Of a stretch of 36,254 bases of DNA, positions 1 through 36,254 are shown piece by piece. Position numbers and translations under genes: made by a program. Numbering within the stretch: position 1 is the first letter of the stretch; every line of letters starts with the position of its first letter. The DNA comes from Pseudomonadota bacterium (GTDB lineage: Bacteria > Pseudomonadota > Alphaproteobacteria > Rhodospirillales > 2-02-FULL-58-16): contig JACZQZ010000012.1 of assembly GCA_022545455.1 (NCBI GenBank), positions 1 through 36,254 of the forward strand. Direction: 5' to 3'. Below the pieces are notes generated by a model. That model was not told where the DNA came from and did not search any database. It saw only the letters and a list, made by a program, of their open reading frames with translations.

Positions 1-2
1 AC

Positions 3-98
3 TGCGCCCTGGTGGTCATCGATTTCCTCATCCGCCACGGCTTCATCGGGCCCGACGATCCTGAATACGTGGACCTGGTCGGCGGGTTGCACGGGTAG
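3..98 (+). CDS. C-terminal end of an unrecognised protein (partial)
   Basis: An open frame enters from the left edge and stops at a TAG, giving about 31 residues (ending in DLVGGLHG). The codons look like real coding sequence: third positions are mostly G or C, and the peptide mixes a hydrophobic stretch (ALVVIDFLI) with charged residues. The frame is too short for the supplied ORF track. I do not recognise the family from this tail and assign no function. It lies on the same strand as the esterase that follows, 117 bases away. Confidence 0.5.
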   Translation, partial: CALVVIDFLIRHGFIGPDDPEYVDLVGGLHG

Positions 99-128
99 CG
101 CCGCCGCGTCGGGGTGGGGACGCCCCCC

Positions 129-149
129 CACCCATGCACACATGGGGTG
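129..149 (+). terminator. weak hairpin between the partial gene and the esterase
   Basis: The sequence CACCCATG...CATGGGGTG can fold into a stem of about eight pairs with one bulge and a very small loop. No run of T follows, so it is at most a weak or Rho-assisted end for the partial upstream gene. It may be chance in GC-rich sequence. Confidence 0.2.
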
Positions 150-215
150 ACAGCGGCACGCCCGTTCGGGTACCACTCGGCCACCCGATGCCGTCCGCCG
201 ATCGACAGGGACCCC

Positions 216-887
216 ATGTCCGAGCTTCCACGCCTCGACGGCCCCAGCCTTGCCCCCGCGTCCGGGGGCGCGCCGGAGCAGCTGGCCATCCTTGTGCACG
301 GCGTCGGCGCCGACGGAAACGACCTGCTCGGGCTGGCGCCCCGTTTCCAGGGCGCCCTGCCGGGCGCCCTGTTCCTCTCGCCCCATGCGCCGTTTTCCTT
401 CGACATGGCGCCCTTCGGCTACCAGTGGTTCAGCATCGGCGACTTTTCGCCCGAGGCCCGGCTGGCCGGTGTCCAGGCCGCGGCGCCCATCCTCGACGCC
501 TTCATCGACGCCCGGTTGGCCGAGCACGGCCTGGGCGAGGACCGCCTGGTCCTCATCGGCTTTTCCCAGGGCACGATGATGGCCCTGCACGTGGGGCTCA
601 GGCGGCAAAGGCCCCTGGCCGGCATCGTCGGGTATTCGGGCATGCTGGCGGGCGCCGAGGCGCTGGCCGGCGAGGTGCGCTCCCGGCCGCCCGTGCTGCT
701 CGTTCACGGCGACGCGGACCCGGTCATTCCCGTCCACGCGCTGCCGGCGGCGGTAGCGGGACTCGAGGCGGCCGGCATCCAGGTGGAGTCCCACGTTTGC
801 CCGGGCCTGGGCCACGGCATCGACGAAGACGGGGTGCGCCTGGGCGTGGCCTTCGTCGCCGGCCTGTTCGGCGCGGGCGGCCCGTAG
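216..887 (+). CDS. phospholipase/carboxylesterase family alpha/beta hydrolase
   Basis: A 223-residue serine esterase of the phospholipase/carboxylesterase (Abhydrolase_2) family, which hydrolyses short-chain or lysophospholipid-type esters in the cytoplasm; the true substrate cannot be read from sequence. The expected parts are all present: an oxyanion region LVHGVGADGND near residue 27, the nucleophile elbow GFSQG (Ser117), the catalytic acid in GDADPVIP (Asp168) and the catalytic His in GLGHGI (His200). The length is typical of the family. The ORF track begins at 114, but that extension is proline/arginine-rich and lacks a ribosome site. The ATG at 216 has an ACAGGG motif just upstream and gives the canonical N-terminus. 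No signal peptide is visible. Confidence 0.9.
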   Translation: MSELPRLDGPSLAPASGGAPEQLAILVHGVGADGNDLLGLAPRFQGALPGALFLSPHAPFSFDMAPFGYQWFSIGDFSPEARLAGVQAAAPILDAFIDARLAEHGLGEDRLVLIGFSQGTMMALHVGLRRQRPLAGIVGYSGMLAGAEALAGEVRSRPPVLLVHGDADPVIPVHALPAAVAGLEAAGIQVESHVCPGLGHGIDEDGVRLGVAFVAGLFGAGGP

Positions 888-893
888 GCGCTG

Positions 894-922
894 CCCGCGC
901 CGCGCCCGGGGCGGGGCGCGGG
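894..922 (+). terminator. GC-rich hairpin after the esterase gene
   Basis: A perfect 8-bp stem, CCCGCGCC pairing with GGCGCGGG around a 13-base loop, begins seven bases after the esterase stop codon. It has no T tract, so it is a hairpin of the terminator type without the usual tail. Its place directly after a stop and before the next gene's promoter supports a transcription-ending or mRNA 3-prime-protecting role. Confidence 0.4.
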
Positions 923-926
923 ATCA

Positions 927-955
927 TTGGCAAACAACAGGTATCCGTGTATTCT
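927..955 (+). promoter_or_regulatory. sigma70-type promoter of the HNH gene
   Basis: TTGGCA (927-932) and TATTCT (950-955) are separated by 17 bases, a good match to the sigma70 -35 and -10 boxes. They lie just upstream of the TTG start at 982. This leaves a 5-prime leader of roughly 20 bases that holds the GGGAGAA ribosome site. Confidence 0.6.
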
Positions 956-981
956 CCGCGCCCTTGACCGGGAGAACACGA

Positions 982-1545
982 TTGTCTCTGGCGATTGAAA
1001 GCTGTCCGACCCTGGTCCTCAATGCCGATTTCCGGCCGTTGAGCTATTTTCCGCTGTCCCTGTGGCCGTGGCAGGACGCGATCAAGGCGGTGTTTCTCGA
1101 GCGCGTCAACGTGGTGTCGGAATACGAACGCTACGTGCACTCGCCCAGTACGGCGATGCGCCTGCCCAGCGTGATTTCGCTCAAGCACTACATTCCCATG
1201 TCGCGGCGGCCGGCCTTCACCCGGTTCAACGTGTTCCTGCGCGACCGCTTCACCTGCCAGTACTGCGGCGGCGCCTTCCAGACCGAGGTCCTGACCTTCG
1301 ATCACGTGGTTCCGCGCTCGCGCGGCGGCACCACCGTGTGGGACAACGTGGTGACGGCCTGCGCGCCGTGTAACCTGCGCAAGGGCCACCGCCTGTCGAG
1401 CGAGGCGCGGGTCTTTCCGCGGCGCCGGCCGTACGAGCCGACCAACTTCGAGCTGCTGGAAAACGGCCGCACCTTTCCGCCCAACTACCTGCACGAAAGC
1501 TGGCGCGACTTCCTGTACTGGGACACCGAGCTCGAGTCCTCCTAG
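982..1545 (+). CDS. HNH endonuclease family protein
   Basis: A 187-residue HNH nuclease-domain protein. The C-terminal half carries the first zinc-knuckle pair CQYCGG, the catalytic segment FDHVVPRSRGG with its metal-binding His, the Asn in WDNVVTAC, and the second knuckle CAPCN. The N-terminal half (VLNADFRPLSYFPLSLWPW) is the conserved extension of a stand-alone family that is widespread in bacteria as a single chromosomal gene. The biological role is not established; repair or processing of DNA is plausible, but this is not an obvious restriction system because no methylase is adjacent. The ORF track starts at TTG 964. TTG 982 is preferred because GGGAGAA ends five bases before it and a promoter lies immediately upstream. 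Confidence 0.85.
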   Translation: MSLAIESCPTLVLNADFRPLSYFPLSLWPWQDAIKAVFLERVNVVSEYERYVHSPSTAMRLPSVISLKHYIPMSRRPAFTRFNVFLRDRFTCQYCGGAFQTEVLTFDHVVPRSRGGTTVWDNVVTACAPCNLRKGHRLSSEARVFPRRRPYEPTNFELLENGRTFPPNYLHESWRDFLYWDTELESS

Positions 1546-1584
1546 GCACGGTGTCGCGTCCCCTACGGCCGGCATCCCCGGAAA

Positions 1585-1612
1585 TTGACTTCGGGCGGCC
1601 AGGGCGTATACT
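1585..1612 (+). promoter_or_regulatory. strong sigma70-type promoter of rpsD
   Basis: TTGACT (1585-1590) and TATACT (1607-1612) are spaced by 16 bases, each one base off consensus or better. Transcription would begin near 1619, giving an rpsD leader of about 85 bases. A strong promoter suits a ribosomal protein gene, and the leader is long enough for translational feedback, although I see no specific S4-binding structure. Confidence 0.65.
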
Positions 1613-1704
1613 CCGCCGCCGCATTCCCGAGAACGCGGGCGCCCCGCGCCCCGTCCCCTTGGACCTATCGGGACAACACCAACCCAGTGAACGGGTGAAC
1701 GCCT

Positions 1705-2319
1705 ATGACCAAACGCATCAAGGCCAAGTACAAGATCAACCGCCGCCTCGGCGTCAACCTCTGGGGGCGTCCGAAAAGTCCCGTCAACGTTCGCGATTAC
1801 CGTCCCGGCGAGCACGGCCAGCGCCGCCGCAAGCCGTCCGACTACGGCACCCAGCTGATGGCCAAGCAGAAGCTCAAGGGCTATTACGGCAACATCAGCG
1901 AGCGCCGCTTCCGCCGCTACTACCAAGAAGCCGTGCGCCGGCGCGGCGACACGTCGGAGAACCTCATCGCCATCCTGGAGCGCCGCCTGGACGCGGTGGT
2001 CTACCGCATGAAGTTCGTGCCCACCGTCTTTGCCGCGCGCCAGTTCGTCAACCACGGCCACATCAGGGTCAACGGCAAGCGGGTCAACATCCCGTCCTAT
2101 CTGGTGAGCGACGGCGACGTGATCGAGGTCAAGGAGAAGTCCCGCGAGCTGCCCCTGGTGCTGGAGGCCATCGAGTCGCCGGAACGGGACCTCCCCGACT
2201 ACGTGGACGTGGACGTCAAGAAGATGCGGGGCACCTACGTGCGGGCGCCGAAGCTGGCCGACGTGCCCTACCCGGTGCAGATGGAGCCCAACCTGGTGAT
2301 CGAGTTCTACTCGCGCTGA
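1705..2319 (+). CDS. rpsD: 30S ribosomal protein S4
   Basis: S4 nucleates assembly of the 30S subunit by binding 16S rRNA and helps maintain decoding fidelity. The 204-residue product has the classic opening [19 protein letters not shown], the [11 protein letters not shown] linker, and the S4 RNA-binding domain around residues 93-155 ([32 protein letters not shown]). The N-terminal zinc-knuckle cysteines of some bacterial S4 proteins are absent; this is the cysteine-free form usual in alphaproteobacteria. The gene stands alone rather than in the alpha operon, also as in that class. The ATG at 1705 lies seven bases after a GTGAACG stretch, and the N-terminus matches the family. Confidence 0.98.
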
Positions 2320-2371
2320 GGCGCGCCGCAGCCCTTGCGCCCCGGGCCGGCTGCCGGTGAGGCGGGCAACG

Positions 2372-2394
2372 AAAAAGGGCCGCCGCGGCGGCCC
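2372..2394 (-). terminator. intrinsic terminator of bolA-grxD (possibly shared with rpsD)
   Basis: A perfect hairpin, GGGCCGC-CGCG-GCGGCCC (2377-2394), is followed on the minus strand by TTTTT, which is the standard layout of an intrinsic terminator 25 bases after the grxD stop. On the plus strand the same hairpin is followed only by CTTCG, so it could also end rpsD transcription, but less efficiently. Confidence 0.75.
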
Positions 2395-2419
2395 CTTCGT
2401 GGATTTCCCGGAAACGCCG

Positions 2420-2755
2420 TCAGCCGGCGAATTCGACGCCCTTTTCGTCCAACAGGGTCTTCAGCTCGCCGCTTGCGTGCATCTCACGCACGATGTCGGC
2501 GCCGCCGACGAACTCGCCCTTCACGTAAAGCTGGGGGATGGTCGGCCAGTCGGCGAACGCCTTGACGCCCTCGCGGATGTCCGGGTCCAGGAGGACGTCG
2601 ATTCCCTTGAACTTGACGCCCAGTTGGGTCAGCGCCTGCGCCACCGCGGCGGAAAATCCGCACTGGGGGAACATGGGCGTGCCCTTCATGAACAGGACGA
2701 CCGGGTTTTCGTCGACTTCCTTCTGAATGCGCGCCACGGTGGGGTTGTTGGTCAT
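2420..2755 (-). CDS. grxD: monothiol glutaredoxin, Grx4 family
   Basis: A 111-residue monothiol glutaredoxin that carries or delivers a [2Fe-2S] cluster bound with glutathione, usually in partnership with BolA proteins. The sequence shows VVLFMKGTPMFPQCGFS, where the family's usual CGFS active site appears at residues 32-35, then the cis-proline segment WPTIPQLYVKGEFVGG and the glutathione-contact motif GGADI. It follows bolA by 26 bases on the same strand, a pairing that fits the known Grx4-BolA complexes. The 246-aa ORF in the track is this gene read in frame through the upstream region; the start at 2755 has AAGGA just before it. Confidence 0.95.
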   Translation of the reverse strand: MTNNPTVARIQKEVDENPVVLFMKGTPMFPQCGFSAAVAQALTQLGVKFKGIDVLLDPDIREGVKAFADWPTIPQLYVKGEFVGGADIVREMHASGELKTLLDEKGVEFAG

Positions 2756-2781
2756 GTCCTTTTCCCTCGGCTGTTGCCTGT

Positions 2782-3021
2782 TTACGCGTCCTCGGGGACG
2801 CTGGTTTGCAGGGCCAGGGCGTGCAACGTCGTGCCCATCTTGTCCTGCAGGGCATTGTACACCATCTGGTGCTGTTGCACGCGGGTTTTTCCCTTGAACG
2901 CCGCCGAGACGACCAGGGCGGCGTAATGGTCGCCGTCGCCGCGCAGGTCCTCGATGGTCACCCGCGCATCGGGGATGGCCCCCTTGATCAGGTCTTCGAT
3001 CTCGATGGCGTCCATCGCCAT
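2782..3021 (-). CDS. bolA: BolA family protein
   Basis: A 79-residue BolA/IbaG-type protein. The family adopts a KH-like fold and works with monothiol glutaredoxins in iron-sulfur and iron homeostasis. The sequence has the diagnostic pattern DGDHYAALVVSAAF, followed by the signature QQHQMVYNAL with the cluster-ligand His, then the short C-terminal helix ending GTTLHALALQT. It is the first gene of a two-gene unit with grxD. GGAGG lies eight bases before the ATG at 3021; a second in-frame ATG two codons in is a possible alternative. Confidence 0.93.
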   Translation of the reverse strand: MAMDAIEIEDLIKGAIPDARVTIEDLRGDGDHYAALVVSAAFKGKTRVQQHQMVYNALQDKMGTTLHALALQTSVPEDA

Positions 3022-3128
3022 GGTCGCGGCCTCCGGAAATCACCTGTGCGGCCGCCTCGGAGCCCGGCGGCCAATGGGTTTTACGCATATAGGGTCGTGC
3101 CCACCGCGTGTCAACGAGATGTCGGCCC

Positions 3129-3148
3129 GGCCCCTCCGCGGGGGGGCC
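3129..3148 (-). terminator. hairpin downstream of purL
   Basis: GGCCCC and GGGGCC arms around an eight-base loop lie just past the purL stop on the minus strand. No T tract follows, so this is a low-confidence transcript end for the purine operon. Confidence 0.3.
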
Positions 3149-3156
3149 GCGGCGCC

Positions 3157-5354
<2,198 letters not shown>

Positions 5355-5358
<4 letters not shown>

Positions 5359-6047
5359 GCCGCCAGGGCCTCCACCAGGCCGTCGAACATGGCCCTGCCG
5401 TCGGTGCCGCCGAGGGCGGCGTCCGCCAGCCGGTCGGGGTGGGGCATGAGGCCGAGAACCGTGCGCCGCTGGTCGAGGATGCCGGCGATATTGCGCCGGC
5501 TGCCGTTGGGATTGGCGTCCGCGGCCACCTCGCCCGACGGGTGGCAGTAGCGGAAGGCCACCTGGCCGTTGCCGAACAGGCGCTCGAGGGTGTCCTCGTC
5601 GGCGAAGTAATTGCCCTCGTGGTGGGCGACGGGAATGCGGATCACCTGGCCTTCGCGGTAGCCCCGGGTAAACACGGTGTCGGCCGTGTCCACGCGCAGA
5701 TGGACGTCCCGGCAGACGAACTTGAGCCCGGCGTTGCGCATGAGCATCCCGGGCAGCAGCCCGGTCTCGGTGAGGATCTGAAAGCCGTTGCAGATTCCCA
5801 GCACCGGCACCCCTTTGCGGGCCCGCTCGACCACCGCCGCCATGACCGGCGAATGGGCCGCCATGGCGCCGGCGCGCAGGTAATCGCCGTAGGAAAAGCC
5901 GCCCGGGATGACGATCAGGTCGACCGCCGGCAGGGCGGTCTCCCGGTGCCACACCATGGCCGGCGGCTTGCCCATGCTGTGTTCCAGCGCCACGCGGACG
6001 TCGCGGTCGCAGTTGGAGCCGGGGAAGACGATGACCGCGGCTTTCAT
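5355..6047 (-). CDS. purQ: phosphoribosylformylglycinamidine synthase glutaminase subunit PurQ
   Basis: The class I glutamine amidotransferase subunit that releases ammonia from glutamine for PurL. The 230-residue product shows the opening [12 protein letters not shown], the oxyanion strand [13 protein letters not shown] and the nucleophile elbow LGICNGFQ with its catalytic Cys. The catalytic His appears in MPHPDR near the end. Most family members read HPER at this place, with Glu as third member of the triad; here it is Asp, a conservative change worth noting. It overlaps purL by four bases downstream and is separated from purS upstream by 138 GC-rich bases in which I see no gene. Confidence 0.95.
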
Positions 6048-6185
6048 GGGCCAGCTCTTCGGCAGTGGGCCTCGAGAACCCAGGGGTCCGCGCCAGCCCC
6101 CCCGCGGCGGCGCCGGCGGCGGCGCTCAGGCCAGGCGGCTTCCGTCGAGATCACAAGGCGTACCCTGGATTGGCGAATCTTGGTG

Positions 6186-6428
6186 TTAATCGGCGATTTC
6201 GATGGCGTAATTCTCGATGACCGTATTGGCAAGCAGCTTCTTGCACATGGCGTCGACGGCCTCGCGGGCCCGGACGGGGTCCGTTTCGTCAAGGTCGATC
6301 TCGATGTACTTGCCCTGGCGGACCCCGGTGACGCCGCCGAAGCCGAGGGAGGAGAGGGCGTTCCGGACCGCCTTTCCCTGCGGATCGAGCACGCCATTTT
6401 TCAAGGTCACGTGGACTTTCGCCTTCAC
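6186..6428 (-). CDS. purS: phosphoribosylformylglycinamidine synthase subunit PurS
   Basis: The 80-residue small subunit that bridges PurQ and PurL and helps pass ammonia between them. Its pattern is typical: an opening beta strand KAKVHVTLKNGVLDPQGKAV, LGFGGVTGVRQGKYIEI, then a helix with the conserved closing MCKKLLANTVIENYAIEI. It lies 12 bases downstream of purC and is clearly part of the same operon. The presence of a separate PurS is characteristic of alphaproteobacteria, Firmicutes and archaea rather than gammaproteobacteria. Confidence 0.95.
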   Translation of the reverse strand: MKAKVHVTLKNGVLDPQGKAVRNALSSLGFGGVTGVRQGKYIEIDLDETDPVRAREAVDAMCKKLLANTVIENYAIEIAD

Positions 6429-6440
6429 GCTTCCCCGCCC

Positions 6441-7205
6441 TTATTGCATGACCGCCGGGCCCTTGATGTCCGTGGGACCGCTTTCCGGCAGGATGCCCAG
6501 GCGGCGGGCCACTTCCTGATAGGCTTCCTCGACGTTGCCGAGGTCCCGGCGGAAGCGGTCCTTGTCCATTTTTTCGTTGGTCTTCATGTCCCACAGGCGG
6601 CAGCTGTCGGGGCTGATTTCGTCGGCCAGGACGATCCGCATCTGGTCGTCTTCCCAGAGCCGGCCGAACTCCAACTTGAAATCGACCAGGCGGATGCCGA
6701 CGCCGAGGAACAGACCGCTCAGGAAATCGTTGACGCGCAACGCCATGGACATGATGTCGTCCAGATCCTGGGGCGTCGCCCAGCCGAACGCGGTGATGTG
6801 CTCCTCGGTGATCATGGGGTCGTTCAGGGCGTCGGATTTGTAGTAATACTCGACGATGGAGCGCGGCAGCGGCGTCCCTTCGTTCATGCCCAGGCGCTTT
6901 GCCAGCGAGCCGGCGACGACGTTGCGGACAACTACCTCTACGGGTATGATTTCCACTTCGCGCACCAACTGCTCGCGCATGTTGAGGCGGCGCACGAAAT
7001 GCGTGGGGATTCCGATCTCGCTCAACCGGACCATGAGATATTCGGAAATCCGGTTGTTGATAACGCCCTTGCCGGCGATGACGCCTTTCTTCTTGGCGTT
7101 GAAGGCGGTGGCGTCGTCCTTGAAATGCTGCACGAGCGTACCGGGCTCCGGCCCCTCATAAAGGATCTTGGCCTTGCCTTCGTAGATTTGTCTGCGTCTG
7201 GCCAT
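6441..7205 (-). CDS. purC: phosphoribosylaminoimidazole-succinocarboxamide synthase
   Basis: SAICAR synthase joins aspartate to CAIR using ATP in purine synthesis. The 254-residue length is standard for the short bacterial form. Conserved blocks visible are [12 protein letters not shown] at the N-terminus, the [12 protein letters not shown] nucleotide loop, [18 protein letters not shown], the substrate-binding [10 protein letters not shown] and the SPDSCRLWD segment. It is the first gene of the purC-purS-purQ-purL unit, with a sigma70-like promoter about 55 bases upstream. The start ATG at 7205 is preceded by GGAAGAAG. Confidence 0.97.
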
Positions 7206-7258
7206 CGTCTTCTTCCAATTATGGGGATGCCCGGCGTCGGTACCCAGTATGAGAACCT

Positions 7259-7287
7259 GATATAGCAGGTGTCCACCAACAAGACAA
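7259..7287 (-). promoter_or_regulatory. putative promoter of the purCSQL operon
   Basis: On the minus strand TTGTCT (complement of 7282-7287) is followed after exactly 17 bases by TATATC (complement of 7259-7264), a fair sigma70-type promoter. It lies in the 104-base gap between the NRDE gene and purC. I see no purine riboswitch in the short leader. Confidence 0.45.
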
Positions 7288-7309
7288 CGCCGCAGGCAAT
7301 CTATTGAAA

Positions 7310-8080
7310 CTAAAGGGAAATCTTATCGAAGGGCAGGTCCCCCGGGGGACCCGCGGCAAACAGCCAGACCGGGCCTGCGTCCGTGCGCCCGGCGGCGGGC
7401 AGGGCGATGAGGGAGGACGAAACGGTACCGAATCCGGCCTCGGTGGCCACGTTCATGGCGCCGCCCGGGCCGGCTTCGGCATCGTGAAGCCGGCTTGCCA
7501 GCAGGGACGTCCACCCCGACCAGTCCCCGGCGCCGGGATCGGGCGGTCGCGCCGCCTCGAATTGGGGCAGATACATGCGCATCCGGGCCGATTGGGGGTC
7601 GTTTCGGTCATACGCCGTGAACATGGACAAACCCGGCGGCAGCTCTATCACCTCGACGTCCGAGGGGTCTTCCGTCCCGTTCTCCCCGCCCGCGGAGCGC
7701 AGCCAGAACGCGCTGTCGCTGTCGGCGATCAGAAGGTTGAAGGACCGGTAGCTGGCGGCATCGATATGGGCCAGCGCCTCCGCGGCGTCCGCCGCCCGGG
7801 CGTGGTCCAGGGCTTCCAGAGGCAGCTCGCCGCGGCTGCGGAAGCCGGGTCTGGGTCCCAGGGAATGCAGGCGGTTGAGCACGCCGGCCGCGACGCCGTG
7901 GTCATTCAGGCCGAGCCAGGTGCCGCCGGCGTGGCGGTCCAGCCCGGCGACCACCCAGGCGCGGTCGGGCCAATGGCGCGCCGGCGGGTCCCAGGGGCGG
8001 TCGGCCATTTCGTCGCGGTTCACCGCAAGCACGATCGGCCAGTCGTCGCCCGGGCGGTGCAGGATCACGAGGGTGCACAT
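7310..8080 (-). CDS. NRDE family protein (TANGO2-like)
   Basis: A 256-residue NRDE-domain protein, named for the conserved AVNRDE motif seen near residue 19. The family includes eukaryotic TANGO2; its biochemical role is unsettled, although an N-terminal Cys directly after the initiator Met (MCTLVI) suggests an Ntn-hydrolase-like nucleophile. Other typical segments are [19 protein letters not shown] and a C-terminal SSSLIALP. It precedes purC on the same strand but is separated by a promoter-containing gap, so it may be transcribed alone. Copy 1 of the local inverted-repeat element ends up only 37 bases upstream of its start, in its presumed promoter region. Confidence 0.85.
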
Positions 8081-8117
8081 GATCGATTCCTCATAATCCG
8101 TTTGTCCCGCCGGCGCT

Positions 8118-8385
8118 AGTGGCCTGCATCAGCTAAATTGCGCCCATACGATCGCTTTTCCCGTTTCCTCGGCAGGAGGGGAGGCGCAGGCGATGCGGGG
8201 CCATCGTCAAGCCTTCCCGACGCCCCGGGGGGCCATCGGGGGGTGTCCCCCCGGCTAAGTTATGCGGGGGGCGCCCCCGCGACCCCCGGGAGGACGGGAA
8301 AAGCGACCCGAAGGGCGGCGCGCGACGACGTCCGGAAACCTCGCAACGCCGTCGTAGGAGTGCAATTTAGCTGATACAGGCCACT
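8118..8385 (+). repeat. MITE-like inverted-repeat element, copy 1
   Basis: A 268-base non-coding element bounded by near-perfect ~35-base terminal inverted repeats that begin AGTGGCCTnTATCAGCTAAA. A second, inner inverted repeat (TCGCTTTTCCCG against CGGGAAAAGCGA) lies inside them, with a G/C-run-rich core between. It matches copies at 23867 and 27337. Relative to those copies, its right-hand module (CGACGACGTCCGGAAACC and onwards) is the reverse complement of the same module in copy 2. It carries no transposase and sits in the gap between the divergent NRDE and DUF1476 genes. The ORFs drawn across it are shadows. Confidence 0.85.
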
Positions 8386-8498
8386 GGAGCCCACCCGATA
8401 TTATCGATCATTGGCGTGGGCGGCGCGATTCCGTTGCGCCCCCGTGCGTTCGACCGTAGAGTCTTCGAGCGCACGAAAGGCATCGGGAGATGGGCTTG

Positions 8499-8864
8499 AT
8501 GGAAGACACATTTCGCAAACGCGAGAAAGGCTACGAGGCGAAATTCAAGCTGGAAGAGGAAATGCGCTTCAAGGCGGCGTCGCGGCGCAACAAGCTCCTT
8601 GCGCTGTGGGTCGCCGAACGGTTGGGGATGACCAGCGCCGAGACCGAGACCTATGTCCGGGAGGTCGTGTGCTCGGACCTCGAAGAGCCCGGGGTTGACG
8701 ATGTCGTCCGCAAGGTGGTCAAGGATTGCGAGGAGCGCAACGTGCCGATCGCCGAGCCGGAGCTGCGTGCCGAAATAGAGCGTCTCAACGCCATCGCCCT
8801 CAAGCAGATCGGGGAGGAATATCCCGAGCCGCTCGGTCCCGATTACGGGCCGGTGGGCGGCTGA
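8499..8864 (+). CDS. DUF1476 family protein, F1-ATPase zeta-type inhibitor
   Basis: A 121-residue, mostly helical, charged protein of the DUF1476 family. In Paracoccus the member of this family is the zeta subunit that binds and inhibits the hydrolytic activity of the F1-ATPase, a role limited so far to alphaproteobacteria; the same role here is inferred. The N-terminal inhibitory-type region FRKREKGYEAKFKLEEEMRFKA and the RRNKLLALWVAERLGM block are characteristic, as is DDVVRKVVKDC. The track starts at ATG 8490, but GGGAG then touches the start codon. ATG 8499 has GGGAGA eight bases upstream and gives the usual N-terminus (MEDTFRKRE). Placement next to the pur genes is commonly seen in this class. 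Confidence 0.88.
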   Translation: MEDTFRKREKGYEAKFKLEEEMRFKAASRRNKLLALWVAERLGMTSAETETYVREVVCSDLEEPGVDDVVRKVVKDCEERNVPIAEPELRAEIERLNAIALKQIGEEYPEPLGPDYGPVGG

Positions 8865-8947
8865 CAGGCCGTCCCCGTCGGCGGCGCCCCAGAGGGCCGC
8901 GCCAGGGACCGACGATTTCCGACCTCCCGTATCAGCGCTCCTTGGTA

Positions 8948-10246
8948 TCAACCCTCGCCGAACACGCGTTTGAATATCGTGTCCACGTGTTTGGTGTGGT
9001 AGTCCAGGTCGAACAGGGCGGCCAGGGCCTGGGCGTCCAGATGCCGGGTCACCTCGGCGTCGGCCTTGAGGAGTTCTAGGAAGCTCTTGCCTCCCCCCCC
9101 GACGGTCATGGCGTTGCGCTGCACGGCCTCGTAGGCGTCCTCGCGGCTCATCCCGGCCTGGGTCAGCGCCAGCAGCACCCGCTGTGAGAAGACCAGCCCG
9201 CCCAGCCGGTCCAGGTTCTCCCGCATGGCGTCCGGGTAGACCACGAGCTTCTCCACCACCCCGGCCAGGCGCGCCAGGGCAAAGTCCAGGGCGATGGTCG
9301 TGTCGGGGGCGATGATTCGCTCCACGGACGAGTGCGAGATATCCCGTTCGTGCCACAGCACCACGTTCTCCAGCGCCGGCATGACCGCGGCGCGCACGAC
9401 CCGCGCCAGGCCGGTCACGTTCTCGGTGAGGATGGGGTTGCGCTTGTGGGGCATGGACGAGGACCCCTTCTGGCCCGGGGCGAAGTATTCCTCCGCCTCG
9501 CGCACCTCGGTGCGTTGCAGGTGTCGGATTTCGGTGGCCAGACGCTCGACCGAGCTGGCGATGACCGCCAGGGTGGCGAAGAAGGCGGCATGGCGGTCGC
9601 GCGGGATGACCTGGGTGGAAATGGGCTCGGTGGCCAGGCCCATTTTCCCGGCCACGTGTTCCTCGACGAAGGGGTCGATGTTGGCGAACGTGCCCACGGA
9701 CCCGGAGATGGCGCAGGTGGCGATTTCCTGGCGGGCCGTTTCCAGGCGCCTCCGGTTGCGCTGGAATTCGGCATGAAAGCCGGCCAGCTTGAGGCCGAAG
9801 GTGGTGGGCTCGGCATGGATGGCGTGGCTGCGGCCCATGCAGGGCGTGTGCTTGTGCTCGAAGGCCCGTTGCTTGAGCGCCGCCAGGAGCCTGTCGATGT
9901 CGCCCAAGAGGATGTCGGCGGCCTGGGTGAGCTGCACCGCGAGGCAGGTGTCGAGCACGTCCGACGACGTCATGCCCTGGTGCACGAACCGGGCCTCGGG
10001 GCCCACGTGCTCGGCCAGGTTGGTGAGGAAGGCGATGACGTCGTGCTGGGTTTCGCGCTCGATCTCGTCGATCCGCCCGACGTCGAACCGGCCGCGCTCC
10101 CACACCGCCTTGGCGGCGTCGCTGGGGATGACCCCGAGCTCGGCCTGGGCGTCGCAGGCGTGGCCCTCGATTTCCAACCAGATGCGGAATTTGTTCTCGG
10201 GCTCCCAGATGGCGGTCATCTCGGGCCGGCTGTAGCGTGGGATCAT
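8948..10246 (-). CDS. purB: adenylosuccinate lyase
   Basis: A fumarase/aspartase-superfamily enzyme that removes fumarate from SAICAR and from adenylosuccinate, serving both the main purine pathway and AMP synthesis. The 432-residue product has MIPRYSRPEM at the start, the HDVIAFL and GMTSSDVLDTC active-site segments, the catalytic His region GRSHAIHAEPTTFG, and the signature loop GSSSMPHKRNPI with the catalytic Ser. It runs toward the convergent DUF1476 gene and is separated from the purC operon by about 0.9 kb containing DUF1476, a repeat element and the NRDE gene. Confidence 0.97.
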   Translation of the reverse strand: MIPRYSRPEMTAIWEPENKFRIWLEIEGHACDAQAELGVIPSDAAKAVWERGRFDVGRIDEIERETQHDVIAFLTNLAEHVGPEARFVHQGMTSSDVLDTCLAVQLTQAADILLGDIDRLLAALKQRAFEHKHTPCMGRSHAIHAEPTTFGLKLAGFHAEFQRNRRRLETARQEIATCAISGSVGTFANIDPFVEEHVAGKMGLATEPISTQVIPRDRHAAFFATLAVIASSVERLATEIRHLQRTEVREAEEYFAPGQKGSSSMPHKRNPILTENVTGLARVVRAAVMPALENVVLWHERDISHSSVERIIAPDTTIALDFALARLAGVVEKLVVYPDAMRENLDRLGGLVFSQRVLLALTQAGMSREDAYEAVQRNAMTVGGGGKSFLELLKADAEVTRHLDAQALAALFDLDYHTKHVDTIFKRVFGEG

Positions 10247-10384
10247 TGTGGCCTCGCGGCGGTTGAGGAGCCAGGGAGTCCTGGGAATCCTGGGAATTGT
10301 ACTAGAACCACCCGATGTTGAGAAACATGATATGGTCCGCCCGCCGGGGCGGTGCCGTCCCCGCCCTTACCGAGAGGTTTTCCT

Positions 10385-11386
10385 TTGGACGCAACCACAG
10401 GCCCTTTTCCCCCGGAACTGCGCACCATTCCCTTGATCGAGGCCGGGAAAGGCGGCCCCGTGGCGCTGGCCGAGGCCGTTCCGGAGCGGCTGCGGGATGT
10501 CCTGACCCTGGGCCGGCGCCATTACGGCCCCATCGCCCTCCGCCTGGGGGATTGGGCCGGCCGGTACTGGCTCGCCAAGTCGGACAACCCCTATTGCAGC
10601 GAAATCGCCACCGTGGCGGCGCGGGCCGGCCGGCCGGGCGCGTTCCTGCTCAACCTATCCTACGAATGGACCTGCACGACCGGGGTCGGGCCCGACCCTT
10701 CGGGAAACGGCGCCCGCATGTTGCGCACCCTGGACTGGCCCCTCGACGGACTGGGCGCCAACCTGGTCGTGGCCCGGCATGAGGGGGACATGGGGCCGTT
10801 CTACAACGTCACCTGGCCCGGCCTGGTGGGCGTGGCCACGGCCATGGCGCCGGGGCGCTTTTCGGTCGCCCTCAACCAGACGCCCATGCGCCGCTACAGT
10901 CCGTGGTGCTGGCTGGACTGGAGCATCGCCCGCGGACGCTGGTGGCGGACCCGGGCCGTTCCGCCCATCCACCTCTTGCGCCGGGTGTGCGATACCTGCC
11001 GTACCTACGCCGACGCCAAGGCCGCGCTGGTCGAAACGGCGCTTTGCCTGCCCGCGTTCTTTACCCTGAGCGGGATCACCCCGGATCAGGGGTGCGTCAT
11101 CGAGCGCCTGGAGGACCGGTCCGCCGTTCGCGAGGCGCCGACCTCGGTCGCCAACCACTGGGTGGCCTTCGACGTCCTGGACCGGCCGCGGGGTGAGGAC
11201 AGCGTGGGGCGTTGGCAGATGATGGAGCAGGTGCGCGAGCGTGCCGTCGCCGATTTCTCCTGGCTGGTGCCGCCCATCCTCAACGAGACCACCCGCGTCG
11301 CCGTCATCGCCAATGCGGCCCAATGTTTCCTCATGGTTCAGGGCTTCGAAGCCGACGGTCCGGCGACCGCCGTGTTCACCCTCTAA
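10385..11386 (+). CDS. Ntn-type cysteine hydrolase, acid ceramidase/NAAA-like
   Basis: A 333-residue protein resembling the acid ceramidase/N-acylethanolamine acid amidase group of linear amide hydrolases. In that group an internal cysteine becomes the N-terminal nucleophile after self-cleavage. The candidate here is Cys97 in YEWTCTTGVG, followed by RTLDWPL, which matches the family's conserved Arg and Asp after the nucleophile, and later by FYNVTWPGLVG and VALNQTP. If the precursor self-cleaves, a ~96-residue alpha chain and a ~237-residue beta chain would result. The substrate is unknown. GTG 10352 opens the ORF, but TTG 10385 has AGAGG seven bases before it and is preferred. No signal peptide is evident. 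Its end overlaps the convergent MFS gene by 11 bases. Confidence 0.65.
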   Translation: MDATTGPFPPELRTIPLIEAGKGGPVALAEAVPERLRDVLTLGRRHYGPIALRLGDWAGRYWLAKSDNPYCSEIATVAARAGRPGAFLLNLSYEWTCTTGVGPDPSGNGARMLRTLDWPLDGLGANLVVARHEGDMGPFYNVTWPGLVGVATAMAPGRFSVALNQTPMRRYSPWCWLDWSIARGRWWRTRAVPPIHLLRRVCDTCRTYADAKAALVETALCLPAFFTLSGITPDQGCVIERLEDRSAVREAPTSVANHWVAFDVLDRPRGEDSVGRWQMMEQVRERAVADFSWLVPPILNETTRVAVIANAAQCFLMVQGFEADGPATAVFTL

Positions 11387-12584
11387 GCACCCTGGGGAAC
11401 ACGGCGAACCAGATCAGGGTCGCCACCTCCACGGCCAGGATCACGCCGAAGGCGGCCTGGTAGGCCATGGGCGCGTAGCCGCCGCTTTCGCTCACCGGCC
11501 ACAGGTCGATCACCGCGCCGATTCCCCACTGGACCAGGAACGCGGCCGAAAAGACCAGCACGTTCAAGCCGGTGATGACACGCCCGGCCAGCTCCGGCGG
11601 AAAGCTTTGGGACAGCACGGCGTATGACAGGATCCCGGCCGGCCCGAAGAACCCGAACAGGCCCCACACCACCGCCACCGACTCCGTCCACCCGAACGCC
11701 AGCGCCGCCTGGAGCACGATGAACGCGCCCATGCCGCCGACGGCGACGGCGATGGGCTTGATGCCGAGGCGGCCAAGCCGTTCGGCGATGAGGCCCATGA
11801 GGAGGAACCCGGCGATCATCGCCATGGCGATGAGCAAAAGGTGATTGGCGACGTCGGCGCGCCCGAGCCCCGCCACGTCGCGCAGCCACGGTCCCGACCA
11901 CAGGCTCTGGATGGCGAGAAACGCCGCCTGCGCCGCCACGGTCAGCGGCGCGATGCGCCAGAAGACGGGGCTGGTGAAGACCTTCACCACGCCGCCCATC
12001 TGGTCGCGCAACGGGGCCGGCGGGTAATCGCTTTTGCGCTCGGGGACGACCACGAAGATGGCGGCGGCGGCGGCCAGGGTGAGGGCGCCCAGGAACACGA
12101 ACACGCCGCGCCAGTCGGTCACCTGCAGCGCCGCCTCCACCGGCACCGTTCCGGTCAGGGCGCCAAGGCCGCCGACGGCCATCTGGCACCCGTTCACAAG
12201 CGGGATGCGGGGGCCGGGAAACCACATCACGAACGCCTTGAACGCCGCCATCAAACAGGCGGACACGCCCAACCCGATCAGGGCGCGGCCGAGGATCAGG
12301 CCCGCAGGCGTCTCGGCGGCGGCGAAGACGAAGGCGCCGAGGGCGGCGAAGGTCAAAAGCGCCGCTTCCGTCCTTCTCGGTCCGAAACGATCGAGCACGA
12401 TGCCGAGGGGAAGCTGAACGGCGGCGAAGGTCAGGAAATAGGCGCTGGTCAGAAGGCCCAGGTCGGCGGCGGTGAGACCAAGGTCCCCGACCAGATCGGG
12501 CGCGATCACCGCGTTGACCACCCGGAGAAGGTAGGAAAGGAAATAGCCGAGGGCAAAGGGGACGAAAACGCGGAGAAGGGTCAT
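11376..12584 (-). CDS. MFS transporter
   Basis: A major facilitator superfamily permease of about 402 residues with twelve predicted hydrophobic helices arranged as two six-helix halves. The family's loop 2-3 signature is present as GIVLDRFGPRR, and a related GLIAERLGRLG occurs between helices 8 and 9. A Gly-rich helix 5 (QMAVGGLGALTGTVPVEAAL) follows the usual pattern. The transported compound cannot be inferred. The track begins 18 codons earlier at a GTG, but ATG 12584 leads directly into the first membrane helix (LLRVFVPFALGYFLSYLL); no strong ribosome site precedes either. It follows tctA on the same strand and overlaps the convergent hydrolase by 11 bases, so the two genes interfere at their ends. 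Confidence 0.88.
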   Translation of the reverse strand: MTLLRVFVPFALGYFLSYLLRVVNAVIAPDLVGDLGLTAADLGLLTSAYFLTFAAVQLPLGIVLDRFGPRRTEAALLTFAALGAFVFAAAETPAGLILGRALIGLGVSACLMAAFKAFVMWFPGPRIPLVNGCQMAVGGLGALTGTVPVEAALQVTDWRGVFVFLGALTLAAAAAIFVVVPERKSDYPPAPLRDQMGGVVKVFTSPVFWRIAPLTVAAQAAFLAIQSLWSGPWLRDVAGLGRADVANHLLLIAMAMIAGFLLMGLIAERLGRLGIKPIAVAVGGMGAFIVLQAALAFGWTESVAVVWGLFGFFGPAGILSYAVLSQSFPPELAGRVITGLNVLVFSAAFLVQWGIGAVIDLWPVSESGGYAPMAYQAAFGVILAVEVATLIWFAVFPRVLRG

Positions 12585-12696
12585 CGGGGGATGCTCGGAC
12601 GTCGGGTTTGCGTCGTCGGAGGCGCGGACCGGCCACACACGCCCGCCCAGGGCGCCGGCGCCGGGCCGTCAAGGAGGGTAAGGCCGAACAGGGACC

Positions 12697-14382
12697 CTAG
12701 TTCTCCTTCAGGGGCAACGCGGTTTCCAACTCGGCCTCGAGCCGCCAGCCTCCCCGGGCCCGGCGCCACAACGTGAAAGCGCCGTAGACCAGCACCACCG
12801 TCGCCACCACGGGCCGCGGGATGCCGCCCATCATGTAGAGCGGTACGGAAACGGCGAAGCACGCCGCCGGCAGGTAGAAGAGCGTCCACTTCTTTTTGCC
12901 GCGGTGCGACTGAAACAAGGGAAAGAGGGCGGAAAACATAGCGATGGTGAAGAAGAACAGCGACCACGGCCGGGTGAAGAAGGGCGAGATGTCGGTGGTG
13001 ATGGCCAGGGCCCGGGCCAGGTTGAGCTCGGCGATGTTGCCCAGCACCACGCCCAGGATCATCGGCGCCAGGGGGAAGCCGAAATGCCGCATCAAGAAAC
13101 CGAGGATGCCGAACCACACCAGCGTCCAGACGTCGAACTCGATGTTGTTGATGGCGAACACGCCGATGCCGCAGAAACCGAGGATGACCCCCGCCAACAC
13201 GTACATGCGGACCCGGGTCACCAGCACGAAGACGCGGAGCATGAAGGACTGCAGGCCGATCATCATGAAGGTGGCGACGAAGAAGGCGATGAAGATGGAA
13301 TAGGCGATCAGCGGTTCTTCGGCGATGAAGGTGGGGCTCGGGATGACGTCGTGGATCAAGAGCGCGCCCAACATCACCGCCGTCGTCACGTCGCCGGGAA
13401 TGCCCAAGGCCATCATCATGATCAGCGCGCCCCCTTCGACCGCGTTGTTGGAGCTTTCCGGCGCGATGATGCCGTCGGCGATGCCGGTGCCGAACTTCTC
13501 GGGGTATTTGGAGGCCTTCTTGGCCTGGTCGTAGGCCAGGATGTTGGCGATGGAGCCGCCGGCGCCGGGCAGGATGCCGGTGAACACGCCGATGAGGGAG
13601 GACCGGACGACGATGGTCCAACGCTTCGCCACTTCCGCGATGGCCCGGCGGTGTTCGATCCTGACATAGAGGGTGCTCCTCTCGGTCAGGGACTTTCGCG
13701 CCGTTTCGGGATCGCGGACGTCCTTCAACAGTTGGCTGAAGGCGAACAGGCCGATGAGCACGGCGATGAAATCGAAGCCCTGGAGGAGCGTATCGGAGCC
13801 GAAGTTGAAACGCGCCATGCCGATGGCCTCGTCCTCGCCGACGGTCCTGATCAGCAGCCCGAGCGCCCCGGCGATCAGGCCCTTGACCATATGCTTTCCG
13901 GCCAGGCTGGCGGTGATGGTCAACGCGAACATCACCAGCATGAAGTAGTCCCAGGGATTGAATTCCAGCCCGATCCTGGCAAGCTGCGGCGCCAGCGTCA
14001 CCAGCAGGATGGCGCTGATGATGCCGCCCGCGAACGACGACCACACGCCGATGCCGAGGGCCAGGCCCGGCTCGCCCTTGCGCGCCATGGGGAAGCCGTC
14101 GAAGGTGGTGGCCACCGACGAGGGCGTCCCCGGGATGCCGGTCAAAATCCCCGCCATCAGGCCGCCCGACAGACCGCCGACGAGGACGCTGACCATGGTC
14201 GCCAGCCCCTGGGGCGCCGGCATGCCGAAGGTAAACGGCAGCGTCAGGACCACCGCCATGGCGATGGTGAAGCCGGGGATGGCGCCGGCGATCAGGCCGC
14301 CGGCGACGCCGACCATCATCAGGATGAAGGTCTTGATGGTTCCAAGCTCGACAAAAGCCGCAAGGATGTTTTCGATTATCAC
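12697..14382 (-). CDS. tctA: tripartite tricarboxylate transporter permease TctA
   Basis: The large membrane subunit of a tripartite tricarboxylate transporter (TTT), a secondary, ion-gradient-driven importer that works with a periplasmic binding protein. The 561-residue product shows the TctA signature near the N-terminus (GLIAGAIPGFTIAMAVVL), the GIPGTPSSVATTFDGFPMARKGEP block, its repeat-like partner GAGGSIANILAYDQAKKASK, and many hydrophobic helices. It is somewhat longer than the ~500 residues common for the family, with an extended hydrophobic C-terminus. It starts 12 bases after tctB. The solute is decided by TctC and is not known here. Confidence 0.95.
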   Translation of the reverse strand: MIIENILAAFVELGTIKTFILMMVGVAGGLIAGAIPGFTIAMAVVLTLPFTFGMPAPQGLATMVSVLVGGLSGGLMAGILTGIPGTPSSVATTFDGFPMARKGEPGLALGIGVWSSFAGGIISAILLVTLAPQLARIGLEFNPWDYFMLVMFALTITASLAGKHMVKGLIAGALGLLIRTVGEDEAIGMARFNFGSDTLLQGFDFIAVLIGLFAFSQLLKDVRDPETARKSLTERSTLYVRIEHRRAIAEVAKRWTIVVRSSLIGVFTGILPGAGGSIANILAYDQAKKASKYPEKFGTGIADGIIAPESSNNAVEGGALIMMMALGIPGDVTTAVMLGALLIHDVIPSPTFIAEEPLIAYSIFIAFFVATFMMIGLQSFMLRVFVLVTRVRMYVLAGVILGFCGIGVFAINNIEFDVWTLVWFGILGFLMRHFGFPLAPMILGVVLGNIAELNLARALAITTDISPFFTRPWSLFFFTIAMFSALFPLFQSHRGKKKWTLFYLPAACFAVSVPLYMMGGIPRPVVATVVLVYGAFTLWRRARGGWRLEAELETALPLKEN

Positions 14383-14394
14383 TTCGGCTTTCCC

Positions 14395-14895
14395 TTAGAA
14401 CCGGCCCAGGATCATGCCCGGCGGCAGCAGGACGCCGAGGCCGAAGGTAAACAGGCTCCACATGCCGCCGATGGCCACCAGCGCCACGGCGGCATGGAGA
14501 ACCAGGTTTTTCCGGTCCCAGCCGCCGAGCGCGCCCAACAGCACGAAGACGAAGGTGACCCCGCCGATCAGCATGCCGAGCACCGGCAGCGTCGCCAGGT
14601 AGGCGAAAAACAGCACGAAGCACCAGATCGGGTTCTTCCAATAATAGATCCAATCCCGGAAATTCGTCAGGGGGGGGCCTTGTTCGCCGTCTTTTTCATC
14701 GGGGCCCGCGCGCAGGGACTGGACCAGGTAGATCAAGGACAGGAACGCCAGCACGCCCAGGACGGCCCGGGGCCAGGTGCTCGGCATCAGGACGCCGTAG
14801 TCGGGCTGGCGGATATCGAAGCTGGCCCAGAAGAAGACGCCGCAGAAGACGAGCAGGATGATGGCGATGACGACGTCGCGGTTGAGACGTTGCAT
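14395..14895 (-). CDS. tctB: tripartite tricarboxylate transporter small permease TctB
   Basis: The small membrane subunit of the TTT importer. It is 166 residues with four hydrophobic helices: residues about 7-24, 43-60, 91-125 as a pair, and 133-155. A hydrophilic loop with DEKDGEQGPP separates the first and second pairs. TctB proteins conserve little sequence, so the call rests on size, membrane pattern, the opening RDVVIAIILLVFCGVFFWAS, and its position between tctC and tctA. A hairpin separates it from tctC, so its transcript level may be lower than that of the binding protein. Confidence 0.88.
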   Translation of the reverse strand: MQRLNRDVVIAIILLVFCGVFFWASFDIRQPDYGVLMPSTWPRAVLGVLAFLSLIYLVQSLRAGPDEKDGEQGPPLTNFRDWIYYWKNPIWCFVLFFAYLATLPVLGMLIGGVTFVFVLLGALGGWDRKNLVLHAAVALVAIGGMWSLFTFGLGVLLPPGMILGRF

Positions 14896-14921
14896 GGCGG
14901 TCTCGCGGCGATCGAGCGCTG

Positions 14922-14955
14922 AAAACGGCCCGGACCGGCGTTACGGCCCGGGCCG
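14922..14955 (-). terminator. intra-operon terminator/attenuator between tctC and tctB
   Basis: On the minus strand CGGCCCGG and CCGGGCCG form a perfect 8-bp stem around a 14-base loop, followed by TTTTC. It lies 26 bases past the tctC stop and before the tctB start. Such partial terminators after binding-protein genes commonly let the periplasmic protein be made in excess over its membrane partners; that role here is inferred. Confidence 0.65.
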
Positions 14956-14981
14956 CTTTCGAGTGGTTTTACCCTTTGTTT

Positions 14982-15962
14982 TTATTTTTTGTACATGCCG
15001 ATCTTGATGGCGACCTTTTCATAGTCCTTGTAGGTCTGTTCCGCCCACTTGCGGTATTCCACGGGTCCGACCCATTTGATGTCGGTGCCTTTGGCGTCCA
15101 TCTGTTTCAACAGGCCGGAATCTTCGGCCGCTGCCTTGAAGACGTTGGACCAGTGCTCGATGATGTGCTTGTCGGTGCCTTTGGGCGCGACGATGCCACG
15201 TTTCAGGGCGAACACCATGTCGACGCCCAATTCCCTCATGGTCGGCATGTTCGGCAGGTGCTTGGAACGCTTAGTGTCGGCGATGGCATAGCCCTTGAGG
15301 TCGCCGTTCTCCAGGTACTTGCGGCCCGAGGCCACGTTGAGCACGCCGAGCTGGATGGCGTTCGACAGAAGCGCCGTCATCCGCTGCCGCGTGCCGTCGA
15401 ACGGCACGTACTTGAACTTCATGCCGGTCAGGTCCTCCATGATCAGCCACATGAACTGGCTGGTGGAGCCGAAGGTCGCGCCCGTCAGGATGGTTCCGGG
15501 CGCCGCCAGCGCCGCCTTCTTGAGCTCGGCGAACGTGTTCCAGGGCGCCTGGCCCGACGCGCCGACGATGTCGGGCGTGGAGGTCAACAGCGCCACCATC
15601 TCGAACTTCCCGAAGTGGAACTTGATGCGGCCGTTGAGGTAGCTGGTGATGGCGCTCTGGTGGATGGCGAAGAGCGTGCAGCCGTCGGGCTTGGCTTTTG
15701 CCGCTTCCTTGGCGCCCTTGTTGCCGCCCTGGCCGGGAACCGTGACGACCTTGATCTTGGACTTGATGTCCAGGTTCTGGATGGTCTTCTCGAAGATCGA
15801 GAAGATCACGTGGGTGCCGCCGCCCGCCTTCCACGGCACGATCAGTTTGGCCGTTTTGCACTTTGGGGCCTCGGAATGGGCCACCGCGGCGCCGGGCGCG
15901 AATGCCAGTGCCACGGCGGCAGCGGCGACGCCAAGGATGGCGGTGGTAAGTCCTCGTCTCAT
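14982..15962 (-). CDS. tctC: tripartite tricarboxylate transporter substrate-binding protein TctC
   Basis: The periplasmic binding protein of the TTT system (Bug/TctC family). The 326-residue precursor starts with a Sec signal peptide (MRRGLTTAILGVAAAAVALAF), likely cleaved after AVA near residue 28. The mature part has the ligand-loop strand LIVPWKAGGGTHVI, where family members bind carboxylates, then VVTVPGQGGNKGAKEAAKAKPDG and a second-lobe YVPFDGTRQRMTALLSNAIQ. It leads a tctC-tctB-tctA unit, and GGGAGG precedes the ATG. The substrate is probably an organic acid, but which one cannot be read from the sequence. The neighbouring aspartate dehydrogenase and acyl-CoA synthetase hint at dicarboxylate or acyl metabolism. 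Confidence 0.95.
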   Translation of the reverse strand: MRRGLTTAILGVAAAAVALAFAPGAAVAHSEAPKCKTAKLIVPWKAGGGTHVIFSIFEKTIQNLDIKSKIKVVTVPGQGGNKGAKEAAKAKPDGCTLFAIHQSAITSYLNGRIKFHFGKFEMVALLTSTPDIVGASGQAPWNTFAELKKAALAAPGTILTGATFGSTSQFMWLIMEDLTGMKFKYVPFDGTRQRMTALLSNAIQLGVLNVASGRKYLENGDLKGYAIADTKRSKHLPNMPTMRELGVDMVFALKRGIVAPKGTDKHIIEHWSNVFKAAAEDSGLLKQMDAKGTDIKWVGPVEYRKWAEQTYKDYEKVAIKIGMYKK

Positions 15963-16064
15963 CGTATGCCTCCCATATTGAAATCACAGGTAATCCAGGG
16001 GTAAAGGCACACAAACACTCTGCCGCATCATGGGCCGACAGAGTCGTCAGGCACCCTCCCCCTT

Positions 16065-16075
16065 GCAAATTTTGC
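16065..16075. promoter_or_regulatory. possible operator palindrome upstream of tctC and aspartate dehydrogenase
   Basis: GCAAA-T-TTTGC is a perfect 5-bp-arm palindrome in the divergent gap between tctC and the aspartate dehydrogenase gene, in a locally AT-richer patch. It could be a regulator-binding site controlling the transporter. The short arms mean chance is possible. Confidence 0.3.
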
Positions 16076-16166
16076 TTACGCCAGTCTAGCCTGTGCCCTT
16101 CGGACTGACTACCCCCGCGTAAGCGCATCCAAGAACATTAACGATTTCGTGAACAGGGACGGTCCC

Positions 16167-16991
16167 GTGGCACCAACGGCACAACAGGATCTGCGGGTCG
16201 GCGTGGGCGGCGTGGGCACCATCGGGGGGGCGGTCGCCGCCCGCCTGGATCAAGGCATTCCGGGGCTCCGGCTCGTGGCCGTCGCGGCGCGCAACGTGGA
16301 CAAGGCGCGCCGGCGCATGGAGGGGTTCCGCACCCCGGTGCCCGTGGTCTCCCTCGGCAAGCTTGCCGGGGACGCCGACGTGATCGTGGAATGCGCGCCG
16401 GCGGGCGCCTTTGCCGAGGTCGCCGAGCCGGCGATCCGGGCCGGGCGGATATTCGTCCCGGTGAGCGTCGGGGCGCTCCTCGGCGCCCCCGGACTGATCG
16501 ATCTGGCGGGCGAGACGGGTGCGCGCATCATCGTTCCCTCGGGCGCGCTCCTTGGTCTCGACGCGGTGCGCGCCGCGGCCGAGGGCGACATCCGCTCGGT
16601 GACGATGATCACCCGCAAACCGCCCGCGGCGCTCGCCGGGGCGCCGTACCTGGAGGAACACGGCATCTCCGTCGACGGCCTCACGGCGCCGCTCAAGGTC
16701 TTCGCCGGCAACGCCCGGGACGGCGCCAGGGGATTCCCGGCCAACGTGAACGTGGCCGCGGCGCTGAGCCTGGCCGGAATCGGGCCGGAACGGACGCGGC
16801 TCGAAATCTGGGCCGACCCGGGCGTCACCCACAACACCCACGACATCGAGGTCGACGCCGACAGCGCCCGCTTCCGGATGACCATCGAGAACGTGCCGAC
16901 GACGGAAAACCCGCGCACGGGGCGCATCACGGCGCTCAGCGTCATCGCCGTGCTGCGCGGCCTCGCCGCCCCGCTCAGGATCGGCACCTAA
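16167..16991 (+). CDS. nadX: aspartate dehydrogenase
   Basis: L-aspartate dehydrogenase oxidises aspartate to iminoaspartate/oxaloacetate plus ammonia with NAD(P), in NAD synthesis or amino-acid catabolism. The 274-residue product has an N-terminal Rossmann motif GVGGVGTIGGAVA (residues 12-24), the VIVECAPAGAF strand, the conserved ANVNVAAALSLAGIGPERT block, and ADPGVTHNTHDIEVD, whose His (about residue 225) is the expected catalytic base. It is divergent from the TctCBA transporter. The track begins at GTG 16149; GTG 16167 is preferred because AGGGA lies about seven bases before it. The symbol nadX assumes the NAD-pathway ortholog; no nadA or nadC neighbours are present to prove that role. 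Confidence 0.85.
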   Translation: MAPTAQQDLRVGVGGVGTIGGAVAARLDQGIPGLRLVAVAARNVDKARRRMEGFRTPVPVVSLGKLAGDADVIVECAPAGAFAEVAEPAIRAGRIFVPVSVGALLGAPGLIDLAGETGARIIVPSGALLGLDAVRAAAEGDIRSVTMITRKPPAALAGAPYLEEHGISVDGLTAPLKVFAGNARDGARGFPANVNVAAALSLAGIGPERTRLEIWADPGVTHNTHDIEVDADSARFRMTIENVPTTENPRTGRITALSVIAVLRGLAAPLRIGT

Positions 16992-17021
16992 CCGCCGGGC
17001 ACGCCGGGCACAAGGGATCGC

Positions 17022-18665
17022 TCAAAAACTCCTGGCCTTCTCGCGCAGCACGAACTTCTGGATCTTGCCCGTCGACGTCTTGGGCAAAGGGCCGAAGACC
17101 ACGTGGCGCGGACATTTGAAGTGGGCCATGTTGTCGCGGCACCATGCGATGATGGTCTCGGCGGACACGTCTGCGGCACCGGGCTTCAAGACGACGAAGG
17201 CGCACGGCGTTTCCCCCCAGGTCTCGTCCGGCCTGGCGACGACCGCCGCCTCCATCACGTCCGGGTGCCGGTGCAGCACCTCCTCTATCTCCAGGCTGGA
17301 AATGTTTTCCCCGCCCGAGACGATGATGTCCTTGGTACGGTCCTTGACCTCCATATAACCGTCGGCGTGCATGACCGCCAAATCACCGGAATGGAACCAG
17401 CCGCCGGCGAAGGCTTCGCCGGTGGTCTCGGGGTTCTTCAGGTACCCCTTCATCACCGTGTTGCCGCGCACCATCACCTCGCCGAGGGTCCGGCCATCGG
17501 CGGGCACCGGCTCAAGGGTTTCGGGGTTCGCCACCATGAGCTCGTACACCGTCGGGTAGCGTACGCCCTGGCGGGCCAGTTTGGCCGCCTTGTCCTCCGG
17601 CGTCATGGCGTCCCAGGGATCCTGCCAGGCGCAGAAGGTGGCCGGGCCGAAGGTTTCGGTGAGGCCGTAGAGGTGGGTAAAGCGGAACCCCATGCGCTCC
17701 ATGGCGGTGATGACGGCACTCGGCGGCGCGGCGCCGCCGGTGGCCACCTCCACCGTCTGGTCGAAGGACACTTTCACCTCGTCGGGCGCATGGATGAGCA
17801 TATTGACAACGATGGGCGCGCCGCACATGTGCGTGACCCCGTGCTCGGCGATCATCTGGAAGATCAGCGCCGGGTCCACCGTGCGCAAACACACGTGGGT
17901 TCCGGCGACCGCGGTAACGGCCCAGGTATGGGTCCAGCCGTTGCAGTGAAACATCGGCAGGGTCCAAAGATAGACCGACTTCCGGGTCAGCCCGAACACC
18001 ATGGCGTTGCCGAAGGCGTTGAGAAAGGCGCCCCGGTGGTGATAGACCACGCCTTTCGGGTTGCCCGTGGTGCCCGACGTGTAATTGAGCGCCAGGGCCT
18101 GCCACTCGTCCTCCGGGTACGACCAGCGGGCTTCGGGATCGCCCTCCGCCAGGAAGGCTTCGTAATCCATCTCGCCCAGCAGCTCGCCGTCCTCCGCCAG
18201 CGGATCGTCGATGTCGATGACGACGATGGCGCGGCCGATCTTCGCCAGGGCCTCCTTGACGGCGGGCGACAACGCGCGATCCGTGATCAGGACCTTGGCT
18301 TCGCCATGGTTGAGGATGAAGGCGATGGTTTCGCCGTCCAGCCGGTAATTCAGGGCGTTCAGCACGGCGCCGGCCATGGGCACGCCATAGTGCGCTTCCA
18401 GCATGGCCGGCACGTTGGGCGCCATCAGCGCCACCGTGTCGCCGGGCCCCACGCCGCGTTTGTCAAGCGCGCTCGCCAGACGGCGGCAGCGCTCGTAGAA
18501 CGCGCGGTAGGTGTAGCGCTTCGTGCCGTGGATGACGGCCGTCTTGTCGGGATAGACCGAAGCCGCCCGGGTCAGATAACTGAGCGGTGTCAGGGGCTGG
18601 TGGTTGGCCGGATTCCGGCCCAGGTCCCGTTCGTAGATGTTGGATTCCCTCTGCGGCTTGATCAC
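17022..18665 (-). CDS. acyl-CoA synthetase (AMP-forming)
   Basis: A 547-residue member of the ANL adenylating superfamily that activates a carboxylic acid, probably a fatty or other medium-chain acid, to its CoA thioester through an acyl-AMP. The P-loop-like motif YTSGTTGNPKG lies at residues 195-205. It is followed by the aromatic switch region LYGLTETFGP, GWFHSGD with its ribose-binding Asp, the hinge KDRTKDIIVSGGENIS, and the C-terminal catalytic Lys in PKTSTGKIQK. The ORF is open far upstream, but GTG 18665 has GGGAGGGGGAGG seven bases ahead and matches the N-terminus of the family (RDLGRNPANHQPLTPLSYL). Acid specificity is unknown. It is convergent with the aspartate dehydrogenase gene. 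Confidence 0.92.
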   Translation of the reverse strand: MIKPQRESNIYERDLGRNPANHQPLTPLSYLTRAASVYPDKTAVIHGTKRYTYRAFYERCRRLASALDKRGVGPGDTVALMAPNVPAMLEAHYGVPMAGAVLNALNYRLDGETIAFILNHGEAKVLITDRALSPAVKEALAKIGRAIVVIDIDDPLAEDGELLGEMDYEAFLAEGDPEARWSYPEDEWQALALNYTSGTTGNPKGVVYHHRGAFLNAFGNAMVFGLTRKSVYLWTLPMFHCNGWTHTWAVTAVAGTHVCLRTVDPALIFQMIAEHGVTHMCGAPIVVNMLIHAPDEVKVSFDQTVEVATGGAAPPSAVITAMERMGFRFTHLYGLTETFGPATFCAWQDPWDAMTPEDKAAKLARQGVRYPTVYELMVANPETLEPVPADGRTLGEVMVRGNTVMKGYLKNPETTGEAFAGGWFHSGDLAVMHADGYMEVKDRTKDIIVSGGENISSLEIEEVLHRHPDVMEAAVVARPDETWGETPCAFVVLKPGAADVSAETIIAWCRDNMAHFKCPRHVVFGPLPKTSTGKIQKFVLREKARSF

Positions 18666-18865
18666 GGCGCTGCCTCCCCCTCCCGCGTCAAACGTGACGA
18701 TGCCGCCGATTTTATCCCGCCCGGGTCGGTATGTATCGAAAAGTACCCTCGTCCGAACTCCCGCGGCCTCGGCGCCGCCACTATGGATTATACTGTCGAA
18801 ACCCGCTAAGGTCCGGCGGCGGCGTTCTCGATGTTGAAACCGAATATGAATGGCTTGGGGTAGTG

Positions 18866-18988
18866 ATGGCGGAAGACTTTGACCATACAGAAGACTTTGA
18901 CCATAAAAATGTAGCATTGGTGGCGGGGATAATCGGGGGCGTTGTCCTCTTGATAGGACTTGTGGGTGTTTTAATTACTCTTTTATGA
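18866..18988 (+). CDS. 40-residue single-pass membrane microprotein (unrecognised)
   Basis: I do not recognise this protein. It has an acidic, His-containing N-terminus in which a six-residue unit is repeated (EDFDHT, EDFDHK) and then one hydrophobic helix of about 23 residues (VALVAGIIGGVVLLIGLVGVLITLL) with GxxxG-like glycine spacing that favours helix packing. The repeat is also exact in DNA: GAAGACTTTGACCATA occurs at 18872 and 18890. The last codons overlap the start of the next small frame (ATGA). The track gives an 85-residue ORF from 18731, but the first 45 residues are Arg/Pro-rich and not convincing. No strong ribosome site is visible at ATG 18866, which is the main weakness. Confidence 0.5.
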   Translation: MAEDFDHTEDFDHKNVALVAGIIGGVVLLIGLVGVLITLL

Positions 18989-19101
18989 CCGCGGGTTATT
19001 TCACCCTTGGCATTGTCGTGGGGTTCATCCTGGCCGTGATTTTCCCGTGGGCGCTGTTGCGGAAGCTGGAGAGCAAGGACGAGGGAAAAGAAGAACGCTA
19101 A
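18985..19101 (+). CDS. 38-residue single-pass membrane microprotein (unrecognised)
   Basis: The ATG of this frame lies inside the stop codon of the preceding microprotein (ATGA), a layout typical of translational coupling. The product has an N-terminal hydrophobic helix (YFTLGIVVGFILAVIFPWALL) followed by a strongly charged tail, RKLESKDEGKEER. By the positive-inside rule the basic start of that tail would face the cytoplasm. It is too short for the supplied ORF track. The pairing with the upstream helix protein suggests a two-component membrane complex, but function is unknown and no family is recognised. Confidence 0.5.
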   Translation: MTAGYFTLGIVVGFILAVIFPWALLRKLESKDEGKEER

Positions 19102-19455
19102 GGCCCCGTTCGCGATCGAGCCCTTTTCCGTACAGGCCAACGCCACGCCGGGGTGCCGCATGGCGGGTTTCGGAGGGGTTTCCCCTACACCCGTTTCATC
19201 GCCGTAAAGCGACACGGACAACACGCCCGACCCGGCACCCGGCAATACCTGCCGCGTCCGCTTGGTGCGCGTGCTCCGCGTCGCCGGAAACATCGCGGCT
19301 CCGCCCCGCCATTCCCCACCATTTTCCTTGTTTTTCAGAAGGGTCCCCGTTCCCCCGCCGGCTGGCGCGGAGTTTGCTGGGGTGCGGGCGGTTGAAACCC
19401 AATCGGGCGTCGGGTTTCGGCTCCTCCACCAACAAAGAAGAATGAGGCTCTGGCA
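19102..19455. other. 354-base stretch without a convincing gene
   Basis: Open frames cross this stretch on both strands, but none has a ribosome site, family resemblance or normal composition. A short GGGGTTTCCCC hairpin lies near 19174. The last bases hold GAGG, the likely ribosome site of the lipoprotein gene that follows. The promoter for that gene should be here, but I cannot place it. Confidence 0.4.
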
Positions 19456-19653
19456 ATGATCAAAACCAAAACAGTCGCGCTGGCTTTGGCGCTGACAGGT
19501 CTTTCGGCCTGTGAAGCGGCGGACCCGTTCAACCTGTCGGGCCAGGAAGACTATAAACTCGGTGTCGGCAGTCCCCCCAACACACAACCGTTCAGCTCTT
19601 ATCCCCAGCCGGACGGCACCAGCGTCGTCATCAAGGTAGGGGTGAAAATCTGA
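19456..19653 (+). CDS. small putative lipoprotein
   Basis: A 65-residue product starting MIKTKTVALALALTGLSAC. The basic start, hydrophobic run and LSAC lipobox are those of a lipoprotein signal peptide, with acylation predicted on Cys19. The mature part would be only about 47 residues (EAADPFNLSGQEDYKLG, then a Pro/Ser-rich stretch and a short beta-like end VVIKVGVKI). GAGG lies upstream of the ATG. No family is recognised. It is convergent with radC, whose stop lies 57 bases downstream. It could be a small envelope protein or an accessory of an unlinked system. Confidence 0.55.
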   Translation: MIKTKTVALALALTGLSACEAADPFNLSGQEDYKLGVGSPPNTQPFSSYPQPDGTSVVIKVGVKI

Positions 19654-19709
19654 CGGGCGGGCGCCGGGAGCACGGCCGAAGCAACCAAAGAGGCGATGGA
19701 AAGCGCCCC

Positions 19710-20390
19710 CTAAAGCAGTCCCATGGTCTTGAAGGAGGTGTAGCCGTCCTTGCTGACGACGAGGTGGTCGTGCAGCGTGATCCCCAGCTTTTCGGCCGCC
19801 TCCCGGACCTCCCGGGTCATTTCGATGTCGGCTTTCGACGGCGTCGGATCGCCCGACGGGTGGTTGTGGACCATGATCAGGGCGGTGGCGCCCAGCTCAA
19901 GGGCCCGCTTGACCACCTCGCGCGGATAGACCGGCGTGTGATCGACGGTTCCCTTCTGCTGCACCTCGTCGGCGATGAGGACGTTCTTGCGGTTGAGATA
20001 GAGGATGCGGAACCGTTCGGTGTCTTCGTACGCCATGCTGGTCCGGCAGTAATCCAGGAGCTTTTGCCAGTTGGCCAGCACCGGGCGTTGCATCACCTCG
20101 CCGCGCGCCATGCGCACGGCCGCCGCCTGCACCGTCTTCAGGGCGAGGACGCCGGCCTCGCCCACGCCTTCCACCTCCTTGAGCGCCCGCGGACCGGCGC
20201 CGATGACCTCGGCGAAGGAGCCGAAGCGCTTGAGCAGGGCCTTGGCCAGGGGTTTGACGTCCCGGCGCGTGTGCGCGGCGAACAGGACCAGCTCCAGGAG
20301 CTCGTAATCGGGCAGGGCGTCGGCCCCCGCCTTCATGAAGCGCTCGCGCAGGCGATTGCGGTGTCCGCTATGGTCGGGGGCGCCGGGCAC
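19710..20390 (-). CDS. radC: RadC family JAB-domain protein
   Basis: A 226-residue protein of the RadC (UPF0758) family, long called a DNA-repair protein though that role is disputed. The N-terminal part has a helix-hairpin-helix-like segment (LKEVEGVGEAGVLALK), and the C-terminal half is an MPN/JAB metalloprotease-like domain with the metal-site signature HNHPSGDPTPSKAD near residue 175. The length is normal. The GTG start at 20390 lies only four bases after the map stop codon, so the two are probably coupled. The gene ends the methyltransferase-sfsA-map-radC run on the minus strand. Confidence 0.93.
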   Translation of the reverse strand: MPGAPDHSGHRNRLRERFMKAGADALPDYELLELVLFAAHTRRDVKPLAKALLKRFGSFAEVIGAGPRALKEVEGVGEAGVLALKTVQAAAVRMARGEVMQRPVLANWQKLLDYCRTSMAYEDTERFRILYLNRKNVLIADEVQQKGTVDHTPVYPREVVKRALELGATALIMVHNHPSGDPTPSKADIEMTREVREAAEKLGITLHDHLVVSKDGYTSFKTMGLL

Positions 20391-20394
20391 GGCG

Positions 20395-21225
20395 TCAGAC
20401 GTCGTACGGCGGCCGGTCGAGCCCGGCCGGGGAAAGGGTGAAGACCTCGTAGCCGTCGGCGGTGACGCCGAGGGAGTGCTCGAACTGGGCCGACAGCGAA
20501 CGGTCCCTGGTCACCGCCGTCCAGCCGTCGTCCTTCACCTTCACCGGATAGCGCCCCGCGTTGATCATGGGCTCGATGGTGAAGAACATGCCCTCCTTCA
20601 GGACTTCGCCTTCGCCCGGCTGGCCGAAATGCATGACGTTGGGGGCTTCGTGGAACACGCGCCCCAGGCCGTGGCCGCAGAAGTCCCGCACCACCGAGAA
20701 GCGCTGGGATTCGACGAAATCCTGTATGGCGTGTCCGATATCGCCCACCGTCGCCCCCGGCCGGACCACCTTGATGCCGCGCCACATGGCCTCGAAGGTA
20801 ACGTCCACCAGGCGCCGGGCCTTGACGCTGATATCGCCGGCATCGCCGAGGAAAAACATGCGGCTGGTGTCGCCGTGCCAGCCGTCGAGGATGACGGTGA
20901 CGTCGATGTTGAGGATGTCGCCGTCCGAAAGCCTCTTTGCCCCGGGAATGCCGTGACACACCACGTGGTTGACCGAGGTGCAGATGGACTTGGGAAAGCC
21001 CCGGTAGCCCAGGGGCGCCGGGACCGCGTCGTGGGAGACGATGAAGTCGTGGCAAAGTCTGTCCAGCTCCTCCGTCGTCACGCCCGTCTTCACATGGGGC
21101 GTGATGAAGTCCAGGGTTTCGGCGCCCAGCCGCCCGGCCTTGCGCATGCCCTCGAAGTCTTCGGCGCCGTGGACCGTGATCAGCCGCTCGCCGGCGGCAA
21201 TGAAATCCGCGCTCATGTCGCTCAT
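20395..21225 (-). CDS. map: type I methionine aminopeptidase
   Basis: Removes the initiator methionine from new proteins. The 276-residue product has the pita-bread metallo-aminopeptidase features: substrate His in NHVVCHGIPG, metal ligands Asp in ILNIDVTVILDGWHGDTSRMF, His in CGHGLGRVFHEAPNV, and Glu residues in FTIEPMI and in AQFEHS. The N-terminal extension before EDFEGMRKAG is about 20 residues longer than the minimal E. coli form, as is common. The 401-aa ORF in the track extends antisense into sfsA and is not used. ATG 21225 is chosen, with ATG 21216 as an alternative. Confidence 0.96.
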   Translation of the reverse strand: MSDMSADFIAAGERLITVHGAEDFEGMRKAGRLGAETLDFITPHVKTGVTTEELDRLCHDFIVSHDAVPAPLGYRGFPKSICTSVNHVVCHGIPGAKRLSDGDILNIDVTVILDGWHGDTSRMFFLGDAGDISVKARRLVDVTFEAMWRGIKVVRPGATVGDIGHAIQDFVESQRFSVVRDFCGHGLGRVFHEAPNVMHFGQPGEGEVLKEGMFFTIEPMINAGRYPVKVKDDGWTAVTRDRSLSAQFEHSLGVTADGYEVFTLSPAGLDRPPYDV

Positions 21226-21257
21226 GGATCGATTCCGTCCTTCCGCATGGCGGTCCT

Positions 21258-21986
21258 TCATGTCCCGGCGCTTCCGCAAAGTGCCATTTCCACCGGCGCG
21301 GCCACTTCGATTCCGGTCACCGACAGTGTGCAACCGTAGCACAAAGCCTCCACCCCGGCCGCCATCGACTGGTCCAGGGTGGCGGCATAGGCGGGATCGA
21401 TATCCGCGGCAATGGAAAAATTCGCCCCGTCCTCGCGCTGCACCAGGTACACCATCACGGCGCGCTTCCCTTGGCGGGCCATCTCCGCCAGCTCGACAAG
21501 GTGCTTCGTGCCCCGGGCCGTAACCGAGTCCGGAAATTCGACCGGCGCGTCCGCGCCACCGCCGCGCTTCATGGTCACGTTCTTGACCTCGACGAAACAT
21601 GTGGGAAGACCGTCGTCCTCAAGCAACAGGTCGATGCGTGAGTTGCGCCCGTACTTGACCTCGCGGCGCAGGGACCCATAGCCGGCCAGCTCGGCGATGG
21701 CTCCATTGCGCACGGACTCCTCCACCAGCCGGTTGGGGTGGGCGGTGTTGATGCCCACGAGTACGCCGCCGACGCGGATCATCTCCCAGGTGTAGCGCAG
21801 CTTGCGGTCGGGATTGCGGGCCGGCGACAGCCACACCTCCGAACCCGGCTCGTTGACGCTCAGCATGGACCCGGGATTGGGGCAGTGCGCGGTGACCACC
21901 TCTCCGCTGTCCAGCTCCACGTCGGCCAAAAAACGCTTGTAGCGCTTGATCAGCCTGCCGCGGATCAGGGGATCGGGAAACTTCAT
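21258..21986 (-). CDS. sfsA: SfsA family protein
   Basis: A 242-residue SfsA protein, named for a sugar-fermentation-stimulation phenotype in E. coli. Structurally, the family combines an OB-like N-terminal domain with a restriction-nuclease-like core. The N-terminal RGRLIKRYKRFLADVELDSG, the TAHCPNPGSMLSV block, and the nuclease-like core RIDLLLEDDGLPTCFVEVKNVT with its Asp and Glu-x-Lys pattern are present, as is FPDSVTARGTKHLVEL. The molecular role is uncertain. It lies 32 bases before map on the same strand, a common arrangement in alphaproteobacteria. Confidence 0.93.
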   Translation of the reverse strand: MKFPDPLIRGRLIKRYKRFLADVELDSGEVVTAHCPNPGSMLSVNEPGSEVWLSPARNPDRKLRYTWEMIRVGGVLVGINTAHPNRLVEESVRNGAIAELAGYGSLRREVKYGRNSRIDLLLEDDGLPTCFVEVKNVTMKRGGGADAPVEFPDSVTARGTKHLVELAEMARQGKRAVMVYLVQREDGANFSIAADIDPAYAATLDQSMAAGVEALCYGCTLSVTGIEVAAPVEMALCGSAGT

Positions 21987-22023
21987 GGATGGGAAACTAC
22001 CCGGCGCCGCAGGCTGATGGCAA

Positions 22024-22932
22024 TCAGCGCGGCTTCGCCTTTTCCCCGGCGGGTATCTCGACCGTGCCCAGGGCCTCGGCCAGGCGCGTCTTGGCGCTGC
22101 CGGGACTGAGCGGTTTCTGCTGGGAGGGGTGCGGCGCCCAGGCGGTGAGGGTGATCACGTGGAAGGTGGCGGGGACGCGGCCCGCCGAATCGCCGAACAT
22201 CTGGCGGTACGCGTCCGCCGCGGCCTCGAGGGTGGCGCGGCGGGTCCACGTCTTCCGCCTCTCGACGACGGCGTTGCTTTCCCCCATGCCGCGCAGGTCG
22301 CTCATCAGGCCGGCGAGATCGCCATAGGATACCGTGATGGTGTCCGAATCCGCCACCGGCAGGGCGAAGCCGGCGCGCTGCAGGAGGTCGCCGGCGTCGC
22401 GCACGTCGGCGAACGGGGAGACACGCGGGCTGAGGCCGCCTTCCCCGGCGATCTCGGCCTCGGCCAGGGCGGCGCGAAGCTCCTCCAGGGTGTTCCCGCC
22501 GAGCATGGCGGCGAGAAACAGCCCGTCCGGTTTAAGCGCCCGGCGGATCTGCACCAGGGTGCCCGGCAGGTCGTTGATCCAATGCAGGCTCAGGCAGCTT
22601 ACGATCAGGTCGAAGCACCCTGCGGCGAAGGGCAGGAGCTCCTCGTCGGCGGCCAGGCTCAAGGGCCCCGCCCGCCGGGCCATTTCCGGCGACAGGTCGC
22701 ACTGCACCAGGGTCTCGATGCCGCCCCGGCCGTTCAGCAGCCGTCCCAGTCCGCCGCCGTGGCAGCCGAGGTCGAGGGCGACGGGAAAACGCCGCGTGAT
22801 GTCGTCGAGCCGGTCCGCCAGGCGCTCGCCCACCTCGCGCAGGAGGAAGTCGTGGTCCTCCAGCCCCGCCGCCGCGCGGTCCCGGTGGCGGCGCACCGTC
22901 GCGCGGTCGAACACGTGCATTGTTTCGGACAT
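22024..22932 (-). CDS. NDUFAF5/BioC-like SAM-dependent methyltransferase-fold protein
   Basis: A 302-residue Rossmann-fold protein with the SAM motif VALDLGCHGGGLGRLL near residue 51. The N-terminus (HVFDRATVRRHRDRAA) and the following REVGERLADRLDDITRRFP closely follow the pattern of NDUFAF5, the mitochondrial complex I assembly factor that hydroxylates an arginine of NDUFS7. The bacterial homologs are often annotated as BioC or generic methyltransferases. An equivalent role on NuoB in this organism is inference from homology. The usual second glycine pattern of motif I, GCGxG, reads GCHGG here. It lies 37 bases upstream of sfsA and may lead that operon; it is divergent from comF. Confidence 0.8.
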   Translation of the reverse strand: MSETMHVFDRATVRRHRDRAAAGLEDHDFLLREVGERLADRLDDITRRFPVALDLGCHGGGLGRLLNGRGGIETLVQCDLSPEMARRAGPLSLAADEELLPFAAGCFDLIVSCLSLHWINDLPGTLVQIRRALKPDGLFLAAMLGGNTLEELRAALAEAEIAGEGGLSPRVSPFADVRDAGDLLQRAGFALPVADSDTITVSYGDLAGLMSDLRGMGESNAVVERRKTWTRRATLEAAADAYRQMFGDSAGRVPATFHVITLTAWAPHPSQQKPLSPGSAKTRLAEALGTVEIPAGEKAKPR

Positions 22933-23035
22933 GCCGCCCTTCCCCGTTTCCCCGGCATTTCTCCTTAGTGTATCATGGTGTTTACCGTGCCACTTTAGAA
23001 CAGCGAATTAGGCGGGGGACGGGGACAACGCCACG

Positions 23036-23833
23036 ATGATGAACGGACACGCTCACCAGGCGCCGGGTCCGGACGCTCCGGTGCGGGGGGGAGTCGCGGC
23101 CTCCCTCGGCCGTTTCGCCACCCGCACCCTCGATGTCCTGCTGCCGCCCCAGTGCCTGCGCTGCGGCGCCATGGTCGACGCGCCCGGCGTGCTCTGCGCG
23201 CCGTGCTGGGAGCGGATCGTTTTCCTCGGCCCGCCCGAGTGCGAGTCCTGCGGCCTGCCCTTCGAATACGATGCGGGCGAAGGCGCGCTCTGCGGCGCCT
23301 GTACGCGCCAGCGTCCTCCCTACCGGCGGGCGCGGGCGGCGATGGTGTACGACGACGCCAGCCGCCGGCTGGTCCTCGCCTTCAAGCACGGCGACCGCAC
23401 CGATACGGCGCCGGCGTTCGGCCGCTGGCTGGTCCGCGCCGGGGGCGACCTGATCGCCGACGCCGACGTGGTGGCGCCGGTGCCGCTCCATTGGACGCGG
23501 CTGTTCGCCCGCCGCTACAACCAGGCGGCGCTGCTCGGCCACGCCGTGGGGCGCCTCGCCGGGATCCCGGTCGTTCCCGACGTGCTGGTCCGCCACCGGC
23601 GCACGCCGTCCCAGGGCCGGCTCAGCCCGTCGGCGCGCCACAGGAACCTGCGCGGCGCCTTCGCCGTGGCCCCTTCCCGCGCCGCGGCGATCAAGGGGCG
23701 GCGGGTGCTGCTCATCGACGATGTCCTGACCACGGGCGCCACGGCGGCGGCGTGTACGCGCACCCTGCTCAGGGCCGGCGCCAGGGCCGTCGACGTGCTG
23801 ACCCTGGCGCGGGTCGTGCGGCCGGCGGTTTGA
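23036..23833 (+). CDS. ComF family amidophosphoribosyltransferase-like protein
   Basis: A 265-residue ComF-family protein. The family is linked to DNA uptake in naturally competent bacteria but is also found in non-competent ones, where the role is unclear. The N-terminal part has two zinc-ribbon-type cysteine groups (CLRCG...CAPC and CESCG...CGAC, residues about 39-88). The C-terminal half is a type I phosphoribosyltransferase fold with the PRPP loop VLLIDDVLTTGAT near residue 226 and the conserved RRYNQAALL and RRTPSQGRLS segments. It is followed by a repeat element and then grxC and a nitrilase-family gene, an order often seen uninterrupted in alphaproteobacteria. Confidence 0.92.
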   Translation: MMNGHAHQAPGPDAPVRGGVAASLGRFATRTLDVLLPPQCLRCGAMVDAPGVLCAPCWERIVFLGPPECESCGLPFEYDAGEGALCGACTRQRPPYRRARAAMVYDDASRRLVLAFKHGDRTDTAPAFGRWLVRAGGDLIADADVVAPVPLHWTRLFARRYNQAALLGHAVGRLAGIPVVPDVLVRHRRTPSQGRLSPSARHRNLRGAFAVAPSRAAAIKGRRVLLIDDVLTTGATAAACTRTLLRAGARAVDVLTLARVVRPAV

Positions 23834-23866
23834 ATGTCATCGGCAACGGCGCACGAACGCCCCTCT

Positions 23867-24123
23867 AGTGGCCTGTATCAGCTAAAGTGCACCCCTACGA
23901 TCGCTTTTCCCGTTTCCCCGGCAGGAGGGGAGGCGCAGTCGATGCGGGGCCATCGGCAAGCCTTCCCGACGCCCCGGGGGGCCCCCGGGGGGTGTCCCCC
24001 CGACACCGTATGCGGGGGGCGCCCCCGCGACCCCCGGGGGAGCGGGAAAAGCGACCCGAAGGGCGGCGTTGCGAGGCTTCCGGACGTCGTCGTAGGGATA
24101 CAATTTAGCTGATGCAGGCCACT
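23867..24123 (+). repeat. MITE-like inverted-repeat element, copy 2
   Basis: A 257-base element with the same terminal inverted repeats as copy 1 (left end AGTGGCCTGTATCAGCTAAA) and the same inner TCGCTTTTCCCG/CGGGAAAAGCGA pair. The core is close to copy 1. The right-hand module here reads CGGCGTTGCGAGGCTTCCGG, which is the reverse complement of the corresponding module in copy 1. The element is flanked by TA on both sides (23866-23867 and 24123-24124), compatible with a TA target duplication. It lies 33 bases after the comF stop and ends only ten bases before the first possible start of grxC. Confidence 0.85.
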
Positions 24124-24148
24124 AGTCCCGTGCATGGGGGAACGAAAC

Positions 24149-24430
24149 TTGGCCGAGGTTGATATCTACACGACGCCGTTTTGCGGCTTTTGCTATCGCG
24201 CCAAGGCGCTCCTCGAAGGGAAGGGCGTGCGCTTCACCGAGATCGACGTGACGGTGACGCCGGGGGCGCGGCGGGAGATGATGGAACGCGCCGGGGGCAA
24301 CCGGAAGGTCCCCCAGATTTTCGTCGACGGCCGCCACCTGGGCGGGTGCGAGGAACTGTTCGATCTGGAGTCCCGGGGGGCGCTCGACTCCCTCCTCGGC
24401 GCACCGGCGGAACCCGGGTGCGCGCCATGA
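24149..24430 (+). CDS. grxC: glutaredoxin 3
   Basis: A 93-residue glutaredoxin that reduces protein disulfides or glutathione mixed disulfides with glutathione. The thioredoxin-fold pattern is clear: VDIYTTPFCGFCYRAKALL, then cis-proline segment KVPQIFVDGRHLGG and the glutathione-binding GGCEELFDLE. The active site is C-G-F-C; the usual Grx3 motif is CPYC, so this is a dithiol site with Gly in place of Pro. ATG 24134 is the first start, but TTG 24149 has GGGGGAA six bases before it and gives the canonical N-terminus MAEVDIY. Its stop overlaps the start of the nitrilase-family gene by four bases. Confidence 0.92.
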   Translation: MAEVDIYTTPFCGFCYRAKALLEGKGVRFTEIDVTVTPGARREMMERAGGNRKVPQIFVDGRHLGGCEELFDLESRGALDSLLGAPAEPGCAP

Positions 24431-25245
24431 CCGGAACCTTCAAGGCCGCCTGCGTACAGACCAATTCGTCCCGCGACATCGCCCCCAGCGTGGAAGCCGC
24501 CTGCGAGGCGGTGCGCGCGGCGCGCGGCGAAGGGGCGGACCTGATCCTGTTGCCGGAAAACGTCTCCATGGTGGAGCCGCGCGGCCGGCTCGTCCGCGAG
24601 AAGGCGGCGCCCGAGGACGAACACCCGGCGCTGGCTGCCTTTCAAGACCTGGCGCGCGAGACCGGGGCCTGGTTGCTGGTCGGCTCCCTCACCGTCAGGC
24701 TTGCCGGGGACAAGGTGGCCAACCGGTCGTTGCTGCTCGACGCCACGGGCGCGGTCGTCGCCCGGTACGACAAGATCCACATGTTCGACGTCGACCTGGG
24801 GGACGGGGAGAGCTACCGGGAATCGGCCATCTTCGAGCCCGGCGGACGGTCCGTGCTGGCCGAGACGCCGTGGGGCCCGATGGGCATGACCGTGTGCTAC
24901 GATCTGCGGTTTCCCCATCTGTACCGGCAACTGGCCAAGGGCGGGGCGCGCTTCCTCACGGTGCCGTCGGCCTTCACCCGGACCACGGGACAGGCCCATT
25001 GGCACGTCTTGCTGCGCGCCCGCGCCATCGAGAACGGCTGCTTCGTCTTCGCCCCGGCCCAGTGCGGCGTCCATGCCGAGGGCCGGCGGACCTTCGGCCA
25101 TTCGCTGATCGTCGATCCCTGGGGCACGGTGCTGGCGGACGGCGGCGAGGACGTGGGCGTCGTCACCGCCGATATCGACCCCGCGATGGAAAGCGAAGCC
25201 CGCCGGAAGATCCCGTCCCTCACCCACGACCGGCCCTTCGACTGA
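24427..25245 (+). CDS. carbon-nitrogen hydrolase (nitrilase superfamily, Nit1/amidase type)
   Basis: A 272-residue nitrilase-superfamily amidase. The triad is visible: Glu44 in LLPENVS, Lys116 in RYDKIHMFD, Cys157 in TVCYDLRFPHLYR. The sequence around these residues (DKIHMFDVDLGDGESYRES) is that of the Nit1 group, whose characterised members hydrolyse deaminated glutathione, a repair reaction. That fits the coupled glutaredoxin gene upstream, with an ATGA overlap. Omega-amidase (Nit2) is the main alternative. The 354-aa ORF starting at 24181 is an in-frame shadow of grxC and is rejected. Confidence 0.9.
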   Translation: MTGTFKAACVQTNSSRDIAPSVEAACEAVRAARGEGADLILLPENVSMVEPRGRLVREKAAPEDEHPALAAFQDLARETGAWLLVGSLTVRLAGDKVANRSLLLDATGAVVARYDKIHMFDVDLGDGESYRESAIFEPGGRSVLAETPWGPMGMTVCYDLRFPHLYRQLAKGGARFLTVPSAFTRTTGQAHWHVLLRARAIENGCFVFAPAQCGVHAEGRRTFGHSLIVDPWGTVLADGGEDVGVVTADIDPAMESEARRKIPSLTHDRPFD

Positions 25246-25256
25246 GATCAAGCGGA

Positions 25257-25871
25257 CTACGCCGGGTCTACCCGGTGCGGCTCGGGCTCGCCGTCCCCGC
25301 GGGTGCCGGCGTCCAGGTCGTTGACCGCGCAGATGCGCTGGATCACGCCGGGAATGGGACCCCTTTGCACGATGCCGTGCTCATAGGCGATCACCTGCAG
25401 CCGGCCCCGCACCAGGTCCACAAGCTCGCCGCCGCGCAGCAGGTGATCGGGGTTGCGCGGGCGGGCGAACCGTTCGTTGCCGCGGGCGAACGTTTCGTAG
25501 ATCAACACCCCGCCCGTTTCGACGGCCGCGAGGAGGAGGGGAAACAGGGGACGGTGCAGATAGTTGGCGACCACGACGCCGGCGAACGTGCGCCCGGCGA
25601 AAGGCCACGGGTCGCCGCCCTCAAGGTCCGCCCGGACGACCTCGGCCTTGGGCTCGGCGGCAAGGTCGGCCACCGGCCCGACGTCCCGGTCCACCGCCAC
25701 CACGGCGTATCCAAGGCCCAGGAAGTGGCGCGCGTGGCGGCCCCCGCCGCAGGCCACATCGAGCACCGTTCCGCCCTTGGGCACCAGGGCGGCGAAGCGC
25801 CGGACCCAAGGCGAGGGCTCGGTTACGCTCAGGTGACGGGACGTGCGGGGCGGCTGGCGGGCCTTTTCCAT
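25257..25871 (-). CDS. class I SAM-dependent methyltransferase
   Basis: A 204-residue methyltransferase with motif I VLDVACGGGRHARHF near residue 36, an acidic ribose-binding Asp in VVAVDRDVG, and the motif IV region VVVANYLHRPLFP. This pattern is shared with TehB-like and related small methyltransferases, and the substrate is unknown. The C-terminus is rich in charged residues and ends RVDPA. It is convergent with the nitrilase-family gene (11 bases apart) and divergent from DUF1178. It could be a detoxification methyltransferase such as a tellurite or thiol type, but nothing in the context decides this. Confidence 0.82.
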   Translation of the reverse strand: MEKARQPPRTSRHLSVTEPSPWVRRFAALVPKGGTVLDVACGGGRHARHFLGLGYAVVAVDRDVGPVADLAAEPKAEVVRADLEGGDPWPFAGRTFAGVVVANYLHRPLFPLLLAAVETGGVLIYETFARGNERFARPRNPDHLLRGGELVDLVRGRLQVIAYEHGIVQRGPIPGVIQRICAVNDLDAGTRGDGEPEPHRVDPA

Positions 25872-25895
25872 TTATTAACCGCTTGCGCCATATCA

Positions 25896-25924
25896 TTGGC
25901 AAATTCGGAATTCAATATTATAAT
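25896..25924 (+). promoter_or_regulatory. near-consensus sigma70 promoter of the DUF1178 gene
   Basis: TTGGCA (25896-25901) and a perfect TATAAT (25919-25924) are separated by 17 bases in a distinctly AT-rich patch. Transcription would start near 25931, about 30 bases ahead of the ATG at 25963. This is the best promoter match in the window. Confidence 0.75.
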
Positions 25925-25962
25925 ATAAACAGTCATTTAGCGTGGAACGTCGGCAGAGGGCC

Positions 25963-26391
25963 ATGATCCTTTACCAGCTCGCATGCACCAACGCCCACCA
26001 GTTCGAGGCTTGGTTCCGTAATATCGCCACCTACGACGCGCAAAGCGCGGCGGGGGACATCATGTGTCCGTTCTGTGGCAGCACCGGCGTGACCAAGGCG
26101 CCCATGGCGCCCAACGTGGCCACCGGCGTGTACAAAGGCGTCACGACCGAAACCCGGGCCAGGGAGGTGGCGGAACAGATCATGCGGGCCGTCCGCAGGC
26201 TGCACCGGCACGTCGAGGAAAACTGCGAATACGTGGGTGACAGGTTCGCCGAGGAAGCGCGGAGCATCCATTTCGGGGAAACCGAGGAGCGCGACATCTA
26301 CGGCGAGGCGACCGACCAGGAAGCAACGGAACTGGACGAGGAAGGGATCGAGTTCCACCGCATTCCCTGGACACCGCGCCGGGACAGCTGA
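25963..26391 (+). CDS. DUF1178 family protein
   Basis: A 142-residue DUF1178 protein of unknown function, common in alpha- and betaproteobacteria. It starts with the family pattern MILYQLACTNAHQFEAWFRN, where Cys and His recall a small zinc-binding site, followed by MCPFCGSTGVTKAPMAP with a CxxC pair. The middle has a helix with VRRLHRHVEENCEYVGDRFAEEARSIHFGE, which is conserved in the family, and the end is acidic. Zinc binding is inferred from the Cys/His pattern. The track begins seven codons earlier, but ATG 25963 has AGAGGG in front and the canonical N-terminus. A near-consensus promoter lies upstream. Confidence 0.92.
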   Translation: MILYQLACTNAHQFEAWFRNIATYDAQSAAGDIMCPFCGSTGVTKAPMAPNVATGVYKGVTTETRAREVAEQIMRAVRRLHRHVEENCEYVGDRFAEEARSIHFGETEERDIYGEATDQEATELDEEGIEFHRIPWTPRRDS

Positions 26392-26460
26392 GATTTCCCC
26401 GCCGCGGGCGCGGCCCCGGCATCCCGGGTTCTCATTACGATCGGTCTGGTTAGGAAGCTC

Positions 26461-26485
26461 CAATTGCCAGCGGGGACAGGCCACT
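26461..26485 (-). repeat. possible worn-out end of the MITE-like element
   Basis: CAATT, twelve unmatched bases, then AGGCCACT sits at the ubiG 3-prime boundary. An intact right end reads CAATTTAGCTGAT-nn-AGGCCACT, so this looks like a degraded single end followed by TAG as in copy 2 (ACTAG). The match is only about 11 contiguous bases, and chance is possible. Confidence 0.3.
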
Positions 26486-27251
26486 AGCCCTTGACCGCGA
26501 ACGCCAGGTAATTCACGGCCACATCCGAGCTCAGGTACCAGTCGTCCCTGAGGGGCCCGTAGGTCATCCCTTTCAGGACGACGATCTCGACACCATGGGC
26601 GCGCAGGCCGGCGGCGAGCTCCGATGGCCTGACGAATTTGCGCCAGTCATGGGTGCCGGGGGGAATCCAGCGCAGCACGTACTCCGCCCCCACCTTGGCC
26701 AGCGCAAGGGATTTCAAGGTGCGGTTGATGGTCGATACCACCATCACCCCGCCCGGCTTGACCAGGGTGCAGCAGGCCTCGTGAAAGGCGTCCAGGTCGG
26801 CGACGTGCTCCACCACCTCCATGTTCAACACCACATCGAACCGCGGCCCTTCCCCGGCCAGCACTTCGGGCAGGACGCAGCGGTAATCGATGTCGAGACC
26901 GCTTTGTGCGGCGTGAAGTCCGGCGACGCGGACGTTTTGTTCCGCCGCGTCGATGCCGGTGACGCCGGCGCCCAGGCGCCGCATGGGTTCGCTCAGCAGG
27001 CCGCCGCCGCAGCCGATGTCGAGAAGGTCGAGCCCGCGGAACGGCTGCCCGGCCGACCCGTCGAGGCGGAAATGGCCGACCACGCGGTCGCGGATGAAGG
27101 CGATCCGCACCGGGTTGAGCTGGTGAAGCGGCCTGAATTCGCCGTCCGCCTCCCACCAGGCGTCGGCCATGGCGGCGAAGCGGGCGATTTCGTCGGCGGA
27201 CGCGGTTCCGCTCCGGCTCATTCGTGTCTTCGGGTGGGGCGTGCGGGCCAC
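26484..27251 (-). CDS. ubiG: ubiquinone biosynthesis O-methyltransferase UbiG
   Basis: Carries out both O-methylations of the ubiquinone head group with SAM. About 255 residues with the family opening [33 protein letters not shown], motif [18 protein letters not shown], the [11 protein letters not shown] acidic strand, [11 protein letters not shown], and the closing membrane-associating region [30 protein letters not shown] 27251 is chosen because GGGAGG lies five bases upstream; ATG 27221 is a reasonable alternative start with a weaker site. It is divergent from lysC with copy 3 of the repeat element between them. Confidence 0.94.
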
Positions 27252-27336
27252 CGGTTCCTCCCTGGCAGGCCTCCCGTCGGCAGTGAGAGTATGGATAGAC
27301 GCCCGCCGCACCGCAACCGGCTCGGTGCAAAGCCCT

Positions 27337-27602
27337 AGTGGCCTTTATCAGCTAAATTGCGCCCATACGACGGCGTTGCGAGGTTTCCGGCTAGGAGCGC
27401 GTCGCGCCTTGGTGTGCGTGCACCACAAGCGGCGCGCGACGACGTCCGGAAGCCTCGCAACGCCGCCCTTCGGGTCGCTTTTCCCGCCTCCTCGGGGCGT
27501 CGGGAAGGCTTGCCGATGGCCCCGCATCGCTTACGCCTCCCCTCCTGCCGAGGAAACGGGAAAAGCGATCGTATGGGTGCACTTTAGCTGATAAAGGCCA
27601 CT
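27337..27602 (-). repeat. MITE-like inverted-repeat element, copy 3
   Basis: A 266-base element with matching terminal repeats (left AGTGGCCTTTATCAGCTAAA; the right end is nearly its complement). Compared with copies 1 and 2 its body is reversed: the TCGCTTTTCCCG-type inner repeats and core read on the minus strand. It lacks the long G/C-run segment of the other two but keeps both arms of the internal palindrome (CGGCGTTGCGAGG...CCTCGCAACGCCG) with an insert carrying a further small hairpin. This makes it the most complete example of the arm module. It lies between the divergent ubiG and lysC genes. Confidence 0.85.
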
Positions 27603-27631
27603 TGGAAACAGCCGCATGCATCTCCCAAAGC

Positions 27632-27664
27632 CTTCCCATGGGGATGCCGTTGCGGTATGGGAAG
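27632..27664 (+). promoter_or_regulatory. hairpin in the lysC leader
   Basis: CTTCCCAT (27632-27639) and ATGGGAAG (27657-27664) form a perfect 8-bp inverted repeat 28 bases before the lysC start codon. It has no T tract. It may be a leader structure or a regulator site for lysC, or part of its promoter region. Confidence 0.35.
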
Positions 27665-27692
27665 CCGGGACGACCGTCAGGGAAGATAGGCG

Positions 27693-28913
27693 ATGGCCCG
27701 GATCGTTCAAAAATTCGGCGGCACTTCGGTCGCGGACGTCGACCGCATCAAAACCGTTGCCCAACGGGTGAAAAACGAAGTGGACGCCGGCAACCAGGTG
27801 GCGGTGGTGCTTTCGGCCATGGCCGGTGTCACCAACCAACTGATCACCTATGCCAGCGAGATCAGCAGCCTGCACGACGCCCGCGAATACGACGCCGTGG
27901 TGTCGACCGGCGAGCAGGTCACCGCGGGCCTGCTGGCGCTGGCGCTTCAGGACAAGGGCGTCGCCGCCCGCTCCTGGCAGGGATGGCAGATCCCCATCCG
28001 TACCGACGGCGTCCACGGCAAGGCCCGCATCATGGGCATCGAGACCGAGGAGCTGGAGCGCCGCCTGGCGCTGGGCGAGGTCCCGGTCGTCACGGGATTC
28101 CAGGGGCTCGGCCCCGACAACCGGATCACCACGTTGGGCCGGGGCGGTTCCGATACCAGCGCGGTGGCGCTGGCGGCGGCGCTAAAGGCCGACCGGTGCG
28201 ATATCCATACCGACGTGGACGGGGTGTATACGACCGATCCACGTATCGTTGCCGGGGCGCGGAAGCTCGATAAGATCACCTATGAAGAAATGCTGGAGAT
28301 GGCGTCCGCGGGGACCAAGGTCCTGCAGACCCGGGCCGTGGAACTGGCCATGAAGCGCGGTGTGCGCCTCCAGGTTCTGTCCAGTTACGCCGATGGCGCA
28401 GGCACGCTGGTCGTTGATGAGGATGAGATCGTGGAAAAGGAAATGATCAGCGGGATCGCATACAACCGGGACGAGGCCAAGATCACCCTCATCGGGGTCG
28501 CCGACCGGCCCGGCGTCGCCGCCGGCATCTTCGGGCCCCTGGCCGAGGCCGGTATCAACGTGGATATGATCGTCCAGAACGTATCGGCGGACGGCAAGGC
28601 GACCGACCTGACGTTCACGGTGGCCAAGGGCGATCTGGGCCGCGCCGTCCGCGTCGTCGAGGAATTGCGCGACGCCCTCGGGTATGCCGATCTGGTTTAC
28701 GACCCGAACGTGGTGAAGGTGGCGGTCATCGGCGTCGGGATGCGCAGCCACGCCGGCGTCGCCCAGCGCATGTTTCAAGCCCTGGCCGACAAGGGAATCA
28801 ATATCCAGGTGATCTCGACGTCGGAAATCAAGGTGAGTGTGCTGATCGCCGAAGAGTACACCGAGCTGGCCCTCAGGTCTCTGCACGCGGCATACGGTTT
28901 CGAGGACGACTGA
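27693..28913 (+). CDS. lysC: aspartate kinase
   Basis: Phosphorylates aspartate, the entry step to lysine, threonine, methionine and diaminopimelate. The 406-residue product has the kinase opening [16 protein letters not shown], the [15 protein letters not shown] block, [19 protein letters not shown] and the Asp-rich [17 protein letters not shown]. Two C-terminal ACT domains follow, at about 265-335 ([17 protein letters not shown]) and 345-405 ([19 protein letters not shown]). These mark the feedback-inhibited class found across alphaproteobacteria. It stands alone, with the next gene nearly 390 bases away. The upstream leader holds a hairpin, and copy 3 of the repeat element ends 90 bases before the start. 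Confidence 0.97.
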
Positions 28914-29299
28914 GGCCATGGCGTCGGCCGGGCCGGGCGTTCGCGGCATCTCCATGGCCCCGACGGGTGCCGGACCCGTGAAGATCAACAATCGGAAGTC
29001 CTTCCGTCGCCTTGTTAAGAGACGACATGAATTCCCATTGCGGTCACGCCCGGCGCAGTATTCGCGAGAGATTCAAGGCCTTCGCGAAAGACCATGAAGT
29101 GGTGGCTTAACAGGTCTTCAACAGCATGTTCAGGCGCCTGTGTTTCGGTCTTGAATTTTCTCGACAGTTGTTGAGAATAGGAGCACTTTTTGTGAGAAAT
29201 TCCCGGGGCTGGCCACCATCTAACCCGTAACCTTAATTTCCTTTGGAAAAGTCGCTGCGGGTTGGCCGAACGGCGGCGCGCCCGTTCCGGGGGATTGGA
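28914..29299. other. 386-base intergenic stretch between lysC and rodZ
   Basis: No convincing gene. The stretch from about 29000 is richer in A and T than its surroundings and holds a 20-base near-perfect palindrome at 29158. A 27-codon frame starting at 29027 (MNSHCGHARR...) has no ribosome site and is not called. In many alphaproteobacteria a ptsP gene lies downstream of lysC; nothing resembling it is seen here. Confidence 0.4.
29158..29177. promoter_or_regulatory. 20-base palindrome upstream of rodZ
   Basis: TTCTCGACAGTTGTTGAGAA is a palindrome with a single mismatched pair, 123 bases before the rodZ start, in an AT-richer patch. It could be an operator for a dimeric regulator, or an RNA hairpin at the end of the lysC transcript; TTTTT follows about 10 bases later, which is too far for a normal terminator. 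Confidence 0.4.
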
Positions 29300-30934
29300 G
29301 TGTCCGGGGAAGTCGTGAACGCGAACCAGTCGCCTCCGGAAATCGAAACCGACAGTCAGGTGGAGCGCGGGAGCAGCCCGGGTGTCGGCGCGCTCCTGCA
29401 CGCTTCGCGCCTGCGGTGCGGCGAGGAACTGCGCGACGTGGCGCAGGTTCTGCGCATCCGGTATGTCCATCTCGAGGCCATAGAGGCCGGCCGATTCGCG
29501 GACCTTCCGGGACCGGCCTATGCGGTCGGTTTCGTTCGCGCCTACGCCAAGCACCTGGGTCTCGACGCCGATGAAGTGGTCAAGCGCTTCCGGTCCGAAA
29601 CCACGGATATTGGCGAGGCTCCCGAACTCAGCTTCCCCGTGCCGGTACCGGAGGGGGGTATTCCCGGCGGCGCCGTCCTCTTTGTCGGCGTCGTCATCGC
29701 CGTATTGGCCTATGGCGGCTGGTATGTCAGTTCGGCCAAAGAGGGCTTTTTCACCGAGCTGGTTTCTCCCCTGCCCGACCGTCTTGCCGCGCTGTTGACG
29801 CCGGGGGACTCGTCGACCCCGGCGCCGGACACCGCCAAGGAGGATGGCAAGGGGAAGGCGGGGAACGCATCCTCGCCGGCCCCGGCAACCGCGGCCGTCC
29901 CGCGTGGGGAAACACCCTCTTCCCCGGAGAAGCCGGACCAGGGTGGCCAGGACCAGATGTCGGACGAGCCTGCCTCTTCGCCGCCCGCGCAATCCGAAAC
30001 ATCGGCGGTCGACACCTCTTCGGCCACCGGACCGGCTGCGGAGGCCGGTCCGCCGGACGCACCGGAGCCCCGGACGACGGAAACGGCGTCGACGGACGCC
30101 GTGCCGGCGGAGGAGGCGCGGGACGCCGAGGAGGGCGCCGGGGCGTCCACCCCGGGCGGCGGCGGCCAGGCGCGCCCGGACGAAGAGAAAGCGGCTGAAA
30201 AAGTGGCTGAGAACGTGGCGACCGGGGACTCCGGGGATGCCGGCGGCGGCCGTGCCGTACCGGCGGCGGCGCCGACGGGCGATTCGCAATCCTCCGGCGT
30301 CGACCGGGAATCCGCGCCCGCCGGGACGCCCCAGGCGGTGGCCTCCGGCGATGCGGCCGGGGCCGGGGAACCCTCTCAACCGGCCCCGACGGCGGATGGC
30401 GGAGGAGACACGGCACCCTCCCCGCCCCCACCGGCCGCGGATACGTCCGTGGCGGGGGAAGGCGGGTCCGCTTCGGCGACGGTCGAGGCGCCGGCGGCGC
30501 GGGCCGACGGCGCCCCGGCGGCCATCGATTCCGGCGGTTCGGGACCCGCGGTCCGGGACGGCGCCGAACCCCCCCGGGAGGTGGCAGCCGTTCCCCCGAC
30601 AAACGACGCCTCCGCCGGGACCACGCGGACGGGACGTGTCTTCGGCACCGACAACACGGACTCGCGCATCCTGGTGCGGGCCAAGATGAACAGTTGGATC
30701 CAGGTTCGCGACGACAACGGCAACAGGCTGCTGCTGACGCGGCTGCTCAGGGCCGGCGACACCTATCGGGTTCCCAACCGCCCGGGCCTCAAGCTGTTGA
30801 CCGGCAACGCCGGCGCCCTGGAAATCCTGGTCGACGGTGAAACCGTGCCGTCCATCGGGCCCCTGGGCGCGGTGCGCCGGGGCGTGGCGTTGGACATCGA
30901 GCGTCTGCGCCGGGGCACGGCGATTATCGAGTGA
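29300..30934 (+). CDS. RodZ-like helix-turn-helix membrane protein
   Basis: About 544 residues in three parts. An N-terminal Cro/CI-type helix-turn-helix (VGALLHASRLRCGEELRDVAQVLRIRYVHLEAIEAG, then DLPGPAYAVGFVRAYAKHLGL) occupies roughly residues 30-100. One membrane helix (VLFVGVVIAVLAYGGWYV) lies near 125-143. A linker of about 300 residues almost entirely of Ala, Pro, Ser, Thr, Gly and Glu leads to a C-terminal DUF4115 beta domain (RILVRAKMNSWIQVRDDNGN) from about residue 455. RodZ connects MreB to the cell-wall elongation machinery. The linker is unusually long. GTG 29300 (GGGGGA five bases upstream) is preferred over TTG 29243; GTG 29315 is also possible. It is followed by ispG, as often seen in alphaproteobacteria. 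Confidence 0.82.
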   Translation: MSGEVVNANQSPPEIETDSQVERGSSPGVGALLHASRLRCGEELRDVAQVLRIRYVHLEAIEAGRFADLPGPAYAVGFVRAYAKHLGLDADEVVKRFRSETTDIGEAPELSFPVPVPEGGIPGGAVLFVGVVIAVLAYGGWYVSSAKEGFFTELVSPLPDRLAALLTPGDSSTPAPDTAKEDGKGKAGNASSPAPATAAVPRGETPSSPEKPDQGGQDQMSDEPASSPPAQSETSAVDTSSATGPAAEAGPPDAPEPRTTETASTDAVPAEEARDAEEGAGASTPGGGGQARPDEEKAAEKVAENVATGDSGDAGGGRAVPAAAPTGDSQSSGVDRESAPAGTPQAVASGDAAGAGEPSQPAPTADGGGDTAPSPPPPAADTSVAGEGGSASATVEAPAARADGAPAAIDSGGSGPAVRDGAEPPREVAAVPPTNDASAGTTRTGRVFGTDNTDSRILVRAKMNSWIQVRDDNGNRLLLTRLLRAGDTYRVPNRPGLKLLTGNAGALEILVDGETVPSIGPLGAVRRGVALDIERLRRGTAIIE

Positions 30935-30935
30935 C

Positions 30936-30951
30936 GCCGGCGGCCGCCGGC
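30936..30951. terminator. GC palindrome directly after rodZ
   Basis: GCCGGCGGCCGCCGGC is a perfect 16-base palindrome starting two bases after the rodZ stop. It can form a strong stem but has no T tract, so it is at best a Rho-type or transcript-protecting structure. Confidence 0.35.
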
Positions 30952-31047
30952 CGGTTATGCGCATCGCACGGTCCGTAAGGGGTTGACCCTCCGCCCCACC
31001 CTGTCGGGACGTGCCGGGCATGCCGTCGCGAAACTTGCCTCGACGAC

Positions 31048-31076
31048 TACACAGACGGGAATATCGGGGATATAGT
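31048..31076 (+). promoter_or_regulatory. putative promoter of the ispG-hisS-hemA-prfA-prmC operon
   Basis: TACACA (31048-31053) and TATAGT (31071-31076) are separated by 17 bases in an AT-rich patch upstream of ispG. The -10 box has five of six consensus bases and the -35 four. The leader would be about 70 bases. Confidence 0.5.
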
Positions 31077-31151
31077 CTCAATAGTATCAATCCTTTCCGC
31101 GCCCCGCGGGTGTCCCGGACGCCGGCGGCGGCCGACGTGAGAACGAACGGT

Positions 31152-32453
31152 ATGTCCGACACCCTGCAGGCGTGTGCGCGGCGCAAGAGCGTTCCGGTCA
31201 CGGTCGGTCCCGTGGTCATCGGCGGCGACGCGCCCATCGTCGTCCAGTCGATGACCAACACCGACACCGCCGACGTCGCGGCGACCGTCTCCCAGGTGGC
31301 CGAGCTCGCCGGCGCCGGGTCGGAGTTGGTGCGCATCACCGTGGACAGGGAAGACGCGGCCAAGGCCGTTCCCCGAATCCGCGAGCGTCTGGACAGGCAA
31401 GGTGTCGACGTCCCCCTGGTCGGGGATTTCCACTACATCGGGGACCGGTTGTTGACCAAGTACCCGGACTGCGCCGAGGCGTTGGCCAAATACCGCATCA
31501 ACCCGGGCAACGTGGGGGTCGGCGAGAAACGGGACCAGCGGTTCTCGACCATGATCGAGGTGGCGCTTCGCTACGGCCGTCCGGTGCGCATCGGGGTCAA
31601 CTGGGGCAGTCTCGATCAGGACCTGGTGACCCGGATGATGAACGAGAACGCCGCCCTGCCCGAGCCCAGGGATGCGGCGGAAGTGACCCGCGAGGCCCTT
31701 GTGGTCTCGGCCCTGGCCAGCGCCGAGCGCGCCGAAGAGCTCGGCCTGGGGCGGGACAGGATCGTCCTTTCGTGCAAGGTCAGCAAGGTCCAGGACCTGA
31801 TCGCCGTGTACACGCGCCTGGCCGCGCGCGGCGACCATGCCCTCCATCTGGGGCTGACGGAAGCGGGCATGGGGTCGAAAGGAATCGTTGCCTCGGCGGC
31901 GGCGCTGTCGGTGCTGTTGCAACTCGGTATCGGCGACACCATCCGCATTTCGCTGACGCCCGAGCCCGGCGGCGACCGGACCCGCGAAGTGGTCGTCGCC
32001 CAGGAGATCCTGCAGACCATGGGACTGCGCTCGTTTGCGCCGATGGTGACGGCGTGCCCGGGCTGCGGCCGGACAACGAGCACGGTTTTCCAGGGTCTCG
32101 CCGAGCGGATTCAGGCCCATGTGCGGGCCCGGATGCCCGTCTGGCGTGAGGAGTACATTGGCGTGGAGACCATGAGCCTTGCCGTCATGGGCTGCATCGT
32201 CAACGGTCCCGGCGAAAGCAAGCACGCCGATATCGGCATCAGCCTGCCCGGCACCGGCGAGGAGCCCGCGGCCCCGGTCTTCATCGACGGCAAAAAGGCC
32301 ATGACCCTGCGCGGCGCCAACATCGCCGAGGAGTTCCACAGGATCGTCGACGAATACGTGAAGACCCACTACGAGAGGCGCCAAGCCGGCCAACCCGAGG
32401 CGGCGCAGGCCGGGCACCGGGAACGCCCGGTTACGCCCGTCGCCGCCCACTAG
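31152..32453 (+). CDS. ispG: 4-hydroxy-3-methylbut-2-enyl-diphosphate synthase
   Basis: The penultimate iron-sulfur enzyme of the MEP isoprenoid pathway, converting MEcPP to HMBPP. The 433-residue product starts with a TIM-barrel opening ([30 protein letters not shown]) and has [11 protein letters not shown] and [19 protein letters not shown]. The 4Fe-4S cluster ligands are the two cysteines in CPGCGRT and one in [11 protein letters not shown], followed by [11 protein letters not shown]. The C-terminus is extended by about 25 low-complexity residues. ATG 31152 is chosen over the ORF start at 31011, whose extra 47 residues contain promoter DNA. It precedes hisS by 16 bases. Confidence 0.96.
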
Positions 32454-32469
32454 GCGGGCCGAAGAGGCG

Positions 32470-33714
32470 ATGCCTGCCCTGCAGCCGGTCCGCGGCACCC
32501 GCGACATCCTGCCCGAGGAAATGCTGCGCCACCGCCACGTGGAGCAGACGGCCTTCGAGATCGCCGCGCGCTACGGGTTCGCCGAGATATCGACGCCGAT
32601 CTTAGAGTTCACGGAGGTCTTCTCGCGTACGCTGGGCGATACCTCCGACATCGTGACCAAGGAGATGTATGCGTTCGAGGACCGCAGCGGAGACAGCATC
32701 ACCCTGCGCCCGGAGTGTACGGCGGGCGTGGCCCGCGCCGTCCTATCGAACGGCCTCGCCCAACACCTGCCGCTCAAATTTTTCTGCCGCGGACCGATGT
32801 TCCGCTACGAGCGCCCGCAAAAGGGACGCCAGCGCCAGTTCCACCAGGTCGACGTGGAGGTGCTGGGCGTCGCCCAGCCCATGGCCGACGTGGAAATCAT
32901 CGCCCTCGGGGCCCACATCCTGGAGGCGCTGGGGGTGAGCGAAAAAATCACCCTGGAGCTGAACACCCTGGGCGACGGCGAAAGCCGCGACGCTTACCGG
33001 AAAATACTGGTGGAGTACCTCGCCGAACACCGCGACCGGCTTTCCGACGACAGTCTCACGCGGCTGGAGCGCAATCCCCTGCGCATCTTCGATTCCAAGG
33101 ACGAGGGCGACCGCGCCGTCGTCGCCGGGGCGCCGCTGTTGACCGACAGCCTGAACGGCGCCTCGCGGGAGTTTTTCGACGCGCTGTGCGAGGGGTTGCA
33201 GGCCGCCGGCATCGCCTATCGCCTGAACCCGCACCTGGTGCGCGGCCTGGACTATTACTGTCACACGGCGTTCGAGTTCACCACCGAGGCCCTGGGCGCC
33301 CAGGGCGCGGTGTTGGCGGGCGGGCGCTACGACGGCCTGATGGAACAGATGGGCGGGCCGCCGACGCCGGCGACGGGCTGGGCCGCCGGCGTCGAACGCC
33401 TGGCCATGTTGATCGAGGACCCGGCGCCGACCGTCCGGCCCATCGCCGTGGTGCCCGTCGGCGACGGTCCGCACCATGGCGCGTTCGGCGTCGCCCAACG
33501 GCTGCGGCGGGCCGGGTTCGCCGTCGAGATGGGCTTTTCCGGCAACCTGGCCAAGCGCATGAAACGGGCCAACAAGATCAATGCCCGCGCCACCGTGTTG
33601 CTGGGCGAGGACGAGCTGGCGCGCGACGCGGCCACGGTCCGCGACATGGATACCGGAGAGCAGTCGGACGTGCCGCTGGCGTCCCTGGAGACCCACCTCG
33701 CCCGCTACCGTTAG
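32470..33714 (+). CDS. hisS: histidine--tRNA ligase
   Basis: Class II aminoacyl-tRNA synthetase that charges tRNA-His. The 414-residue length is standard. Visible are the opening LQPVRGTRDILPEE, motif 1 around ISTPILEFTEVFSRTLG, motif 2 FRYERPQKGRQRQFHQVDVEVLG, the histidine-specific VRGLDYYCHTAFEF, and GGRYDGLMEQMGGP as motif 3 region. The C-terminal anticodon-binding domain includes KRMKRANKINARATVLLGEDE. GAAGAGG precedes the ATG. It lies between ispG and hemA, seven bases ahead of the latter. Confidence 0.97.
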   Translation: MPALQPVRGTRDILPEEMLRHRHVEQTAFEIAARYGFAEISTPILEFTEVFSRTLGDTSDIVTKEMYAFEDRSGDSITLRPECTAGVARAVLSNGLAQHLPLKFFCRGPMFRYERPQKGRQRQFHQVDVEVLGVAQPMADVEIIALGAHILEALGVSEKITLELNTLGDGESRDAYRKILVEYLAEHRDRLSDDSLTRLERNPLRIFDSKDEGDRAVVAGAPLLTDSLNGASREFFDALCEGLQAAGIAYRLNPHLVRGLDYYCHTAFEFTTEALGAQGAVLAGGRYDGLMEQMGGPPTPATGWAAGVERLAMLIEDPAPTVRPIAVVPVGDGPHHGAFGVAQRLRRAGFAVEMGFSGNLAKRMKRANKINARATVLLGEDELARDAATVRDMDTGEQSDVPLASLETHLARYR

Positions 33715-33721
33715 CGCCGCC

Positions 33722-35065
33722 ATGGCTAATGTATCTTTCCCGAAAGGCCGGCCGCTCGTCGTCGGCGCCAACCACCGCTCCAGTTCCTTGACGGTTCGCG
33801 ATCGCCTGTTCGTGGAGGATCCCGCGGTGCCGGCCTTCCTCCAGCGCCTGCGCCGATCGGGGGTCGAGCAGGCCATGGTGCTGTCTACGTGCGAGCGGGT
33901 CGAGGTGCAGGCGATCCATGACGACGCCGTAGAAACCGCCCGGCGTATCACCCAGGTCATGGCCGAGCACGCGGAGTTGACGGCCGCCGACCTCGGCGGC
34001 CAGCTCTACGTTCTGACGGGCGAGGACGCGGTGCGTCACATCTTCACGGTCACGGCGTCCCTCGACAGCCTGATGATCGGCGAGCCCCAGATCCTGGGCC
34101 AGGTGAAGGCCGGCCACCGCATGGCCCGCGACGCCGGCATGAACGGGAGCGAGCTGGAGGCGCTTTTGCAGGCGGCCTACGGCGCCGCCAAGCGGGTGCG
34201 CAGCGAGACCACCATCGGCCAGCGGCCGGTTTCCATCGCCGCCGCGGCGGTGCGGGTGGCCCAGGACCTGCACGGCGACCTGGGGCGCTGCACCGGCCTG
34301 CTGGTGGGGGGCGGCGACATGGCGGCGCTGGTCGCCGACGGCCTTCTTGCCGCGGGGCTCAGCCATCTGACGGTGACCCACCCCAGCGAGGCGCGGGCCG
34401 AGGCCGCGGCCCGCGCGCTGGACTGTCACGTGGCGCCCTTCGACGGGCTGGCCCGGCTTTTGGCGGACGCCGATATCGTGCTAACCTCCATGGGCACGCG
34501 GCGCCACGTGATCACCGCCGACATGGTCACCGCGGCGCTCGGCAAGCGCCGCCGCAAGCCGGTGTTCTTAGTGGACACCGGCATTCCCGGCGACATCGAG
34601 CCGGCGGTGAACCGCATCGACGAAGCCTTCCTCTATGATCTCAACGACCTGGAAAGGGTCGCCATGGAAGGCCGTGCCACCCGCGAGACCGAGGCCGGCG
34701 CGGCATGGAAGATCATCGGTGCGGAAGTGGCCGGTTTCCTGCGCGGACGGGCGGAGCGCACCGCCGTCCCCGCGTTGACGCGGCTGCGCGACCATTTCGA
34801 GGCGGCCCGCGGCAAGGCCTTGTCCGACGCCGGGAACGACGCCGAGAAGGCGACACGGCTGCTCGTCAACCGGTTGCTGCACGGTCCCTCCGAAGCGATG
34901 CGCGCGCTCGCCCGCGCCAGCGGCTCCGGCGGCGCCCCGGGGACCGGCACGGGCGAGGGGAGCGATTGGGAAGCCGCCGAACGGGTGCTCGAGCGCCTGT
35001 TCGGCCTCGATGCCGGGAAAGGCCCCACCGGCGAAGGGGACGACGGGAAGGAGACGGCGGAATGA
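33722..35065 (+). CDS. hemA: glutamyl-tRNA reductase
   Basis: Reduces glutamate on tRNA-Glu to glutamate-1-semialdehyde with NADPH, the first committed step of the C5 route to aminolevulinate and tetrapyrroles. The 447-residue product has the catalytic Cys57 in [10 protein letters not shown], the N-terminal [30 protein letters not shown], the NADPH-binding [14 protein letters not shown] (GxGxM usually; Gly-Gly-Asp-Met here), and the C-terminal dimerisation helices. This enzyme is unusual in alphaproteobacteria, which mainly use aminolevulinate synthase, also called HemA. The gene overlaps prfA by four bases and is almost adjacent to hisS. A Gly/Thr-rich stretch ([13 protein letters not shown]) near the end is a disordered linker before the last helix. 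Confidence 0.95.
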
Positions 35066-36135
35066 GTCTGGACGCGAAGCTGGACCGGGTTGTCGCCCGC
35101 GCCGGGGAACTGAGCGCCATCCTCGCCGGCACCGATGCGCGCCCGGCCCGGGATTTCGCCCGCCTGTCCAAGGAGTACGCGGACCTGACGCCGGTGGTCG
35201 AGGGCATCGGTGAGCTGCGCAAGGCCAGGGAAGAGCTGGAGAGCCTTCGCGCCCTGATGGACGACCCGGAAAGCGAGGCCGACATGCGCGCCCTCGCCGA
35301 GGCCGAGTACCACGAGGTCAAGGAGAAGATTCCTGGGCTCGAAGACCGGCTCAAGGTCCTGCTGCTGCCCAGGGACGAGGCCGACGAACGGAACGCCATC
35401 CTGGAGGTGCGCGCCGGCACCGGCGGCGAAGAGGCGGCGCTGTTCGCCGCCGATCTGTTCCGCATGTACCAGCGCTACGCCGAGGTCCGGGGCTGGACGT
35501 TCGAGGTGATGAACGTGAACGAAACCGGCATCGGCGGCTACAAGGAGGCGATTGCGTCGGTGTCCGGGCAGGGCGTGTTCGCGCGGCTGAAGTTCGAATC
35601 CGGGGTGCATCGCGTCCAGCGCGTGCCGACCACGGAATCGGGCGGGCGCATCCACACCTCGGCGGCGACGGTGGCGGTGCTGCCCGAGCCCGAGGACGTG
35701 GAAATCCGCATCGAAGAGAAGGACCTGCGCGTCGACCGCTACCGGTCCAGCGGCCCCGGCGGGCAATCGGTCAACACCACCGACAGCGCCGTGCGCCTGA
35801 CCCACCTGCCCACCGGCATCGTCGTCATCTGCCAGGACGAAAAGTCCCAGCACAAGAACAAGGCCAAGGCCATGAAGGTGCTGAAGGCGCGGCTTTACGA
35901 AGAGGAGAGGGCGCGGAAGGACGCGGAGCTTTCGGCCACCCGGCGCAGCCAGGTGGGCACGGGCGACCGGTCCGAACGCATCCGCACCTACAACTTTCCC
36001 CAGGGGCGGGTCACCGACCACCGCATCAACCTGACCCTGCACAAGTTGGAGCGCATCATGGACGGGGAGCTGGACGAGGTCATCGACGCGCTCGCGGCCG
36101 AGGACCAGGCCAGCCGCCTGGCGGAGCTCCCGTGA
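35062..36135 (+). CDS. prfA: peptide chain release factor 1
   Basis: RF1 ends translation at UAA and UAG codons. The 357-residue product has the coiled N-terminal domain, the RF1 anticodon-like tripeptide region [22 protein letters not shown], in which the usual PxT pattern is P-T-T, and the peptidyl-release motif GGQ in [20 protein letters not shown], near residue 234. The [16 protein letters not shown] and [23 protein letters not shown] segments are standard. The ATG overlaps the hemA stop and its own stop overlaps the prmC GTG, so all three are coupled. The 476-aa ORF in the track is rejected. Confidence 0.97.
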
Positions 36136-36254
36136 CCGCCCCGCACACCGTGGAGGCCGCCTTTTCGGCGGCGGCCCGCCGCCTGGCCCGGGCCGGCATC
36201 GCCGGGGCGCGGCTCGACGCCCGCGTCCTGGTCGGGCACGCGCTCGGCACCGGC
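36132..36254 (+). CDS. prmC: release-factor glutamine methyltransferase PrmC, N-terminal part (runs off the window)
   Basis: The first 41 codons of a gene that starts at a GTG overlapping the prfA stop (GTGA). The sequence [20 protein letters not shown] followed by [19 protein letters not shown] matches the N-terminal helical domain of PrmC, which methylates the Gln of the GGQ motif of RF1 and RF2. Position directly after prfA, where prmC normally lies, supports the call. The catalytic NPPY motif is beyond the window edge. Confidence 0.85.

Follow-up and report, generated by a model that had tools for sequence, protein, structure and literature searches.

Two overlapping reading frames of 40 (ORF1) and 38 (ORF2) codons lie on the forward strand of the window, the 36,254-nucleotide stretch of alphaproteobacterial DNA analysed here (Table 1). 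They encode the microproteins MAEDFDHTEDFDHKNVALVAGIIGGVVLLIGLVGVLITLL and MTAGYFTLGIVVGFILAVIFPWALLRKLESKDEGKEER, respectively, and the stop codon of ORF1 and start codon of ORF2 share an ATGA, as the initial annotation had described. The single membrane helix claimed for each protein was borne out by best 19-residue Kyte-Doolittle means of 2.9 (ORF1) and 2.4 (ORF2) and by AlphaFold2, which, run on single sequences, gave one helix each, spanning residues 7 to 39 of ORF1 (mean pLDDT 85) and 2 to 35 of ORF2 (mean pLDDT 82). Such a pairing had been argued to be improbable by chance, and ATGA-linked pairs of small hydrophobic ORFs were indeed absent from 150 dinucleotide shuffles of the window, while its real forward strand holds exactly one. 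The reduced GC bias reported for the pair is pronounced in ORF1 (43% GC, GC3 42%) and weaker in ORF2 (56% GC, GC3 76%), relative to 67% GC for the window and a GC3 of 90% for radC.

Table 1. Features of the microprotein locus (positions in the window, except where a locus prefix is given).
Feature	Position	Strand	Remarks
ORF1, 40-aa membrane microprotein	18866..18988	+	Acidic/His N-tail (predicted cytoplasmic), one helix, C-terminus at membrane
ORF2, 38-aa membrane microprotein	18985..19101	+	Single helix in which G9, G13, A17 and FPW-LLR are invariant, then a charged tail at the C-terminus, predicted to be cytoplasmic
ATGA stop/start overlap	18985..18988	+	No Shine-Dalgarno (SD) before ORF2; same overlap in G619
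Putative SD, GGGG	18857..18860	+	5 nt before ORF1 start; SD-like stretches also before other ORF1 genes inspected
Repeated EDFDH motif in ORF1	18872..18904 (18872-18886, 18890-18904)	+	Same-genus copies only
Block duplicated in sister species	18758..19376	+	One copy syntenic with window, one between DUF2189 gene and coxB
Different microprotein of 33-35 aa, five loci	L113:6794-6895, L118:12900-13001, L119:3405-3506, L120:13247-13354, L121:9962-10093		

Alignment of the ORF1 family revealed a short acidic/His tail in which an F is invariant, followed by a helix conserved at V19, A20, I23 and G34. The doubled EDFDH to which attention had been drawn is real but local, as members from other families have one acidic/His-F motif. 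In ORF2, Y5, L8, G9, G13, A17, V18, F20-P21-W22 and L24-L25-R26 are invariant, and the protein ends in the charged C-terminal tail noticed at the outset. The positive-inside rule predicts that the charged tails of both proteins are cytoplasmic. The ORF1 frame is open upstream to 18731; an N-terminal extension was ruled out because homologues in another family of the same order (f27) carry a stop codon shortly before the start, and because the ATG at 18866 is the one that the SD fits. An SD-like stretch was present close before the ATG of all ORF1 genes inspected. None was found at the ORF2 starts of the loci inspected, in either overlapping or non-overlapping arrangement, which would fit ribosomes reinitiating directly after they complete ORF1.

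Two further observations concern the DNA flanking the pair. A segment of 62 bp upstream of ORF1 (18773-18834) shows 77% identity to another site in the same genome (L004:1501-1562), just before an apparent adenylate/guanylate cyclase-type gene, and may be a shared leader or promoter. Positions 19456-19653 encode a small predicted lipoprotein of 65 aa (MIKTKTVALALALTGLSACEAADPF...), which has no match in Pfam or NCBIfam and is also present in the sister species, with a repeated NPF insertion.

Within the genus, a 361-bp region had matches in a single further genome, that of the sister species (G002): a site in synteny with the window (89%) and a second site on a different contig (84%). At both sites the two frames and the ATGA are intact; all three copies from the genus share the overlap, and a search for changes that would disrupt the frames in close relatives found none. 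With profiles built from these copies, both genes were found adjacent in four f27 genomes (G176, G220, G251 and G248), between a RidA-like and a BolA-like gene. Here ORF2 begins shortly past the ORF1 stop, without an ATGA overlap. Both genes, overlapping by ATGA, were also found in a genome of another order (G619). Conservation in relatives, which had been proposed as a check, was observed for the frames across families and orders and for the overlap in part.

ORF1 was found alone in about ten loci (in G077, G185, G224, G231, G249, G343, G501, G684 and G323), with tandem doublets in G249 and G343 (two genes each). Every strong ORF2 match was directly behind an ORF1. As ORF1 also occurs alone, it is the core gene and ORF2 its partner. 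What stands of the two-part membrane complex suggested initially is thus a genuine pair of coupled single-helix microproteins that may associate physically; the pair is not obligatory, because ORF1 is often present without ORF2. Pooled pN/pS of the f27 ORF1 genes was 0.11, indicating purifying selection; the values for ORF2 and for the three copies from the window's genus were about 0.7, which, coming from few substitutions, is a weak signal. From these comparisons it is close to certain that ORF1 and ORF2 are real conserved genes. Their translational coupling has good support: the genes are conserved across families and orders, ORF2 was found only behind ORF1 and no SD precedes ORF2. The class-level search sampled 385 genomes, many genomes are incomplete, and the publicly named relatives are metagenome-assembled; the profiles have 36-39 positions and miss diverged members. 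A plasmid search for ORF1 gave no match.

Neither protein scored above any Pfam or NCBIfam cut-off, matches being scattered and sub-threshold, and neither matched CydX or other named small oxidase subunits in these collections. The best sub-threshold Pfam score of the window ORF1 was to DUF2970 (PF11174; 21.4 bits, E 2e-4, cut-off 27), matching only about positions 20-51 of 56. DUF2970 proteins resemble ORF1 in being small membrane proteins, and one is encoded by the Bordetella cta1 aa3 operon (PMC11257404). However, the match is partial and below threshold, only two of seven ORF1 members match at all and the G684 member scored 16.6 bits, so this assignment was rejected. PF07835 (COX4_pro_2, cut-off 22 bits) was likewise discarded, as it matched none of seven ORF1 members and gave no match at ORF1 in a scan of the window's genome and its relatives. 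Searches of PDB sequences with the ORF1 and ORF2 profiles returned chance helices only. A phage origin of ORF2 was rejected from its absence from viral contigs (a scan of ORF2 only). As to small phage or defence proteins in general, neither ORF1 nor ORF2 had a PHROG or PADLOC match.

ORF1 and ORF2 belong to an undescribed family almost confined to marine alphaproteobacteria with one particular low-oxygen-type oxidase, a connection overlooked by the initial annotation. Cytochrome c oxidase of COX operon subtype a-III is carried by 15 of the 16 ORF1-positive genomes; the sole genome in which it was not detected (G251) is a 74% complete assembly. When CoxB of the sister species was searched across the window's order (317 genomes, E <= 1e-60), it was detected in 25 genomes and ORF1 in 11, with an overlap of ten (hypergeometric p = 1.4e-11, uncorrected for relatedness, which inflates it). 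Within families, co-occurrence gave p = 0.07 for f1 alone and p = 0.04 for the 17 f27 genomes listed. All five ORF1 genomes from other orders have the oxidase, as found by search in G619, G343, G684 and G323 and at its own locus in G501, and co-occurrence spans seven families in several orders. In the window's order, ORF1 was not detectable in fifteen genomes that have the oxidase, indicating that it is not a universal subunit; a profile search for diverged copies in the remaining a-III loci found none.

In G002, G224, G231, G501 and G323, five genomes from four families (f1, f27 with two genera, f97 and f38), ORF1 is encoded within the oxidase cluster or close to it (rough binomial p = 2e-7). 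In G224, G231 and G501 it is beside ctaB (haem O synthase) and two neighbours that are homologous across the three loci, a membrane protein with the motif HAFGxRYDLPLP and an epimerase-like protein; the stretch also includes coxB-coxA in G501 and G224. The ORF1 contig of G323 has coxB about 8 kb away. The second pair of the sister species, also overlooked at first, lies between a DUF2189-family gene and coxB-coxA-COX3-COX3-COX4-ctaB. Its two COX3-like genes are the mark of subtype a-III, which is defined by two successive COX3-like genes according to Degli Esposti (2014, PMC4013037; 2019, PMC6431628). Another study places this subtype mainly in marine oxycline alphaproteobacteria and, tentatively, describes it as probably active at lower oxygen than the main COX (PMC8879329). 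Recurrence across seven families and physical linkage in five genomes make a strong sequence-based case for a link between ORF1 and the oxidase. The same gene order (DUF2189/coxB-coxA-COX3-COX3-COX4) is annotated in the a-III (coxMNOP-like) cluster of a Bradyrhizobium plasmid; no ORF1-like gene was found in the two rhizobial a-III copies examined. The conserved membrane protein that recurs beside ctaB and ORF1 (L063:7557-9080, L064:2147-3604 and L069:1793-3271) is about 490 aa long with an AHAFGxRYDLPLP start region, and its G224 copy has no match in Pfam or NCBIfam.

The window genome has its own a-III cluster on contig C92, from which the pair is absent. The DUF2189-coxB interval is collinear in the two species, except for about 0.8 kb extra in the sister species that holds the pair, making this a clean absence in the window genome. 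The cox-locus copy of the sister species is 88% identical to the window copy and 87% to the other copy in its own genome, whereas the syntenic region is 93% identical. As the cox-locus copy is about equally far from both others, the duplication probably predates the species split, with the window genome having since lost its cox-locus copy and retained the one described here. Upstream of ORF1, the cox-locus copy of the sister species (L003:890-930) has 27 bp absent from the window copy. This segment contains GGTGGGATTTCGT, which also precedes TTATACT in G619, and its counterpart GGTGGGGTTTCGG precedes TTATAAT in G231. Given the absence of these 27 bp and the elements in relatives, the window copy may no longer have its original promoter.

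There is about an even chance that ORF1 and ORF2 serve the a-III oxidase, either as a small accessory subunit in the membrane or as a pair that aids its assembly. ORF1 would be the first member of a family whose single-helix membrane proteins, of 33-40 aa, serve this A1-type oxidase, with ORF2 as its translationally coupled partner in part of the family. As an inner-membrane protein, ORF1 would most likely have a cytoplasmic acidic/His tail and a helix that terminates at the periplasmic surface, and ORF2 would be inserted the opposite way round, its charged C-tail likewise being cytoplasmic. The helices could pack on each other or on the oxidase core via small-residue faces (G9/G13/A17 of ORF2 and G31/G34 of ORF1), and such packing might stabilise the oxidase or aid its assembly or cofactor loading. 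More tentatively, and with somewhat less than an even chance, they may represent a new family of coupled microprotein subunits dedicated to the a-III oxidase, with a small gene unit that may sit at the oxidase locus or elsewhere and is open to duplication and loss; they would be the first small subunits known for this oxidase.

Microproteins of terminal oxidases, such as CydX and CcoQ, are 30-70 aa long, have one helix and serve a respiratory oxidase. ORF1 resembles them in being linked to or co-occurring with one oxidase, but ORF1 and ORF2 are two coupled microproteins and are often encoded away from it. Another very small protein with one helix is subunit IV of the Paracoccus/Rhodobacter aa3 oxidase (PF07835), likewise an A1-type oxidase of alphaproteobacteria; its N-terminal tail is short and it terminates at the membrane. 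That oxidase is of a different subtype, and ORF1 has no PF07835 match. ORF1 and ORF2 presumably work like the microprotein subunits of terminal oxidases while being members of no family tested.

An oxidase role has to be reconciled with the location of the window pair away from the oxidase locus and of the f27 pair between RidA-like and BolA-like genes. The genes in fact stand alone in most genomes, and they might encode copper or envelope-stress membrane proteins that share the range and loci of the oxidase and do not act on the enzyme. The acidic/His tail of ORF1 could bind metal, the two tandem ORF1 genes of G249 (L065:6605 onward) are beside a heavy-metal CopA-type P-type ATPase and a CueR-like regulator, and the G684 ORF1 is near a CopC-like gene (named by eye from its sequence). 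The G249 neighbourhood also counts in favour of an oxidase role. Copper-related neighbours occur in two genomes only, compared with five in which ORF1 accompanies the oxidase cluster, and with 15 of 16 genomes oxidase-positive this explanation is unlikely. It is similarly improbable that co-occurrence is just a shared marker of one marine low-oxygen lineage or habitat, with an unrelated function. The within-family tests are weak, and the marine oxycline distribution of a-III (PMC8879329) could produce such a pattern, but not readily physical linkage in four families or co-occurrence over seven families and several orders.

Small size, patchy distribution, the tandem ORF1 genes of G249 and G343 and the two loci of the sister species are also what might be expected of type I toxin-like hydrophobic peptides. 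However, the best Rfam score in the region was 16 bits against a cut-off of 40 (novel antisense RNAs would escape this search), PADLOC and PHROG gave no match, and no sigma-70-like promoter was found on either strand. Together with the SD-like stretch before ORF1, the strong purifying selection in f27 and the co-occurrence with the oxidase, this makes a toxin very improbable. Least credible of all is that the frames are not genes and have opened by chance in a GC-shifted stretch. The three copies from the genus, with a pN/pS of about 0.7, and the nearly equal conservation of the block's non-coding DNA would be compatible with this; recovery of both proteins in other families and orders with gene order kept, the empty shuffles and the low pN/pS of f27 ORF1 are hardly so.

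Since a-III oxidases are little studied, a concrete microprotein partner would make their subunit composition testable; the literature passages on a-III that were searched mention no small single-helix subunit. If ORF1 and ORF2 do serve this oxidase, their discovery by way of an unnamed gene at a distance from it would show how annotation loses respiratory subunits of <50 residues. A different microprotein of 33-35 aa (for example, MRPRLKVLVLAIPTTGLIIFYVLFLTFPHWFPR), without a match in Pfam or NCBIfam, is encoded close to the a-III oxidase in five genomes without ORF1 (Table 1), and may be a second such partner of the enzyme.
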